Shown here in pieces: positions 1-64,000 of a stretch of 64,000 nucleotides of DNA. Origin of the DNA: Nitrospirota bacterium (GTDB lineage Bacteria; Nitrospirota; Thermodesulfovibrionia; Thermodesulfovibrionales; SM23-35). The position numbers and the translations under genes are program-made. Location: contig JACAFF010000008.1 in the NCBI GenBank assembly GCA_013388455.1, forward strand, positions 1-64,000, read 5' to 3'. Within the stretch, counting starts at the first letter, position 1; every line of letters begins with the position of its first letter. The notes beneath the pieces are model-generated. The model had not been told where the DNA came from, made no database searches, and was given only the letters and a program-made list of their open reading frames with translations.

Positions 1-12
1 AGGACATAGTAT

Positions 13-193
13 TTAACCCGAAAAATGCAATTGAATAATGCAGATGTTGTGAGAAAATTTATTTTTCGATACCTTAGTGTACCTTTAACTAATGGTTTTA
101 CGAATATTTTTATTCATTGGACGAATCTGAATAATTTAATAAATTCATCGAGTTAAAGAAATTTTCGAGCAATATCTGCATTATTCGGGTTAA
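13..193. repeat. MITE-like repeat, full-length copy 1
   Basis: This 181-bp element begins TTAACCCGAAAAATGC and ends ATTATTCGGGTTAA, so its ends are imperfect inverted repeats. The left arm carries an extra ~11 bp relative to the right arm. A near-identical copy lies at 9626-9805 and shorter derivatives occur elsewhere in the window. It encodes no protein. TTAA at both ends could be part of the inverted repeat or a duplicated target site. Non-autonomous mobility is inferred, since no matching transposase is in the window. Confidence 0.8.
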
Positions 194-295
194 GCGGATT
201 TATTTTGCCGATATTCATAATCCCTCGGAGTTTGAAGACCGAGAATGAACAAAAATACTATATCATGTGACGGAAAGGCTGAAGTAAATTAACCT

Positions 296-1246
296 ATGAT
301 TAATATAAGAGCATCAACAGAACATGACGAAGAGGGGATAAGGTTGCTTTTCAAAACATGCTTCGGGAAAGAACTCTCTCACGAAGCATGGCTATGGAAA
401 TACAAAAACTCTTATCTTGGCAGTTCATCTGTAATTGCAGAGGATAACGGGGACATTGTAGCGCATTATGGCGGTTTCAGGATGCAGTTTTATTTTAGTG
501 GCAAGACATTGAATGCCTATCAGGGATGTGATGTAATGACACATCCAAAATACCGTGCAAAGCTTTTTACAAAGAGAGGTATTGTTGTGAAGATTGCAGA
601 GGCTTTTTACGAGGCAAACCCTATGGAATTTATCTTTGGATTCCCATCGGAAAGGCACGGGAAACTTATGCAATTACAACTTGAATGGATGCCTTATCAA
701 TTCATATCTGTTCTTGCGAAGGATGAACAAGATTTCATAACTGATAAATGTATCAGTTATAGACCTGGTTGGGAATTTTTTAAAAGTGATATGATGGATG
801 CCCTCTGGGATGTATGTAAAGAAAGGTATCCACTGACTATCTTTAAGGATAGTAAATATATCACATGGCGTTTCAGAGACAATCCTTCAAAAAAGTATGA
901 GATATTGACTTTCTATAGTGGCTTTCTGAGAAGAAAACTGAATGCTATAGCGATTTTCTTCATACAAAATGATGAGCTTTTCCTATGTGATTCATTCTCA
1001 TTAAAAAGTGAAGACGAGACAATAATATTTTCATCTTTAGAGCATTTTGCTAAACAAAGAAATTTAAAAAAAATCAGGTTATGGATGAATCCTCTGGAAA
1101 AAATATATAACGACTTGAGACAGCTTGGATATCATGAAGAACAAGGAATCCCATATTCAGTGAGAGGATTCAAGGGCTCAAAGATTACTCCCGAGTTTTT
1201 TATGAAAAATTACTGTTATAAAATGGGCGATTATGACGCTGTTTAA
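296..1246 (+). CDS. GNAT-type N-acetyltransferase family protein
   Basis: The 316-residue product starts MINIRASTEHDEEGIRLLF, the typical first strand and helix of a GNAT fold, and goes on with an acetyltransferase-like core (residues 1-130). The region around GCDVMTHPKYRAKLFTKRGI resembles the V-x-P-x-x-R/Q-x-x-G/A acetyl-CoA loop. The C-terminal half (150-316) looks like a second, degenerate GNAT-like lobe, as in two-domain acetyltransferases, but I cannot assign a substrate. There is no strong ribosome binding site before the ATG at 296. The gene stands alone on the plus strand, facing the end of the secretion operon, and a full repeat copy lies upstream. Confidence 0.7.
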   Translation: MINIRASTEHDEEGIRLLFKTCFGKELSHEAWLWKYKNSYLGSSSVIAEDNGDIVAHYGGFRMQFYFSGKTLNAYQGCDVMTHPKYRAKLFTKRGIVVKIAEAFYEANPMEFIFGFPSERHGKLMQLQLEWMPYQFISVLAKDEQDFITDKCISYRPGWEFFKSDMMDALWDVCKERYPLTIFKDSKYITWRFRDNPSKKYEILTFYSGFLRRKLNAIAIFFIQNDELFLCDSFSLKSEDETIIFSSLEHFAKQRNLKKIRLWMNPLEKIYNDLRQLGYHEEQGIPYSVRGFKGSKITPEFFMKNYCYKMGDYDAV

Positions 1247-1253
1247 AAAAGAC

Positions 1254-1271
1254 TGAACCCAAATAATGCAG
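1254..1271. repeat. Short end-fragment of the MITE-like repeat
   Basis: TGAACCCAAATAATGCAG at this position matches the first 18 bases of the repeat's right end read inward, with two or three changes. It lies between two convergent genes. At this length chance cannot be excluded. Confidence 0.35.
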
Positions 1272-1280
1272 TGTAATATA

Positions 1281-2069
1281 TCATTGAATACCAAGCAGGC
1301 CTTTAGGTTGTGAACTTTTTGGATTGTATGGGACATTTTTTATATTAGAAGGTCCTCCTTGTTTCAAAAAATCTGTTTGTCCAGTCGTTCCCTGTTGAGC
1401 AGGAACTGTGGCAGGTGTGCGTCGTGCAGAAGGAGGTGGCCATTTTGGAGGTGTTGAAGTTGTAGCAGGAGCTTTTGCTGCTTCTGTGGTTAAGGGTGCT
1501 TGTGTTACAGTTTGTGCACTTTGGGAAGCCGGCCTTGATGGCTCAGTTATCGCAGTAGACACTCTCGCCTTCAAGTCATTCAGGGATATAACAAGTCGCT
1601 CCTCGCCCCTTAGCATAACAACTTTATCTGCTTCTATCTCTTTAAGAGTAAATCCACTAATTGTATCACCTTTTTTTAGTGGTCTCTGCCTTTTGCCTCT
1701 TCCGGGTGTAGTATAAGGTGCCTTCAGGTCTTCAAGATAGGCCATGCTTAAGTCATTTGTTATAAGTGTCCCATAAAGAACAAACTCAGGTTTTGGGAGA
1801 GGTTGTTCTTCTTTTTTAAGATCAGGAATCTTCCTTTCTGGATGAAACAGGTTCTCCTCCGGAATATTCATGTATTCAGCGATCGAGGGAATTTGATTCT
1901 GCACAGTGGCTTCTTCTACTTCTTCAACCTTTTTCTTTGCATCAGGTAGAGAATATTTGACTTTTATATTAATCAAAGGGTAAAGGCTGTAAAGGGCAAA
2001 TGTAAATATGACAAGAAATAGCAATGTGTTTAATAAATTGATATTTTTTATTATTTTTTTAAATTTCAT
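1281..2069 (-). CDS. gspC: Type II secretion system protein C-like
   Basis: The 262-residue protein has a short cytoplasmic N-terminus, one membrane segment at about residues 14-32 and then a periplasmic part. Residues 85-170 (FVLYGTLITNDLSMAYLED to RLVISLNDLKA) match the GspC/PulC homology region that links the inner-membrane platform to the secretin. The C-terminal ~90 residues are rich in Ala, Pro, Thr and Ser, look disordered, and replace the PDZ or coiled-coil domain of classical GspC. It is the last gene of the operon, 20 bp after gspM. PilP-like is the alternative reading, but the neighbours favour GspC. Confidence 0.7.
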   Translation of the reverse strand: MKFKKIIKNINLLNTLLFLVIFTFALYSLYPLINIKVKYSLPDAKKKVEEVEEATVQNQIPSIAEYMNIPEENLFHPERKIPDLKKEEQPLPKPEFVLYGTLITNDLSMAYLEDLKAPYTTPGRGKRQRPLKKGDTISGFTLKEIEADKVVMLRGEERLVISLNDLKARVSTAITEPSRPASQSAQTVTQAPLTTEAAKAPATTSTPPKWPPPSARRTPATVPAQQGTTGQTDFLKQGGPSNIKNVPYNPKSSQPKGLLGIQ

Positions 2070-2089
2070 AATTTATCATCCTGCTGTTT

Positions 2090-2641
2090 TCATCTGCTAC
2101 TCGTTAAAGCTGAAACATCAAGTTTTACTACCAGTTCTCTTGGTTCCCTGAAATTTCTCACCCTGATATCAAGTTCTTTTACAGTTAACGATGGTGTCTG
2201 AGTTTCAATTGAATAGAGGACATCACTTAATGATCTTGTATCAGGTAGGACAGTGTCTACGCTGATGCTTATTATTTTAAAAGCGTCGAGATCTTCGGGT
2301 TTGCCAACACGCTCACTCGATATTGTTCCGCCATTTCTTATTACTATTTCTTTTACCATCTCCTGGAGGTTAGCAGCAGCGAGCGAGAGCGTCTGGCCTC
2401 CGATGAGTTTTGCATCCTCAGCATCCCTAATTTCTTTTAGAGAGGCAAGGTTTTTCTCGAGTCCTGGTTTTTCCGCAATGAGATTAATATATTTTTCAAG
2501 AGTTTTTGTTTTTATTGCTTGACTTTCTTTCATTGAAATTAGTTCCTTCTGAACCCCGAGGTAGACATACTGGTATAAAATAAGTCCGATAAGTATTAGC
2601 ATAATCGGTATGGTCAAAATTAGTGTCCTATTCTTCTTCAT
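2090..2641 (-). CDS. gspM: Type II secretion system protein M (PilO-like)
   Basis: This 183-residue bitopic protein has a membrane segment at residues 6-25, a coiled-coil stretch at about 28-75 and a small ferredoxin-like domain to the end. That is the standard GspM/PilO layout. GspM pairs with GspL in the assembly platform at the inner membrane. The start overlaps the end of gspL by 14 bp, which implies translational coupling. No catalytic function is expected. The assignment rests on topology, size and position more than on sequence motifs. Confidence 0.7.
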   Translation of the reverse strand: MKKNRTLILTIPIMLILIGLILYQYVYLGVQKELISMKESQAIKTKTLEKYINLIAEKPGLEKNLASLKEIRDAEDAKLIGGQTLSLAAANLQEMVKEIVIRNGGTISSERVGKPEDLDAFKIISISVDTVLPDTRSLSDVLYSIETQTPSLTVKELDIRVRNFREPRELVVKLDVSALTSSR

Positions 2642-4187
2642 CTTCTTCTCCTATGATTTCAACTGGTTTTTGAGGTTCTAATTTTGTGGCACCTTCTATC
2701 TCCATCTTTATGTTAAATCTGTCTGCATTCATTCGTGAGTCCCTGAATGTAGGTGATGCAAATTCTGCTTTTTTGAAATATTGAGATGCCTCAAGTTTGG
2801 AAAGAAGTCCTGTAGCAGAGGTTGCATATCCTTCGAGGTTAACCTCTGTTTCTGTTATCCTCATTCTGGATAGCCAGGTATTTTTAGGTAGGATGGTTGT
2901 GACTTCTTTCAGGAGATTGAGTGCCATAGGCCGGTTCTGCTTGAAATTATTTATTGTGGAAATCTCTTTACTAAGTTTTTCGATATCATTTTTGAGAGCC
3001 TCTGTCTTTTTAACTTCATCGCGTCTTAGCGAAATCTGTTTGTCTATTTCCTGAAGTCTTTTTTCCTCTATTTTAAGCGGTGAAGTAATATAGAAAAACC
3101 ACATGCCAGCAATTGCAAGCATAAGTATTACTGAAAGGGTTATTGGTGTCTTTTCTTTTGCATGATAACCTTTTTGCATTAGATTGAATCCTTTTGCTTT
3201 TGGCCAGAGAGATTCGATCATACTTCCGATAGCTTCGAAAGTGGTTTCTTTAACAGTTCCAGATAGCTTAAGCTTCAAAGCTGTTTCATCAAAAAAAATG
3301 ATGGGTTGATTCAGACGGCTTTTCAAGAGTTCTTTTATTAATGCATTTTTATTGCTTAGAAGAACTTTTATCTGTGGGGTTTTCCCTTTACTTTTTAATA
3401 CATCTATTAGAGGAGATATCTCTGATGTTATTGTTTCTATTTTAGCATCATCATTTTTTTCAGAGAAATTTCCTGTAAATATACCTGTAATAGAAACATT
3501 AGAAAATAATGCACCTTCATATTCATCGTCACTTATTTTTATAAACAGCGATTCCATGTTCTTATCAATATAACGGCAGAGCGTCTCCATACCTGATAGA
3601 CTGACGGTTAGCCTTGTGATATTCATACCTTTTTCTTTGATTGCCTGTATATACGGATTTATGGTATCTGCTTTGGCAGCAACTAACTGAAGAATTATTT
3701 TTTCAGATGTCTGACCGATTATTTTGTAATCATACCAGGCATCTTCTGAGTTGAATGGAGTAAGCCTGTCAATCTCATAAGAAATTACATCTGTAAGGTT
3801 TTCTGCTACAGCAATCGGAAATTCTACAGTTTTAAATACAGCCCATGCTTTGGGTATGCATAATGTTACCTCTGTCTTTGCTGCATTGAATTCATTTACT
3901 GTTAGAGAAAGAGAGGAAGTGAGTGCTTCAGGTAAGGGATATTTCATATCTTCAAAATTATATTCCTTAAACCCTTTCAGTGTAATTTTCGACAGAAATC
4001 TTCTGCCAAGGGCAACAGATATCGAACCTTTCTCAATAGCAACAGATATATTTTTTGCAGGATAGATTAAATCGTCAGCAGGGCTGAAACTCAATATTTT
4101 CCAGATAGGATTCCATACTCTCTTTATTAGAGTTGATGAACTGTTAGCAAGTGTTGTAAACTTTTTTATAACAACTGTTGTGTTCAT
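2628..4187 (-). CDS. gspL: Type II secretion system protein L, PilM-PilN fusion type
   Basis: The 519-residue protein combines a cytoplasmic actin-like domain (about residues 45-335, PilM/GspL type) with a membrane segment near 350-370, a coiled coil at about 375-420 and a PilN-like periplasmic domain (420-500). The segment FNLMQKGY just before the membrane helix is typical of PilN/GspL proteins. GspL recruits the GspE ATPase and binds GspM. The C-terminal tail is acidic (GEEDEEE). The gene lies 9 bp after gspK and overlaps gspM. Confidence 0.8.
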   Translation of the reverse strand: MNTTVVIKKFTTLANSSSTLIKRVWNPIWKILSFSPADDLIYPAKNISVAIEKGSISVALGRRFLSKITLKGFKEYNFEDMKYPLPEALTSSLSLTVNEFNAAKTEVTLCIPKAWAVFKTVEFPIAVAENLTDVISYEIDRLTPFNSEDAWYDYKIIGQTSEKIILQLVAAKADTINPYIQAIKEKGMNITRLTVSLSGMETLCRYIDKNMESLFIKISDDEYEGALFSNVSITGIFTGNFSEKNDDAKIETITSEISPLIDVLKSKGKTPQIKVLLSNKNALIKELLKSRLNQPIIFFDETALKLKLSGTVKETTFEAIGSMIESLWPKAKGFNLMQKGYHAKEKTPITLSVILMLAIAGMWFFYITSPLKIEEKRLQEIDKQISLRRDEVKKTEALKNDIEKLSKEISTINNFKQNRPMALNLLKEVTTILPKNTWLSRMRITETEVNLEGYATSATGLLSKLEASQYFKKAEFASPTFRDSRMNADRFNIKMEIEGATKLEPQKPVEIIGEEDEEE

Positions 4188-4196
4188 TATTTAATT

Positions 4197-5165
4197 TTAT
4201 GTCTCCACCGGACTTTTATAATACAGATAAGTGAATAATTTTTCATCTGAGATGGATACCGTCGCTCTTACTGTATAGCCTTCTTTTTCATCACCCATTG
4301 TGCCTTTTGAATTTATTGTATAAATATTGGAGCCGCTTATACTGATATATGGTGCCATTAATGAGGTAGCATCGGCAGATATCCCGACCTCCGATAAGTT
4401 TTTAATCTCGTTCCCCTTTCTGTATTCTATAATCATATCAGCAATCTCGGGAGTCATGCCAGGAATTGCCATCAAAACCTCAAACGGAGCTGCATTGATA
4501 TTAATCTTGTTTGATCTGGAATAAACTGTAAGGAAATCAATGATTCCTTTTTTTTCCTGGTTTCCATATAGAATATCGTAGGTCATTCCTTTTACAAGTA
4601 TAAGTTCTTCAAGAGTCTCAAACGGAGCATCTTTTGCTCTATAAGGTTTTGGCAAAGACATGTAGTAATCACTTTCAGCTCCATTAAGTCTGTATAAATC
4701 ATCCCGATCCTTCCAGTCCATAATACAATCAACAAGACTGTCAGCTTGCTCAGCAGTTAAACCATAATTGACAAAAAGGTTTCTTAATAGTAAATCAGAT
4801 GCCTTGTTTATATCTATTTTACCTGACTCATTCATAATACTTACAGTATAATATCCTTCCCCGAGTTGATTTTTATATGGTGTGCCGTCTGTTTTCCATA
4901 CTTCAGTCCCTTCAAGTATTATGGTCTGGTCTTTATATAAAGACCGATAATAAATTTCCATAATTGCTCTCTCTATACCTGCCTCAGCAAGAAATTTCTT
5001 TTCAACACTATTTTTGAAAGATAAGGTAGAAAGAGTTTCTGTTCTTGCCATAAAAGAAAATGAGAATACTATAACCATCAGGATGGCTAAAACCCAGATC
5101 ACCATCATGAGTGCGATACCTTTTTGTGAATTTATGTTTAGTGCAATGTTTTTATTAATCTTCAT
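4197..5165 (-). CDS. gspK: Type II secretion minor pseudopilin GspK
   Basis: The product has a prepilin leader ending in QKG, followed by the hydrophobic segment IALMMVIWVLAILMVI. As is usual for GspK, it lacks the Glu at mature position 5. The large globular domain includes the helical insertion of T2SSK proteins (KINIDKASD- and NINAAPFEVL-type helix-hairpin-helix repeats at about residues 130 and 225). GspK caps the pseudopilus tip with GspI and GspJ. An in-frame TTG at 5189 would add eight residues. I chose the ATG at 5165, which overlaps the gspJ stop by 11 bp. Confidence 0.85.
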   Translation of the reverse strand: MKINKNIALNINSQKGIALMMVIWVLAILMVIVFSFSFMARTETLSTLSFKNSVEKKFLAEAGIERAIMEIYYRSLYKDQTIILEGTEVWKTDGTPYKNQLGEGYYTVSIMNESGKIDINKASDLLLRNLFVNYGLTAEQADSLVDCIMDWKDRDDLYRLNGAESDYYMSLPKPYRAKDAPFETLEELILVKGMTYDILYGNQEKKGIIDFLTVYSRSNKININAAPFEVLMAIPGMTPEIADMIIEYRKGNEIKNLSEVGISADATSLMAPYISISGSNIYTINSKGTMGDEKEGYTVRATVSISDEKLFTYLYYKSPVET

Positions 5166-5814
5166 CGCTATACTCTTCGAACTCTTCAAAACCTAAAGAA
5201 GTTTCTAAGATAGTGCCCCTTGTTCTTATAGGAAAGATCATCGAAAAATCATTCATATCTTTGATAAGATGAATTTTTACCTTTTCAGGAAAACTCATTT
5301 CATTTGTCCATTCGTTAACCCATTTCCCCTCTTCAGTTAATAGATCTCTTGTAAAATATTCAAAATATATTTTTTCATAATTATCAAACAGCTTTGTATC
5401 CCGAATTTCATCTATACCGATTATATTTTCTGAGACATAGAGTGCCTCTTTATTATCTTCAGGTATAACCTTATAAGTGGCGATTACGTAACCTTTTCCT
5501 CCGTTCCATATTGAGTAATTTGTAGCGAACTGCATGAAATCCTGTCCTGCCTGGAAATAATAGCTTTTATTACCATCTTCATCTGTATAAGTTAAAGGGA
5601 ATTGTGATTGTATCTGGTAATCAATAATATTAATTGAGGATCTCATTCTCTCAAGTTGTTCAGTCTTTTTTTCTCCTGATTCTATTGAGCGTAATCCAAG
5701 CCGCATCGCACCCATGAGAATTACCACTATAATCCCCATAAGCGTAATAGAAATAATTAGCTCAAGGATGGTGAATCCTTTATTGCAACTTTTATTCGCC
5801 AACTTTTTTCTCAA
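5155..5814 (-). CDS. gspJ: Type II secretion minor pseudopilin GspJ
   Basis: This 219-residue prepilin has a basic leader and the type III signal NKGFTILELIISITLMG at residues 12-28, with cleavage after Gly13 and Glu at mature position 5. The remainder is a beta-rich domain of GspJ size. Together with GspI and GspK it forms the pseudopilus tip. The start overlaps the end of gspI by 23 bp and the stop overlaps gspK, so the pseudopilin genes form a tightly coupled run. Confidence 0.85.
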   Translation of the reverse strand: MRKKLANKSCNKGFTILELIISITLMGIIVVILMGAMRLGLRSIESGEKKTEQLERMRSSINIIDYQIQSQFPLTYTDEDGNKSYYFQAGQDFMQFATNYSIWNGGKGYVIATYKVIPEDNKEALYVSENIIGIDEIRDTKLFDNYEKIYFEYFTRDLLTEEGKWVNEWTNEMSFPEKVKIHLIKDMNDFSMIFPIRTRGTILETSLGFEEFEEYSDED

Positions 5815-6235
5815 TTGCTTTCAATGCTCTTAATGTAATGGATTTTGCCTTTGAACCTTTAACCCAGCTCATTACCAGATCTATCTGTAATAGGCTGACA
5901 TTAAGATTTTCAGTTCGATCTTTCAGCGTATCGGTTATGAAGATATCCATTCTGTATCCATCGTGGGTTGTCTCACTATAAGATTGCTCGGAGATTTGTT
6001 CAGTATCGAGTATCTCTCTCATTTTTGCCTCTGCTTTTATGACAGCAGATATATAATCATCAGATGCTGAAATAGCCCTCAGATTTGCTGAGAAGAGTTG
6101 TAATACAACAGTCACCGCAATCCCGAGTATCGCGACAGCGACGAGAATCTCAAGGAGCGTAAACCCTTTTGTCGAGGAAAACCTCAGGAAATCTGGAATT
6201 GTTAATTGTAACGCGGGTGATTTGCAGTTCTTCAT
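5792..6235 (-). CDS. gspI: Type II secretion minor pseudopilin GspI
   Basis: The 147-residue protein carries a long leader (about 24 residues) followed by KGFTLLEILVAVAILGI, a canonical prepilin peptidase site with Glu at position 5. The length and the short C-terminal beta domain (LLQIDLVMSWVKG region) match GspI, the pseudopilin that nucleates the tip complex. The leader is unusually long, and no in-frame ATG lies closer to the site. Its start overlaps the gspH stop by 4 bp. Confidence 0.8.
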   Translation of the reverse strand: MKNCKSPALQLTIPDFLRFSSTKGFTLLEILVAVAILGIAVTVVLQLFSANLRAISASDDYISAVIKAEAKMREILDTEQISEQSYSETTHDGYRMDIFITDTLKDRTENLNVSLLQIDLVMSWVKGSKAKSITLRALKAIEKKVGE

Positions 6236-6675
6236 GATGATTCTGCCTTCATAACTATTGAACCGATAATAGGATCCATTTGTATGGTAACTGCTTTTTT
6301 ATTATTCCACAGAACAATTGTTCCGCCTTCAATGCTTACTGAATGGACTATAAGTTGGTATTTCCCTTCAAAAATTTCTCCAGCTAAAGGGTCGATTATT
6401 TTAATCTGGATATCTGTAGGAAAATCTTTCATTTTATAACCTTCAATCCCATACTTTTTAGAGTCGAGGTCTAATATAACAATCTGCTTTTTACCATGAA
6501 TTTGAGCAAGAGTCCTTGCATGTCTGATTGTAGATGTGACATCCCTGACTGTTGAGTTGAATCGACTCGAAGGGAGAAGATTGGCAAAGAAGATAGTTGA
6601 TAGTCCAAGAATAAGAGTAATAAGGAAAAGAACGATTATTAATTCGAGTAGAGTGAAGCCCTTTTTATTCAACAT
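6232..6675 (-). CDS. gspH: Type II secretion pseudopilin GspH
   Basis: A short leader (MLNKKG) precedes FTLLELIIVLFLITLILGL, a textbook pseudopilin helix. The region RDVTSTIRHARTLAQIHGK (about residues 40-58) is the helix seen in GspH/FimT proteins, and the length of 147 residues also fits. Its place directly after gspF is normally occupied by the major pseudopilin gspG, which is absent here. The protein could be serving as the major subunit, but its sequence favours GspH. Confidence 0.8.
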   Translation of the reverse strand: MLNKKGFTLLELIIVLFLITLILGLSTIFFANLLPSSRFNSTVRDVTSTIRHARTLAQIHGKKQIVILDLDSKKYGIEGYKMKDFPTDIQIKIIDPLAGEIFEGKYQLIVHSVSIEGGTIVLWNNKKAVTIQMDPIIGSIVMKAESS

Positions 6676-6680
6676 TTTTT

Positions 6681-7883
6681 TTAGAATGGTAGTTCCGTAA
6701 TGCTAAAGATTGCCAGTAACATTGATATAATAATAAACCCAATAATCAGTCCCATTGAAAGTATCATGACAGGTTCAAGCAGTGTAACAAATTTTTTTAT
6801 AGATACGTTAAGACTTTTTTCATAGGTTGTAGCAGCCCGTATGAGCATGGTGTCGAGCTGACCTGTTTCTTCTCCTACCTTTATCATTGAGAGAGCAAGC
6901 GGTGGAAATACATTTGCTTGAGATAATGGAACAGCAATACCCTTACCCTCTTTTATTCCTGCAGAGACAGAATCAATGGTAGATGCTATAACCTGATTAT
7001 TAATAACATCCTTTGCATTGTTCAAGCCCTGAAGGAGTGGCACCCCGCTTTTCAGGAGAGTTCCAAGTGTGCGGCAGAACCGCGCTGTTTCAAGTTTTCT
7101 AATAATATCTCCCATTAACTTTAGTTTTAAGGAGTCCCATTTATATCTCCCCGCATCAGATTTTATATAATTTTTAACTAATATCCATCCACCGATTATG
7201 AAACTCAGGATTATCCACCAGTAAGCCTTTAATGTATTACTGAAAGTCAGTAGTATCTGCGTCGGCAAAGGCAATGCACCTCCCAGTTCTTCAAATATGA
7301 CAGAAAATTTTGGAAGTACATAGGTAAGAAGAATAATAATTGAAGCTCCACCTGTAACGATAAGAATAGCTGGATATATCATTACTGAGGATATATGGTC
7401 TCTTAATTCCTTTGAAGATTCAAGAAATTCATTTAATTTATTTAAAACCACATCAAGTACTCCACCTGCTTCACCAGCGCGTATCATGTTAATATATAAT
7501 CTTGGAAAAACCTTTGGATGTTTCTGAAGGGCATCAGAAAAAGAACTCCCCTCACGTATTGATTTAAGAACAGCCTGGATTATTTTTTTCATCTCGCTGC
7601 TTTCTGAGATGCCTGCCAAAATATTGAGACTTCTATCGAGAGGTAGCCCAGCGCCTAACAATGCTGAGAGTTCAGTAGTAAATGTCAGAAGGTCGCTTTT
7701 TGTAGATTTTAGGCTGAGTCTACTTTTTATGCCTTTTATGCCTTCATGGGGGGCTGCAATTTTAAGTGGTATAAACCCTGTATTTTTCAGTTTTTCTATA
7801 GCAGATTTTTCGTCTGTTGCTTCGATAACCCCTTCCTGAATTGCACCTTCAAGAGTGGTAGCCCTGTATGAGAAAATAGGCAT
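6681..7883 (-). CDS. gspF: Type II secretion inner-membrane platform protein GspF
   Basis: The 400-residue protein has two repeated cytoplasmic T2SSF domains (about 65-190 and 270-390), separated by membrane helices near 165-190 and 215-235, with a last helix near 370-395. The motifs LGAGLPLDRSL and LLKSGVPLLQGL mark the two repeats. GspF is the polytopic core of the pseudopilus assembly platform. The ATG at 7883 immediately follows the gspE stop. An AGGAGG lies inside the last gspE codons with 5-nt spacing, so the two genes are coupled. Confidence 0.92.
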   Translation of the reverse strand: MPIFSYRATTLEGAIQEGVIEATDEKSAIEKLKNTGFIPLKIAAPHEGIKGIKSRLSLKSTKSDLLTFTTELSALLGAGLPLDRSLNILAGISESSEMKKIIQAVLKSIREGSSFSDALQKHPKVFPRLYINMIRAGEAGGVLDVVLNKLNEFLESSKELRDHISSVMIYPAILIVTGGASIIILLTYVLPKFSVIFEELGGALPLPTQILLTFSNTLKAYWWIILSFIIGGWILVKNYIKSDAGRYKWDSLKLKLMGDIIRKLETARFCRTLGTLLKSGVPLLQGLNNAKDVINNQVIASTIDSVSAGIKEGKGIAVPLSQANVFPPLALSMIKVGEETGQLDTMLIRAATTYEKSLNVSIKKFVTLLEPVMILSMGLIIGFIIISMLLAIFSITELPF

Positions 7884-9407
7884 TTAAGCCTCCTGTGTTA
7901 CCCTCAGCAATTCGCTAAGTGTTGTTATGCCAGCTTTTATCTTTTCAGCGCCATCTTCAAAAAGTGTTTTCATGCCATGCTTTTTTGCTACATCTCTTAT
8001 CTGATTGGAATCAGCGTTCTTCAGGATAAGTTTTCTTATTTCATCATCAATAATGAGAAGTTCAAATATTCCCAACCTTCCATAAAAGCCAGTAAAAGAA
8101 CAATTTTCACATCCTTTACCGTGATAAAGCGGAGTATGTATGTCGATACCAAGAAGCCTTAATTCTTCTTTTTTTGCATCGGAATGATCAATTTCCTTAC
8201 ACAAAGGGCAGATGACTCTTACCAGTCTCTGAGCGAGTATCCCCCTGATTGTAGATGAAAGGAGAAAGTTTTCAACCCCCATATCGAGGAGTCGAGTGAT
8301 TGCACTCGGTGCATCATTTGTATGAAGGGTTGAAAATACGAGATGTCCTGTAAGTGCTGATTGTATTGCTATTTCTGCTGTTTCAAGGTCTCTGATTTCA
8401 CCTATCATGATAATATCGGGGTCTTGTCTTACGATATGCCTTAGTGTGTTTGCAAAATTGAGTCCAATCTGGGGTTTTACCTGTATCTGATTTATTCCCT
8501 TCAGATGATACTCAACCGGGTCTTCAACTGTAATAATCTTTTTATCAGGAGAATTTATCTTATCCAGTGCTCCATAAAGGGTTGTTGTTTTACCACTTCC
8601 AGTTGGACCTGTAACGAGTAAAATGCCATTTGGTTTTTTAATGATTTGCTGAAAAGAATGCAGATTTTGAGGCGAAAAACCCAGACGGTCAAGGTCAATA
8701 ACGATACCTTCTTTATGTAGTATCCTCATAACAACACTTTCACCGTATAACACAGGTATTGTAGATACCCTGAGGTCTATTTCCTTTTCTCCGACTTTTA
8801 GTTTTATTCTGCCATCCTGCGGGAGTCTTCTTTCAGCTATATTGAGTTTAGACATAATTTTTATCCTCGAAACTATAGCAGGTTGAAGCCTTTTGGGTGT
8901 CGATTCAATATCATGAAGAACACCATCTATTCGATATCGCACCTTAAGCTCATCCTCAAAAGGCTCTATATGAATATCGCTTGCCCTGCTTTCAACAGCT
9001 CTTGTTATAATCATATTCACAAGTTTAATGATCGGAGCTTCAGAAGCAAGGTCTTTTAAATGGCCTATATCTTCTTCCTCTTCCCTCAGGAATTCAATTC
9101 CTCTTTCTCCTATATCTTCAATAATCCTGTTGATATTTTTTGATTCCTGCTCATAAAATCTGGAGATATATTCATCCAGTGCTTTATTGTCACAGCCATA
9201 TATCAATACCTCTGCTTTAGTTGCAACCTTGAGTGCATCAATCGTAGGGCCATCTTCTGGATTTGCCATTACGACCTTAAGAACATTATTCTTGAGTTCC
9301 AGAGGGACAATCTTATTCTCTCTGATAAAACGCGATGATATGCCATTAAGGACAAATGGAACCTTTGGCAGATCATCAGGCTTTATGAATTCAATTGTTT
9401 TATTCAT
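7884..9407 (-). CDS. gspE: Type II secretion ATPase GspE
   Basis: The protein has an N-terminal MshEN-like domain followed by the secretion ATPase core. Visible motifs are the Walker A GPTGSGKTTTL near residue 267, an Asp box, the Walker B IIMIGEIRDLETAEIA, a His box (HLVFSTLHTND) and two CxxC pairs (CPLC and CENC) that form the zinc site of GspE. It powers pseudopilus extension from the cytoplasm. A TTG at 9425 would add six residues. I prefer the ATG at 9407, which has GGAAGAG 10-15 bases upstream. It is the first gene of the operon. Confidence 0.93.
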   Translation of the reverse strand: MNKTIEFIKPDDLPKVPFVLNGISSRFIRENKIVPLELKNNVLKVVMANPEDGPTIDALKVATKAEVLIYGCDNKALDEYISRFYEQESKNINRIIEDIGERGIEFLREEEEDIGHLKDLASEAPIIKLVNMIITRAVESRASDIHIEPFEDELKVRYRIDGVLHDIESTPKRLQPAIVSRIKIMSKLNIAERRLPQDGRIKLKVGEKEIDLRVSTIPVLYGESVVMRILHKEGIVIDLDRLGFSPQNLHSFQQIIKKPNGILLVTGPTGSGKTTTLYGALDKINSPDKKIITVEDPVEYHLKGINQIQVKPQIGLNFANTLRHIVRQDPDIIMIGEIRDLETAEIAIQSALTGHLVFSTLHTNDAPSAITRLLDMGVENFLLSSTIRGILAQRLVRVICPLCKEIDHSDAKKEELRLLGIDIHTPLYHGKGCENCSFTGFYGRLGIFELLIIDDEIRKLILKNADSNQIRDVAKKHGMKTLFEDGAEKIKAGITTLSELLRVTQEA

Positions 9408-9456
9408 AAGCGAACGCTCTTCCAATGGTTGTTATTTTTTTCCTCCAGCTTGACCG

Positions 9457-9513
9457 GGATTAACCCGATAATCCAGAAACCTTTCTCTCGATTGCCCGGT
9501 CGAGTTGGGCAAT
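9457..9513 (-). promoter_or_regulatory. Structured leader upstream of gspE
   Basis: Two inverted repeats lie in the untranslated region before gspE. One is GGATTA-6-TAATCC at 9457-9474, and the other is ATTGCCC-9-GGGCAAT at 9491-9513. The stretch is more GC-rich than its surroundings. It could form two hairpins in the gsp mRNA leader, but I recognise no known riboswitch class in it. Confidence 0.4.
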
Positions 9514-9565
9514 AAGAGAATAAAAGCTCTTTGAGAATTAATAACATAATAAACCAATTATCTTA

Positions 9566-9596
9566 ATTATAACTAACGCCTTACATGAATTTCCAA
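9566..9596 (-). promoter_or_regulatory. Candidate sigma-70 promoter of the gsp operon
   Basis: Read on the minus strand, TTGGAA (9591-9596) and TATAAT (9566-9571) are separated by 19 bp. The -10 element is perfect, but the spacer is longer than ideal. It would give a leader of roughly 150 bases before gspE. Confidence 0.35.
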
Positions 9597-9625
9597 TAAT
9601 GAAAGACTTATCATAAAATTTCGGG

Positions 9626-9805
9626 TTAACCCGAAAAATGCAATTGAATAATGCAGATGTTGTAAAAAAATTTATTTTTCGATACCTTAGTGCACCTTTA
9701 ACTAATGGTTTTACGAATATTTTTATCCATAAAACAATTAAAATAAATCTGATAATTTATCGAGTTAAAGAAATTTTTGAGCAATGTCTGCATTATTCGG
9801 GTTAA
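9626..9805. repeat. MITE-like repeat, full-length copy 2
   Basis: This 180-bp copy has the same orientation as copy 1 and matches it along its whole length. It shows scattered changes and a modified central segment near 9725-9760. It lies between the gsp operon and the sugar transferase gene. Its terminal TTAA contains the TAA stop (on the minus strand) of that transferase. Confidence 0.8.
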
Positions 9806-11250
9806 TAAGCCCCTTCAGCCTTAACAACAACCTTGATGGTCTTAAAAAGTATTACGATATCCAGCCATAGAGACCAATTCATAATATACCACCCATCGAG
9901 CTTAACCCTATAATCATAACCTGTATTTGTTCTTCCTGAAACCTGCCATAATCCTGTTATACCAGGCAATACACCGAAGCATAGTTTTGCTGCATCTTTA
10001 TAATATTCGTCAATCTCTTTTCTGGTAACAGGTCTTGGGCCTACAAGACTCATCTCTCCTCTTAATACATTCAATATTTGAGGAAGTTCATCAAGTGAAG
10101 TTTTCCTTAAAAAACGTCCTGTGCTCGTTATTCTCGGATCATCCCTTAACTTCCAGTTATTCAACCATTCTTTTCGGACATCATCATTATTTTTCAGGAT
10201 TTCATCGAGTTTTTTTTCAGCATCTTTATACATAGTTCTGAATTTATAACATTTAAAGGTCTTGCCATTTTTGCCAACTCTCTCATGTGTATAAATAGCA
10301 GAGCCTGTTGATTCTAATCTAATAATAATGCTGATTATTACTATAAGAGGAAGAAGGACAGGTATTGAGAGAATACAGACACTAATGTCAAAGAATCTTT
10401 TAATAAATCTGTTTACGCCGGATTTTAGATTATTCTTTATATTCATTAGAAAAATCTCTTCTCGGAAAAGGTGAAAAAGTTCAGTATTAAGAATTGCTAC
10501 ACCTTTTAAGTCAGGTATGAGCATTGTATTCGGTGTATTGTTCTGGACATTTGCAGTAAGAATTGACAATTTTTCTGATGAGAGAGATGGTATGGCTATT
10601 ACAGTTGTTCCTATTCCTTTTTCCTTTATAAAATTTGAAAACTCAGAGACCTTTCCGTATACTTTCTTGTTGCTAATCATAGAGCCTATTTTCTTTACAT
10701 CATCATCAAGGAATCCTATAACATCATAGCCCATATGTTTTTCTCTCTGTAGACCTTCCAGAACAAGCCTGCCTGCATTCCCTGCACCTATAATCAGAAC
10801 CTTTTCTCTCCATATCCCGAAATGGTAAAGAATTTTCTTTCCCCATAAACGGAAAATAGGGAATAGAAAAAGTGAAAAACCCCACATTGCTGACAACACT
10901 ATCCTCGATACTCTATCTGACATTTTACCCAGTGTGACAATAGCCATTAGAGTTATACTCGCTAATGACAGAGCTTTCACCAGATTTCTTACTTCGTCCC
11001 AAAATGGCAGGTTATTATCATATAGTTTTTCATAAAATAGGAAAAAGATAAATACTACTGGCATCCACAATAATGAAACAAAATGTGAGTAAGAGAAATT
11101 AAAGAAAGGTAAGTTTTCTAAAAAAAGTGGTGAAATCTTTCCTCTGAAGAGCCATGCCAGAAAGAGAGAAAGATAAAAAGCAGTAAGATCGATGATAACA
11201 AGACAAAGAAATCGGAAAGCATATTTTATCTGGTTCATTATTTGCGCCAT
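9802..11250 (-). CDS. Undecaprenyl-phosphate sugar phosphotransferase (WbaP/EPS type)
   Basis: The 482-residue membrane enzyme has four to five N-terminal helices (residues 10-140), a Rossmann-like CoA-binding domain (KVLIIGAGNAGRLVLEG, about 147) and a C-terminal bacterial sugar transferase domain after one more helix near 285-310. The catalytic region shows YKFRTMYKDAE, TSLDELPQILNVLRGEMSL and GPRP, hallmarks of polyprenyl glycosylphosphotransferases. It would transfer a sugar-1-phosphate to undecaprenyl phosphate, starting exopolysaccharide or O-antigen repeat-unit synthesis. The stop codon lies in the terminal TTAA of a repeat. The start overlaps the upstream glycosyltransferase by 13 bp. 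Confidence 0.88.
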   Translation of the reverse strand: MAQIMNQIKYAFRFLCLVIIDLTAFYLSLFLAWLFRGKISPLFLENLPFFNFSYSHFVSLLWMPVVFIFFLFYEKLYDNNLPFWDEVRNLVKALSLASITLMAIVTLGKMSDRVSRIVLSAMWGFSLFLFPIFRLWGKKILYHFGIWREKVLIIGAGNAGRLVLEGLQREKHMGYDVIGFLDDDVKKIGSMISNKKVYGKVSEFSNFIKEKGIGTTVIAIPSLSSEKLSILTANVQNNTPNTMLIPDLKGVAILNTELFHLFREEIFLMNIKNNLKSGVNRFIKRFFDISVCILSIPVLLPLIVIISIIIRLESTGSAIYTHERVGKNGKTFKCYKFRTMYKDAEKKLDEILKNNDDVRKEWLNNWKLRDDPRITSTGRFLRKTSLDELPQILNVLRGEMSLVGPRPVTRKEIDEYYKDAAKLCFGVLPGITGLWQVSGRTNTGYDYRVKLDGWYIMNWSLWLDIVILFKTIKVVVKAEGAY

Positions 11251-12098
11251 GCCGAGATGAAGCCCATTTTATATCCTGTATATTTAGTAACAGACTCGAG
11301 CAGAATATACGGGATCCATCTATATTTGTGATTTTTAATTATAAAATTGAACTGTTCTTTTATTAGTGTAATACCTTCACTTTCAGCCGCAGCATATTCA
11401 AGAATCCATCTGTTTTGTTTAAGTGTCAATCCAATATTATAATAACGCTTGAATTGTTGTTTAAGCGAAAAATTATGAGAGTGTATGACCATAGCCTCAG
11501 GAACATAGGCTATTTTATAACCATTAATTATTAAACGAGCACATAGCAACATGTCCTCATTAGTTTTAATTCCTTCAGGAAACATTCCTGTCTTTATGAA
11601 GAGCTCTTTTTTAATTGCAGAACAGACATTGCTAAAAAAGAATGTCTTTATTCCATATTTTTTTATATCCTGAAATCCCTTTATATATCCTTTATCAGGG
11701 TAATTAAATTTCCTTGAAAATACTTCCAGAGGCGATGCATCTTCTCTTGGTATATGTCTTCCATATGAAGCAGCGACTTCAGGCAGTGATAAAGGGGCTG
11801 TTAATCTTCTTATGAGATTATTATCAAAAGGAACAGCATCCTGTGTCATAAAAATTAGCACATCGCCTTTTGACCTCAGTGCGGCAATATTTCTTGTTTT
11901 CCCATGATTAAATGCATCTCTTGAAATTACCATAGTTTCAACTCCCATGCTTTTTGCAATGTCAACAGTGTGGTCATCAGATGAAGAATCGACTACAATT
12001 ATATCTATTGGAGTAATATCCTGGGATTGAATCATTGTGATGAGATTCTTTATAGCGTCTCCTGCATTAAGTGTTGGTATTATGACGGATATATTCAT
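11238..12098 (-). CDS. Family 2 glycosyltransferase (rhamnosyltransferase-like)
   Basis: The GT-A fold is clear: MNISVIIPTLNAG at the start, IDIIVVDSSSDDHTVDIA (nucleotide-binding loop) and FMTQDAVPFD (DxD-like region), with a C-terminal acceptor domain and a probable membrane-associated tail. The sequence resembles rhamnosyltransferase-type GT2 enzymes of polysaccharide clusters. It overlaps the sugar transferase gene, so it probably acts on the same lipid-linked glycan. A TTG at 12116 would add six residues (MLKYIS). I chose the ATG at 12098 because it gives the family's usual N-terminus, although neither start has a clear ribosome binding site. Confidence 0.8.
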   Translation of the reverse strand: MNISVIIPTLNAGDAIKNLITMIQSQDITPIDIIVVDSSSDDHTVDIAKSMGVETMVISRDAFNHGKTRNIAALRSKGDVLIFMTQDAVPFDNNLIRRLTAPLSLPEVAASYGRHIPREDASPLEVFSRKFNYPDKGYIKGFQDIKKYGIKTFFFSNVCSAIKKELFIKTGMFPEGIKTNEDMLLCARLIINGYKIAYVPEAMVIHSHNFSLKQQFKRYYNIGLTLKQNRWILEYAAAESEGITLIKEQFNFIIKNHKYRWIPYILLESVTKYTGYKMGFISAWRK

Positions 12099-12405
12099 TG
12101 AAATGTATTTTAGCAATTGAATTCATTTTTTCTCAAACTCAGGGAATATCACTATTTTCAAAAATATTCGTAATGAGGGATATGACCCAATTTCTTCACA
12201 AAATAAACTACCTTTATCCTGGTGCATTTCTTGAATTGAAACTGTTTTTATCAGATTTTAGGTTGGGCTTCAGCTTCGACTTCGGCACTGTTTAGTTAGA
12301 CTGGTTATTTTGTTTCACAAATTGAGCCTATCCCCTGATTTTGAGCGTATATAAAAAGTTTATAATATGTTACAATTGTTTTATTTATTAATCATATAAC
12401 TCAAT

Positions 12406-12864
12406 ATGTGTGATAGTAAGAAACCTTATGTTGAGCTTTTTGCAGATGGTGCCTGTAGTGGTAACCCCGGTGTTGGTGGCTATGGTATTGTCTTGAGATC
12501 AGGTAGTAAAGAAAAGGAGCTATCAGGGTCTGAACCTTTAACAACTAATAATCGGATGGAGCTTATTGCAATTATTAAAGGACTTGAGGCATTAAAAAAG
12601 CCGAGTAGGGTCAAAGTATTTACAGATTCAAATTATATAGTCCAGGGGATGACATCCTGGATATTCAAATGGCAAAAAAATGGATGGAAAAATAGCAAGA
12701 AAGAAGATGTTGCTAACAGAGAACTCTGGGAAAGATTACTGAGTCTTTCGAATATCCACGAGATAGAGTGGAAATGGATAAAAGGTCATCATTTACACAA
12801 AGAAAATGAAAGATGTGACAGACTTGCACGTCTTTCAATCAAAAAATTTAGAGAGAATGTATAA
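12406..12864 (+). CDS. rnhA: Ribonuclease HI
   Basis: The 152-residue enzyme degrades the RNA strand of RNA:DNA hybrids. All parts of the active site are visible: Asp in [13 protein letters not shown] (residue ~13), Glu in [10 protein letters not shown] (~50), Asp in VFTDSNYIV (~72) and the last Asp in ENERCDRLA (~140). The basic handle [11 protein letters not shown] is present, and [13 protein letters not shown] is the usual flexible loop. It is the first gene of a plus-strand run and is followed 24 bp later by yqgE. Confidence 0.95.
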
Positions 12865-12894
12865 TATTCTCGATAAAACTCAGGAGTCTTGGTA

Positions 12895-13455
12895 ATGAAA
12901 AAGATTGATATCCGAAATCTGACAGGAATGTTTCTCATTGCTATTCCAAGCTTGAAGGATCCTAATTTTGAGCGGACTGTTGTGCTTATTTGCGACCATA
13001 CAAAAGACGGAGCATTCGGACTCGTGATCAATCGCATTTTGCTTAATAGTTTCGTCCCCCTTCATGGAGGTCTTGATATAAAGGAGTATATAGTAGATAT
13101 ACCTGTCTATTATGGAGGTCCTGTTAAGCCAGAACAGGGATATATTTTATATTCGCCTGAAGGAACATATTATCCATCAATAACGATCAATAAAAACTTA
13201 GCCTTGACTACTGCTCGGGAAATTCTTGTTGATATTGTTTCAGGCAAAGGACCAGAACGTTTCCTTTTTACACTCGGATTTGCAGGATGGTCTCCAGGAC
13301 AACTTGAGTATGAGTTGATGATAGATAGCTGGCTTGTTGCACCTTCAAATAATAAGATTATCTTTGATGTTTCGGTAAATGATCGCTGGAAAGCCGCAGC
13401 AGAATTAATAGGTGTAGATCTTACAAGGTTTTTTTGTAGACAGGGCAGGGTATAA
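12895..13455 (+). CDS. YqgE/AlgH family protein (DUF179)
   Basis: The 186-residue protein matches the YqgE/AlgH fold. Its signature segments are GMFLIAIPSLKDPNFERTV near the N-terminus, DGAFGLVINR, VYYGGPVKPEQGYIL and GFAGWSPGQLE. Its biochemical role is unsettled, and no enzymatic function can be read from the sequence. An in-frame TTG at 12889 exists, but the ATG at 12895 has CAGGAG ending 8 bases upstream and is preferred. Confidence 0.9.
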   Translation: MKKIDIRNLTGMFLIAIPSLKDPNFERTVVLICDHTKDGAFGLVINRILLNSFVPLHGGLDIKEYIVDIPVYYGGPVKPEQGYILYSPEGTYYPSITINKNLALTTAREILVDIVSGKGPERFLFTLGFAGWSPGQLEYELMIDSWLVAPSNNKIIFDVSVNDRWKAAAELIGVDLTRFFCRQGRV

Positions 13456-13521
13456 AGTTGACAATTATAGTCTAAGTTTATTATTTTATAAATCTTAATA
13501 AAATTTAAGGAAGGTGATTTG

Positions 13522-13950
13522 ATGAGGACTCTTTTTGCCAAAAAAGGAGATATTGAACGCAAATGGTATGTTATAGATGCCAAAGATGCTGTTCTCGGAA
13601 GGCTTGCAGTAAAGATAGCAACATTTTTGAGAGGTAAAAATAAACCAATTTTTACTCCAAATGTTGATACAGGAGATTTTATTATAGTTATAAATGCAGA
13701 TAAAGTGAAACTCACAGGAAATAAGCTTGATCAGAAAATCTATTATCGTCATTCAGGGTATCCAGGTGGTTTGAAGTCAGAGACTGCGAGAGAGTTGTTA
13801 AGCAGGCACCCTGAAAAATTGATTACTGATGCTGTCTGGGGTATGCTTCCAAAAGGCAGGCTTGGAAGAGATTTACTAAAAAAGCTCAAGGTATATAGGG
13901 GATCTGAACATCCACATTCTGCACAAAAGCCAGAAATAATATCTGTATGA
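13522..13950 (+). CDS. rplM: Ribosomal protein L13
   Basis: The 142-residue product contains the L13 landmarks [46 protein letters not shown] and [19 protein letters not shown]. It binds 23S rRNA and is assembled early into the 50S subunit. The ATG at 13522 follows AAGGAAGGTGAT. TTGACA at 13458-13463, in the gap after yqgE, is a likely -35 element for an rplM-rpsI promoter, though no clean -10 sits at the right distance. rpsI follows, as in most bacteria. Confidence 0.96.
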
Positions 13951-13983
13951 AAAGAGTGTATTTTTATCACAAAGGAGTTTTAA

Positions 13984-14376
13984 ATGGCTGATATTCAGTA
14001 TTATGCAACTGGAAGAAGAAAGACATCGGTAGCGAGAGTAACCATCTCACCCGGAAGTGGGCAGATAATTGTTAATAATAAGCCTGCTGATATTTACTTC
14101 CCGAGAGAAACCCTGAGAATGGTTATACGTCAACCAATAGAGATTGCAGGGATTACTGGCAAATACGATATAAATGCAACTGTAACAGGTGGTGGGCTCT
14201 CCGGTCAGGCTGGGGCATTGAGGCATGGAATCGCCAGGGCAATTGTTGATATGAACAGTGACCTTCGGCTGCGATTAAAAAAAGAAGGCTTTCTCACGAG
14301 AGACCCTCGCGAGAAAGAGCGAAAGAAATACGGCCAGAAAGGTGCCCGCAAAAGATTCCAATTCTCCAAGAGATAA
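13984..14376 (+). CDS. rpsI: Ribosomal protein S9
   Basis: The 130-residue protein starts [19 protein letters not shown] and ends [17 protein letters not shown]. That basic C-terminal tail reaches the ribosomal P site in the 30S subunit. AAAGGAG precedes the start. It forms an operon with rplM, and argC begins 8 bp after its stop. Confidence 0.97.
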
Positions 14377-14384
14377 ACAGGAGA

Positions 14385-15428
14385 ATGGTAAAAGTTTTTA
14401 TATGTGGTGGTAGCGGTTATACCGGGGGTGAATTGCTCCGTATACTTATAAATCACCCCCGTGTTACTATCACAGGAGTTACATCCGAAAGGTCTGCTGG
14501 AAAATCTGTATCTGATCTTTTTCCAAACCTTTATTATTATTATTCAGGTCTTCAATATGAACCATTAAACATTTCTAAAATTGCTGATAAAGCTGAGTTA
14601 TTCTTTTTGGCATTACCACATGCAGAATCACAGCAGGTGGTAGATTTTTTATTCAGGCAAGGTAAAAAGATTATAGACCTATCTGCTGATTACAGGTTAA
14701 AAGACCCTGCTGTATATGAAAGATGGTATAAAGTACCCCATCAATTCCAACAGACCCTGAGAAAAGCTGTTTATGGTCTCCCCGAAATTTACCGGAATAA
14801 AATTAGAAAGACAAGACTTATAGCAAATCCTGGTTGCTATCCAACTGGAGCTATTCTCGGGCTTATGCCAGCGATAAAGCATAAATTGATCAATATTCAA
14901 TATATTGTTATTGATGCAAAATCAGGCACAAGCGGTGCTGGAAGAAAGGCTGATATTTCAGTATCATTTTGTGAGGTAAATGAAGGTTTTAAGGCATATG
15001 CTGTTGGTACTCACAGACATACCCCTGAAATTGAACAGGAATTATCTTTTCTATCTAACGAAAAGATTTCCGTTAATTTTACCCCTCATCTCCTTCCTGT
15101 TGACAGGGGGATTCTGACAACAATATATGCACCGCTTACAAAGAAGATAACAGGAGAAGAAATCAGAAGGATTTATCTAAATACATATAAAAACGAGCCG
15201 TTTTTAAGGGTCCTTGATTATGGGGTATATCCGAATATTAAAAATGTAAAGGGAACAAACTTCTGTGAAATAGGGTTGAAATTGAATGAGGGCACAAATA
15301 CTCTTATAATCCTTACTGCCATTGATAATCTTGTAAAAGGCGCTTCAGGACAGGCTGTGCATAACATGAATATTATGCTTGGGTTTGATGAGAAAACAGC
15401 ACTCGAAAATATTGCATTATTCCCGTGA
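14385..15428 (+). CDS. argC: N-acetyl-gamma-glutamyl-phosphate reductase
   Basis: This 347-residue enzyme reduces N-acetylglutamyl phosphate with NADPH, the third step of arginine synthesis. The N-terminal NADP loop is FICGGSGYTGGELLRIL, and the catalytic cysteine lies in ANPGCYPTGAILGL (about residue 149). The C-terminal dimerisation segment GASGQAVHNMN is intact. CAGGAGA lies just upstream of the ATG, immediately behind rpsI, so it may be co-transcribed with the ribosomal genes. argJ follows after 39 bp. Confidence 0.96.
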   Translation: MVKVFICGGSGYTGGELLRILINHPRVTITGVTSERSAGKSVSDLFPNLYYYYSGLQYEPLNISKIADKAELFFLALPHAESQQVVDFLFRQGKKIIDLSADYRLKDPAVYERWYKVPHQFQQTLRKAVYGLPEIYRNKIRKTRLIANPGCYPTGAILGLMPAIKHKLINIQYIVIDAKSGTSGAGRKADISVSFCEVNEGFKAYAVGTHRHTPEIEQELSFLSNEKISVNFTPHLLPVDRGILTTIYAPLTKKITGEEIRRIYLNTYKNEPFLRVLDYGVYPNIKNVKGTNFCEIGLKLNEGTNTLIILTAIDNLVKGASGQAVHNMNIMLGFDEKTALENIALFP

Positions 15429-15467
15429 TTCAAAATCTATTTATAATCATGATTATTTCAAATTCAG

Positions 15468-16652
15468 ATGAATAGCATGTCTCCAAAAGGTTTTTTATTC
15501 TCTACAGTTGAAGCTGCGATAAAAAAGCCAGGAAGAAAAGATCTTGCACTTATTTATTCTGAAAAAGAGGCAGTAGTAGCAGGTGTATTTACAACAAACT
15601 GCATTAAGGCTGCGCCAGTAAAGATTGATATGAAGAGAATAAAATCAGGACGTGGGCAGGCTGTTATTATAAATAGTGGAAATGCAAATGCATGCACTGG
15701 CAAAAAAGGGCTTCGTGATGCAGTTGAAATGACGGTCTTGACCGCCCGAGAGCTTTCTATTAAACCTTCTCTTGTATATGTATGTTCGACAGGGGTTATC
15801 GGATTACCAATGCCAATGGACAGGATAAGAGTTAAGATTTCTGAGCTTGTCCGAGATCTTGGTAAATCGAACTTAAAGGATGTTGCCGAAGCAATAATGA
15901 CTACTGATACATTCCCTAAGATATATAAGAAGACAATTAAGACAGAGGTAGGTACAGGAAGTATCGTTGGTATATGCAAAGGGGCGGGAATGATATATCC
16001 ACAAATGGCTACCATGCTATGTTTTGTTCTTACTGATATAGCTGTAAGACAGGATATTTTAGAAAGGCTGATTATGGAATCTGTAAAGAGATCATTTAAC
16101 CGTATCAGTGTTGATGGTGACAGATCAACAAATGATACATTGCTTATTATGGCAAATGGTATGCTTGGTAATGTTCCTATTACTGCAAAGTCAACCATAT
16201 ATAATTCTTTCAGAGAATCTCTCTTTGAGGTTACACGCGAATTGTCAAAATTAATCGTGAAGGATGGTGAAGGCTCAACCAAGCTTATTGAGATAGAAGT
16301 AAGAGGTGCAAGAAGTGAAATAGATGCAGAAAAATGCGCTTTTTCTGTAGCCAATTCAAATCTTGTAAAAACAGCTCTCTATGGTAATGACGCAAATTGG
16401 GGACGCATTATGGCAGCGCTTGGATATTCAGGGGTTGCTGTGAAAGAAGATAGGATAGACATCTTTATAGGAAAAGTTAAGGTTGCTCATAAAGGTATCT
16501 CGACAGGTAGAGATCAGAAAGCGAATGATGTATTGAAAGAAAAAGAACTAAAAATAATCATTGATCTTAATCTCGGCAAATCTTTTGCGAAAATTCTCAC
16601 ATGTGATTTATCTGAAGAATATGTGAAAGTGAATGCTACTTATAGAACATAA
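15468..16652 (+). CDS. argJ: Glutamate N-acetyltransferase / amino-acid acetyltransferase
   Basis: ArgJ recycles the acetyl group from N-acetylornithine to glutamate, and in bifunctional forms it also makes N-acetylglutamate from acetyl-CoA. The 394-residue precursor has the self-cleavage site QMATMLCFV (Thr about residue 182), which produces alpha and beta chains. Other family segments are GVFTTNCIKAAPV, INSGNANACTG and DPNWGR-like GNDANWGRIMAALGY. The start has no strong ribosome binding site, and a second ATG lies at 15477. A short ArgA-like acetyltransferase at 25218 suggests that the first step may have two routes. Confidence 0.95.
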   Translation: MNSMSPKGFLFSTVEAAIKKPGRKDLALIYSEKEAVVAGVFTTNCIKAAPVKIDMKRIKSGRGQAVIINSGNANACTGKKGLRDAVEMTVLTARELSIKPSLVYVCSTGVIGLPMPMDRIRVKISELVRDLGKSNLKDVAEAIMTTDTFPKIYKKTIKTEVGTGSIVGICKGAGMIYPQMATMLCFVLTDIAVRQDILERLIMESVKRSFNRISVDGDRSTNDTLLIMANGMLGNVPITAKSTIYNSFRESLFEVTRELSKLIVKDGEGSTKLIEIEVRGARSEIDAEKCAFSVANSNLVKTALYGNDANWGRIMAALGYSGVAVKEDRIDIFIGKVKVAHKGISTGRDQKANDVLKEKELKIIIDLNLGKSFAKILTCDLSEEYVKVNATYRT

Positions 16653-16672
16653 ATTTTTATAAAATTTTTTTC

Positions 16673-16773
16673 TTGACAAAGGTTTAATTTCAATGGTAAA
16701 AATTATTTAAATGCCTCGTTATCTCCCCTAATGCTGCTGTCCAAATCCCACGGGCAGCAGCATTTATTTTTTT
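16673..16773 (+). ncRNA. Candidate small RNA unit (promoter plus terminator)
   Basis: Between the convergent argJ and DUF362 genes, TTGACA (16673-16678) and TAAAAA (16697-16702, preceded by TGG) are 18 bp apart. They lie only ~28 bp upstream of a strong hairpin with a T run. Transcription from this promoter would give an RNA of about 65 bases starting near 16709, with a CTCCCC stretch before the hairpin. No open reading frame fits. Existence of the RNA is inferred. Confidence 0.35.
16730..16773 (+). terminator. Rho-independent terminator after argJ
   Basis: Ten-base arms AATGCTGCTG (16730-16739) and CAGCAGCATT (16755-16764) enclose a 15-base loop and are followed by TATTTTTTT. The T run overlaps the stop codon of the convergent DUF362 gene. 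It ends the argC-argJ transcript. Confidence 0.85.
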
Positions 16774-17890
16774 AGATTTCGATTAGTTCATATTTTTTAC
16801 TTCCCAATCCAAGTTTTTCTGCTTCTTCAATCTGAAGCCAGTATGGTTTTTCAGAGAGTCTATATAATATATCCTCACCTTTGAAAATCTCTTTTTCATC
16901 ACATGCTGACTGTGGCAATGGAGGAGCTTTCAGCAATATGTCTATGCTTGCCTGTTCGATTGCTACAATATCATCCGATATCAAAATTCCCTGGTCCTGC
17001 ATTACCGGTACATCTGCAACTGGCATGCAGTCGCATTCTGGTTGAATTTCTGTGAGAAAATTGATATAGATGACTTTGTTTGCTTTAAAAGTGCTCAATA
17101 CAGTTTTTGCAGCTTCTGCAAGTGCACGCATGAATCTTTCATCATCGCCAGGCAACTCGAGTGCACCCGATGGACATACCCTCATACATCTTCCACACCG
17201 CCAGCAATCCTCTGCTTTATATTCGAATAATTCGTTTTCGAATTTTATACTTTCAAGAGGGCATATTTCCTGACATTGATAGCAGAGTTCGCATCTGTCT
17301 TTGTGCCAGATTAACTTGCCTTCTCCTATAGTGTGCATTGCACCTCTGCCACATTTCCAGCCACATTCCCTGTGTTTTGAACTTACTCCCCCCATTGCAA
17401 CATTTTTAATTGCACCTCCATAACCTGCTTGTATATGGCCTTTAAAATGAGAGCAGACAACCATCCCGGAGGCGTCGTAAATAGCACTTGCAACAGCAAT
17501 TTCATCAAGAATCCCTCCTGCTTTTAGCATTATATTATCATTCCCGTAAATCCCATCAGCAAGTATAACTGGAGCTCCTACTGAAAGATGGTTTATCCCG
17601 TTTTGATTAGCTACCTCGAGATAATCAAGCCCTTTAATTCTGACGGTGTCTGTTACAAAAGGTTTTGTACCAATGCTTTTTAGTGCATCAACAACCTTTC
17701 TTAATAGCATTGGACGTACTATACGATGAGCACCTTCAGAGCCAAAATGTGTTTTTACAGCAACCCATTCCTTTGGTTCAAAATATTTTGAGAGATCAAA
17801 TTTATTCAGAAGTTGTTCGAGTTTTCCCGGCATACTGTCGTCATATTTCCATTTCATTGCTCTTGCTGAAGAAAAATATACTTTAGACAT
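16772..17890 (-). CDS. DUF362 protein with two 4Fe-4S clusters
   Basis: The 372-residue protein has an N-terminal DUF362 domain (about residues 1-190, with VKTHFGSEGAHRIVRP and CSHFKGHIQAGYGGAIKN). Two ferredoxin motifs follow at about 208-250: CELCYQCQEICPLE and CWRCGRCMRVCPSGA. Proteins of this type are annotated as uncharacterised Fe-S centre proteins of anaerobes, and I cannot assign a substrate. AGGAGGGG lies just upstream of the ATG at 17890. The gene is alone on its strand, divergent from nadB. Confidence 0.85.
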   Translation of the reverse strand: MSKVYFSSARAMKWKYDDSMPGKLEQLLNKFDLSKYFEPKEWVAVKTHFGSEGAHRIVRPMLLRKVVDALKSIGTKPFVTDTVRIKGLDYLEVANQNGINHLSVGAPVILADGIYGNDNIMLKAGGILDEIAVASAIYDASGMVVCSHFKGHIQAGYGGAIKNVAMGGVSSKHRECGWKCGRGAMHTIGEGKLIWHKDRCELCYQCQEICPLESIKFENELFEYKAEDCWRCGRCMRVCPSGALELPGDDERFMRALAEAAKTVLSTFKANKVIYINFLTEIQPECDCMPVADVPVMQDQGILISDDIVAIEQASIDILLKAPPLPQSACDEKEIFKGEDILYRLSEKPYWLQIEEAEKLGLGSKKYELIEI

Positions 17891-18062
17891 AGATGACCCC
17901 TCCTTTGAGGTATTGTTTGAAAATTTATTGTCTATTCAGGTCATATTATATCAATTTTAATACATGTCAAGAATAATTCTGTGTGAAGGCAGATATGCAT
18001 TTTTGTTTTTGCAGGAATGATATCATGAGTATACTTATATATGAGCAGGTTATTACGAGATT

Positions 18063-18080
18063 TATCCTGTTTTCAGGATA
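18063..18080. repeat. Small perfect hairpin upstream of nadB
   Basis: TATCCTGTTTTCAGGATA has 7-bp arms and a 4-base loop. It lies 51 bp before nadB, in the divergent region between the DUF362 gene and nadB. A hairpin with the same arms (ATCCTG/CAGGAT) lies at 24611-24629, before hisI. It could be an operator or a small repeat. Confidence 0.35.
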
Positions 18081-18130
18081 TAGAATATAGTTATTATTTG
18101 TGTTAAGATGAGGCATTATATTTTTAAAGA

Positions 18131-19726
18131 ATGCGTAAAGAAATAACCGATTTCCTCATTATTGGTAGTGGTGTTGCAGGACTAAGGGCTGCTATAGAGC
18201 TTGCACCTTATGGAAAGGTTATTGTTGTAACAAAAGAAAGGCCAGCCGAAAGTAGTACCGAATACGCTCAGGGTGGAATCGCTGTTGCTCTTAGTGATGA
18301 GGATGAGGTTGGAATTCATTTTGATGATACATTGAAAGCAGGAGATGGACTTTGCAGGGAAAATGCTGTAAGGATACTTGTTGAGGAAGGACCGGAAAGA
18401 ATCCTTGAACTCATATCATGGGGGGCAGAATTTGATAAAGAGGGGACAAAACTGGATTTTACAATCGAGGCAGCTCATTCGCGCAAAAGGATACTGCATG
18501 CTCATGGAGATTCGACAGGAAAGGAACTTGAGCGTGTGTTGTTAAATAAGGTTCGTACATTTTCGTCTGTGAAGAAATATCCTTTTGCTTTTACAGAAGA
18601 CCTTATTATTGATGATGGTGAGTGCCTGGGTGCAATAGTTTTTCAGGGAGGCGAACAAGCAGCCTTATTCGCAAAAGCTACAATACTTGCTACTGGAGGA
18701 GCTGGTCAGATTTTTTCACGGACAACCAATCCGGCTGTATCCACAGGTGATGGGATGGCTATTGCTTACAGGGCAGGTGCTATCCTTGAAGATATGGAAT
18801 TCATACAATTTCATCCCACTGTCCTTTTTGCTCCATCAGCACCACAATTTTTATTGAGTGAGGCGATGAGAGGTGAAGGTGCAATTTTAAGGAATATTCA
18901 CAAAGAACCTTTTATGAAAGAATATCACCCTGATGCAGAACTCGCACCGCGAGACATCGTTTCGAGGGCTATCATTTCACAAATGGTAAGGACAAATAGC
19001 AATCATGTATTTCTGGATATGACACATCTTGACAGTATTTTTATTAAGAAGAGATTTCCGAGAATTTATTCAACCTGTCTACAATATGACGTTGATATTA
19101 CAAAAGAACTTATTCCTGTATCTCCTGCTGCACACTACATCATGGGGGGCGTTAAAACAGATATAACAGGTGCTACTAATATAAAAGGTTTATATGCAGC
19201 AGGTGAAGTTGCATGTACAGGTGTGCATGGAGCGAATAGACTTGCCTCAAATAGTCTGCTTGAAGGACTTGTATTTGGGGCAAGAACCGGTAAGACAGCA
19301 GCTTACTATGGTTTGAAGCATAAAGAACAAAATTTGAAAGAAAGGGCATGCAATAATAAGCTTTTAGAAAAATATCAGAAAACTATAATACGGAATATGA
19401 ATTTAGATACAGAAGAGATACGGCATTCTTTAAGAAAGCTTATGTGGAAGAGAGTGGGTATTATTCGATGTAAAAAATCACTTACTGAAGCACAAAAAAA
19501 AATAGAAGGATGGTCATTTATTCTGAAAGAGCATTTTCTTATGCGGCGTGAACTGGAACTCAAAAATATGCTTACAGTAGCACATCTTATTATCAAAGCA
19601 GCTTTGCTTAGAGAAGGAAGCGTTGGAGCACATTACAGGTCAGATTTCCCACAAAGAGGTGAGTTAAGTAGTAAGCATATTATATTGAGAAATAGAGAAA
19701 GTATGCGATATGAATTTATTGACTAG
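18131..19726 (+). CDS. nadB: L-aspartate oxidase
   Basis: NadB oxidises L-aspartate to iminoaspartate, the first step of NAD synthesis, and can use fumarate as electron acceptor in anaerobes. The 531-residue flavoprotein begins with the FAD loop DFLIIGSGVAGLRAAIELA. It carries STEYAQGGIAVAL, the active-site stretch EFIQFHPTVLF, the loop with RGEGAILRN and the late FAD motif GLYAAGEVACTGVHGANRL. The C-terminal helical domain is complete. nadA and nadC are not in the window. Confidence 0.95.
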   Translation: MRKEITDFLIIGSGVAGLRAAIELAPYGKVIVVTKERPAESSTEYAQGGIAVALSDEDEVGIHFDDTLKAGDGLCRENAVRILVEEGPERILELISWGAEFDKEGTKLDFTIEAAHSRKRILHAHGDSTGKELERVLLNKVRTFSSVKKYPFAFTEDLIIDDGECLGAIVFQGGEQAALFAKATILATGGAGQIFSRTTNPAVSTGDGMAIAYRAGAILEDMEFIQFHPTVLFAPSAPQFLLSEAMRGEGAILRNIHKEPFMKEYHPDAELAPRDIVSRAIISQMVRTNSNHVFLDMTHLDSIFIKKRFPRIYSTCLQYDVDITKELIPVSPAAHYIMGGVKTDITGATNIKGLYAAGEVACTGVHGANRLASNSLLEGLVFGARTGKTAAYYGLKHKEQNLKERACNNKLLEKYQKTIIRNMNLDTEEIRHSLRKLMWKRVGIIRCKKSLTEAQKKIEGWSFILKEHFLMRRELELKNMLTVAHLIIKAALLREGSVGAHYRSDFPQRGELSSKHIILRNRESMRYEFID

Positions 19727-19760
19727 AGGCTGTGTAAAAATGTCGTTTTAAAATTTTCTA

Positions 19761-21104
19761 TCATGATGTTTTTATACCATAAGCCTTTATCTTCCTGTGA
19801 AGGTTACTGCGCTCGATGTCAAGGATTTCGGCTGTTTTTGATATGTTCCAGTTGTTTTCCTCAAGCTTTTTTATAATAAAGTCTTTTTCAAAAGAATCTC
19901 TCGCTTCTTTGAGGGTTTTGAAAGAAAAATAGTCTGAACGCACATTATTTCCGATTAATATGTTTTTTGGATTTATGGTATTTGAAGAGGTCATGATTAC
20001 GAGCCTCTCTATAACATTCCTCAATTCTCTGATATTCCCTGGCCAGTTGTAAGATTCAAGATATTGTAATGCATCAGGAGTTATGGTTTTAGGTTTTTGG
20101 CCATATTCTGCAGCAAAATACTCAAGAAAATATTCCACTAATGATAGGATATCCTCTTTCCGCTCCCGTAAAGGAGGGACATTTATAGGAATTACATTCA
20201 ATCTGAAGAAAAGGTCTTCCCTGAAGTTCCCCTTTTTTACTTCTTCTAACAAGTTTTTATTAGTAGCTGCAATAATCCTGACATCTACCTTAATACTTTT
20301 ACTGCCACCAACACGCTGGAATTCTTGAGTTTCTATTACACGAAGCACTTTTGATTGTGTTGCAAGAGACATATCCCCGACTTCATCTAAAAATAATGTT
20401 CCTTCATTAGCTAATTCGAATTTCCCAATTTTTCTTTCAAATGCACCTGTGAAGGAACCTTTTTCATGACCAAACAATTCACTCTCAATGAGTTCCTGAG
20501 GAATTGCGGCACAGTTCATCTCAATAAAAGGTTTATCTTTTCTTTGACTTTTTTCGTGAAGTATATGAGCAACGAGTTCTTTACCGGAACCACTCTCTCC
20601 AAGTATTAATACCCTGCTATTGCTTTTAGCAGCCATATCGATCTGTTCATTAAGATATCTCATCTTTTGAGAATCTCCTATCAATTTCCATTTTTTTAGC
20701 AGATTCTGTTTTAGTGCCCTGTTTTCTATTTCAAGTTTATGTTTTTCAAGAGCTCTATTAGTGGCTAAAAGAATCCTCTCCAGAGAAAGGGGTTTTTCAA
20801 GAAAATCATAAGCACCCATTTGTGTTGCCTTTACTGCAAGTTCTATATTTCCGTGTCCAGAAATCATTATTACTGGAAGGTCAGGTTTGAATTCTTTTAT
20901 CTCTTTGAGCGTCTCGAGGCCATCCATACCAGGTAGCCATACATCTAAAAATATAAGATTTGGATTTTGTTCTTTTAATATTTTTATTGCCTCTTCTCCA
21001 GCACTTGATGTGATGGTTTCATACCCCTCATCCTCAAGCACGCCAGAGAGACTTTCACGAATTCCTTCTTCATCATCAACTATAAGTATTACACCGTCAG
21101 ACAT
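19761..21104 (-). CDS. ntrX: Sigma-54-dependent response regulator, NtrX family
   Basis: The 447-residue protein has a receiver domain (residues 1-120, phospho-acceptor Asp in LIFLDVWLPGMDG), an AAA+ domain (about 140-375) and a C-terminal Fis-type HTH (about 405-445, ISKTAEILDIERSNLHRKI). The ATPase has Walker A GESGSGKE and GSFTGAFE, the GAFTGA-type sigma-54 contact loop in the form often seen in NtrX. It is encoded 23 bp after the kinase gene ntrY, with which it forms a two-component pair. Its targets are unknown, and the nitrogen genes at 37.8-42.4 kb are candidates. Confidence 0.88.
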   Translation of the reverse strand: MSDGVILIVDDEEGIRESLSGVLEDEGYETITSSAGEEAIKILKEQNPNLIFLDVWLPGMDGLETLKEIKEFKPDLPVIMISGHGNIELAVKATQMGAYDFLEKPLSLERILLATNRALEKHKLEIENRALKQNLLKKWKLIGDSQKMRYLNEQIDMAAKSNSRVLILGESGSGKELVAHILHEKSQRKDKPFIEMNCAAIPQELIESELFGHEKGSFTGAFERKIGKFELANEGTLFLDEVGDMSLATQSKVLRVIETQEFQRVGGSKSIKVDVRIIAATNKNLLEEVKKGNFREDLFFRLNVIPINVPPLRERKEDILSLVEYFLEYFAAEYGQKPKTITPDALQYLESYNWPGNIRELRNVIERLVIMTSSNTINPKNILIGNNVRSDYFSFKTLKEARDSFEKDFIIKKLEENNWNISKTAEILDIERSNLHRKIKAYGIKTS

Positions 21105-21127
21105 TTATTACTCCTTCGGGATGAGCG

Positions 21128-23149
21128 TTAAATAGCAACATCCTTGATTGGTATTTCTATTGTAAATACAGTTCCTTTTGGATTATTATCTCTGAAACTG
21201 ATATGCCCTCTATGTTCTGTAATTATCCTGTTTGCTATTGCAAGACCAAGGCCAGTTCCATCCTTTTTAGTAGAAAAATAAGGGAGAAACAATTTTTCTC
21301 TATCCTCATCTCTTATGCCTGGTCCGTTATCAGCAATATTAATGAATGCCTTATTTGCATCAATATCAAAACTTACGTTGATGTCAATTTTCCCATTGGT
21401 TATTATTGCTTGTACTGCATTATCAAAAATATTTATTAGAGCACGTTTAATCTGCTCATAATCTATTTCTAAAAGAGGAAGATTTTCAGGCATTATAACA
21501 TTAATCTGAATATCTTTATAATCTTTGTATAGATCAACCACCTCATCTATTATAGTTGAAATAGAGGCTGGTTTCTTGATTATTTCCGGCATCTTGCCAT
21601 ACCTTGAAAATTCATCAACCAGTCTTTTAAGACTTTCAACTTCTTTAATAATAGTTTTTGCAGATCTCCTGAAGATATGATCAAAATCAGGATCTTGTAT
21701 CTCCCATTTTTTAATCATACGTTCTGTTGAAAGTTTAATTGGAGTTAAAGGGTTTTTTATTTCATGAGCCATCTTTCTTGCTATATCCTGCCAGGTTCTT
21801 GCCTTCTGTGCTTCAATAATATCAGTTATATCATCAAAGACAACCAGAAGGCCGATATATTTCTGTGAATCCCTCAGACTGGTGATAAAGACTGATAAAA
21901 TAATTCTTTTATTATTTATAAGGGCTTTTAATTCTTTTTTTACAGGTTTGAATACTTTGCCCTCTATACTATGGACAAGATTATGAAGTTCTTCAGAATC
22001 AATCCTTAACATAAGTTCTCTATAAGTTTTGTTAACAACATCCTGCTGATTTATGTTTAGTATTGAACATGCGGCTCCATTGATCATTGATATAGTTCCT
22101 GAGGTATCGAGCATAATAACACCAGAATTAATATTATCCAGAATATTTTTTATATAAAGATAAGCTGATTGAAGGGATTCTTTACTGAATTTTAGTTTTC
22201 TAACCATATCGTTAAATGAATTGATAAGAAGTCCAATTTCGTCTGTTTTTTCAATATCCACTTTTATGTCAAGATTACCAGAGGCGACCTGTTCGGTCGC
22301 GAGAGCCAAACTCTGTATGGGGTCTGTAATCCCTCTTGATATCCGGAGGGCTATCCATAAAGCCATAAATACAACTATCATTGTTAGGAAACCCAGAATA
22401 AGCAGGTAATTTATTTTAATAGGCACTTTCCATGATTCGAGTGTAAGATAGTTCTCATAGGCATCTTTGATGTTCTCGACATTGGTTGTAATCTTCACAG
22501 GAATGAGTGATTCGACTATTAACACCCCTGTTTGTTTTCCATCTTTAAATTCAGGGACGACCGCCCTTATAATGTCACCCCTTTTTCCTGAAATTACTTC
22601 AGTTCCTGCTTTTCCTTCAAATGCAGAACGTATTGTTTCCGTCGCATCTGCGGGTATTATGGAAAGATGTTTGACTTTATAATCTGAAAGGGTTGATTCT
22701 CCTTTAGATAATGCTTTTGCATAATCAAGTGTTTTTTGCTTTTCAATTTCATATACTGATTTTGCAATTTCTATTGACCTGTCCAGAGGCTGTCTCAATT
22801 GCGGAACGAACCACCGATCAATATAATTTGTAATGAGGCCGCTCGATATTATAAATAAAAGAGCTGCTGGAATAAGCGTTAGAACCACGAGGATGACCAC
22901 GAATTTAGTCTTGAATTTGTAGCCGAGAATTTTGTGTTTTCTCTCAAAGTAGAGCCTTATCAAACTTTTACCTACAAAAAACATAAGTGTAAATAAGGCT
23001 ATTATTGTTAAATTTATTGGTAAAAGAAGAAAAAGTTTTGTCAGAAATGGTACAGATTCAAGTCGAAGGAAATGGAATTCAACTGCAAAAGATGCTATAA
23101 CGAAAAGGAAAATGATCATGAAAAACACGACAGGATGCAGTTTTTTCAT
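21128..23149 (-). CDS. ntrY: Sensor histidine kinase, NtrY family
   Basis: The 673-residue membrane kinase has two N-terminal helices (about 5-60), another pair near 85-110 and 250-270 framing an extracytoplasmic loop, then HAMP (270-325), PAS (335-440), HisKA and HATPase domains. The phosphorylated histidine lies in ARKMAHEIKNPLTPIKLS. The ATP lid shows NIFDNAVQAI, DNGPGI and GTGLGLAIA. The start overlaps the DUF4390 gene by 4 bp (ATGA), so synthesis is coupled. The signal it senses cannot be read from the sequence. Confidence 0.9.
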   Translation of the reverse strand: MKKLHPVVFFMIIFLFVIASFAVEFHFLRLESVPFLTKLFLLLPINLTIIALFTLMFFVGKSLIRLYFERKHKILGYKFKTKFVVILVVLTLIPAALLFIISSGLITNYIDRWFVPQLRQPLDRSIEIAKSVYEIEKQKTLDYAKALSKGESTLSDYKVKHLSIIPADATETIRSAFEGKAGTEVISGKRGDIIRAVVPEFKDGKQTGVLIVESLIPVKITTNVENIKDAYENYLTLESWKVPIKINYLLILGFLTMIVVFMALWIALRISRGITDPIQSLALATEQVASGNLDIKVDIEKTDEIGLLINSFNDMVRKLKFSKESLQSAYLYIKNILDNINSGVIMLDTSGTISMINGAACSILNINQQDVVNKTYRELMLRIDSEELHNLVHSIEGKVFKPVKKELKALINNKRIILSVFITSLRDSQKYIGLLVVFDDITDIIEAQKARTWQDIARKMAHEIKNPLTPIKLSTERMIKKWEIQDPDFDHIFRRSAKTIIKEVESLKRLVDEFSRYGKMPEIIKKPASISTIIDEVVDLYKDYKDIQINVIMPENLPLLEIDYEQIKRALINIFDNAVQAIITNGKIDINVSFDIDANKAFINIADNGPGIRDEDREKLFLPYFSTKKDGTGLGLAIANRIITEHRGHISFRDNNPKGTVFTIEIPIKDVAI

Positions 23150-23742
23150 CTTTTTATCCCTATGTAAAAGAAAGATGAATTCTTATGGATTTTGAATTCA
23201 TTTTCCGATAAAAAAATCATAAAGTATCCTATAACAGGGGGAAGTTTTCGTATTTTGGATTCCACTGTAACCCTAATATAGTATGTTCCGGGTTCAAGTT
23301 CTGACACAGGTATAAGTCGAATATCATCAATTCTTAACGCCCAATCTGTCATAGACTCAAAAGACTTGAATCTCTTATTTACAAAAATATTTCCAGAGCT
23401 TGAGGTTGCAATATATTCACCTTTTACAGGATCACATTTAAGAGTTCTGAAAATAACTTTGCCAGATATAAATTCATCAGGCCAGTTATGCCATACCCGA
23501 TAGATATCAACATAAATCTTAAAATTTTTTGTTATCCCCTTTTTCAGTTCGTTAATATATTTTTCATCTAGTACCACTGAGGCAGAAGCATGAATTTCAT
23601 CTCCGTGGAAGGATACTTCAGGACCTATAACATCGGCACTTTGTGATTGTGATGGGTTAAAAAAAATGGAAAAGACGATTAGTAATATAACCCCTAACCT
23701 GGTTTGAATTGCATGAATATGGTTTTTAATTGAAGTTATCAT
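23146..23742 (-). CDS. DUF4390 domain protein, ntrY-linked
   Basis: This 198-residue protein has a cleavable or anchoring hydrophobic segment at about 12-33 (LGVILLIVFSIFFNPSQSQS), then a beta-rich extracytoplasmic domain. DUF4390 genes commonly precede ntrY in several phyla, and the 4-bp overlap here supports a joint role, perhaps modulating the kinase's sensor loop. No motif indicates an enzyme. It is the first gene of the DUF4390-ntrY-ntrX operon. Confidence 0.8.
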   Translation of the reverse strand: MITSIKNHIHAIQTRLGVILLIVFSIFFNPSQSQSADVIGPEVSFHGDEIHASASVVLDEKYINELKKGITKNFKIYVDIYRVWHNWPDEFISGKVIFRTLKCDPVKGEYIATSSSGNIFVNKRFKSFESMTDWALRIDDIRLIPVSELEPGTYYIRVTVESKIRKLPPVIGYFMIFLSENEFKIHKNSSFFYIGIKR

Positions 23743-23914
23743 AACTATTCTTGAATTTGAATATTATTATACGTCATGCTATGAAATATGAAAGGCTTGA
23801 CATATACAGTAAAAATTTATTTTCATTATAGCATAGTAAATAGACTCATTAGTCATTAGTCAATAGTAAAAAGAGGTAATATCAAAAGTTTCATGGGAAA
23901 ACCTTACTACAATG

Positions 23915-24000
23915 TCCCCTGCTGGCGGGGGACAGAAGAAGGTTTGTAATCCTGCCAGCGGGGGACAAAAGAAAGGATATGAACCCGCCAGCAGGAGACA
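23915..24000. repeat. Cluster of GC-rich inverted repeats
   Basis: Three related units sit in a 365-bp gap without genes: CCTGCTGGCGGG (23918-23929), CCTGCCAGCGGG (23951-23962) and CCCGCCAGCAGG (23984-23995). The first and third are perfect inverted repeats of each other. Each unit is followed by GGGGAC- or AGAC-type bases and lies about 33 bp from the next. The rest of the gap (23743-23910, 24001-24107) shows only AT-rich sequence and the ribosome binding site of the next gene. Confidence 0.6.
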
Positions 24001-24107
24001 AAAGGGGGAGGCAAGCAAAAAATAAACAATGCATTGATAATTAAGGGTTTTAAGTCTTTTTGAGAAAAAACTTTTGACAATACTTAAAAATAAAAAAGGA
24101 GGAGGAT

Positions 24108-24590
24108 ATGGAATTAAAAGCGGTAAAGATAAATATCCCAAAAGATTGTAATATTATCCTCGGCCAGACACATTTTATAAAGACAGCAGAGGATCTTTAC
24201 GAAATTATTGCGACTTCGGTCCCACAAGCAAGATTTGGTGTAGCATTTACGGAAGCTTCCGGGCCCTGTTTGATAAGAACAGAGGGTAACGATGCAGAGC
24301 TAATTGAGGTATGTATTGAGAATCTCCAGGAAATCGGAGCAGGACACGTCTTTTGTGTAATTTTAAAAAATGCTTTCCCGATTAATGTCCTGAATCAGAT
24401 TAAAAACTGTCAGGAGGTTTGCAGGATTTTCTGTGCAACTGCAAATCCTGTTGAGGTGATTGTAGCAACGTCTCCACAGGGGAATGGAGTGCTTGGTGTT
24501 ATTGATGGTTTTTCACCAAAGGGGATAGAGAGTTCAGACGATAAGAAACATAGAAAAGATTTCTTGAGGAAGATAGGTTATAAGCTCTAA
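24108..24590 (+). CDS. Adenosine-specific kinase family protein (DUF355)
   Basis: The 160-residue protein matches the compact adenosine-specific kinase family of archaea and some bacteria. Characteristic stretches are FGVAFTEASGPCLIR (about residues 44-58), GAGHVFCVIL and ATANPVEVIVA, with GNGVLGVIDGFSPKG in the C-terminal part. The length is usual. The family's role in AMP or adenosine metabolism rests on archaeal structural work, and the function here is inferred. AAAGGAGGAGG precedes the ATG closely. It is probably a single-gene unit. Confidence 0.85.
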   Translation: MELKAVKINIPKDCNIILGQTHFIKTAEDLYEIIATSVPQARFGVAFTEASGPCLIRTEGNDAELIEVCIENLQEIGAGHVFCVILKNAFPINVLNQIKNCQEVCRIFCATANPVEVIVATSPQGNGVLGVIDGFSPKGIESSDDKKHRKDFLRKIGYKL

Positions 24591-24610
24591 ATTAAATGAG
24601 ATAATAACCA

Positions 24611-24629
24611 ATCCTGAAAAAGACAGGAT
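24611..24629. repeat. Small inverted repeat after the adenosine-kinase gene
   Basis: ATCCTG and CAGGAT flank a 7-base loop, the same arms as the hairpin at 18063-18080. No T run follows, so it is a weak terminator candidate at best. Confidence 0.3.
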
Positions 24630-24722
24630 AAAGATAGTTCAATCCACGAATCATTTTATTAATTCAGTGTCATAATATCGTTAAGTAACTATAAATTTAT
24701 CGAAGAATAAAAAGGAGAGACT

Positions 24723-25058
24723 ATGATACCTGAACTTAAATATGACGAAAAAGGGCTAATCCCTGCTATTATACAGGATATTGAAAATGGAGATGTTCTA
24801 ATGCTGGCTTATATGAACAAGAAATCTCTTGAGATGACTGTTGAGACCGGGTATACACATTTCTGGTCACGCTCAAGGCAGAAGTACTGGAAGAAAGGAG
24901 AGACTTCAGGACATGTTCAGGAAGTAAAGGAAATTCTCTATGATTGCGATTCAGATACTCTACTTGTGAAAGTTATCCAGCATGGGTCTGGTGCATGTCA
25001 TACAGGAAACAGGACATGTTTTTATAGAAGTATAGAAAGAGAGGTAAAGGATGGATAA
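24723..25058 (+). CDS. hisI: Phosphoribosyl-AMP cyclohydrolase
   Basis: HisI opens the purine ring of phosphoribosyl-AMP in histidine synthesis and needs zinc and magnesium. The 111-residue enzyme shows [19 protein letters not shown], the metal-binding [10 protein letters not shown] and the zinc cysteines in [13 protein letters not shown]. There is no HisE domain, so it is monofunctional. GGAGAG lies just before the ATG. Its stop codon overlaps the start of a rubredoxin gene by 8 bp. Confidence 0.95.
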
Positions 25059-25212
25059 ATATAAATGCACTGTCTGCGGATACATCTATGACCCACAGGA
25101 GGGTGATCCTGAAGGCGGGATAAAACCTGGTACACCTTTCGAAAGCCTGCCGGATGAATGGGTCTGTCCTGTATGCGGTGCTTCTAAGAGTGAATTTGAG
25201 AAAGTAGAATAG
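25051..25212 (+). CDS. Rubredoxin
   Basis: This 53-residue electron carrier has the two iron-binding loops [10 protein letters not shown] and [11 protein letters not shown], and the conserved core [20 protein letters not shown] lies between them. It is a standard-size rubredoxin for electron transfer in anaerobes, for example to rubrerythrin or oxygen reductases, neither of which is in the window. ATG at 25051 overlaps the last codons of hisI, and GAGAGG lies about 6 bases upstream, so its translation is coupled to hisI. Confidence 0.95.
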
Positions 25213-25217
25213 TGAGC

Positions 25218-25670
25218 TTAAATATATTTGATTACAGCATGCTCATCGCACTCGGGAAATCGTGGGCAACGTAAACAGTCTCCCCATATCTTTTGCGGTA
25301 GTTGCGCTTTATCAATATCAACAAACCCTATCTTCCTGAAGAATTCTGGATGGTATGTTAATGCAAAGACCCTTTTGATTCCAAGAGATTTTGCCTCTTT
25401 CAGACAATGTTTTACCAGATTTTTTCCTATCCCCATTTTCTGGTAATTTTTTGCTACTGCAAGTGATCGAATCTCAGCGAGATCTTCCCACATAATGTGT
25501 AATGCACATACTCCACAAATATAGCCTTTCTCTTCGTATATAACAAAATCTCGAAGTGTTTCATAGAGTTCATTTAGTGACCTGGGAAGCATGATTTCTT
25601 TCCTTGCAAAATCATTAATAAGCTTATGAATATGTTTTAAATCGGAAACTTTAGCTTTTCTTGTCTTCAA
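25218..25670 (-). CDS. Short ArgA-type N-acetyltransferase
   Basis: The 150-residue protein is a single GNAT domain: MKTRKAKVSDLKHIHKLI at the start and the acetyl-CoA loop AEIRSLAVAKNYQKMGIGK (about 66-84). The tail has the cysteine-containing segment CLRCPRFPECDE found in the short N-acetylglutamate synthases of Geobacter-type and related bacteria. It probably makes N-acetylglutamate for arginine synthesis, complementing argC and argJ at 14.4-16.7 kb. It overlaps the end of korC by 20 bp. Confidence 0.75.
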   Translation of the reverse strand: MKTRKAKVSDLKHIHKLINDFARKEIMLPRSLNELYETLRDFVIYEEKGYICGVCALHIMWEDLAEIRSLAVAKNYQKMGIGKNLVKHCLKEAKSLGIKRVFALTYHPEFFRKIGFVDIDKAQLPQKIWGDCLRCPRFPECDEHAVIKYI

Positions 25671-26199
25671 TGTAACGTATTCCCTTAATTAAGGCTTTTT
25701 TATTATCTTCAATAATCTTCTTATTCTTGCCAGACATAGATTTTTCAATCGCTTCTAAGACATATGATTCATCCAATAAACCTGTAACTGCGATGAATGC
25801 ACCGAGAAGCACCATATTTGCAGATTTGGTAGTGTTTATTTTGGAAGAAATCTCTGTAGCAGGGACTCCTAAGATTTTGATATCATTTTTTTCTACAGTA
25901 TTTTTGATCAGCGAAGAGTCGAATATAAAAATGCCTTTCTCTTTAAGTCTTGGAAGAAATTTATACATTGATGCTTCATTCATCACGATGAGGGTATCAG
26001 GATTTAATACAACCGGAGATCCTATTAACTCATCAGATACAATGACCGTACAATTTGCAGTTCCTCCTCTGACCTCAGCACCATAAGAGGGGAACCATGT
26101 AACTTCCTTACCTTCAAGCATACCTGCATGAGCAATAATTTTTCCTAAGAAGAGTATGCCCTGACCACCAGAACCACCTATGATTATTTTATTTTCCAG
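25651..26199 (-). CDS. korC: 2-oxoacid:ferredoxin oxidoreductase gamma subunit
   Basis: The product matches the gamma subunit (POR_gamma) of 2-oxoacid ferredoxin oxidoreductases, with GGSGGQGILFLGK near the N-terminus and WFPSYGAEVRGGTANC at about 35-50. The first in-frame ATG is at 26121 and would delete the GGSGGQG motif. The only way to include it is to start at CTG (26199), which has AGGAGAA 8 bases upstream. A stop codon lies immediately before that CTG. I therefore propose a CTG start and a 182-residue protein. It is encoded 15 bp after korB. Confidence 0.8.
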   Translation of the reverse strand: MENKIIIGGSGGQGILFLGKIIAHAGMLEGKEVTWFPSYGAEVRGGTANCTVIVSDELIGSPVVLNPDTLIVMNEASMYKFLPRLKEKGIFIFDSSLIKNTVEKNDIKILGVPATEISSKINTTKSANMVLLGAFIAVTGLLDESYVLEAIEKSMSGKNKKIIEDNKKALIKGIRYIEDKKS

Positions 26200-26214
26200 T
26201 TAAACTGTTCTCCT

Positions 26215-26982
26215 TTATTTTGATAAAATCTGTTCTCCTGAATGTGCAAATTTATCTTTAAAAGTTCCGAGTGGGAATACTTTTGACATCTCCTTTTGTA
26301 TCCATATCAGTGAATCAACCGGAGAGAGCTTCCAGTCTACAGGGCATGGTGAGAGTATCTCAACCAGACTGAACCCTTTATCTTCTATTTGATATGTGAA
26401 TGATTTTTCTATTGCTTTCTTTGTATTCATAAGATTTTTATATGAATCTACAGAGGTTCTTGTAATGTATGTTGAGCCTTCAATATTTGATAGAAGTTCA
26501 GCAACCCTCAGGGGATATCCATCTATTTTTGGATTTCTACCTGAAGGTGTTGTAGATGTTTTTTGCCCTAAGAGTGTTGTCGGCGCCATCTGTCCTCCTG
26601 TCATGCCGTATGTTGCATTATTTATAAAAAATACAGAAATATTTTCTCCTCTGTTAGCAGCGTGAATGATTTCGGCTGTCCCAATTGCTGCAAGATCACC
26701 GTCACCCTGATAAGAAAAGATTATTCTGTCGGGGAGTATACGCTTAAGACCTGTAGCAGCAGCAGGCGGTCTGCCATGAGCAACTTCGAGTACATCAAAA
26801 TTAAAATAATCATAGGCAAATACAGCACATCCGACAGGAGCAATACCAATTACCCTATCGCGAATGCCAAGTTTATCAATACTCTCAGCAATTAATCTAT
26901 GTATAAGGCTATGTCCACAACCCGGGCAATAGCGGAAAGGTTCTTTTTTAAGACTTTTTGGCCTTTCAAAAACTTTTTTCAT
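26215..26982 (-). CDS. korB: 2-oxoacid:ferredoxin oxidoreductase beta subunit (TPP-binding)
   Basis: The 255-residue protein carries the thiamine diphosphate site of KorB/VorB-type enzymes: YCPGCGHSLIHRLIAE at the start, GIAPVGCAVF, HGRPPAAATG and the Mg-TPP motif GDGDLAAIGTAE to FFINNATYGMTGGQMAPT. With KorC it belongs to an enzyme that converts a 2-oxoacid and CoA to acyl-CoA while reducing ferredoxin, either for 2-oxoglutarate or for branched-chain substrates. The alpha and delta subunits are not in the window. The ATG at 26982 is preferred over the TTG at 26985. It overlaps the end of ppx. Confidence 0.9.
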   Translation of the reverse strand: MKKVFERPKSLKKEPFRYCPGCGHSLIHRLIAESIDKLGIRDRVIGIAPVGCAVFAYDYFNFDVLEVAHGRPPAAATGLKRILPDRIIFSYQGDGDLAAIGTAEIIHAANRGENISVFFINNATYGMTGGQMAPTTLLGQKTSTTPSGRNPKIDGYPLRVAELLSNIEGSTYITRTSVDSYKNLMNTKKAIEKSFTYQIEDKGFSLVEILSPCPVDWKLSPVDSLIWIQKEMSKVFPLGTFKDKFAHSGEQILSK

Positions 26983-27907
26983 CAATCTCTAATAATGCTC
27001 CTTCAAGAAGTCCATAATCGCTTATGATCATTTCTGTAAAATGGAAAAAATCCATGACATTAATTGTAAATAGTAAGCCAGGTATAATCAAGTCTGCCCT
27101 TTGAGGTTCAAGTCCTTTGACTTTTTTTCTTTCTTCAAGAGTAAGGGGCAATAGAAATTCAGACATTTTTTTTAATCTACTCAGAGGTATTCGATGCATA
27201 TGGATTTTTTCACGCGAATATTCATCAAGTTTAAGGTCTATAGATGCTAATGTTGTAAATGTCCCACCGGTTCCGATTAATTCTGTTTTTTCGGCAATTA
27301 ATTCGTGTATTTCAGGTTCGAGTTTTTTAATAACTAAATACATCTCATTTTTCATGTCTGATAAATCATTATTTGAGATGGGATCTGTTTTTAAAAAATT
27401 TTCTGTGAATTTTATTACTCCTACAGGTATGCTTCCCATTCTAATTGAGTGTTCACCATTATATAAAATCCATTCTGTACTCCCGCCACCAATATCAAGA
27501 ATTAACAATGTCTTATTAAGATACTTAGGCTCTGAAAAAGATAAGAGAATGCCCTTCAAATTCAGTTCTGCTTCTTTTTCTCCAGATATTACATCTATTT
27601 TAATTCCAGTTTCATCGTTGACTCTCTGAATGAATGTATCTGAATTTGATGCCTCACGCAGAGCGCTCGTTGCAATCGCTCTGATATGTACTACATTGTA
27701 TTTTGATATCATTGATGCAAATTCTTTCAGAGCCTTGATTGATTCTTCAATATTTTTGACCTGAAGTCTCCCGGTTTGATTAACTTTGTTCCCAAGACGT
27801 GTTATTTTCCTATCAGAGAAGATGTCTATAATCTTCCCTTTCTTGATTTCAGCTATGAGGAGCCTGAAAGTATTCGACCCGACATCTATAGAAGCATAAG
27901 CCGACAT
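26966..27907 (-). CDS. ppx: Exopolyphosphatase / pppGpp phosphatase family
   Basis: This 313-residue protein has the actin/Hsp70-like fold of Ppx/GppA enzymes: ASIDVGSNTFRLLIAE at the start, RAIATSALREASNS, the catalytic ILDIGGGSTEWIL and ELIGTGGTFTTLASI. It lacks the HD-like C-terminal domains of long Ppx proteins, so it is the short form. It may hydrolyse polyphosphate or pppGpp. It is divergent from rpsF and is the first gene of the ppx-korB-korC-acetyltransferase run. Confidence 0.9.
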   Translation of the reverse strand: MSAYASIDVGSNTFRLLIAEIKKGKIIDIFSDRKITRLGNKVNQTGRLQVKNIEESIKALKEFASMISKYNVVHIRAIATSALREASNSDTFIQRVNDETGIKIDVISGEKEAELNLKGILLSFSEPKYLNKTLLILDIGGGSTEWILYNGEHSIRMGSIPVGVIKFTENFLKTDPISNNDLSDMKNEMYLVIKKLEPEIHELIAEKTELIGTGGTFTTLASIDLKLDEYSREKIHMHRIPLSRLKKMSEFLLPLTLEERKKVKGLEPQRADLIIPGLLFTINVMDFFHFTEMIISDYGLLEGALLEIDEKSF

Positions 27908-27983
27908 GTCTCAAATATTATAAAACTATAGACAAATGAAAGACTACTATGAAAAAAAGAACCTTCCATCAGAGGGGAAGCTA

Positions 27984-28013
27984 TTGATTTTATAATATCT
28001 TATATGGTATAAA
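27984..28013 (+). promoter_or_regulatory. Candidate promoter of the rpsF operon
   Basis: TTGATT (27984-27989) and TATAAA (28008-28013) are separated by 18 bp and lie about 60 bp before rpsF, in the divergent region with ppx. Confidence 0.5.
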
Positions 28014-28071
28014 ATTAAGATTTATTACGTTACAGAGTTGAAAGGAAATCTGTGAGAAGGAGATTAGCTGG

Positions 28072-28425
28072 ATGAATGTATATGAAAACATGGTGATTCT
28101 TAACACAGCGCTTTCTGATGAAGATGCTGAAGTTGCTGTTGGCAAGATAAAAGAATTAATCGCAAATCAGGGTGGAGAAGTATTAAAGGTTGATGTCTGG
28201 GGTAGAAGGAAGCTTGCATATGAGATCAAGAAACAGAAGAAAGGATTATATATTTTATTGTTCTTTAAAACTCCAACCACGACAATCAAAAAACTGGAAG
28301 AGTTCTACAAAGTTTATGATGCTGTGTTGAAGTATTTGATTGTAAAGCTTACTGCAAAACAGGTTCGTAGCCTTGAAAGCGTTGAAGCTTCTACGGAGCA
28401 GATGGAACAAAAGAGCGAAAGTTAA
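28072..28425 (+). CDS. rpsF: Ribosomal protein S6
   Basis: The 117-residue protein has the S6 fold: MNVYENMVILNTALSDE at the start, GRRKLAYEIKKQKKGLYILL in the middle and an acidic, glutamate-rich tail. It binds S18 on the 30S platform. GAAGGAGAT is well placed before the ATG. The order rpsF-ssb-rpsR is conserved widely, and ssb starts directly at the rpsF stop. Confidence 0.96.
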   Translation: MNVYENMVILNTALSDEDAEVAVGKIKELIANQGGEVLKVDVWGRRKLAYEIKKQKKGLYILLFFKTPTTTIKKLEEFYKVYDAVLKYLIVKLTAKQVRSLESVEASTEQMEQKSES

Positions 28426-28833
28426 ATGTTTAATAAAATTATACTTATAGGAAACCTGACAAAAGACCCGGAACTTAGATATACTCCACAGGGGACCCCG
28501 GTAGCATCTTTCAGGTTGGCGGTGAATTATAGATATAAACAGTCCGCTGGAAGCGGAGATGAAATTAAACAGGAGACAATGTTTATAGATAATGTAGTTT
28601 TTGGAAAACAGGCTGAATCATGCAGTAGATATCTTAATAAAGGTAGCTCTGTTCTTGTTGAGGGAAGATTGCAGGAGAGAAGATGGGAATCGAATGGACA
28701 GCAAAAAAGTAAATTTGAAGTCATTGCACAATCTGTAAAATTTCTCTCGAGGCGTGGGGCACAGGATTCAGGCTTAGGCGGTGAAGGAGACTTTACACCT
28801 CCTGAAGAAACTTCTGATTTAGAACCATTCTAA
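28426..28833 (+). CDS. ssb: Single-stranded DNA-binding protein
   Basis: The 135-residue SSB has the OB fold ([47 protein letters not shown]) and the acidic tip SDLEPF, which recruits DNA replication and repair partners. The disordered linker is short. It lies with no gap between rpsF and rpsR, so it is expressed with the small ribosomal subunit proteins. Confidence 0.96.
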
Positions 28834-28834
28834 A

Positions 28835-29080
28835 ATGAAAGGAGAAAGACAAAATTTGCAGCAGAAAAAATTCCTGAGAAGAAAGTTTTGCAGGTTCTGT
28901 TCTGAAAAAGTGGAATTTATAGATTACAAAAATATCAAGGTACTAAAGAGCTATCTTACAGAGAGGGGAAAAGTCCTTCCAAGAAGGATGACAGGCACAT
29001 GTGCCAGACATCAGAGAGAACTTACTAAATCCATTATGCGAGCAAGGAGTATAGCTTTGCTTGCTTTTGCTGAAAAGTAG
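28835..29080 (+). CDS. rpsR: Ribosomal protein S18
   Basis: The 81-residue protein has the S18 core: [19 protein letters not shown] and [20 protein letters not shown]. The cysteines in CRFCSE together with CARH suggest the zinc-binding form of S18. It pairs with S6 in the 30S platform. rplI, which often follows, is absent, and a DUF507 gene begins one base after the stop. Confidence 0.96.
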
Positions 29081-29081
29081 G

Positions 29082-29363
29082 ATGAGGGTCCCTAAGTCTT
29101 GGGTTCCTCTCCTAACAAAAAAAATAATAGATGCTCTCATTACAAAAGGGCTAATTAAGCCTGAAATACCAACCGAAAAACTTCTCTTAGAAGCGGAAAC
29201 CATAATTTTTGATGAGCTTTCAATAGAGGACAGGCTAAATGATGAGATTAGAGAACTTTTAAAGAAACATTCCACTGAAATTGAGAAAGGTCATCTGGAC
29301 TACAGAAAACTTTTTGAACTTACTAAACAGAAGCTTGTGAAGGAGCGAAATCTCGTATTATGA
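29082..29363 (+). CDS. DUF507 family protein, first of a pair
   Basis: The 93-residue protein is helical and charged, with the DUF507 pattern MRVPKSWVPLLTKKIIDAL at the start and a central LLLEAETIIFDELSIEDRLND. No enzymatic motif is visible and the function of the family is unknown. An upstream in-frame TTG at 29061 would overlap rpsR. The ATG at 29082 directly after the rpsR stop is more likely. It overlaps the next DUF507 gene by 4 bp. Confidence 0.8.
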   Translation: MRVPKSWVPLLTKKIIDALITKGLIKPEIPTEKLLLEAETIIFDELSIEDRLNDEIRELLKKHSTEIEKGHLDYRKLFELTKQKLVKERNLVL

Positions 29364-29644
29364 TGCTATCAGATGATAAAATTTCCCACCTGAGTCATGT
29401 TTTCCTCAAAGGACTGAAAGATAAGAAACTTATTACAATGCTTGAGGAAGAAGGGAAAATAAGATCTGAGGTTAAGAGGATAATCATATCAGAATTAATG
29501 GTTGGCGAAGAGATTGATGCTGCTGTTAGAAAAAAGCTACAATCATTCAAAAAAAAGATCGTTGAGGGAAGCCCTGAGTGGGATATATTATACAAAAAGT
29601 TTTTCAAGGAAGAGGAGGTAAAAAGAGGCAGGGTTTCTGGATAA
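29360..29644 (+). CDS. DUF507 family protein, second of a pair
   Basis: This 94-residue paralogue of the preceding gene has the same layout (KISHLSHVFLKGLKDKKL, then a segment GKIRSEVKRIIISELMVG and a basic C-terminus). The two probably arose by duplication and could form a heterodimer. That is inference, since the sequence only shows similarity and coupling through an ATGATG overlap. Its 3' end overlaps the diguanylate cyclase gene by 67 bp. Confidence 0.78.
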   Translation: MMLSDDKISHLSHVFLKGLKDKKLITMLEEEGKIRSEVKRIIISELMVGEEIDAAVRKKLQSFKKKIVEGSPEWDILYKKFFKEEEVKRGRVSG

Positions 29645-31590
29645 AAAGGGGAATCCCTTTACTACTTCTTTTCTTTACCTATCTCGGTCTACTTTTTGAT
29701 TTTTCGATAAATAAAAGACCATTCTGGTTTATCCTTTGTGCAATTACAATATCAGTCTGCTACTTTTTACATTACAGAAAAGATTGGGGAGATTACTCTA
29801 TTGAAATATTTTCATCTTTTGCCATTCTGATTAGCGGTGCAAGTTTATCATTTGGACTTCCATGGTTGATATTGCTCTATTTCCCATTTATGATTACTAT
29901 TGCTTTTTATAATAGCTGGAAAAAGGTTGTTACAGTTTTATTATTAATCCCCTTTTTTGAAATTAAAAATATTATATTTAAGGATAGATTTTATGAAGAG
30001 ATAGCGATTATTATCTCTCTTGGACTGACTGTTGGCCTTTTTCTTCTTTTCAAGAAAAAATTAATAAGTGACAGCATCTCTGATATTGAGAAAAAAACAT
30101 ATGATTTATCCTCATCTGAAATAATCCCATTCAATGATGAAAAAAGAATATCTCATTGTCTTCAGTCAATGTTCAGGATTGATGAAGAATGTAGAGATAT
30201 TTTAGTAGTTATAAAAAAAATACTATGTGCAGATTCTGTGAGCCTGTTTGTAGGGTCAGACAGCGGCCTCAGATTGCGTTGTTCGACTGAAGAATCAGGA
30301 AGAATCATTCCTTCGGATAATGGAATTATCAATCGTTGTTTTAATCAAAAGGAATCCTTTCTATTAATTGATATAAATGAAAAGGATATTCATCCCGGTT
30401 ACTTAAGACAGGATAAAATTTCTTCATTAATTACAGTTCCTGTAATTGACGGCGATTTCACTCTTGGCGTTGTAGCCGCTGATAGTGCCCGATTTCAAGC
30501 ATTTAATCCTTCAGACAGAGAAGTTCTTGAAACGTTTTCACAGCATATTACAAGAATTTTCCAGAAAGAGCGTCTTTATCCACACATCCAACGATCATAC
30601 AATGCACTAAAAACATTGCATGAGGAAAGTTCTAAACTCCTTTCAACTCTTAATATGGATGAGATTGCTGAACATTTGATAGAAGGTGCAAAAAAGATTG
30701 TATCTGCTGATATTCTTTTTTTTGTAACAAAAGGTAGTGAATTCGAAATAATTCATAAGACAAATATTCCAATCGATAAAGATAGAAAAATTAGCTTGAA
30801 GAATACCCTACTTGACATGGCAATAAAAAATAAACAGGCTATAAATGTCTCTAATGTTAGAGACTATCGTTCCCCAATTTTGCCTTTTAAGATTGACAAT
30901 GTGAGATCTGTTCTTATACTTCCGCTTTTTTATGAGAACGACCTCATTGGTATATTAGTACTCCTTTCTAAAGAAGTAAGCGCATTCAATCCTTATCAGA
31001 TTGAACTTCTTGAAGTGCTTGGGAATCAGGCATCTACTTCAATGGCAAATGCCAGATTCCATGCAGAAATAGAACGTATTGCTATTACCGATGGACTTAC
31101 AGGTCTTTATAATCATCGGTATTTTCAGGAAAAACTTTCAGAAGAGTTCAATCGTGGAGAGAGATACTCAAACCCTCTTTCCCTTCTTCTAATTGATATT
31201 GATTATTTCAAAAAGATCAATGATACATATGGTCATCCTGTCGGAGATGCAGTGCTAAAAAAAATTGCCAGTATTATAAGAAAGACTATACGCAGTATTG
31301 ATATCCCTGCTCGTTATGGTGGTGAAGAGTTTGCCTTAATACTCCCTGGAACAGATTCTCATGGAGCGAAGAATATGGCAGAAAGATTGAGAAAGGCAAT
31401 TATGGATACCAGCTTTTTCGCTGACAAAGATAGATTTAAAGTTACTGTAAGCATAGGAATCTCAACTAATCCTAATCCGAAAGGAACCGTGGAAGTAAAT
31501 AATAAAGAAGAATTAATTGAAAAAGCGGATAAAGCATTGTATGAGGCTAAAAAAGCTGGCAGAAATCGAAGCATTTTTCTGCTTGTCTAA
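29578..31590 (+). CDS. Membrane diguanylate cyclase (GAF-GAF-GGDEF)
   Basis: The 670-residue protein has five or so N-terminal membrane helices (about 22-165), two GAF domains (about 195-335 and 345-500) and a GGDEF domain (510-670). The active site reads ARYGGEEFALIL, and the product-inhibition site RSID is five residues upstream, so the enzyme should make cyclic di-GMP and be feedback-inhibited. The GTG at 29578 is the only plausible start before the first helix. It overlaps the DUF507 gene by 67 bp and has GAGGGA upstream. GAF ligands are unknown. Confidence 0.87.
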   Translation: MGYIIQKVFQGRGGKKRQGFWIKRGIPLLLLFFTYLGLLFDFSINKRPFWFILCAITISVCYFLHYRKDWGDYSIEIFSSFAILISGASLSFGLPWLILLYFPFMITIAFYNSWKKVVTVLLLIPFFEIKNIIFKDRFYEEIAIIISLGLTVGLFLLFKKKLISDSISDIEKKTYDLSSSEIIPFNDEKRISHCLQSMFRIDEECRDILVVIKKILCADSVSLFVGSDSGLRLRCSTEESGRIIPSDNGIINRCFNQKESFLLIDINEKDIHPGYLRQDKISSLITVPVIDGDFTLGVVAADSARFQAFNPSDREVLETFSQHITRIFQKERLYPHIQRSYNALKTLHEESSKLLSTLNMDEIAEHLIEGAKKIVSADILFFVTKGSEFEIIHKTNIPIDKDRKISLKNTLLDMAIKNKQAINVSNVRDYRSPILPFKIDNVRSVLILPLFYENDLIGILVLLSKEVSAFNPYQIELLEVLGNQASTSMANARFHAEIERIAITDGLTGLYNHRYFQEKLSEEFNRGERYSNPLSLLLIDIDYFKKINDTYGHPVGDAVLKKIASIIRKTIRSIDIPARYGGEEFALILPGTDSHGAKNMAERLRKAIMDTSFFADKDRFKVTVSIGISTNPNPKGTVEVNNKEELIEKADKALYEAKKAGRNRSIFLLV

Positions 31591-31619
31591 CTTAATAAGT
31601 GCAGAGTATAATCAGCTAC

Positions 31620-31648
31620 TTGACATGTCAATAAATTAATTGTTAAAT
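31620..31648 (+). promoter_or_regulatory. Sigma-70 promoter of the hrcA operon
   Basis: A perfect TTGACA (31620-31625) is separated by 17 bp from TTAAAT (31643-31648). Transcription would start near 31655, inside the CIRCE operator, which is the usual arrangement for repression by HrcA. Confidence 0.7.
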
Positions 31649-31650
31649 TA

Positions 31651-31677
31651 TTAGCACTTGACAGTGGAGAGTGCTAA
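31651..31677 (+). promoter_or_regulatory. CIRCE operator
   Basis: TTAGCACTT, nine bases, then GAGTGCTAA: the standard CIRCE inverted repeat with a single mismatch (T for C at the end of the left arm). The hrcA ribosome binding site GGAG (31666-31669) lies in the spacer and right arm, and the ATG follows one base after the operator. Confidence 0.93.
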
Positions 31678-31678
31678 A

Positions 31679-32713
31679 ATGCACGAACTGAGTGAAAGAA
31701 CAAAGAAAGTCCTTTTTGCTGTAGTCCAGAGTTACATTAATTATCCTGATCCTGTAGGCTCACGGGCTATAACGAAGAGGTATGGTTTTGGATGGTCACC
31801 GGCTACAATAAGGAATATTATGGCTGATCTTGAAGAAATGGGTTTTTTAAGACAGCCACATACATCTGCTGGAAGGATTCCAACAGACCTGGGGTATCGA
31901 TTCTATGTCGACTCCCTTACTGCTGAGCCCGAATACTATCAGGAAAAAGAAATATTTAAAGATATTTATATGAAGTTGGAAACACTTAAAAATGACATAG
32001 AAATGTTACTCGGGGAGACTACCAAGAGTTTTTCTATGTTATCCCATTATCTCGGGATAGCGATGTTACCTGTTATTGATATGACAACTTTGAAAAGGAT
32101 TAACATAATTAAATATAAAAATGATAATGCTGTTGTGGTGTTGTTAACAGATGAGGGAGTGATTAAGAATAAAATCGTCAAGATTGATCCAAAAATAACT
32201 CAAAAGGATTTAAACAGAATGGCATCGTATATTAATACAGAATTTTCAGGGTATGCAATGGATGAGATACGCTTGAAGATACTTCGCGAAATGTCAAAAG
32301 AAAAGATAAAATGTGATACTCTAATCGCAAGGGCAATGAGCCTCTGCCAGGAAGTTCTTTGCTTTCAAGAAGGTGCTCTTTTTGTTTCAGGGTTAACTGA
32401 AGTGCTCAATTTGCCAGATTTTGCAGATCTTGAAAAGATAAAAGAATTGTCAAAAGCAATAGAGGATAAACATACAATTATCAAGTTGCTTGACAAACTC
32501 TCAGAATCTGACGGGGTTAAGGTTATTATAGGTTCTGAGAATTCCCTCGATGAGATGAAAAAGTTAAGCTTGATTGTTTCTCCATGCAAAGATAGTAATC
32601 GTCCTGTTGGAATTGTAGGTATCATAGGGCCTACACGTATGAACTACGCTAAGGCAATATATCTCGTCGATAATACAGCTAAATTCATCTCTAAAATGCT
32701 TTCCGGGAGGTAG
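31679..32713 (+). CDS. hrcA: Heat-inducible transcription repressor HrcA
   Basis: HrcA represses class I heat-shock genes by binding CIRCE. The 344-residue protein has the N-terminal winged helix (DPVGSRAITKRYGFGWSPAT and ADLEEMGFLRQPHTSAGR), a central domain and a C-terminal dimerisation domain with GIVGIIGPTRMNYAKAI. An in-frame TTG at 31658 lies inside CIRCE. The ATG at 31679 is the real start. As first gene of hrcA-grpE-dnaK it is autoregulated through the operator directly upstream. Confidence 0.95.
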   Translation: MHELSERTKKVLFAVVQSYINYPDPVGSRAITKRYGFGWSPATIRNIMADLEEMGFLRQPHTSAGRIPTDLGYRFYVDSLTAEPEYYQEKEIFKDIYMKLETLKNDIEMLLGETTKSFSMLSHYLGIAMLPVIDMTTLKRINIIKYKNDNAVVVLLTDEGVIKNKIVKIDPKITQKDLNRMASYINTEFSGYAMDEIRLKILREMSKEKIKCDTLIARAMSLCQEVLCFQEGALFVSGLTEVLNLPDFADLEKIKELSKAIEDKHTIIKLLDKLSESDGVKVIIGSENSLDEMKKLSLIVSPCKDSNRPVGIVGIIGPTRMNYAKAIYLVDNTAKFISKMLSGR

Positions 32714-32733
32714 ATAATAGAGTAGATAATAGA

Positions 32734-33327
32734 ATGGAAAGTTCTGATATAAATAAGAACCAGATTCCATCACTTGAAGAAGAGGTTTCTAAAGATACCG
32801 AGATATCTTTTCAGGAAGATAAGGATCGCCTTGTTCCTGAGTTACAGGAGATGAATGATAAATATTTAAGGCTTTATGCTGAATTTGAAAATTACAAAAA
32901 AAGGGTAAATAGAGACAAAGAAGAACTTATAAAGTATGGGAATGAAAATCTTATAATAAATCTATTACCTGTACTTGATAATTTAGAGATGGCATTAAAA
33001 CATGCTACAGATGATCTTTCATCGGGACTTGTTCAGGGAGTCGAAATAACACTTAAAGAAATGAAAAGAACGCTCGAAAAATTTGGATTAACTGTAATAG
33101 AGGCTGAGGGAAAGCCATTCGATCCATCGATACATCATGCAATGACACAGGTTGAACGTGAAGATTTAAATGAGAATACAGTAGTCGAGGAATTCAGAAA
33201 AGGATATATGCTTAAAGATAAAGTATTACGACCATCACTGGTTGCGGTTTCAAAGAAACCGTCTGTAAACCAGCAAACTCAAGAAAAAGAAATTGAGATA
33301 AATAAAATAGTAGAGGAGGAATCTTGA
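32734..33327 (+). CDS. grpE: Nucleotide exchange factor GrpE
   Basis: The 197-residue protein has an acidic N-terminus, a long coiled coil (about 30-95 with [20 protein letters not shown]) and the C-terminal beta wing ([32 protein letters not shown]). It releases ADP from DnaK. A 12-bp tandem duplication (32711-32734) separates its ATG from the only good ribosome binding site, GGGAGG at 32705-32710, by 23 bases. dnaK follows after 1 bp. Confidence 0.95.
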
Positions 33328-33328
33328 T

Positions 33329-35257
33329 ATGGGGAAAGCAGTTGGTATAGATCTTGGAACAACAAATTCTGTTATAGCTGTTGTTCAGGCTGGAGAGCCA
33401 GTAGTTATTCCTAATCAGGAGGGATCGAGGACAACGCCATCTGTTGTCGCAATTACTGATAAGGGAGAAAGGCTTGTAGGTCAGATCGCAAAAAGACAGG
33501 CTATAACAAATCCAGAGAATACTATATTTTCAATAAAGAGACTTATGGGTAGGAAATTTAATTCCAGCGAAGTCGATCATGCACGAAAAAGATTGCCATA
33601 TAAGATTGTAGAGGCCGCAAATGGAGATGCACACGTTGAAATAAGAGGGAAAAAATATTCACCTCCTGAGATATCTGCAATGATACTCCAGAAGCTTAAA
33701 CAAGCTGCAGAGGATTATCTGGGAGAGTCTGTTACGGAAGCTGTTATAACAGTCCCAGCATATTTTGATGACAGTCAAAGACAGGCTACTAAAGATGCAG
33801 GGAGGATAGCAGGTCTTAATGTGCTCAGGATTATAAATGAGCCTACTGCTGCATCTCTTGCGTATGGAATGGACAAAAAGAAAGAGGAAAAGATAGGAGT
33901 ATATGACCTTGGAGGCGGAACTTTTGATATCTCCATTCTTGAACTCGGAGAAGGTGTTATTGAGGTTAAGTCCACCAACGGTAATACATATCTGGGTGGT
34001 GATGACTTTGATCTAAGAATAATGGACTGGTTGGTTGAAGAATTCAAAAAAGACCAGGGGATAGATTTAAAGAATGACAAGATGGCGTTGCAGAGGCTGA
34101 AAGAAGCAGCTGAGAAGGCTAAGATAGAACTTTCGACAGCTATGGAGACAGAGATTAATCTTCCATTTATTACAGCAGATGCAACAGGTCCAAAACATTT
34201 GCTTATGAAATTAACGAGGTCGAAATTTGAGCAACTTGTAGGAGATCTTATAGAAAAAACTATCGGACCGTGTAAAGATGCTTTATCAGATGCTGGACTA
34301 TCTACGTCAAATATTGATGAAGTCCTTCTTGTTGGAGGTCAGACAAGAACACCAAGGGTTCAACAAGTTGTGCAAAGTTTTTTTGGAAAAGAACCAAACA
34401 AGACTGTAAATCCTGATGAGGTTGTAGCAATCGGTGCTGCTATTCAGGCAGCTGTTTTGAAAGGAGACGTTAAGGAAGTGCTTCTTCTTGATGTTACACC
34501 GTTATCTCTCGGGATAGAGACACTTGGAGGGATTTTCACTAAAATAATCGAAAGAAACACTACAATCCCTACAAAGAAGAGTCAGATATTCTCGACTGCT
34601 ACAGATAACCAACCTGCTGTTTCGATAAAAGTGTTTCAGGGCGAAAGAGAAATGGCATCAGACAATAAGCTTCTTGGAAATTTCGAACTCATTGGAATTC
34701 CTCCTGCGCCGAGAGGAATACCACAGATTGAAGTAACATTTGACATTGATGCTAATGGTATCCTTCATGTGTCAGCTAAGGACCTTGGAACAGGAAAAGA
34801 ACAGTCCATCAGAATCACTGCATCGAGTGGCTTGAATGAAGATGAGATTAAGAAGATGATGCGTGATGCTGAAGCTCATGCTGATGAAGATAAAAGAAAG
34901 AAACAACTTGCTGAAGCAAGGAATGAGGCTGATACTCTTATATATACTGTTGAAAAAACTCTCAAAGAACATAGTGACAAGTTAACAGAAACAGAAAAAC
35001 GTGATATTGAGGAAGCACTTGAAAGATGCAAAAAGGCAAAAGATACAAGCAATGAAATTTCAGAAATAAAATCTGCCATAGAATATTTAACAAATACATC
35101 TCATAAATTGGCAGAGCATATATATAAAAGCGCAGGTGCTGGAGCAGGAACGGCGACCAGTTCAACAGGGGGAACTGGAGAACAGACTGGTCCAAAAGAA
35201 TCGAAAGAAGAAGTGGTTGAAGCAGAATTTGAGGATGTTGATAAGGAGAAAAAGTAA
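33329..35257 (+). CDS. dnaK: Chaperone DnaK (Hsp70)
   Basis: The 642-residue chaperone shows the ATPase signatures [32 protein letters not shown] and [14 protein letters not shown], the interdomain linker [15 protein letters not shown] and a substrate-binding domain with a helical lid. The tail ends with the acidic [12 protein letters not shown] motif, which contacts co-chaperones. GAGGAGGAA lies before the ATG at 33329. It is transcribed with hrcA and grpE. dnaJ is separated from it by 297 bp holding a repeat copy. Confidence 0.98.
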
Positions 35258-35301
35258 ACTAATAAATTATTTTTGGAATGAATTCTAATAAATCAAATAG
35301 G

Positions 35302-35320
35302 CCCCCTTTATAGAAGGGGG
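35302..35320. terminator. C/G-rich hairpin after dnaK
   Basis: CCCCCTT (35302-35308) and AAGGGGG (35314-35320) enclose five bases. The hairpin lies 44 bp after dnaK and could end the hrcA-grpE-dnaK transcript, although only a weak pyrimidine stretch follows. A hairpin with the same arms lies at 37727-37744. Confidence 0.5.
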
Positions 35321-35392
35321 TTCTCCTCTAACCAAATAATTTAGATGTTGCTCAAAAATTTAATTTTTGTATTTATTATATACTTGATTTAT

Positions 35393-35534
35393 TTAACCCA
35401 AAAAATGCTATTGAATAATGCAGATGTTGCGAAAGTGGTTTTACGAATATTTTATCCATAAAAAAATTAAAACAAATCCGATAATTCATCGAGTTGAAGA
35501 AATTTTTGAGCAATGTCTGCATTATTCGGGTTAA
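35393..35534. repeat. MITE-like repeat, internally deleted copy between dnaK and dnaJ
   Basis: The 142-bp copy keeps both ends (TTAACCCAAAAAATGC and ATTATTCGGGTTAA) and lacks about 40 bp of the inner left part present in copies 1 and 2. It separates dnaJ from dnaK and ends 20 bp before the dnaJ start codon. Confidence 0.78.
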
Positions 35535-35540
35535 TTTGTT

Positions 35541-35546
35541 TATAAT
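35541..35546 (+). promoter_or_regulatory. Candidate -10 element of dnaJ
   Basis: A perfect TATAAT lies 8 bp before the dnaJ ATG and 6 bp after the repeat ends. A start site 7 bases downstream would give an almost leaderless mRNA. The matching -35 region would fall inside the repeat (TGCATT at 35518), which is a poor match. Confidence 0.35.
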
Positions 35547-35554
35547 ATGAAATT

Positions 35555-36658
35555 ATGAAAGATTATTACGAAATACTCGGGGTATCTCGGGATGCATCTG
35601 AAGTTGACATCAAAAAAGCATTCCGTCAACTTGCAATGAAATACCATCCTGATAGAAATCCCGATAATAAAGAAGCAGAAGAAAAATTTAAAGAGATAAA
35701 CGAAGCATACTCATGCCTGAGTGATCCTGAGAAAAGATCATATTATGACAGATTTGGAACTGTTGAAGGAATTGGTGCTGGAGCTGGATATAGTCCTTTC
35801 GGAACTGGTTTTGGAGATATCTTCGAAGACATATTTGGAGATTTCTTTGGGACTTTTACTGGAAGGAGAAGACCCAGGCCCACAAAGGGGAATGATCTCA
35901 GATATGATCTTGAAATAACCTTAATGGAGGCAGCCTTTGGGACAGAAAAGAAAATAGAGATTCCAAGATGGGAAAATTGTCCTGAATGTGCAGGGACAGG
36001 GACAGCACCTGGGAAAGTACCTGTAACATGTCACAATTGTAAAGGGGCAGGGCAGGTCAGATTTCAACAAGGTTTCTTCAGTATCTCAAGAACGTGTGAA
36101 AGATGTAACGGTGCAGGAAAAATTATCACAGATCCATGCAAATCATGTAATGGTGAGGGCAGGGTCAGACAGTATAGAACTGTAAGCGTTAAGGTCCCTG
36201 CAGGTGTAGATACCGGTTCAAGGCTCAGGCTTTCTGGAGAGGGAGAAATGGGAATTAATGGTGGACCAAAAGGTGATCTTTACATAATCATCAATGTTGA
36301 AGAACATCCTTTCTTTAAAAGAGATGGAATAGATATTTACTGTGAGGTTCCTCTATCATTCCCACAGGCTGTTCTTGGTGCTGAAATTGAGGTGCCAACT
36401 CTTGAAGGAATACATAAAATAAAAATACCACCTGGAACTCCTTCTGGCAGAATATTCCATATAAAAGGTAAGGGTATACAAAAGCTTGGTGGTCATACTA
36501 AGGGTGACCAGATTGTCAGTGTCTACATAGATGTTCCTAAAAAACTTAATACGAGACAAAAGGAACTTCTCGAAGAATTCGCCCGTATCAGTGGCGATGA
36601 AGTAAATAAGACATTCAGGGAAAAAATCAAGAGCCTCTTTTCAGTCGCTGAGAAGTAG
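35555..36658 (+). CDS. dnaJ: Chaperone DnaJ (Hsp40)
   Basis: The 367-residue co-chaperone has the J domain (residues 1-70, HPD in [10 protein letters not shown]), a Gly/Phe-rich linker (75-105), four zinc-finger repeats ([32 protein letters not shown] at about 140-210) and the C-terminal substrate domains. It stimulates DnaK's ATPase. There is no recognisable ribosome binding site before the ATG, and a TATAAT lies 8 bp upstream. It may have its own transcript, since a repeat and a hairpin separate it from dnaK. Confidence 0.97.
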
Positions 36659-36670
36659 TCGGTTATTTAA

Positions 36671-37408
36671 ATGCCGAGGATATATTTCCCAGCATCAGAG
36701 AAAACAGGCGATCAAATAACAATCACAGGCGAAAAATCACATTATCTAATTTCTGTTTTGAGATGCCATAAAAATGACGAGTTGATTTTATTTAACGGAA
36801 AAGGTGGTTGTTTCAGGACAAAAATTCTCAAGGCAGACAAAAAGGAAGTAATTACAGAAGTTATAGAAAAATTTCCATGCGATACGGAATCTCCTTTATA
36901 TATTATCCTTGTGCAGGGACTTGTAAAGGGTGAGAAGATGGATATGATTGTTCAAAAAACCACAGAACTCGGTGTAAAGAAAATTATTCCTGTTATTACA
37001 AAGCGAAGCCAATTGAGAGATACAAAAAAGGTTCAGAGATGGAGGAAAATTGCAGAAGAGGCAGCAAGACAATCTGGAAGAAGTATTGTGCCTGATATTC
37101 AGGAATTAGCGAGATTTGGTAACCTCTTTAAGGATAATACAGAAAAGAAAAAAGGCTTGATTTTCTATGAAGGAGGTGAAAGAAAATTATCAGAAACTGT
37201 TGAGATATTAAAGACAGAATTAAAAGAAATCGGGGAGGAAATTTATCTCATAATAGGACCTGAGGGAGGTTTTGCAGAAGATGAGATAAAAATGGCAAAT
37301 AATAAGGGCTTTCTTATAACGAGTTTCGGAAGGAGAATACTTAGAGCTGAAACTGCTGCGATTTCTTCGGTAGCTTTAATACAGTTTCTTCTGGGAGATA
37401 TAGGTTAA
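36671..37408 (+). CDS. rsmE: 16S rRNA (uracil-1498-N3)-methyltransferase
   Basis: The 245-residue RsmE has an N-terminal PUA-like domain (residues 1-75, HYLISVLRCHKNDELILFNG) and a C-terminal SPOUT methyltransferase with the knot motifs QGLVKGEKMDMIVQKTTELG, IGPEGGFAEDEI and GRRILRAETAAISSVA. It methylates U1498 of 16S rRNA using S-adenosylmethionine. It follows dnaJ closely, as in many genomes. Its stop overlaps the stop of the convergent small gene. Confidence 0.95.
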   Translation: MPRIYFPASEKTGDQITITGEKSHYLISVLRCHKNDELILFNGKGGCFRTKILKADKKEVITEVIEKFPCDTESPLYIILVQGLVKGEKMDMIVQKTTELGVKKIIPVITKRSQLRDTKKVQRWRKIAEEAARQSGRSIVPDIQELARFGNLFKDNTEKKKGLIFYEGGERKLSETVEILKTELKEIGEEIYLIIGPEGGFAEDEIKMANNKGFLITSFGRRILRAETAAISSVALIQFLLGDIG

Positions 37409-37575
37409 ATGTCCTTTTCACGGATATTGGATATTCTTTCAACAGGGATAACAATCCAGCCGAGTTCTGATTCAAGATGTACCTCTTCTTCACCAACTTC
37501 TATAAGTTTGCCTGTGTATGTAATTCCATCTTCTGCTTCTACAATAACTATTCTGCCAAATAAATCATTTACCAT
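37405..37575 (-). CDS. Small Sm-like fold protein
   Basis: The 56-residue product (MVNDLFGRIVIVEAEDG to RISNIREKDI) is predicted to be all-beta and resembles an LSM-type barrel: YTGKLIEVGEEEVHLES would be strands 2 and 3. An upstream in-frame start at 37713 would add 46 unlikely residues. The ATG at 37575 is preceded by AAGGAA at 8 bases and is preferred. Function is unknown, and RNA binding is only a guess from the fold. It converges on rsmE with a shared TTAA at the two stops. Confidence 0.6.
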   Translation of the reverse strand: MVNDLFGRIVIVEAEDGITYTGKLIEVGEEEVHLESELGWIVIPVERISNIREKDI

Positions 37576-37712
37576 AGCGTTTCCTTGATAATGAAAATTA
37601 TACCTTTTAGATGGTAACGTCGGCAATAAAAAAAGGAAATAAATTAGCCAAGTAGCCAAGCTCGAAAGAGATTCATGGCTGTCATCTGTATCCGAAAAAT
37701 TAATATTTTTCA

Positions 37713-37744
37713 CCCCCCTTTAATCCCCCCCTTGGCAAAGGGGG
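37713..37744. repeat. C/G-rich palindromic repeat
   Basis: A run of CCCCCCTT, then TAAT, then CCCCCCC and TTGGCAAAGGGGG. The inner arms CCCCCTT (37727-37733) and AAGGGGG (37738-37744) form a hairpin with a GGCA loop. The same arms occur after dnaK. Both hairpins lie close upstream of a MITE-like sequence. Confidence 0.55.
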
Positions 37745-37757
37745 ACGAGGAGGGTGT

Positions 37758-37802
37758 ATCGAGTTAAAGAAATTTTCGAGCTATCTGCATTATTTGGGTT
37801 AA
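37758..37802. repeat. Right-end fragment of the MITE-like repeat
   Basis: TATCGAGTTAAAGAAATTTT, a gap of a few bases and TCTGCATTATTTGGGTTAA match the last ~48 bp of the full repeat, with a short deletion (CAA) and one change. It lies just beyond the glnA stop. Confidence 0.7.
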
Positions 37803-37816
37803 AAGCATTGTTTGTA

Positions 37817-39229
37817 TTAAATGTCGTAATAAAGGAAAAATTCGTATGGATGCGGTCTGAGTCTTAGCGCGTCGACTTCTCTTGTTCTCTTGTATTTAAG
37901 CCACATATCTATAACATCTTCTGTAAAAACATCTCCTCTTTTGAGAAAACTGTGGTCTCTCTCAAGGCAGTCAAGAGCATCCTCAAGTGAGCCTGGAAGG
38001 CTTGGAACTTTTGCAAGCTCTTCAGGACCGAGTTCGTATATATCCTTGTCGAGTGGTTCTCCTGGATCAATCTTGTTCTCTATTCCATCAAGTCCGGCCA
38101 TTAGCATTGCGGAGAAGGCAAGATATGGATTACAAGATGGATCAGGAAACCTTACCTCAATTCTTTTAGCTTTGGGGCTTGGAGAATACATTGGTATACG
38201 TATTGCAGCAGACCTGTTTCTGCTTGAATATGCAAGATTTATTGGCGCCTCATAGCCAGGCACAAGCCTTTTATAAGAATTTGTTGTTGGAGCGACAAAA
38301 GCAGCAAGCGCAGAAGCATGTTTGAGAATACCGCCAATGTAGTAAAGTGCCATGTCTGACAACCCAGCATATCCATTGCCTGCAAACAAAGGTTTACCAG
38401 CTTTCCAGAGGCTCTGGTGTGTGTGCATGCCCGAACCATTGTCACCAAAGAGTGGTTTTGGCATCAGAGTTACTGTTTTGCCATTCCTCAGAGCAACATT
38501 CTTAATGATATATTTATACATCATCAGTTTATCTGCCATATTTACGAGAGGTGAAAATCTCATATCAATTTCGCACTGCCCGCCGGTTGCAACTTCGTGG
38601 TGCTGAGCCTCAACTTCAATACCAGCCTTTTCAAGCTCAATTACCATTTCTGTGCGGATATCTTGCAGTTTGTCCATAGGTGGAACTGGGAAATATCCTT
38701 CTTTATGCCTTGGTTTGTATCCAAGATTAGGACTCTCCTGTCTTCCTGAATTCCAGATACCTTCAATAGAATCAACATAGTAATATCCGCTGTTTGCTGT
38801 CTGGTCGAATCGCACATCATCAAAAATGAAAAATTCTGCTTCAGGGCCGAAATATGCAGTATCAGCAATTTTTGTTGATTTCATGTATGCCTCAGCTTTT
38901 TGAGCAATATAACGAGGATCTCTTGAATAAGGTTCTTTGGTAATCGGGTCAACAACATTGCATATTATGCTGAGTGTAGGGTGCTGGGTAAACGGATCGA
39001 GTACCGCTGTTGAAGGATCAGGTATAACAAGCATGTCACTCATGTGTATAGCCTGCCATCCCCGTATTGATGAGCCATCAAACCCGAGTCCATCTTCAAA
39101 CAAGCTTTCTGTAAGTTCTTTTGTCGGAACAGAGAAATGTTGCCATAGACCAGGAAAATCCATAAATTTAAGGTCAATCATAACAACGTTGTTCTTTTTT
39201 GCAAATTCCTTTACTTCTTTTGGTGTCAT
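37817..39229 (-). CDS. glnA: Glutamine synthetase type I
   Basis: The 470-residue enzyme condenses ammonia and glutamate using ATP. Visible are the D-fold [19 protein letters not shown], the metal and ammonia sites ([22 protein letters not shown]-like ATGGQCEID) and [12 protein letters not shown], plus [21 protein letters not shown] tyrosine in DIYELGPEE near residue 398 sits at the adenylylation position of GSI-beta enzymes. An ATG at 39244 is possible, but the one at 39229 has GGAGG 8 bases upstream. A sigma-54-like site and paired palindromes lie upstream. Confidence 0.95.
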
Positions 39230-39282
39230 AACAGATGCCTCCATAATAGTTAGATTTTTACTCTCTTCACCTCAGATTTATT

Positions 39283-39299
39283 ATCTAAAATCATGCCAG
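39283..39299 (-). promoter_or_regulatory. glnA: Sigma-54-like promoter element of glnA
   Basis: On the minus strand CTGGCATGATTTTAGAT resembles the -24/-12 consensus: the -24 GG is perfect within TGGCATG, but the -12 dinucleotide is GA instead of GC. It would give a leader of about 40 bases before the ATG at 39229. Confidence 0.4.
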
Positions 39300-39363
39300 G
39301 ATGTAACATATTGATATATATGAATATTTTTTATTATTTAGCATTTCTATTTTTTATTTAGCC

Positions 39364-39375
39364 TACAATTATGTA
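39364..39375. promoter_or_regulatory. Single operator-like palindrome upstream of glnA
   Basis: TACAATTATGTA lies at the centre of CCTACAATTATGTAGG. It resembles the boxes of the paired module at 39451-39479 and sits 65 bp upstream of the sigma-54-like element. Confidence 0.45.
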
Positions 39376-39442
39376 GGATATTTTGATAAATATATGGCAT
39401 TCTGATTGTAGAGCCTTATTTATCAAGGTCGGGAATTTGGAA

Positions 39443-39487
39443 ATGTTTGCTACAAATTTGTAGTTAATACAATTTTGTAGCAAACAT
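39443..39487. promoter_or_regulatory. Paired palindrome module upstream of glnA
   Basis: Two boxes, TACAAATTTGTA (39451-39462) and TACAATTTTGTA (39468-39479), are 5 bp apart. They lie within a larger inverted repeat whose 14-bp arms ATGTTTGCTACAAA and TTTGTAGCAAACAT match perfectly. The same two boxes in the same order occur at 42319-42348. Such an arrangement suggests the binding site of a dimeric regulator. The larger repeat could also fold in the glnB transcript, which ends 36 bp away. Confidence 0.55.
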
Positions 39488-39522
39488 CATTACGCATGAA
39501 AAAAGGAATTTCTTTAAATGCT

Positions 39523-39879
<357 letters not shown>

Positions 39880-41250
39880 TTACAGGCTATATGCCTTTTC
39901 GCCATGCTGACTCTCGTCAAGTCCTGTAATCTCGTGTTCTAAATCGACTCTTATGCCGACAGTAATTTTAATAATACCAAATATTAACAATGTTATTACA
40001 CCGCTGTAAATTATAGTTATAACTACTGCTATAAACTGTTTTAGAAACTGAATCGGATTCCCATAGAGAAGACCTGCGCCAAGTTCATTAACTGAAGGAT
40101 CTGCGAATATTCCTGTCAGTAATGCTCCGAGTATCCCTCCGACACCATGAATACCAAATGCATCAAGAGAATCATCATATCCGAGTTTTGGTTTTATACT
40201 GGCAACTGCGAAGTATGGCACCATGCCAGCAAGTATTCCGATAATAATTGCACCTTTGATATTTACAAATCCTGCTGCAGGTGTTATTGAAACAAGTCCT
40301 GCAACCGCACCTGAGGCAAGACCTAAAACTGTTGGTTTCTTTGCATGTATCCATTCTGTTAGCATCCATGATATGGAAGCAAGTGCTGTTGCTGTGTTAG
40401 TATTAATAAAAGCAATCCCTGCGATACCGTTTGCCGCAACAGCAGATCCTGCATTGAATCCAAACCAGCCGAACCAGAGAAGACCCGCGCCAGTTACAAC
40501 CAGGGTCAGGTTGCTCGGTTTAAGAGATGCCTCACGTCTTTTGCCGAGAACCAGTGCACCGATGAGGGCAGCAATACCCGCATTGATATGGACAACTGTC
40601 CCCCCTGCAAAATCGAGCGCACCTAATTTTGCAAGGAACCCCCCTCCCCATACCCAGTGGGCAACAGGCACATATACTAAAGTCATCCAGAGTATTGTGA
40701 ACAATACCCACGCAGAAAATTTAATCCTTTCGATGAATGCACCGCTTGCAAGTGCAACAGTTATAGCAGCGAAAGTCATCTGGAATACAATAAATATGTA
40801 TTCCGGAACCGTCATTGAAAGGCTGCCAACTCCTACACCTGATAGTAAAATTTTCTCGGGAGCTCCGATGATACCTCTGATATCAGAACCGAATGTAAAA
40901 GTGTACCCATAAAAGACCCATAAAAAACTAACTATGCAGTATGATACAAAAGACATAGCCATAGTATTGAGTGTATCCTTCTTTTTAGCCAGACCACCAT
41001 AAAATAGTGCCAGTCCCGGAAGTGTCATTAGCATAACAAATGCTGTGGCTACAATCATCCACGCAGTGTCCCCTGTATCAATCTTCGGTGTTTCTTCAAC
41101 TGCTGTTACAGCTTCCGGTAAAGGAGCAGACTGAGCAGGCTTTGCCTGCTCAGCTGCTGGAAGGTGTGGAGGGTTAACCAAGTCTTCAGCAAAGGCCCAT
41201 CCGCTTATAAGAGTCAGCGCTAATATTGTTAATGCAATTATATTTTTCAT
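39880..41250 (-). CDS. amt: Ammonium transporter
   Basis: The 456-residue protein has a signal peptide (MKNIIALTILALTLISGWAFA) followed by a Pro/Ala-rich periplasmic stretch and the 11-helix Amt core from about residue 60. Family motifs are FYGGLAKKKDTLNTM, GGFLAKLGALDFAGGTVVHI and DDSLDAFGIHGVGGILG. A cytoplasmic C-terminal tail GLDESQHGEKAYSL, which couples to P-II, is present. AAAGGAG precedes the ATG. It lies between the porin and glnB in one operon. Confidence 0.95.
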   Translation of the reverse strand: MKNIIALTILALTLISGWAFAEDLVNPPHLPAAEQAKPAQSAPLPEAVTAVEETPKIDTGDTAWMIVATAFVMLMTLPGLALFYGGLAKKKDTLNTMAMSFVSYCIVSFLWVFYGYTFTFGSDIRGIIGAPEKILLSGVGVGSLSMTVPEYIFIVFQMTFAAITVALASGAFIERIKFSAWVLFTILWMTLVYVPVAHWVWGGGFLAKLGALDFAGGTVVHINAGIAALIGALVLGKRREASLKPSNLTLVVTGAGLLWFGWFGFNAGSAVAANGIAGIAFINTNTATALASISWMLTEWIHAKKPTVLGLASGAVAGLVSITPAAGFVNIKGAIIIGILAGMVPYFAVASIKPKLGYDDSLDAFGIHGVGGILGALLTGIFADPSVNELGAGLLYGNPIQFLKQFIAVVITIIYSGVITLLIFGIIKITVGIRVDLEHEITGLDESQHGEKAYSL

Positions 41251-41261
41251 CCTATGCTCCT

Positions 41262-42023
41262 TTAAAAGCTCAGAGTTATATTGATGCCACCGTATAAGAT
41301 GTCTTTGTCTTTATCATCGCTATAGCTCTCTATCGCATCCTCTGAGTTATTGCTTATAGGGAATGTATAAGCGATCTTCGGTGTAATCATAATTGCTTTC
41401 CAGACAGGTATATTCATTGAAGATGAAAGTTCGGCATTATAAAAATTATTGAAATCATCTCCATTTTCATCATATCCCATGACCTTGTTGTTTATGTTAT
41501 AGCTTGCAGACGCTCCAAAATTAAGAGATACTCCTTTCAGGACTTCTACAGAATGCCCGATTGATGCTATAATGAAAGCGCCCTGGCCTTCATCAAAGTC
41601 GTAATATAAAATCACCGACGGTTTTAATAATGTGTCATAGCTTGCGGATAAATATAGCTCTTGTGTGTCATTGGTGCCGCTTAAGGCGTAATAGATATAG
41701 CCAGTTCCGAAAATCCACTTATCGATTGATCTTGTGTAGCTCAAAGTAAAGTCGGTTTCTGAAAACTCACCATGTTCATCTCCTTCATCAATTTTCGAAT
41801 CGGAATCATAATTGGTCCAGATATTTACTCCAAAGACCCCATAAGTAATTCCGACCGAGGGCTGAACTACCCAGCTATTGCTCAACTTCTGTCCTCTCCA
41901 TACATAATTGCTCATGACATCTACTGAGGCGCTTCCTGATGTTTTGATATCTTTAGCACAAATACTTCCTGCCATCATTACAGTGATCATTAATGCCAGA
42001 ATTAAAATTTTTAAAATTTTCAT
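41262..42023 (-). CDS. TorF-type outer membrane porin
   Basis: The 253-residue protein has a signal peptide (residues 1-23, ending SICA) and a beta-barrel pattern of alternating strands that ends in the outer-membrane signature ITLSF. The segment SVDVMSNYVWRGQKLSNSW is typical of the TorF/Gcw-chp porin family (TIGR02001). Its place before amt and glnB suggests that it lets ammonium or small nitrogen compounds cross the outer membrane, which is inference. AGGAGGATAAG precedes the ATG. Confidence 0.8.
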   Translation of the reverse strand: MKILKILILALMITVMMAGSICAKDIKTSGSASVDVMSNYVWRGQKLSNSWVVQPSVGITYGVFGVNIWTNYDSDSKIDEGDEHGEFSETDFTLSYTRSIDKWIFGTGYIYYALSGTNDTQELYLSASYDTLLKPSVILYYDFDEGQGAFIIASIGHSVEVLKGVSLNFGASASYNINNKVMGYDENGDDFNNFYNAELSSSMNIPVWKAIMITPKIAYTFPISNNSEDAIESYSDDKDKDILYGGINITLSF

Positions 42024-42058
42024 CTTATCCTCCTTGATAGTTTTTTAACTTCAACTTT

Positions 42059-42238
42059 TTAACTTTTAACCTTGAACTCCTCCTTTCTGATATTGTATTT
42101 TTTGACCTTGTATGCAATCATCCTTTCAGTTATTCCTAATTTCTTTGCAGCCCTTGACATGACCCATTTGCATTCCAGTAATGCATTTAATATTTCTTCC
42201 TTCTCGATTTCTTTCAATCTTTCAGTTAGTGACCCCAT
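42059..42238 (-). CDS. Stand-alone Fis/NifA-type HTH DNA-binding protein
   Basis: The minus strand encodes a 59-residue protein beginning MGSLTERLKEIEKEE. Residues 14-50 (ILNALLECKWVMSRAAKKLG and ITERMIAYKVKKYNI) match the C-terminal Fis-type HTH of NifA and other sigma-54 activators, including the ITxRMIAYKxKK recognition helix. There is no receiver or AAA+ domain, and no room for one. It heads the HTH-porin-amt-glnB run, 35 bp before the porin, and lies below a paired palindrome module that also occurs at glnA. No clear ribosome binding site is seen. It could be a remnant of a larger activator, but the frame is clean. Confidence 0.72.
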   Translation of the reverse strand: MGSLTERLKEIEKEEILNALLECKWVMSRAAKKLGITERMIAYKVKKYNIRKEEFKVKS

Positions 42239-42257
42239 TTTGTTGTCTGTAATCTAT

Positions 42258-42274
42258 TACCAAAAACATGCCAA
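42258..42274 (-). promoter_or_regulatory. Sigma-54-like promoter element of the HTH-porin-amt-glnB operon
   Basis: On the minus strand TTGGCATGTTTTTGGTA has the -24 element TGGCATG in common with the glnA site, and GT instead of GC at -12. It lies 20 bp before the HTH start codon. Confidence 0.42.
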
Positions 42275-42318
42275 TTCTAACTTATTGATTTTTATAGGAA
42301 TATAAAGATAAGGTATGC

Positions 42319-42348
42319 TACAAATTTGTAATTATCTACAATTTTGTA
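42319..42348. promoter_or_regulatory. Paired palindrome module upstream of the HTH-amt operon
   Basis: TACAAATTTGTA (42319-42330, a perfect palindrome) and TACAATTTTGTA (42337-42348) are 6 bp apart, about 45 bp above the sigma-54-like element. It duplicates the module upstream of glnA box for box. Confidence 0.6.
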
Positions 42349-42393
42349 TGTCAGGAGAGATATTTTTATCTCAAACTAAGGAGTAACATTAGG

Positions 42394-42489
42394 TTAACCC
42401 GAATAATGCAGACATTGCTCAAAAATTTCTTTAACTCGAAAATAAATTTTTTCACAACATATGCATTATTCATTTGCATTTTTCTATAA
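42394..42489. repeat. MITE-like repeat, inverted and internally deleted copy
   Basis: The 96-bp element begins TTAACCCGAATAATGCAGAC and reads as the reverse complement of copies 1 and 2, with about 85 bp missing from the middle. Its far end (GCATTTTTCTATAA on the plus strand) has a degenerate terminus. It lies between the nitrogen operon's promoter region and the antiporter remnant. Confidence 0.72.
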
Positions 42490-42748
42490 CATGTTACAAT
42501 GCCGAGGGAATCCCATGCTATGAATAAGAGTTTTTTCTGCTATGTAAATCCTATTATTGCAGTGGTTGTCATAGCAATAGCAGAGAGTGCAGATAATATG
42601 GTTAAAATTTACTTGTGATAAATATATTTCCAACAAACGTCTGTCCCAATTCTGTTATTTCGGCTATTATATCTCCATATTTTGAAAGTCTTGTGCGTGA
42701 AAAAAGTATGACTGAAGTGCAAACAATAAACCCAAGCCACGGCAACAT
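42490..42748 (-). pseudogene. Remnant of a sodium/calcium exchanger-type membrane protein
   Basis: On the minus strand an ATG at 42748, overlapping the stop of the CPA2 antiporter gene, opens 48 codons ending at 42602. They include LSKYGDIIAEITELGQTFVG, the first alpha-repeat region of CaxA/YrbG-type exchangers. After a frame change, the sequence to 42490 can be read as ILSALSAIAMTTTAIIGFT, a stop, then QKKLLFIAWDSLGIV, which resembles the last helices of the same family. The central ~200 residues are missing, and a repeat abuts the broken 3' end. The family call rests on these two short segments. Confidence 0.6.
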
Positions 42749-44733
42749 CAATCAGCACCTTTAAAAAATTGCAATGCGGTGTTCATGCTCTTTCTCTCTC
42801 CGGTAAAAAGTATGTAATCATGGTCTTTGAGCAGAAAGTCGGGCTCGGGATTCGTAAACACATTCTTTTCTCTCTTTACTGCAATAATTGTGACACCAGT
42901 CTTTCTACGAACCTGTAATTCTTTTATTGTTTTTTCACTAAGATGAGAGCCCTCTGGAATCCTGAAACCGTCTATCTCAATCTCAGGAAGCCACTCATAC
43001 TTTTCAAAGAGATGCCTTCTGGGAACTTCTATATCCCTAAGGGCGGTATAACTATTACTCCTTACTTTTTCGATCATATCAAGTATGATATTTCTCGGGA
43101 AACTGTATCTGTGCAGAACTCTTGAGAATATTTCGATAGAAGTCTCAAATTCTTCAGGTATAACTTCATTAGCTCCCAGCTCTTTCAAATCTTCCACTTC
43201 TGCCACATAACGGGTTCTTACAATTATATAGATATCAGGATTTTCCTGTCTGGCGATAGAGATAATCCTCCTTGTAGAAACAGGATCTGATATGGCTACT
43301 ACAAGTAGACGTGCCCTTTTAATTCCGAGTCTTCGAAGAATTGCCTGACTTGTTCCGTCCCCGTAGAAGATTGGTTCTCCTTTCTTTTTCATATCCCTTA
43401 CCGTATCGCTGTTCATTTCGAGTACCACATAGGGTATTTCAGCCTCTTTTAATACCTTTGCAAGATTTTTCCCATTCAGCCCAAAACCGATGATGATTAC
43501 ATGATCATGTTTTCTTTTCGGAATCCCTTCATGTTCGTAAGTTTTTTGGAATTTGATGATTTTTCCGAAGATACTTTTCGTTGACACCCAGTCTGAAACA
43601 GATGGAGCAATTTGAAGAACGAACGGAGTTGCTATCATGGTGATAACAGATGATGAGAGAAAAATTTGATAAAGCTCATCAGTTATAAGCCCTGAGGCTT
43701 TGCCTGCAACAGCAAGGACAAAAGAAAATTCTCCTATCTGTGAAATACCAAGCCCTGTGTAAAGGGAGGTTCTGAAAGGCTTTCCGATAAAAAGTGATGC
43801 GGCCGTGCCTGTTATTATTTTTAAACCTGATATGAACAGAACAACCGAGACTATATTCATAGCGTTATTAAAAACAAATCCGGTGTTCATCAACATGCCG
43901 ATTGAGACAAAAAACAGACCCATGAAGCTGTCCTTAAACGGCAGGATATCTGATATTGCCTGATGGGAATACTCTGATTCGGATATGATAATGCCCGCAA
44001 GAAAGGCGCCGAGAGCAAGGGAAAGACCGAATTTCGAAGTAATAAGTGCAATGCCGAGGCAGATAAGAATGATTGTGGTTAAAAATAGTTCCCTGCTCCT
44101 TGCACGTACGACCTGGTGGAGTAAAGCTGGAACTATCCATCTTGCGCCAAAAAGTACAATGCCTATAATCAATACTGCTTTGCCTATTTTTATTGATATA
44201 TCCAGAAAATCAATTTTATCCCCAGAGAGTACAGGGATAAGCATCATGAGTGGGACAATACAGAGGTCCTGAAAAATTAGTATGCCTACCATTGTTTGAC
44301 CATGAGGAGAATCTATTTCCCCTTTTTCTGCCAGTAACTTTAAAACTATTGCCGTGCTGCTCAGGGCGTAAAGAAAGCCGAAGAAAATGGATTTGTTTAC
44401 GTCCCTTATTGCCAAATATGTAATAAAGGCTGATATCAATATTGTAAGGAGTACCTGTGTCCCACCACCGCCTATAACAGCTTTCTTGATCTTGAAGAGT
44501 TTTGTCATGGAAAACTCAATGCCGATTGTAAAGAGAAGAAGAATAACCCCAATCTCTGCAAGTATCTCAATTGAATGTGTGTCTTTTACGATTCCCAGAC
44601 CGTAAGGACCGATAATAACACCAGCAACAATAAACCCGACAAGTGAAGGGACCTTCAACTTATATAGAAGCAGTATAACTACTGCAGAGGCAATAAATAT
44701 AACTTCGAGAGATTTTAAAAAATCGTATTCCAT
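42748..44733 (-). CDS. CPA2-family cation:proton antiporter with TrkA domains
   Basis: The 661-residue protein has a 12-13 helix Na/H exchanger domain (about 5-385), a TrkA-N nucleotide-binding domain (410-530, HVIIIGFGLNGKNLAKVL) and a TrkA-C domain (565-655). This is the KefB/RosB-like arrangement used for K+ or Na+ efflux gated by nucleotides. The pore segment SSTAIVLKLLAEKG and LGAFLAGIIISES are visible. It belongs to a minus-strand run of ion and osmotic-stress genes and was followed by a second exchanger that is now a pseudogene. Confidence 0.9.
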   Translation of the reverse strand: MEYDFLKSLEVIFIASAVVILLLYKLKVPSLVGFIVAGVIIGPYGLGIVKDTHSIEILAEIGVILLLFTIGIEFSMTKLFKIKKAVIGGGGTQVLLTILISAFITYLAIRDVNKSIFFGFLYALSSTAIVLKLLAEKGEIDSPHGQTMVGILIFQDLCIVPLMMLIPVLSGDKIDFLDISIKIGKAVLIIGIVLFGARWIVPALLHQVVRARSRELFLTTIILICLGIALITSKFGLSLALGAFLAGIIISESEYSHQAISDILPFKDSFMGLFFVSIGMLMNTGFVFNNAMNIVSVVLFISGLKIITGTAASLFIGKPFRTSLYTGLGISQIGEFSFVLAVAGKASGLITDELYQIFLSSSVITMIATPFVLQIAPSVSDWVSTKSIFGKIIKFQKTYEHEGIPKRKHDHVIIIGFGLNGKNLAKVLKEAEIPYVVLEMNSDTVRDMKKKGEPIFYGDGTSQAILRRLGIKRARLLVVAISDPVSTRRIISIARQENPDIYIIVRTRYVAEVEDLKELGANEVIPEEFETSIEIFSRVLHRYSFPRNIILDMIEKVRSNSYTALRDIEVPRRHLFEKYEWLPEIEIDGFRIPEGSHLSEKTIKELQVRRKTGVTIIAVKREKNVFTNPEPDFLLKDHDYILFTGERKSMNTALQFFKGAD

Positions 44734-44774
44734 GAATCCTGTAAAATTAAAATATCAAATATTACGTTTATTCT

Positions 44775-45257
44775 TTATTCTGTTATTGTCCGTCCATGAG
44801 AGGTAAAAGACAGACCTGCTCTTGAACCGTATATCAGCGCTTCCACAATAGGTTGGTTGACTTTTTTATCTGCTCTCCAATTTACAATGAAATTAGCGCC
44901 AGGCCCCCCTCTTTTGTCATATTCCTTAAGATAAATGAACGTATGATGGAACGGTTTAAGGCTTATAGGACTTTTGATATAGCTCTCGATGAATTGACCA
45001 TTTGAGTCATAATAATCGGCCTTTAGAATTGTGATAGAATTTTTTGGATCAATGTTGTGTATGCTCAATAATGTGGCAAGTTGATGTGGAACAGCCTTAG
45101 GTCCAGCATATATATTCGAATAAATAGGGATATAAATAGTTCCACCGGATGAAAGTTCCTTATCGTTATCAGCCTGTGCTGATAATGGTAAATATAGTGT
45201 AATAAGAGTAACAATATATAACAACATCTTACATTTATTTAAACCCAAACCATTCAT
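44775..45257 (-). CDS. DUF3124 family exported protein
   Basis: The 160-residue protein has a signal peptide (residues 8-29, ending AQADN) and a beta-rich domain with the DUF3124 features IYIPIYSNIYAG, LLSIHNIDPKNSITILKAD and GANFIVNWRAD. The family is uncharacterised, and its members are often found beside ion transporters or stress genes. It lies between the P-type ATPase and the CPA2 antiporter, consistent with a role in the same envelope response. No catalytic motif is evident. Confidence 0.82.
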   Translation of the reverse strand: MNGLGLNKCKMLLYIVTLITLYLPLSAQADNDKELSSGGTIYIPIYSNIYAGPKAVPHQLATLLSIHNIDPKNSITILKADYYDSNGQFIESYIKSPISLKPFHHTFIYLKEYDKRGGPGANFIVNWRADKKVNQPIVEALIYGSRAGLSFTSHGRTITE

Positions 45258-45288
45258 AACACTTTCCTCCTTAAGTAATTTTTATTGT

Positions 45289-47955
45289 TTATCTTATTTT
45301 CTTTTTATTTCTCCTGTACCATTTATCTACTTCGACTATTATAATCACTGTAATAGATACTATTAGTATGTTAATCCATTCATTTAATGCAATCAGTTCT
45401 GTCCTGAATACCCATTGAAGTGCAGGCACATAAATCACCGAAAGTTGAGCGAGGAATGCTGTTATCATACTGTAAAAAAGGAAGGGGTTGCTTAGAGGAT
45501 TAATATGGAATATGGATTTTAATTCTGAACGGCTGTTCCATGCCTGGAAGAACTGGCAAAAAACCATGGTTGTTACTGCAACGGTTCTCGCTTTTTCAAG
45601 GGTCTCACCTGCGTTCAACTCGTTTATAAAGTTATAAATTACACCGGCAGAAATGATAAAGGCTACAAGTATTGTCCTATCAATCAGTATCCTTGACATT
45701 ATTCCCTCTTTCGGATTTCTTGGAGGTCTTTCAATAATGTCTTTTTCTCCTGGCTCGAATGCAAGAGCAACGTCCTGCAGGCCGTTTGTTACAAGGTTTA
45801 TCCAGAGAAGCTGAGCTGGCACATAAGGTATTGGAAGACCTAAGATAATAGTTCCGAGTATAGAGAGAATTGCAGCAATACCTGTAGGAATAAGAAAAAA
45901 TGTCACTTTACGGATGTTGTCAAAGACGATTCTACCTTCTTTTACGGCATTGAAAATACTTGTAAAATTATCGTCTGTTAATATCATATCCGCAGCTTCT
46001 TTTGCCACATCGGTGCCACTTCGACCCATCGCAATTCCTATGTGTGCAGCTTTCAGGGCCGGGGCATCATTTACACCATCACCTGTAACAGCCACGATCT
46101 CGCCATGCCTTTTTGATTGCTGGACTATTCTTAATTTATGCTGCGGAGAAACCCTTGCAAAAACCTGAATATCCCTAACTTTTTCGAAAAGCTCATCATC
46201 ACTCATACCTTCTATTTCTTTCCCCGTTAAAACCTTTGTCGCTTCAGTTGTAATACCAAGCATCTTTGCTATAGCTGATGCAGTGGTTGCATGGTCACCT
46301 GTTATCATAGCAACCCTTATGCCTGCCTTTTTACACCCATTAATAGCCTCTATTACTTCAGGTCGCGGTGGATCTATCATCCCCTGAATGCCGGCAAAAA
46401 TAAGATGTCCTTCGACATCGTGGTGAGTTATTTCTTCAGTATGAGGAGGGACCTCTTTATAAGCCATACCAAGAACCCGCATTCCTTCCTTTGCAAAAAG
46501 ATGGGCATAGTTTAATATTTCTTTTATTCTCAATCCTTCCCCTGTCATACATTTTGTGCACATCTCTAATATTTTCTCTGGGGCACCTTTTACAAAGATA
46601 AATTTTTTAGTACCATGTCTGTGAAGAGTCGCCATGTATCTTCGTTCCGATTCAAACGGAATTATTGCTGTTTGAGGATAATGCTCTCTTTCTTCCTCAG
46701 GGTTAAGCCCTGCTTTTATTGCAGATACTATCAAAGCTCCCTCTGTAGGGTCTCCGTCAATCTTAAACTGTCCATTCTCTTCATAAAGATTTGCTTCATT
46801 GCAGAGTAACCCTATCCTGAAAATCATCTGAAGATTTTTTAGAACCCTAGCTTCGATAGTTTCCCATGCAAGCAGTATTTCCCCCTTTGGTTCGTAACCT
46901 GTACCCGTAATCCTGTATGCATGCTCGCCGTCAAAAATAACCTTCACTGTCATCTCGTTCTTCGTGAGGGTGCCGGTCTTGTCAGAGCCTATGACAGTTG
47001 TGCTTCCGAGTGTTTCAACTGCGTGGAGCCTCCTGATGATAGCATTTTGCCGTGCCATCCTTGCTACACCTACTGCAAGGGCAATGGTTACTACTATTGG
47101 GAGCCCTTCGGGTATTGTTGCCACAGCAGCGGCAACAGCGGTCATAAACATGTCTTTAATGCTTTCACCAATAAGCAGACCTGCAACAAAAAGAAATGCA
47201 GAAGCAATGACAACAATAAGGCCGATTGCTTTTGCGAAGTTATGTATCTTTTCCTGCAATGGTGCCTTGACAACACCGATTTCTTTGACCTCACGGGCGA
47301 TACCACCAAGGATAGTCTTACCTCCGGTCTCCACGACGATGCCTTTTGCCCTTCCGCTAACAACTATTGTCCCCATGAAAGCCATATTTTTCTGATCACC
47401 TGGAGTCAGGTTGTCCTGTTTTATAGGTGTGGTGATCTTTACTACAGGTATTGATTCCCCTGTAAGCATTGCCTCATCCACATTTAATTCAATTGTATGA
47501 ATAAGGCGAATATCAGCAGGAACCTTAGTGCCTGAGGCAAGTAAAACGAGATCCCCTGGAACTAAATCTTCGCTATTTATCTCTTTTTCTCTTCCCTCCC
47601 TGATTACCCTTGCCTTCGGGACAACCATTTTTTTCAATGCCCTGACACTTTCTTCTGCTTTATATTCTTGAATAAAACCAATAATTGCATTGAGCACAAC
47701 AACTGCGAAAATGACGCCTGAATCAATGTATTCTCCGAGCAATATTGCGACTATTCCTGCGATAAGGAGGATATAAATAAGAGGACTGGTAAATTGATGT
47801 ATGAATATTTTAAATTTATCTATCTTTGCTTCCTCGGCAAGCCTGTTCAAACCGTGTTTTAACAGACGCTCTTTAGCCTCCGATTCAGTCAATCCATTTT
47901 CTTCGGACTTAAGTTTTTCAAAAATTTCTTTTACGCTGAGTTGATACCAGTTCAT
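45289..47955 (-). CDS. P-type cation-transporting ATPase (P2A, Ca2+-like)
   Basis: The 888-residue pump has the cation ATPase N-terminal domain (MNWYQLSVKEIFEKLKSEEN), the actuator TGE loop (AMLTGESIPV), the phosphorylation site GSDKTGTLTKNEMTV, KGAPEKILEMC in the nucleotide domain and the hinge VTGDGVNDAPALKAAHIGIA. Helix M4 reads VATIPEGLPIVVT, the PEGLP form seen in SERCA/PMR1 and related Na+ or Ca2+ pumps, and M6 has NLVTNGLQDVALAF. Calcium is likely, but a monovalent ion is possible. It is clustered with antiporters and channels. Confidence 0.92.
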   Translation of the reverse strand: MNWYQLSVKEIFEKLKSEENGLTESEAKERLLKHGLNRLAEEAKIDKFKIFIHQFTSPLIYILLIAGIVAILLGEYIDSGVIFAVVVLNAIIGFIQEYKAEESVRALKKMVVPKARVIREGREKEINSEDLVPGDLVLLASGTKVPADIRLIHTIELNVDEAMLTGESIPVVKITTPIKQDNLTPGDQKNMAFMGTIVVSGRAKGIVVETGGKTILGGIAREVKEIGVVKAPLQEKIHNFAKAIGLIVVIASAFLFVAGLLIGESIKDMFMTAVAAAVATIPEGLPIVVTIALAVGVARMARQNAIIRRLHAVETLGSTTVIGSDKTGTLTKNEMTVKVIFDGEHAYRITGTGYEPKGEILLAWETIEARVLKNLQMIFRIGLLCNEANLYEENGQFKIDGDPTEGALIVSAIKAGLNPEEEREHYPQTAIIPFESERRYMATLHRHGTKKFIFVKGAPEKILEMCTKCMTGEGLRIKEILNYAHLFAKEGMRVLGMAYKEVPPHTEEITHHDVEGHLIFAGIQGMIDPPRPEVIEAINGCKKAGIRVAMITGDHATTASAIAKMLGITTEATKVLTGKEIEGMSDDELFEKVRDIQVFARVSPQHKLRIVQQSKRHGEIVAVTGDGVNDAPALKAAHIGIAMGRSGTDVAKEAADMILTDDNFTSIFNAVKEGRIVFDNIRKVTFFLIPTGIAAILSILGTIILGLPIPYVPAQLLWINLVTNGLQDVALAFEPGEKDIIERPPRNPKEGIMSRILIDRTILVAFIISAGVIYNFINELNAGETLEKARTVAVTTMVFCQFFQAWNSRSELKSIFHINPLSNPFLFYSMITAFLAQLSVIYVPALQWVFRTELIALNEWINILIVSITVIIIVEVDKWYRRNKKKIR

Positions 47956-48003
47956 ATGTTGTCTCTCATATTTATAAATGCTGGGTGATCCGCCTGTATC
48001 TAA

Positions 48004-48030
48004 TTAAACCCAAATAATGCAGATATTGCT
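48004..48030. repeat. End-fragment of the MITE-like repeat
   Basis: TTAAACCCAAATAATGCAGA followed by TATTGCT matches the right end of the repeat read inward, with one inserted base and one change. It sits between the P-type ATPase gene and a channel gene. Confidence 0.6.
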
Positions 48031-48041
48031 TCTACGTTAGT

Positions 48042-48740
48042 TTAAAGGTGACTTATCTCATCTTTATTTTCTTCACCCTTTAGTTTTTTCTCAAGATAAT
48101 CTTTTGCTATATCCCTTCCACCAAGTCCGAATGCAATCGCAAGTGCAAGTACCACACCTCCAAAAATTATTGCAAATGCTATGATAATTGTCTCTCTGCC
48201 TATGCCAAGTTGCTCAAGTGCCATGGTCAAAGCAAGAAGAAAAATAATCAATTTAACGACTCTACCAACTAAACCTGAAACCCTAAGACCCGCATTTACC
48301 GAAGCTATCAGAGCAGCACGGCCTATAAAGTTGCCCAGTAAATAACCAACAAAGAGAATAATTGCTGCAACAAAAATATTTGGCACATAGAGGAAAAAGC
48401 TTTCGAGTATTCGTTCAATGGCGGGAACATTAAGAGTGCGAAGTGCAACAATAGAAAAAATAACTATTGTCAACCATCCTATTAATTTTGAAATGATTAC
48501 TGACACAGGCTCTTTTATCCCACCTTTTTTAAGCATCTCGACAAAACCATATCTTTCAGAAAAACTATCCATTTTTACTGTGTTGAAAAATCTTAAAAAA
48601 ATTTTTTTAAAAATAAGCCCCAATACTATACCTATGCTAAATATGAATAAGGAAGTAAGTATGTCCGGTAAAAATTGAATAAGTCTATTTAGAAATCTCT
48701 CTATCGGGACGACTATTACTTTATCTAAAAGGTCTTTCAT
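48042..48740 (-). CDS. Small mechanosensitive-type channel protein (conserved TM-helix repeats)
   Basis: The 232-residue membrane protein has four or five helices. It contains two copies of the amphipathic TM-helix motif of MscS-related proteins (LPDILTSLFIFSIGIVLGLI and FVAAIILFVGYLLGNFIGRA) and the segment VVLALAIAFGLGGRDIAKDY. It lacks the cytoplasmic vestibule of full MscS. It probably relieves osmotic pressure or acts in ion leakage. It follows the glycosyltransferase by 18 bp within the stress island. Confidence 0.78.
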   Translation of the reverse strand: MKDLLDKVIVVPIERFLNRLIQFLPDILTSLFIFSIGIVLGLIFKKIFLRFFNTVKMDSFSERYGFVEMLKKGGIKEPVSVIISKLIGWLTIVIFSIVALRTLNVPAIERILESFFLYVPNIFVAAIILFVGYLLGNFIGRAALIASVNAGLRVSGLVGRVVKLIIFLLALTMALEQLGIGRETIIIAFAIIFGGVVLALAIAFGLGGRDIAKDYLEKKLKGEENKDEISHL

Positions 48741-48758
48741 GAAATACCCCCTTTCTTA

Positions 48759-50015
48759 CTACCAATTTGTTAGCTGAAAACTTTTCTTTTTCTCAAAAGT
48801 CAAACATAATTTTTCTATCTTCTCCTCAACCTCTGTGGCTGTGCTATCCCATGCCTCTATTACAAACGAAGCAATTTTACCGATATATAAAGGTGTAAGT
48901 GATTTTAATAGATGCTCTTTGTTCATAATTTTCTTATGAAAAGCAATGGCAAAATTGTAAATTATATCTACCCAGATTTCATCAGACAAGCAAAAGTCCT
49001 TTTCTGATAGTGTAGCTGCTTTATTAAGAAAATCCAATATTTCGGTCGGGAGAAATTTCTTCCATAAATCTGTTAACTCTCTAACACCCAGTCTGAATTT
49101 TTCGATCATTCTCTCGAGGTTAACAGAAACTGGTTCTAACCCTACATCATATCTGAATCCAAAGGTTGGAAGAGGCTCTGATCCCACAACTTGTTTCCAG
49201 ACTTCTGAATAAGTCTCCATTAGATCTAAAGTCGCTCCTACAACTTGAAATAACATTGAGCTCAAATCAGCAGATGGATCTTTTGGGTCGTGGATCTTTG
49301 CACCGAGAAAAGACTGACATATCCTGAAGTTATTTGCTATCGCGGTGGTTGTCATCCATATATCAATCCCGTATTTTGCTACATCCGTTTCCCAGACTTC
49401 CTTTGAAAGGTAGAACCTTGCCAATTCTCCTGAAAAACCAAAATCACCGCCTATAGGTTGTCTAACCCGCTTTCCATATAATGCCCTTGTTAGGGGATAA
49501 ATTATACTATTTGTGATTGTACCGTCATACTTGTGTCTATAATAGAGGGGTGCAACATAATCGAAGTTACCTTCGAACACAGGTTTAATCAAAAGTTCAA
49601 TCCACTCGGGGGTTATACTTCTGAGATCAGAATCCACAACCGCACAGGCTTTTACTTCAAGAGTGCTGGCTATCTCAAATATTGTCCTAAAAGCACTTCC
49701 CTTGCCTGGAATGCCATGATAAGGAGTAGTTATTTTAAAAACAGGTTCAACTCTATGATGTAAAAGCACTGATTGAAGATCTTCGATTTTTGTGTTTTTT
49801 ACAATATCCATTGTCCCATCAGTTGAACCTCCATCCGAATTCACAAGAACCGCTTTCCTATCAGGGAAATATTTCATCAGACCTGCCTGCACTGCTTTTA
49901 CAACATGACCAATAGTGCGTGCGTTATTGTAACTCGGTATCCCTACAAGTAGGTCAGCACTCTTAATTTTTTCGATTTCTTCGCTAACCTCTTTTCTGAA
50001 AATAACACTTTCCAT
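48759..50015 (-). CDS. GT-A glycosyltransferase, glycosylglycerate-synthase-like
   Basis: The 418-residue enzyme has a GT-A fold: LLVGIPSYNNARTIGHVV, LVNSDGGSTDGTMDIV, GIPGKGSAFRTIFE and the DxD-type metal site ACAVVDSDLRS. The later motifs QPIGGDFGFSGEL and KYGIDIWMTT resemble retaining mannosyl- or glucosylglycerate synthases (GT78/GT81 neighbourhood). A role in compatible-solute synthesis is inferred from this and from the TreY/TreZ and GpgS genes nearby. Its exact donor and acceptor cannot be told. It starts 2 bp after treY ends. Confidence 0.72.
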   Translation of the reverse strand: MESVIFRKEVSEEIEKIKSADLLVGIPSYNNARTIGHVVKAVQAGLMKYFPDRKAVLVNSDGGSTDGTMDIVKNTKIEDLQSVLLHHRVEPVFKITTPYHGIPGKGSAFRTIFEIASTLEVKACAVVDSDLRSITPEWIELLIKPVFEGNFDYVAPLYYRHKYDGTITNSIIYPLTRALYGKRVRQPIGGDFGFSGELARFYLSKEVWETDVAKYGIDIWMTTTAIANNFRICQSFLGAKIHDPKDPSADLSSMLFQVVGATLDLMETYSEVWKQVVGSEPLPTFGFRYDVGLEPVSVNLERMIEKFRLGVRELTDLWKKFLPTEILDFLNKAATLSEKDFCLSDEIWVDIIYNFAIAFHKKIMNKEHLLKSLTPLYIGKIASFVIEAWDSTATEVEEKIEKLCLTFEKKKSFQLTNW

Positions 50016-50017
50016 AA

Positions 50018-53017
50018 TTAATCATAAACCCTTTCCATTATGGCCACAGGAAAATGCATAAATACCTCCGACAGATGTAAGCTAATTGCATTTTCATAAT
50101 TTTTAGCGGATACAATTTCACCTGTAAATATATTGTAATACTTAACATTTTCCTTAGCGAACGGAACTATTACGAATGTGTCTTTCCAGATTATCTCACC
50201 TAATGGAGGTTCCTCTTTAACCAATCTTGTAAAATATCTTGGCACGACAATTATTATTTCTTTATTTTTCAGCCTTCGAGCAAAAGAACAAACATTATCA
50301 AAATTTTTACCCATAACTTCAAGAGGTAAATATTCTCCTCTCTGGAACAAATCACTCTCTTTCCTGCGGTAATTAAGTGACTTATAAATCAGATAAAGCT
50401 TTATCATGCCATCCTCTTTATTTATCGTTAACTCCCTTGCAAGGTCCGAAAGAGAAACTTCAGATTCTCGCTTTTTAAGTTCATCCAGCATTTTTTTTCT
50501 TATTTTATAATCAACAGGTCTTCGATTATCAGGATCAGCAAGGCTGAAATCCCAGAGTTCAGTTCCCTGATAAAAATCTGGGATACCCGGAGATGTTATC
50601 TTCAGAAGAGTCTGCGAAAGAGAATTGTATAAACCATAATTTGATATAAGCTTCTGAAACTCTAAAAGATCTTTTATAAAAGGGTTTTCTGATTTATTAT
50701 CCATAATTCTATCAATAAAAATCTGCACAGCATCCTCATAAATTGTATTTGGATTTATCCAACTCGTGTTGACTTTTGCCTCCCTTATAGCCTTTAACAT
50801 ATAATTTTTGATTCTCATTTTAAAATTCTCATATTCTGTTTCCTGCTGAACCTTTAAAGACCATGCACCTATCAGCGTTTGATATAAAAGATATTCTTCG
50901 TTGCGGTCAGGCACACTCTGCCCATCTACAATGACCTTTAGCTTTTTATTCATCCGGCTCCACGAAATAAGTCGCTTTCTCCACTCGCTCGGGATTTCAG
51001 AAAGAACATTTATTCTTGCCCTCACATCTTCACTCCGTTTAGTATCATGTGTAGAAGAGGCAATCAATGCATGTGGCCAAAACTTCATCCTTTCTATATT
51101 CATACCATGAAATGCCTCAAGCGAAATACCGAACTTGTCAGGATTACCTCCAACCTCATTAAGTGAAATCAATCGGTTATAAACATAAAAAGCAGTATCT
51201 TCAAGTCCTTTAGCCATTACAGGACCTGTTACTTTCTGAAATCTCATTACGAAATCAAGCCATTCATTTTTTTCTTCATCCCCGAAATTATCAGGAAATT
51301 TGAGTAAAAGTACATCCCTCAAAAAATCAAAAATTGAAGTACTTATAGCAGGGTTATTTCTTTTTGCTTTCGATATCGCAGCCTCTATGTATTGACGATC
51401 CTTATCCTTAATCGTCATCAAATTTATATATGTTCTGTATACAGGGAAAAATGCTATCACTTCTATAATAGCGTTAGTTAAACTATTCAAGGTGAAATCT
51501 CTTGTATGTCTATTCTTCTCAGAAATTCGATTGAGTATATTACCAAGTGAATTTATCTCACTTGACATTGCCACTTTCATAATTAATTTTTTCTTTTCAT
51601 ATACAACATCCTGAAAGTTTAATCTTGATTTAATAAATTTTGAATAAATATCATCAAACGCTTTTGCACTATTCATATCTATAAAAATTCCGTTCACTGC
51701 GTTTAAAAAGACATAGCCAGTAGTGCTAAAAATAGGCCAATCTTCTGACATCCTTTCGCCCTTACAAAGTATTTTCTCACCTATTACATAGAACGGCTTA
51801 TATTGTGGATCTTTAAATATAGTCTCATCATACTCTGCAAGTATTTTCTCTTCTAAATCTGTCATATCGTATGCTTGTGAAGTCTCATTTTTTATAATTT
51901 CTGAATACCCCAGTCTTTTTTGCAGAAAACACTTACGCTGCAACTTTTGAAAATATGCAGAGGGGTCATAGAGGCCATCTGGATGATCAACCCTCAATCC
52001 TGTAACCTTACCTTCTTGAATAAGTCTGAATAGAAATTTATGTGTGTCTTCAAATACGAGTGGATTTTCTACTCTTATCGCTGCAAGACTGTTTATATCG
52101 AAAAATCTTCTGTAATTAATCTCCTCCGTCGCCACACGCCAATAAGAAAGTCTGTAAGCCTGCATATTGAGAAGTTCATCAAGGAGATCAAAACTCCTTG
52201 GTTCACCTTTCCTCCCATTAAAAATGCTTACATTTTCATCTATAAACATTCTAATTTCAGGACTTTCAGTATATAATGTCCACAATCTTTTTTTAATTAT
52301 CTCTTTTTCTCTGTATCTTTCGGCAATCTTTTCGGGATCTGTCTCTGTATAAGGCGGTAAATGATCGAGCGCTGTTAAGATGCTTAGAAGTTCTTCGAAA
52401 TAAGCATTATCCGGTGATAGAGTAGATTCAAGTTCATCAATTCTCTGTTTTAGAATAAAAATGTATGTCTTGGGAATAATAGGAAATTTATTGTCATAAT
52501 AATAAAGAAAAAAAGATCCTTCTTCAAAGGTTAATCTAAATTCCTGTGCTTCTAAGACATTTCCATACTGATCACCCAAAATCGGTAAAAGCAGTTTATT
52601 ATTTAGTTCTTTTTTTAATGGAGACCAGTCAATATCAAAGTAATCAGCGTAAATTGAGCTTGGACCATTTTCTAACACATCCATCCACCATAAGTTATCT
52701 TTACTCGCTATGCACATATGATTCGGGACAATATCAAGTATCTGCCCCATCTCATACTTTTTGAGTTCGCCGGCAAATTCATAATATTCTTTTTCTATGC
52801 CTATCTCGGGATTCAGTCTTGTGTGGTCAACGATATCATATCCATGAAGGCTGCCTTCCTTGGCCATCAGGTATGGTGATGCATAAATATCGGTTATGCC
52901 CAGTGTGTGAAGATAACTAACAATGTTTTTCGCATCTGTAAATCTGAAATTTTTATTGAACTGCAAACGATATGTCGAGATTGGGATTCTTGGCAGTAAG
53001 AGATTCTCTTTCCCCAA
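50018..53017 (-). CDS. treY: Maltooligosyl trehalose synthase
   Basis: TreY converts the reducing-end maltose unit of a glucan chain into a trehalosyl group. The 999-residue GH13 enzyme begins RIPISTYRLQFNKNFRFTDA and shows the family segments LGITDIYASPYL, GSLHGYDIVDH, DIVPNHMCIAS, GLRVDHPDGLYDP (nucleophile region) and the late STHDTKRSEDVRARI and PGIPDFYQGTELWDFSL. The length is above the usual ~700-800, with an insertion-rich middle. It is encoded next to TreZ and a GH57 protein, all on the same strand. Confidence 0.95.
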   Translation of the reverse strand: MGKENLLLPRIPISTYRLQFNKNFRFTDAKNIVSYLHTLGITDIYASPYLMAKEGSLHGYDIVDHTRLNPEIGIEKEYYEFAGELKKYEMGQILDIVPNHMCIASKDNLWWMDVLENGPSSIYADYFDIDWSPLKKELNNKLLLPILGDQYGNVLEAQEFRLTFEEGSFFLYYYDNKFPIIPKTYIFILKQRIDELESTLSPDNAYFEELLSILTALDHLPPYTETDPEKIAERYREKEIIKKRLWTLYTESPEIRMFIDENVSIFNGRKGEPRSFDLLDELLNMQAYRLSYWRVATEEINYRRFFDINSLAAIRVENPLVFEDTHKFLFRLIQEGKVTGLRVDHPDGLYDPSAYFQKLQRKCFLQKRLGYSEIIKNETSQAYDMTDLEEKILAEYDETIFKDPQYKPFYVIGEKILCKGERMSEDWPIFSTTGYVFLNAVNGIFIDMNSAKAFDDIYSKFIKSRLNFQDVVYEKKKLIMKVAMSSEINSLGNILNRISEKNRHTRDFTLNSLTNAIIEVIAFFPVYRTYINLMTIKDKDRQYIEAAISKAKRNNPAISTSIFDFLRDVLLLKFPDNFGDEEKNEWLDFVMRFQKVTGPVMAKGLEDTAFYVYNRLISLNEVGGNPDKFGISLEAFHGMNIERMKFWPHALIASSTHDTKRSEDVRARINVLSEIPSEWRKRLISWSRMNKKLKVIVDGQSVPDRNEEYLLYQTLIGAWSLKVQQETEYENFKMRIKNYMLKAIREAKVNTSWINPNTIYEDAVQIFIDRIMDNKSENPFIKDLLEFQKLISNYGLYNSLSQTLLKITSPGIPDFYQGTELWDFSLADPDNRRPVDYKIRKKMLDELKKRESEVSLSDLARELTINKEDGMIKLYLIYKSLNYRRKESDLFQRGEYLPLEVMGKNFDNVCSFARRLKNKEIIIVVPRYFTRLVKEEPPLGEIIWKDTFVIVPFAKENVKYYNIFTGEIVSAKNYENAISLHLSEVFMHFPVAIMERVYD

Positions 53018-53030
53018 TTAATCCTCCTGT

Positions 53031-54857
53031 TCAGTCCTGTTGAAGTATTGATTGTATATTGAAGAAAAGCATTTCACCTATGTATTTGAAGTTTTTAAGC
53101 CATTTGATGGCATTATCATCACCTTCTCCGGATTTTGCGACAGAATCCTTATAGTAAGCTGTTACAATTTTATAGTATATATTCTGAATTTCCCAGTAAA
53201 TTACTTTCAGAGGCAGTAATCTGGTTAACTCCAACATCCTCTGAAGCTTTATAAGCAATTCCAAATCGAATGGATTTCTGTAGAAATCTTCCACGAGCAT
53301 TTCGAGCCTTCTCCTTACAGCAAACTCAATATCAATCGTATCAAGAGGGACATTCCATTTTTTCATCTCATTTATTAAATTCTGTATTCTATCTACATCT
53401 ATCTCTTCTTCGATAAAAGACCTCTTAAGATCGGCGTTTAAAATGAATTCCGCCGCAGAATAAAATGCCTTATTCACAGGCATCCCTGTTTCCAATAGAT
53501 AGCCCATGAGGATTTTGTTATTTTCATACATAAGCCGATATGCATTCTCAAACTCTTCAAGCGTTTTACTTATCAGGGAGTTGAGAATAATACGCTGCTG
53601 ATCCCTGAAGAGATTGAAAAGAGAATAATTGTGCATGCCAAAGTGTTGATTCATAAGTCTGACAATGTCAGCGAAATCACCTTTTTCGAATGTTTTTATA
53701 ATCTCATTTTTCATTGAATGATATGCCTCTTCTCCAAGAAAAATACGGACGCCGCCGTTAAGGGCATGGCCGCCGAAGTGCAATACGCAGAAACTGATAT
53801 TTTCGCTTTCTCTTGTGATTTTCGATGCAACAGAGACTTTGCCAATAGCGAGTTTAATGCTACCTGCATGCAATCTCTGATAATCGTCTTTGGATACTGT
53901 ATAACTATCAATAGTGATTTCTTCAATATAATCTTCGAAGAGTGAACTGATAGCATAGTGGGCGGCAACTTTTTTAAGGTCTATTATTGCCGGTTTAACA
54001 AATTTCTTATAAATAACTGCTCCATTTTCGTGTTCAGGAATATTGCTTTTTGCCTGAGCAAGTCTGGCTTTAAATGTATTTTCCAAGTTATCGGCAAATA
54101 GTTCCTCTGAGAGCTGTATTGCCCTTCCAGCATATTGTAGTATCTGAACAGTCTCAATCCCTGAGATCTCGTCAAAAAACCATCCGCAACTTGTATACAT
54201 TAACATTGCATGTCTCTGCATCTCGAGTAACTTTAGAGCATTAATGCACTCTTCATTTGAGAGATTTCTTATAGCATGTTCTATAAAAAATCTCTTTATA
54301 GAAATTTCAGAGCGATCTAAAATGATAGAAATATAGTCATCTCTCGCTTTCCAAGGATCTTTAAAATACCGGGGAGCAAGATTTTCGAAAATAAAAGATA
54401 AGCGGTCCCTCAGCCAATCAAACGCTTCTCGTAGAGGTTCCCTCCATGACTGATGCCATCCGGGATGACCTCCTGAATTACATCCGCATTCATTCCGCCA
54501 TTGTTCTATCCCATGGATACAACTCCATGAAGAATTCTCGAAAATCTGGACCTCATGAGTCGGCTGATATTTTTCGAGGTATTCACCATAATTTGTGAGT
54601 CTTGCCATTCCATTCTTTTCTATATAATTAAGAGCATATGCAAGTGCCATGTCTCCAAATTTTTGATGATGACCATAAGTCTCTCCATCAGTCGCAATAC
54701 TAAGAATCTGTGGCCAATCTCGTGAATCAGAAAAACCTGAAAGGAGTCGATGTGCAAAATTTTCTCCCCTTTTAAGAAGATTTTCAAAAGCTACAGCCCG
54801 TGAAATCGGACCATCATAAAAAAAATACATATGTTTCGCCCAGAAGGAAGCCTGCAT
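53031..54857 (-). CDS. GH57/DUF3536 protein, C-terminal part (frameshifted)
   Basis: This frame continues the GH57-like protein begun at 55474. Its genuine part starts near 54825 with FFYDGPISRAVAFENLL and includes IATDGETYGHHQKFGD (the second half of the GH57 active site region), followed by the DUF3536 domain to residue 608. The first ~12 residues from the apparent start are out of the family frame. The join lies in a run of eight T (minus strand) at 54818-54825. Adding one T restores a single ~800-residue protein. It would act on alpha-glucans, in line with TreY and TreZ next door. Confidence 0.75.
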   Translation of the reverse strand: MQASFWAKHMYFFYDGPISRAVAFENLLKRGENFAHRLLSGFSDSRDWPQILSIATDGETYGHHQKFGDMALAYALNYIEKNGMARLTNYGEYLEKYQPTHEVQIFENSSWSCIHGIEQWRNECGCNSGGHPGWHQSWREPLREAFDWLRDRLSFIFENLAPRYFKDPWKARDDYISIILDRSEISIKRFFIEHAIRNLSNEECINALKLLEMQRHAMLMYTSCGWFFDEISGIETVQILQYAGRAIQLSEELFADNLENTFKARLAQAKSNIPEHENGAVIYKKFVKPAIIDLKKVAAHYAISSLFEDYIEEITIDSYTVSKDDYQRLHAGSIKLAIGKVSVASKITRESENISFCVLHFGGHALNGGVRIFLGEEAYHSMKNEIIKTFEKGDFADIVRLMNQHFGMHNYSLFNLFRDQQRIILNSLISKTLEEFENAYRLMYENNKILMGYLLETGMPVNKAFYSAAEFILNADLKRSFIEEEIDVDRIQNLINEMKKWNVPLDTIDIEFAVRRRLEMLVEDFYRNPFDLELLIKLQRMLELTRLLPLKVIYWEIQNIYYKIVTAYYKDSVAKSGEGDDNAIKWLKNFKYIGEMLFFNIQSILQQD

Positions 54858-55474
54858 AAGTGAGGTATGGTTGGATCTATCCTCGAATTGCTAACATCCC
54901 TCCATCTTCCTGTTCCTATCTTCCTTACAAGAGACGCCTGTCGTGGAGCAAGAATTGTAAATTTAATCCCTAACTCAGCTAAGATTTCAAGTGTTTCGAT
55001 GTCTACTGCAGTCTCTGGTAACCACATCCCTTCGGGAAAACGTTTAAATCTATATGTAAAATCTTTTATACCCCATATTACCTGTGTTCTCTTATCTCTT
55101 GAATTAGCTAAAGGCATAATAAGATGGTTATAAGCTTGTGCGATCGCATTGCCATGTCCTGAACGCCATTCCAAGCTCTGTCTATCTGCTTCAAGAATCG
55201 CTTCATAAATTTCAGATTTATTATTTTCCATCCATAAAAGAAGAGTTGGTCCAAAGTTGAAGCTTATTCTTGAATAATTGCTAACAATGTCAAGTATCCT
55301 ACCTTCGTAATCTAATTTTCTGGCCGCAGAGTTTGGGGCATAACACTCCGCAATGATTCTTTCGTTCCAGTCATGGTAAGGATATGCTGAGTCCTGAATT
55401 TCTATTGCTTCAAGCCATGGATTTTCTCTCGGTGGCTGGTAGAAATGTCCATGTATGCATATATATCTTTCCAT
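54791..55474 (-). CDS. GH57/DUF3536 protein, N-terminal part (frameshifted)
   Basis: The frame opens RYICIHGHFYQPPRENPWLE, the typical start of GH57 alpha-glucan enzymes. It continues through ISFNFGPTLLLWME, HGNAIAQAYNHLIMPL, KRFPEGMWLPETAVD (catalytic Glu region) and ILAPRQASLV to LPSGRNICIFF, after which about five out-of-frame residues lead to a stop. The rest of the enzyme continues in the frame of the 53031-54857 entry. The ATG at 55474 is 2 bp after treZ. Substrate specificity is not evident. Confidence 0.75.
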   Translation of the reverse strand: MERYICIHGHFYQPPRENPWLEAIEIQDSAYPYHDWNERIIAECYAPNSAARKLDYEGRILDIVSNYSRISFNFGPTLLLWMENNKSEIYEAILEADRQSLEWRSGHGNAIAQAYNHLIMPLANSRDKRTQVIWGIKDFTYRFKRFPEGMWLPETAVDIETLEILAELGIKFTILAPRQASLVRKIGTGRWRDVSNSRIDPTIPHLCRLPSGRNICIFFMMVRFHGL

Positions 55475-55476
55475 AA

Positions 55477-57309
55477 TTAAATTAATCTCAAATATACCGC
55501 CACACTCTGCCCTCTCAAAATTATTTCAGAATGTTTGATGAGTCTTTCAGGAAGTAACGTCCCCGGGCCGCTCCAGATGCTCTCAGAAGAATCTAAAATC
55601 TTTTTCCATATTCCTTCAGGCAAACAAAAGTTAATCTTTCTATCATCCTCTTCAAAATTTAGCATTATAAATATATGACTTTCTTCCTTCCACCTCCTGA
55701 TCAGTAAAAGTTTCTCCTCTCCGAATTCATAAACATCGAGTGATTCACGATCAAGATTCGAAAAGGCTGGGATCTCCTTTCTTAGCCTTATAAGCGATTT
55801 ATAAAAATTAAGTAATACATTATATTTGCCTTTATTTCTTTTTTCCCAATTTATTTTGGAGTTCATAAAAGTCTCCACGCTTTGAGGATCGGGAGGCTCG
55901 CCCTTCCATTCGAAGGCTTTAAATTCTTCTTTTCGTCCTTTTCTCACAGCCTGTATTAAATCTTTATCCGAATGGCTTACAAAATATAAAAAGGGGGCAT
56001 CTTCTCCATATTCTTCACCCATAAAAAGAAGCGGGATATAGGGTGAAAGGAGAAATGTAGCGGCGATAAGCTTCAACGATTCGAATGAAACGAGATTCGA
56101 CAATCTTTCTCCGAACATTCTATTTCCTATTTGATCATGATTTTGTGAAAAAACAACAAACTGAGATGACGGTCTTTCCTTTGATGAATTGCCGTGATTT
56201 CTTTTTCTGTATTCAGAATATTGTCCTGAATAAACAAACCCCTCTTTTATTGATTTTTTTAGATGACCTATGTTCCCAAAATCGATATAGTACCCATTTG
56301 TTTCGTTCGTAACAAGGGAATGCAAGGCGTGGTGAAAATCATCACACCATTGAGCATCAAAACCATACCCACCAACTTCCTTAGGTTTAATGACCTTTGA
56401 ATCATTTAGATCGCTTTCAGCAATTAGATAAAATTTTCTCCCTTGGTGAGATGAAAACTCTTCTACTTTTTCTGCAAGTTCCTGTAAAAATGGTTTAGCA
56501 CTCAAATCTGAGATACCATGAACAGCATCGATCCTCAAACCATCTATATGGTAATTTCTAAACCAATGTAATGCATTCTCTATAAAAAAATTCCGCACCT
56601 CGTTACTATAAGCTCCATCAAAATTGATTGCCATACCCCATTGTGTTTTATATCTATCAGTAAAATATGGTCCATAATCCCCTAAGTAATTTCCTTCAGG
56701 TCCAAGATGATTATAAACGACATCAAGAATAACAGCCATTCCCATCTTGTGACATTCATTAACAAGCCTTTTTAGACCAACAGGTCCTCCGTATGAATTC
56801 TGTACTGCAAAAGGATATGAACCATCATATCCCCAGTTTCTATTACCGGGGAACTGAGCTACAGGCATTATCTCAATGACATTTATACCTGTATCCTTTA
56901 TGTCAGGTAACCGTGTTATAATGGCATCGAATGTGCCTTCAGGCGTAAATGTACCCACATGTAATTCATAGATTATCATTTCAGAAAGAGGTATCCCTCT
57001 CCATCTTTCGTCCTCCCAATTAAAGGATTTGTGATCAACCACTTGAGAAGGACCGTGCACACCTTGAGGCTGATAGTTTGAGGCAGGATCAGGCCTTTTT
57101 ATCTGCTCATTCAGAAAGTAAAAATATAAAGTCCCAGGTGTAATTCCCTCTACAATTTTCTTCCAATAACCTTTGCTGTCTTTCTCCATCTGAATGAGGC
57201 ACTTTTCAGGAGATACTATTTTTAATTGAACATTTTTTAAAAAAGGTGCCCAAAGAATAAACTTGCATCTTCCATCCCCGAGATATTGAGCAGCGATTTT
57301 TATCTCCAT
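55477..57309 (-). CDS. treZ: Malto-oligosyltrehalose trehalohydrolase
   Basis: TreZ releases trehalose from the product of TreY. The 610-residue enzyme has an N-terminal CBM48-like domain (residues 1-95, FILWAPFLKNVQLKIV), then the GH13 barrel with ELHVGTFTPEGTFDA, NVIEIMPVAQFPGNRNWGYD, ILDVVYNHLGPEGNY and the nucleophile in DGLRIDAVHGISD, followed by LIAESDLND (acid/base Glu). VVFSQNHDQIGNR is the last conserved block. It leads the treZ-GH57-treY-glycosyltransferase run. Confidence 0.95.
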   Translation of the reverse strand: MEIKIAAQYLGDGRCKFILWAPFLKNVQLKIVSPEKCLIQMEKDSKGYWKKIVEGITPGTLYFYFLNEQIKRPDPASNYQPQGVHGPSQVVDHKSFNWEDERWRGIPLSEMIIYELHVGTFTPEGTFDAIITRLPDIKDTGINVIEIMPVAQFPGNRNWGYDGSYPFAVQNSYGGPVGLKRLVNECHKMGMAVILDVVYNHLGPEGNYLGDYGPYFTDRYKTQWGMAINFDGAYSNEVRNFFIENALHWFRNYHIDGLRIDAVHGISDLSAKPFLQELAEKVEEFSSHQGRKFYLIAESDLNDSKVIKPKEVGGYGFDAQWCDDFHHALHSLVTNETNGYYIDFGNIGHLKKSIKEGFVYSGQYSEYRKRNHGNSSKERPSSQFVVFSQNHDQIGNRMFGERLSNLVSFESLKLIAATFLLSPYIPLLFMGEEYGEDAPFLYFVSHSDKDLIQAVRKGRKEEFKAFEWKGEPPDPQSVETFMNSKINWEKRNKGKYNVLLNFYKSLIRLRKEIPAFSNLDRESLDVYEFGEEKLLLIRRWKEESHIFIMLNFEEDDRKINFCLPEGIWKKILDSSESIWSGPGTLLPERLIKHSEIILRGQSVAVYLRLI

Positions 57310-57335
57310 CGATATTTATCCTTTAAAAAACAAAA

Positions 57336-57388
57336 TAATTTATTAAATTCATCGAGTTAAATAATTTTTTGAGCAATATCTGCATTTC
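57336..57388. repeat. Right-end fragment of the MITE-like repeat
   Basis: About 53 bp (AATAATTTATTAAATTCATC then GAGTTAAATAATTTTTTGAG and CAATATCTGCATT) match positions ~131-183 of copy 1 with a few changes, and the CGGGTTAA terminus is missing. It lies between the treZ start and the HPP gene. Confidence 0.68.
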
Positions 57389-57407
57389 TTGTTTACTATC
57401 AATAATT

Positions 57408-57893
57408 TTATGTTAAATCTTTGAGATATGGTTTAAAGAAATGATGAATAAGAGATAGCACTAAAACACTTACTATTATAAAAATTGCAGTACTTAGAGA
57501 AAAACCAGTAATTGCAACGCTTAAAGCAGTGCCTGATGCAGGCGGATGTTCTGTGTCTATAACTACCATCAAAAAAATAGAAATCCCTACAGCAAGTGAA
57601 TATATAAGAATAGAATAGATAAATGACGGGTGTGGAATTAAAGCACATAAAGATCCTGAAAAAAGGCCGACCAGATGACCTCCTATAACATTTCTCGGTT
57701 TGGCAGTAATATAATTCGGCATTGCAAAAATGATAAAAGTGGTAGCACCTATTGATGCTATTATTACTACATGTTGTAAGTTTAAAAATAAAAGCACTAT
57801 GAACATTGTAAGAGTAGCAAAAAAACTCTGAAATACATAATGCTTCCAGAATAATCTGAGTTCATCAATCATTTTAGTGGTAGATTTTCTCAT
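57408..57893 (-). CDS. HPP-family membrane protein
   Basis: The 161-residue protein has four to five membrane helices and the signature DTEHPPASGTALSVAI, with HPP at about residue 117, plus IIASIGATTFIIFAMP near 47-62. HPP proteins in plants and cyanobacteria have been linked to nitrite transport, but the substrate here is unknown. It starts 16 bp after the treT stop, so it is probably co-transcribed with the upstream stress genes. Confidence 0.85.
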   Translation of the reverse strand: MRKSTTKMIDELRLFWKHYVFQSFFATLTMFIVLLFLNLQHVVIIASIGATTFIIFAMPNYITAKPRNVIGGHLVGLFSGSLCALIPHPSFIYSILIYSLAVGISIFLMVVIDTEHPPASGTALSVAITGFSLSTAIFIIVSVLVLSLIHHFFKPYLKDLT

Positions 57894-57909
57894 AAATTAA
57901 CCTCATTCT

Positions 57910-59121
57910 TTATAGTTCGAGGACACTTTTGCCTTTGTTTTCCAATGCATACCAGATTGACAGATAATCTCTAATCTGACGCGTGATAAGGAAATTTTTT
58001 CTGACATATTCTCTGGCATTTTCTCCAATCCTTAGTGACATATCAGGATCATTCAGAAGCTGCCTTATTCTGAAGGCTGTACCTTCGACTGAGTGAACGA
58101 GAAATCCGGTGATACCATGAGTTATCTGAAGAGGGATGCCCCCCACAGCGCTGCCTATTACTGGTTTACCCTTCCACATTGCCTCTGAGACAGTAAGTCC
58201 AAAGCCCTCCTTTAGGGATTTTTGAAGAACTACAGTCGCAGATCTTTGAAGCGCATTTATATCCTTATCACTGAAAGGTGGCAATAATAAAATAAATATA
58301 TCAGGTTCATTTTCTGCGTATTCTTTAACCTCATTTAAAACTATTTCTCCTTCAGGATCATCAGTTGCAGGGCTACCTGCAAGGATAAGAATACAATCAT
58401 TATATTTCTTTACCATTCTATAAGCTTTAATCACACCGATAGGATCTTTAAATCTGTCAAATCTGGATACCTGAAGAATAATCGGTTTATCTCTTGGAAT
58501 CTGAAATTTATTTAATGTCTCTTCTATTTCATCTTCTGATAACTCTCGATTTTTTTCGCTTATTGGGTCAATTGAAGGCGGAACTATAAATTCTTTTATA
58601 TCTAATAATCTGGCAAATTTTGAGACAGAAAAGACCGCAGCGTTGTATTTCTTACAGTATTTGCATAGATAATCACTAACATTTTCCTGAGGCTTAGATA
58701 AGTCAATATGACATCTCCAAAACCACAAACCATCTTTTTTAAACTCAATAAGTGCAACCGGTTGAGGATCATGTATTAGTATCGCATCAGCTTTTAAATC
58801 TATCTTTTCTGCATTTTTTTTATTCACCTCGAAGTGATAATTCCACATCTCTTCGGTAATATCTTCTATTCTGCCCTGTAAGGCATTATGAATTTTTTTT
58901 GTTATTTCAAAAAATCTTGGGTCACCTTCTATGACTTCCCACCTCGCATCAATTCCAAGCTCGTTCAGAATAGGTATCATCCTTTGAAGTATCTCAGCTA
59001 CTCCACCACCTTCACGGGTAGAATTTACGTGAAGAAAAGATTTGCCGTTCATTTTTGCACCAAGCATCTGTATAAGTAAGAGGTCGCTTTTGGGTGAGAT
59101 ACCTAAATATTGGTTAAACAC
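57910..59121 (-). CDS. treT: Trehalose glycosyltransferring synthase (GT4, TreT-like)
   Basis: The 403-residue GT-B enzyme matches TreT, which joins nucleotide-diphospho-glucose and glucose to trehalose, or the reverse. Visible blocks are LHVNSTREGGGVAEILQRM near the N-terminus, DAILIHDPQPVALIEF, WRCHIDLSKPQENV, ILQVSRFDRFKDPIGVIKAY and the GT4 E-x7-E region KEGFGLTVSEAMWKGKPVIG. It provides a second route to trehalose besides TreY/TreZ. The first ~25 residues are poorly conserved, and the ATG of MNGKSFLH is an alternative start. It overlaps the DUF5752 gene by 19 bp. Confidence 0.85.
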   Translation of the reverse strand: MFNQYLGISPKSDLLLIQMLGAKMNGKSFLHVNSTREGGGVAEILQRMIPILNELGIDARWEVIEGDPRFFEITKKIHNALQGRIEDITEEMWNYHFEVNKKNAEKIDLKADAILIHDPQPVALIEFKKDGLWFWRCHIDLSKPQENVSDYLCKYCKKYNAAVFSVSKFARLLDIKEFIVPPSIDPISEKNRELSEDEIEETLNKFQIPRDKPIILQVSRFDRFKDPIGVIKAYRMVKKYNDCILILAGSPATDDPEGEIVLNEVKEYAENEPDIFILLLPPFSDKDINALQRSATVVLQKSLKEGFGLTVSEAMWKGKPVIGSAVGGIPLQITHGITGFLVHSVEGTAFRIRQLLNDPDMSLRIGENAREYVRKNFLITRQIRDYLSIWYALENKGKSVLEL

Positions 59122-59789
59122 CTATCAATAACCTCCATATCTTTCCTTACTTCTTCTTCTACTGCTTTGAGAAGATGTTCCCTGATTTCCTCTATATTAT
59201 GCATAAAGGGATCTATACCTCTTATTTTGTGCGCTAATTCTTTTTTTTCGAATGCATCCTCAATCCATCTCGAAAAGTCATCAATCCCACCCCCGAGTCT
59301 CATTCTTGCCTCATAAAAGTGGTAATATATACAACCTGTATCAATAAACTTTATCGCGGCAAGAAACTCTGCAAGATTTTTAGCTCTTATACCTACAGAA
59401 AAAACAATTGTTATCGTTTCATTAAAAAAGAACTCATCACCCGATACCGCCATTCTGGGTTCAGGAAATTTTTTAAGATACTCATCTATCACAAGTATTA
59501 TCTTTTCCCTTAAATCCTTAATATCTTTAAATTCATATGGATCTATATTAGAAAGATGTTCAGCCAGTGCTCTTTCTTCAAGACTCTCACCTACCCAGTG
59601 AGCAAAGTCATTTGTGTATTCGAGAATATGACCTTTTAAAAAATATTGGTAGGTGTGATGAAAAATACTTTCATCACTGATGGTTGCAATCATATTTCTT
59701 AATTCATGCAGGTCTTTGGCTTTTTTGCCTGTTGATATCAAGATGCTTACACATTGTCTGAATTCAAAAGGTTCTATTTTTTCTACCAC
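59103..59789 (-). CDS. DUF5752 family protein with internal duplication
   Basis: The 228-residue helical protein consists of two similar halves. Residues 6-105 (EFRQCVSILISTGKKAKDL, then FAHWVGESLEERALAEHL and IDPYEFKDIKDLREKI) align with residues 118-215 (FNETITIVFSVGIRAKNL, FSRWIEDAFEKKELAHKI and IDPFMHNIEEIREHL). It belongs to the DUF5752 family, whose members are often encoded beside TreT-type glycosyltransferases. The function is unknown. It overlaps mscS by 7 bp and treT by 19 bp, so all three are coupled. Confidence 0.78.
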   Translation of the reverse strand: MVEKIEPFEFRQCVSILISTGKKAKDLHELRNMIATISDESIFHHTYQYFLKGHILEYTNDFAHWVGESLEERALAEHLSNIDPYEFKDIKDLREKIILVIDEYLKKFPEPRMAVSGDEFFFNETITIVFSVGIRAKNLAEFLAAIKFIDTGCIYYHFYEARMRLGGGIDDFSRWIEDAFEKKELAHKIRGIDPFMHNIEEIREHLLKAVEEEVRKDMEVIDRCLTNI

Positions 59790-60820
59790 TCTTTCTCCTC
59801 TCTCAAGTACACTGTTCTATGAGGAAATGGTATTTCGATACCTTCCTCTTTAAATCTTTTGAAAATTCTTTTCCTCAGTTCGTGTTGCACAAGATATTGG
59901 TCAACAAATTCCTGAACCTGACATATGAGTGTAAAATCAAGTGAACTATCACCAAATCCAGGAATAAAGCGAGCAAATGGTTCAGGTTCTCCGAGTAAAC
60001 CCGGTATCTCACCTATTGCTTTTTTAGCCTCTTCAATTAGTATTTTTTCGACCTTTTCAGGATCCGATGAATAACTTACGCCGATGGGAATCAATAGAGA
60101 CATCCTTTTTTCGGGCAGATAGTAGTTTATCACGACACTTTGTGAGAGTTTGCTGTTAGGAATTACTACAATATTATTTGGTAGCATCCTTATTCGAGTA
60201 GTTCTCCATGTTATATCCTCGACATAACCTTCCTGTTCTGTCTCAAGCTTTACAAAATCTCCAACCCTGATAGACTTTTCCATAAGTATATGGATTCCTG
60301 CAAACAGATTAGCTAAGGTATCCTGAAGAGCAAGAGCTACTGCAAGTCCACCTACACCAAGTGCTGTAATTAAAGGCGTAATAGATACACCAAGAATGCT
60401 CAATATAATCAAAAATCCTATAATCAATATTGTGCCTTTCAATATTGCATGGGCAAGACCTGTTGTAGGAATTGGTAGATTTAATTTCTGGATATAATTT
60501 CTGAATATCTTTCCTGTAAGATTAGCTACTGCAATAGTTATTGATAATATTACAAATATATGAATAATCCTGCTAAGATAGAAAACATACTTAGGAGAAA
60601 TTTCAGAAACTTCGGCCCCAATATATAAACCAATAGCGAGACACCAGTAGAGAGAAGGTGTTTTTAAGGATTTAATGATAATGTTATCAATTCTTGTCTC
60701 TGATTTCTCTGCCCATATATGGAGTAATCTGAATGCAAAATTCCTGATTATTAGCAGTATTACTGCAGTAGTGATAGCAATGGCGGAAGGAATAAGTATT
60801 TTTTCTAAATGAGTATTCAT
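59783..60820 (-). CDS. mscS: Mechanosensitive channel MscS family
   Basis: The 345-residue protein has three N-terminal helices, a pore-lining TM3 region (ALGVGGLAVALALQDTLANLFAG at about 154-176, shown by its Gly/Ala pattern) and the cytoplasmic MscS beta and alpha/beta domains (VGDFVKLETEQEGYVEDITW, ARFIPGFGDSSLDFTLICQV, IPFPHRTVYL). It would open on osmotic down-shock to release solutes such as trehalose or glucosylglycerate made by its neighbours. It heads the long minus-strand island, with GGAGG before the ATG. Confidence 0.93.
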   Translation of the reverse strand: MNTHLEKILIPSAIAITTAVILLIIRNFAFRLLHIWAEKSETRIDNIIIKSLKTPSLYWCLAIGLYIGAEVSEISPKYVFYLSRIIHIFVILSITIAVANLTGKIFRNYIQKLNLPIPTTGLAHAILKGTILIIGFLIILSILGVSITPLITALGVGGLAVALALQDTLANLFAGIHILMEKSIRVGDFVKLETEQEGYVEDITWRTTRIRMLPNNIVVIPNSKLSQSVVINYYLPEKRMSLLIPIGVSYSSDPEKVEKILIEEAKKAIGEIPGLLGEPEPFARFIPGFGDSSLDFTLICQVQEFVDQYLVQHELRKRIFKRFKEEGIEIPFPHRTVYLREEKEW

Positions 60821-60935
60821 TAATTCCTCCTGTTGTTTTGATTAATACCTGAATGTCTTCGGTATTCTGTTTTACTGATGAGCCAGTGCAAAATCTGTAT
60901 TTCTTGCTGACGCAATATACATATACATCTCAGTT

Positions 60936-61110
60936 TTAAAACTTTTGAATTCTGAAATCAAGCTGATATTTTTTGAATATGTGATAGATTTCACGATGGC
61001 ATTTCTTTTCTATAACATCCGTTTTTACGCTTTGTTTTTGTATGCTCATGTTACCTTGAATTATCAGAAATGCTATAATAAAAAAAGCATAGTACAAGAA
61101 ATTTTTTCAT
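60936..61110 (-). pseudogene. Possible small exported protein gene with a T7-run frameshift
   Basis: On the minus strand an ATG at 61110, with AGAGG six bases upstream, opens MKKFLVLCFF. The frame stops after 19 codons. A shift by one base at the run of seven T (61080-61086) gives IIAFLIIQGNMSIQKQSVKT and continues to a stop at 60936, a ~57-residue protein with a membrane or signal helix. It lies in the 308-bp gap between mscS and gpgS. The remaining part (60839-60935) shows nothing I recognise. It may not be a gene at all. Confidence 0.3.
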
Positions 61111-61128
61111 ACAGCGCCTCTTAGTAAA

Positions 61129-62337
61129 TTAGCTATTATCTTCTTCAACTGCATCCTTTATTTTATTGAGTATATCAGGTATTGCTGAAGTTACTCTATC
61201 CCAACTTGCGATCAACGGGACACCAAGGGGATCTTCAGTTATTATTTCAGCCGCTTTCTTTATCCCACTTGTGAATGTTTCAACCCCGAGACTTTCTTCA
61301 TGCCGATCGAAATAAAGACCATTTATGGCAGCATCATCCTCATATCTTTTTAGCATATCCTGTGCCGTTCTTACATAGGTTGCTACCAGAGTTTTAAAAA
61401 AACCTTCTGAAAAAACTATTCCTTCTGATGCGAGGGTCCTGAACAATGTTTTACAGATATCCACGCACATTTTATGCAAACCCTTGCTTGCATCTTCAGG
61501 TGATAGTTTTTGATGTTTATGTTCATAATTTTCAGCAATATCAACCTGGCATACTCTGCGAGACGATGTGTTCCTGTATACCTCTGCAAGCACACCTATT
61601 TCCAATCCCCAATCTCCCGGTATTCTATTGACGCGTGCAAGGTCAATATCCATAGAAAACTCTCCTGCAAGAGGATATCTAAAACTATCAAAAAATACTA
61701 GGAGTGGATGATAACCAATAATTTTTATGAGTGCTCTTATCAGGGGGGTGACAAGAAGCCTTGTTACCCTCCCATGCATTTTATCAGTTATCCTGCTGTA
61801 AAATCCCTTGCAAAAGTCATAATCGAGATTTGGATTAACAACAGGATAACATAACCGTGCGAGCATTTCTCTGCTATATGTGAAAATATCACAGTCATGT
61901 AATGCTATAGCATGAAATTTTTGATGAGACAGTATATAACCATAAGCCATCCATGCTGATCTGCCTTTCCCCGGCTCACCGATAGGAAGTTCAGCATCCT
62001 TAATGGCTCTGTATATCCTGTTTAATCTTTTCCCTGTATTCCAGAGCACCTGTGTTTTCTGAGGAAGAACAGAAAAAAATGCTTTTGCAGCCTTAAATTC
62101 TTTCTCAGATGCAGGGCCAAGCGTAACGACAATTTCATTAATGTATTGTATATGTTGTAATTCTTTAACTATTTTCTTTAAGGCATAACCCTCAATTTCA
62201 CTATAAAGAGAAGGAAGGACAAGTGCAATCGGTCTTTTCTCTGCATGTTTCATTAGTTCTGATTCTGTTTTTTCGAGGTTTATAGCTCCAAGTCTGTGAA
62301 ACGTTGCAACAACGCCTGTTTGATAAAAATCTGACAT
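61129..62337 (-). CDS. gpgS: Glucosyl-3-phosphoglycerate synthase-like (GT81)
   Basis: The 402-residue enzyme matches GpgS, which transfers glucose from a nucleotide sugar to 3-phosphoglycerate, the first step to glucosylglycerate. Clear blocks are IALVLPSLYSEIEGYALKKI, GEPGKGRSAWMAYGYIL, the DxD-type metal site IALHDCDIFTYSREML, YPLAGEFSMDIDLARVN and RIPGDWGLEIGVLAEVYRN. The phosphatase GpgP is not in the window. A GTG at 62343 exists, but the ATG at 62337 has GGGAGG five bases upstream. Confidence 0.87.
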   Translation of the reverse strand: MSDFYQTGVVATFHRLGAINLEKTESELMKHAEKRPIALVLPSLYSEIEGYALKKIVKELQHIQYINEIVVTLGPASEKEFKAAKAFFSVLPQKTQVLWNTGKRLNRIYRAIKDAELPIGEPGKGRSAWMAYGYILSHQKFHAIALHDCDIFTYSREMLARLCYPVVNPNLDYDFCKGFYSRITDKMHGRVTRLLVTPLIRALIKIIGYHPLLVFFDSFRYPLAGEFSMDIDLARVNRIPGDWGLEIGVLAEVYRNTSSRRVCQVDIAENYEHKHQKLSPEDASKGLHKMCVDICKTLFRTLASEGIVFSEGFFKTLVATYVRTAQDMLKRYEDDAAINGLYFDRHEESLGVETFTSGIKKAAEIITEDPLGVPLIASWDRVTSAIPDILNKIKDAVEEDNS

Positions 62338-62374
62338 TTTCACCTCCCTTTAATACCTGATAATAAAAACTTAA

Positions 62375-62800
62375 TTAACTGTAATTGAGAACATGCAGCC
62401 CTTCGGAGGTTGCAGCTCTGCAGAGTTTTTTGACAGCAGACGAGAAAAAAATTGTGATATCCTTTCGCTCTTTCTGTATTAGCTTTGCTGCGGAGAGATG
62501 AATAGCATCGAAACGTCTTAAGCCGTGTTTTTTTACTAAATTGCTTGCTTCCCGTTCATCAAAATCAATAATCGCAAAATGAAGCCAGTCATGTGAAAAT
62601 TGTTTTACGATCAGGTCATAATCATTTTTCGAAATGTCATGAGCCTTCAACCGTGAGTCAAGTGCAGATATTACTTCTGTATATGATAGGCGGCATGTTG
62701 CTACGATTTCAGCAAGGTTGACCCACTGTCTGAGAATATCAGAGTATTTTTCCTCGACGTAAAATTTTACAAGACTGCTTGTGCCTAAATATAGTATCAT
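62375..62800 (-). CDS. vapC: VapC-type PIN-domain toxin, active site degenerate
   Basis: The 141-residue PIN protein should start MILYLDTSSLVK but reads MILYLGTSSLVK, so the first catalytic aspartate is Gly (GGC). Glu in LSYTEVISAL and Asp in RRFDAIHLSAA are present. The fourth acidic position, in FFSSAVKKLC, is Val (GTC) where related toxins have Asp. Both changes are single-base differences from GAC. The fold appears complete but RNase activity is doubtful. It overlaps vapB by 4 bp. Confidence 0.85.
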   Translation of the reverse strand: MILYLGTSSLVKFYVEEKYSDILRQWVNLAEIVATCRLSYTEVISALDSRLKAHDISKNDYDLIVKQFSHDWLHFAIIDFDEREASNLVKKHGLRRFDAIHLSAAKLIQKERKDITIFFSSAVKKLCRAATSEGLHVLNYS

Positions 62801-63072
62801 AGCCTTCCTTCAATTATTGTCTCTGACAATGGTTTACCTTTTATTTTGATACCATTAAGTCCTTTTGGCTTACTTCCAGACCACTGTGCCCTGCCAGAAT
62901 CTATCAAAGCTCTTATTGCTTTTCTTTCTTTTGATATAGGAACAATAACCGCAACTTCCCTCCCGTGTTCAGTGATGACAACTTGATCATTTTTGCCAAC
63001 CTTATCAATATAGCTGCTTAGTTTTGCTTTGAGCTCTTTAATGCCGACAGAGGTCATATATTGTAACTTCAT
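62797..63072 (-). CDS. vapB: Antitoxin of the Phd/YefM family, VapB-type partner
   Basis: The 91-residue protein starts with SVGIKELKAKLSSYIDKVGK, a typical Phd/YefM DNA-binding dimerisation domain, followed by VVITEHGREVAVIVPI. Its C-terminal part (LIDSGRAQWSGSKPKGLNG) would wrap the toxin. The ATG at 63072 is used. A second ATG lies five codons later. The antitoxin is intact although its toxin has lost active-site residues. The promoter region is shared with the divergent glycerate kinase gene. Confidence 0.88.
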   Translation of the reverse strand: MKLQYMTSVGIKELKAKLSSYIDKVGKNDQVVITEHGREVAVIVPISKERKAIRALIDSGRAQWSGSKPKGLNGIKIKGKPLSETIIEGRL

Positions 63073-63108
63073 TATTTTTAAAAAGTGACTATATTATTTA
63101 AAAAAATG

Positions 63109-63137
63109 GTTACAATGTCAAGGAAAATGTTTATAAT
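63109..63137 (+). promoter_or_regulatory. Candidate promoter of the glycerate kinase gene
   Basis: GTTACA (63109-63114) and TATAAT (63132-63137) are 17 bp apart and lie about 25 bp before the ATG. The region is shared with the divergent vapB. Confidence 0.5.
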
Positions 63138-63161
63138 AAAATTAAAAGAATAATTTGAACT

Positions 63162-64000
63162 ATGGTAAAAGACATATTAAAAGAAATATTTTTTTCAGCC
63201 ATAAAAGCGGTATTACCATATGATACTGTAGGGAATCATTGCAGTAATATTTTATCTGCATACATAGATGGAAAATTTAATAATTTTATTGTTGCAGGAT
63301 TTGGAAAAGCTGCATGTCCAATGGCAAAGGCAATAGAAGATTTTCTGATGGAATTTATAACGAATGGGATTGTTATAACGAAATACAGCCATTGCAGCAG
63401 ATATAAGTTAGAAAAATTGCAGTTATTCGAAGCAGGACATCCTATCCCGGATGAGAATGGTGTTAAAGGAACTATAGAGATTTTGAATATTCTTAGAGGA
63501 AATGATGCAAATACTCTTGTTGTTTTTCTTATATCCGGTGGAGGCTCTGCCCTACTAACAGCCCCTTGCAAAGGTATTTTACTTCATGAAAAACAGTATT
63601 TGACAGAGTTACTCCTTCATGCTGGTGCAGATATACAAGAATTAAACACAGTTAGAAAACATGTCTCCATGGTTAAAGGTGGAAGGCTTGCTGAAATTGC
63701 ATATCCTGCAAAAATGATATCACTTATACTTTCTGATGTAATAGGGGACAAACTGGATGTTATTGCCTCAGGTCCTACATCTCCTGATCAAACAACTTAT
63801 AATGATGCCCTTAATGTTTTGAGAAAGTATGATCTAATAGAAAGAGTTCCGCGTATGATATTAGACATTTTGCAAAAAGGCAACGAAGGACTATTGTCCG
63901 AAACACCAAAACAGACAAATAGGGTATTTGAAAGAGTTGAAAATATAATTATTGGAAGTAATAAAATAGCTCTTGAAGCAGCAAGGGATAAAGCAAAGGC
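63162..64000 (+). CDS. Glycerate 2-kinase (MOFRL family), partial
   Basis: The reading frame from ATG 63162 stays open to the end of the window (279 codons). It matches the N-terminal DUF4147 domain of GckA-type glycerate kinases: FIVAGFGKAACPMAKAIEDF, FEAGHPIPDENG, VFLISGGGSALLTAPCKGI, ELNTVRKHVSMVKGGRLAEI and LILSDVIGDKLDVIASGPT. It phosphorylates glycerate with ATP. The C-terminal MOFRL domain lies beyond the window. It may salvage glycerate from glucosylglycerate turnover, given gpgS nearby, or serve serine-cycle metabolism. No strong ribosome binding site is seen. Confidence 0.9.
   Translation, partial: MVKDILKEIFFSAIKAVLPYDTVGNHCSNILSAYIDGKFNNFIVAGFGKAACPMAKAIEDFLMEFITNGIVITKYSHCSRYKLEKLQLFEAGHPIPDENGVKGTIEILNILRGNDANTLVVFLISGGGSALLTAPCKGILLHEKQYLTELLLHAGADIQELNTVRKHVSMVKGGRLAEIAYPAKMISLILSDVIGDKLDVIASGPTSPDQTTYNDALNVLRKYDLIERVPRMILDILQKGNEGLLSETPKQTNRVFERVENIIIGSNKIALEAARDKAK

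Follow-up and report, generated by a model that had tools for sequence, protein, structure and literature searches.

A free-standing NifA-type DNA-binding domain under the sigma-54 enhancer of a Nitrospirota ammonium operon: a possible feedback brake

What does a protein made of little more than the DNA-binding domain of a sigma-54 activator do at the head of an ammonium operon? The question is raised by an ORF on the minus strand at positions 42059-42238 of the window, the 64,000-nucleotide stretch of Nitrospirota DNA analysed here. The ORF has an ATG start and comprises 59 codons and a stop. Its product, MGSLTERLKEIEKEEILNALLECKWVMSRAAKKLGITERMIAYKVKKYNIRKEEFKVKS, matched the Pfam family HTH_8 (PF02954) over residues 8-48 with 48 bits against a cut-off of 22. 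The best partial match among full-length families was the C-terminus of NifA; the NifA equivalog model TIGR01817 scored 32.3 bits, covering the HTH part only and falling below its cut-off of 528.85. The AAA+ domain with a GAFTGA motif that defines bacterial enhancer-binding proteins was absent from the 59-residue protein, which is HTH only. This HTH_8-only match and a length conserved among homologues bore out the initial annotation, which had described a stand-alone NifA-type HTH protein without a sensor or AAA+ domain. An AlphaFold2 model (pLDDT 88) predicted helices at residues 4-22, 27-34 and 38-47 and no separate dimerisation helix A; it aligned with the domains of NtrC4, NtrX, 2m8g and NtrC1, among others. 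The fold alone proves no function for the protein.

The ORF is a complete gene under selection. No frameshifted AAA+ part was found upstream of the ATG; an in-frame stop lies a few codons before it and a sigma-54 promoter just beyond, which ruled out a frameshifted full-length activator. Homologues fused to an AAA+ domain, combined with a frameshift upstream of this copy, had been named as the case against a stand-alone gene, and the search for this combination was negative. Stand-alone homologues were detected in 36 of 61 relatives (our tally), their open frames being about 58-116 codons long. A sample of the phylum revealed them throughout the class, in families f1-f21, and also in families f28 and f23 of the phylum; this distribution ruled out a restriction to one genus. 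Stand-alone forms were found by the genome scan in Nitrospirota only, other phyla being matched with longer activators, and a search for plasmid-borne relatives of the gene returned none. Aligning the homologues, as had been proposed, showed that both the stand-alone length and the neighbourhood are conserved. Ten columns are invariant across 31 aligned copies, including I36-T-E-R, Y43, K47 and Y48. Between close pairs, dN was mostly 5-20 times below dS or lower still (for example 0.009 vs 0.82 and 0.036 vs 1.03), and differences were 2-3 times more frequent at third codon positions than at first and second ones. Conservation and dN/dS together ruled out a chance or mis-called ORF. A tree of HTH domains placed the stand-alone domains on one side of a branch and those of the activators on the other (support 97/70, 96% of bootstrap trees), although its 47-column alignment is too short to settle finer branching. 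The stand-alone domains thereby appear as one old clade across the phylum.

The small gene is the first of a minus-strand series. It is followed by genes encoding a porin-like outer membrane protein (41262-42023), the ammonium transporter Amt (39880-41250) and the PII signal protein GlnB (39523-39861); glutamine synthetase is encoded further on by glnA (37817-39244, minus strand). The amt, glnB and glnA genes were assigned by Pfam and NCBIfam. The porin-like protein has homologues in the same place in other genomes, and family searches with the 41262-42023 product gave no significant match. At nearly all loci the stand-alone gene leads an operon of a porin-like protein, amt, glnB and sometimes glnA. 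In some genomes (L070, L071, L072) the gene is found at least twice, every copy standing ahead of an amt operon. Several genomes encode full-length nifA no more than about 3 kb from the stand-alone gene, in L057 and L060 directly upstream of it. The claim that the protein leads an ammonium operon was thus upheld by its conserved length, its position and the upstream module described below.

The gene had been placed under a paired operator. The pair is real and conserved but, judged by its sequence, it is a sigma-54 enhancer, since the palindromes are followed by an IHF-like site and then by a -24/-12 element. In the window, the promoter-distal palindrome TACAAAATTGTA (minus strand, 42337-42348) and the promoter-proximal palindrome TACAAATTTGTA (42319-42330) are separated by N8 between their ACAN4TGT cores. 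Behind them on the minus strand lie the IHF-like site AATCAATAAGTTA (42278-42290), which has no mismatch to WATCAANNNNTTR, and the predicted sigma-54 promoter TGGCATGTTTTTGGTA (42258-42273). The exact sequence TACAAWWTTGTA has four occurrences in 2.1 Mb, namely the pairs 42319/42337 and 39451/39468. Only a very short stretch separates the -12 element from the ATG in the window copy (42238-42262), which has no clear Shine-Dalgarno sequence; it measures 13-42 and mostly 20-27 bases in homologues, and leaders are only about ten bases long. The window's own genome has rpoN and three genes of the HU/IHF family.

The same arrangement recurred among the 43 distinct stand-alone copies taken for locus examination: 41 lie directly behind twin ACAN4TGT palindromes followed by a sigma-54 TGGCA[CT] element. 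Palindromes at these 41 loci are spaced by 6-11 bases (N8 in 24 cases, N9 in 10), and the distance from the twin site to the sigma-54 element is 43-68 bases, with 45-48 in 38 of them. Mononucleotide shuffling produced twin palindromes with a sigma-54 element in 0 of 2150 trials. Most modules have an IHF-like sequence at a constant position within the spacer; 10 sites are perfect and 18 have one mismatch, against 0.14 and 2.8 expected from shuffled spacers. Family f28 (L229-L231) has a twin site with N19-21, about one helical turn more, and f23 is without a recognisable one.

Twin palindromes spaced by 5-14 bases were found at three places only in the window's own genome, each of them at genes of nitrogen assimilation: before the small-gene operon (N8), before glnA (N7) and before a glutamate synthase-nifA operon (N10). 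The reversed pattern, used as a control, occurred twice. The glnA enhancer consists of TACAATTTTGTA (39468-39479) and TACAAATTTGTA (39451-39462), their cores being separated by N7. A third palindrome with one mismatch, TACAATTATGTA (39364-39375), lies nearer the glnA promoter, followed on the minus strand by an IHF-like site, TATCAATATGTTA (39304-39316), and a sigma-54-like -24/-12 element, TGGCATGATTTTAGAT (39283-39298). At the third place, on contig C20 (G000:C20:2395-9258, L143), split glutamate synthase genes (Glu_synthase PF01645 and an NAD(P)-binding subunit) are followed co-directionally by the gene for a NifA-family activator of 506 residues with a GAF-AAA+-HTH architecture (TIGR01817, 576.7 bits vs a cut-off of 528.85). 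A search for nifH in this genome, whose completeness is 99.4%, found none. Given the absence of nifH and the glutamate synthase genes before it, the C20 protein is probably a regulator of ammonium assimilation here.

Which activator, then, reads the module? HTH-less activators are known. In this genome each of the nine sigma-54 AAA+ proteins has an HTH of its own, so there is no HTH-less activator in need of a detached domain, and a split activator was rejected; two extra PF00158 matches (35 and 30 bits) resemble Clp ATPases. Only the C20 protein has a recognition helix similar to that of the stand-alone domain. Its C-terminus is also the nearest relative of the 59-residue protein in this genome, where the stand-alone HTH is closest to that of NifA: it shares with the C-terminal HTH_8 of NifA (TIGR01817) 48% identity over 48 residues and a TxRx-I-x-Y-[KR] helix, as well as ACA/TGT-containing enhancers and sigma-54 promoters. 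It differs from NifA in lacking GAF and AAA+ domains, in having TERM instead of TPRQ in the recognition helix, and in palindromes spaced N7-9 as against the N10 of nif promoters. NtrX, which the initial annotation had suggested as a partner, is unlikely; the recognition helix of the window's NtrX-like protein, IERSNLHRKI, is unrelated, and similarity is confined to the C20 NifA-family HTH. Among relatives, the module is present in 47 of the 53 that have a NifA-like activator and in 1 of the 8 that have none (our tally; Fisher p 3e-5, without correction for kinship); every one of the 36 genomes with the stand-alone gene also has such an activator. The same palindromes are found before nifH in diazotrophic relatives (TIGR01287 confirmed for L149). 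The likely activator at the module is the product of the C20 nifA gene.

We tentatively hypothesize, at close to even chances, that the 59-residue protein is an autoregulatory feedback brake, which occupies NifA-type enhancers and limits activation. A NifA-type DNA-binding domain would have been set free as a gene of its own, to serve as a feedback limiter of the sigma-54 nitrogen-starvation regulon. Under nitrogen limitation, the GAF-AAA+-HTH activator from C20 would bind the twin ACAN4TGT palindromes and, aided by IHF bending, turn on two sigma-54 promoters, that of the HTH-porin-amt-glnB operon and that of glnA. The protein encoded first in this operon lacks AAA+ and would be unable to open such promoters; as it accumulated, it would compete with the activator for the same palindromes, both in front of its own gene and, acting in trans, upstream of glnA and of further amt operons. 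We infer three elements of this scheme: binding of the twin sites by the stand-alone protein, binding of these sites by NifA, and the negative effect. For a protein made when the enhancer is active, with a NifA-type HTH and no AAA+ domain, competition for the palindromes is the simplest reading.

At 41 of 43 loci the gene is found beneath the very enhancer that its product would bind, and its usual first-gene position fits autogenous feedback. Autoregulation, already suspected in the initial annotation, is probable in view of the conserved length, position and upstream module; a simple repressor, also considered there, appears too simple for a pair of sites that forms a sigma-54 enhancer. The module precedes amt/PII operons in fifteen relatives that lack the stand-alone gene, which argues that the protein is a modulator and not a required activator. 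In 12 relatives with the stand-alone gene, a further amt-type operon has the module only; the module would thus be an enhancer that the activator can use without the small protein, and the latter could act in trans. Collectively, the sequences show a conserved gene, a conserved module, a three-site regulon, kinship to the NifA domain and a module outlasting the gene. Counting against a brake, TERM and TPRQ differ at expected base-contact positions, so the two domains need not have the same specificity. An isolated NifA domain from which helix A is missing is a monomer whose affinity for its site is low, about 20 μM (PMC10590331). Together with the lack of helix A in the model, this weak binding means that a 59-residue competitor may need a high concentration.

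The main rival to the brake is a helper role, which we regard as rather unlikely and which predicts much of the same anatomy, a further point against the brake. The stand-alone domain and the activator would bind the twin site jointly, as mixed dimers or cooperative neighbours, raising enhancer occupancy or adjusting the activator to the N7-9 modules of ammonium promoters. Something may indeed distinguish the regulons: across L147-L191, 12 of 13 nifH modules have N10 and ammonium operons mostly N7-9, and 34 of the 41 stand-alone loci have N8-9. The N10 pair at nifH we take to be the classical NifA motif TGT-N10-ACA. A precedent is Fis, which assists the sigma-54 activator LuxO in Vibrio (PMC11407668). 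The helper would not be required, however, as the N7-9 modules stand before amt operons in the 15 genomes without the stand-alone gene.

Less probable still is a trans repressor acting chiefly on a sigma-70 promoter, for instance that of the glutamate synthase-nifA operon, where it would damp production of the activator. The N10 twin palindrome there (G000:C20:9229-9258, L143) overlaps a TTGACA hexamer some 60 bp upstream of the start codon, with no sigma-54 element behind it, and looks like a repression site. The TTGACA overlap is known from one genome only, however, the -10 match was judged by eye, and NifA itself could be the autorepressor at this site. Repression of this promoter would also be compatible with the proposed brake.

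A general DNA-bending or nucleoid role like that of Fis, with no specific operator link, is very unlikely. Residues 1-51 of the model aligned with Fis residues 48-98 (Z 8.6, rmsd 1.7, 51 residues), and both are stand-alone HTH_8 proteins. The 59-residue protein nevertheless lacks the N-terminal 47 residues of Fis, with their arm and helix A, has about 24% identity to it, and is tied to a specific module and to one operon type, with amt/PII. A bending role, proposed initially, is also less needed than supposed, because the spacer already has an IHF-like site. The idea of a non-functional remnant of an activator gene, for which decayed copies in two relatives could speak, is largely refuted by the low dN/dS, the invariance of helix residues and the single old clade that spans the phylum, and has next to no credit left. 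The two copies, one with three in-frame stops (L193:876-1010) and one with a broken recognition half (L177), suggest loss of the gene while the promoter module was retained.

Returning to the feedback brake, we consider its extension to the whole class a shade more doubtful than the local proposal. A detached activator domain would be a dedicated autoregulated competitor at sigma-54 enhancers, in effect a natural dominant-negative NifA in ammonium operons, with NifA as a general activator of ammonium assimilation even without nitrogenase. Sigma-54 promoters are known for their obligate activators, and we know of little on natural small proteins that brake them by enhancer occupancy. Among the papers searched, we found none that describes ammonium operons headed by a conserved, free-standing NifA-type domain under the presumed activator's enhancer. 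If correct, the scheme describes a feedback device that is compact and testable, and explains the working of NifA-type control over ammonium assimilation in Nitrospirota, of which no published account was found. It would also be a present-day parallel to the origin proposed for Fis, which the literature derives from an NtrC-family DNA-binding domain.

Detached Fis-type domains as such are already known, in Fis and in NinH of phage lambda. NinH, likewise a very small stand-alone Fis-type HTH protein, binds DNA (PMC7166090); it differs in being a phage gene product, a homodimer in solution with contributing residues outside the HTH, and in having no link to sigma-54 enhancers or nitrogen. The response regulators PrrA, RegA and ActR share a Fis-type HTH without AAA+ (1umq) but have a receiver domain, whereas the 59-residue protein has no sensor.

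Two further kinds of protein were observed. Contig C18 (G000:C18; L007, L026) encodes a 324-residue sigma-54 activator with an eroded Walker A motif (GENGTYKE), no GAFTGA and an intact HTH; it is possibly inactive and itself a potential antagonist. Activators in another class of the phylum (L224, L225) have an intermediate recognition helix, TPRM, and in L225 glnB lies just upstream of the activator, which may represent a form intermediate between activator and stand-alone protein.
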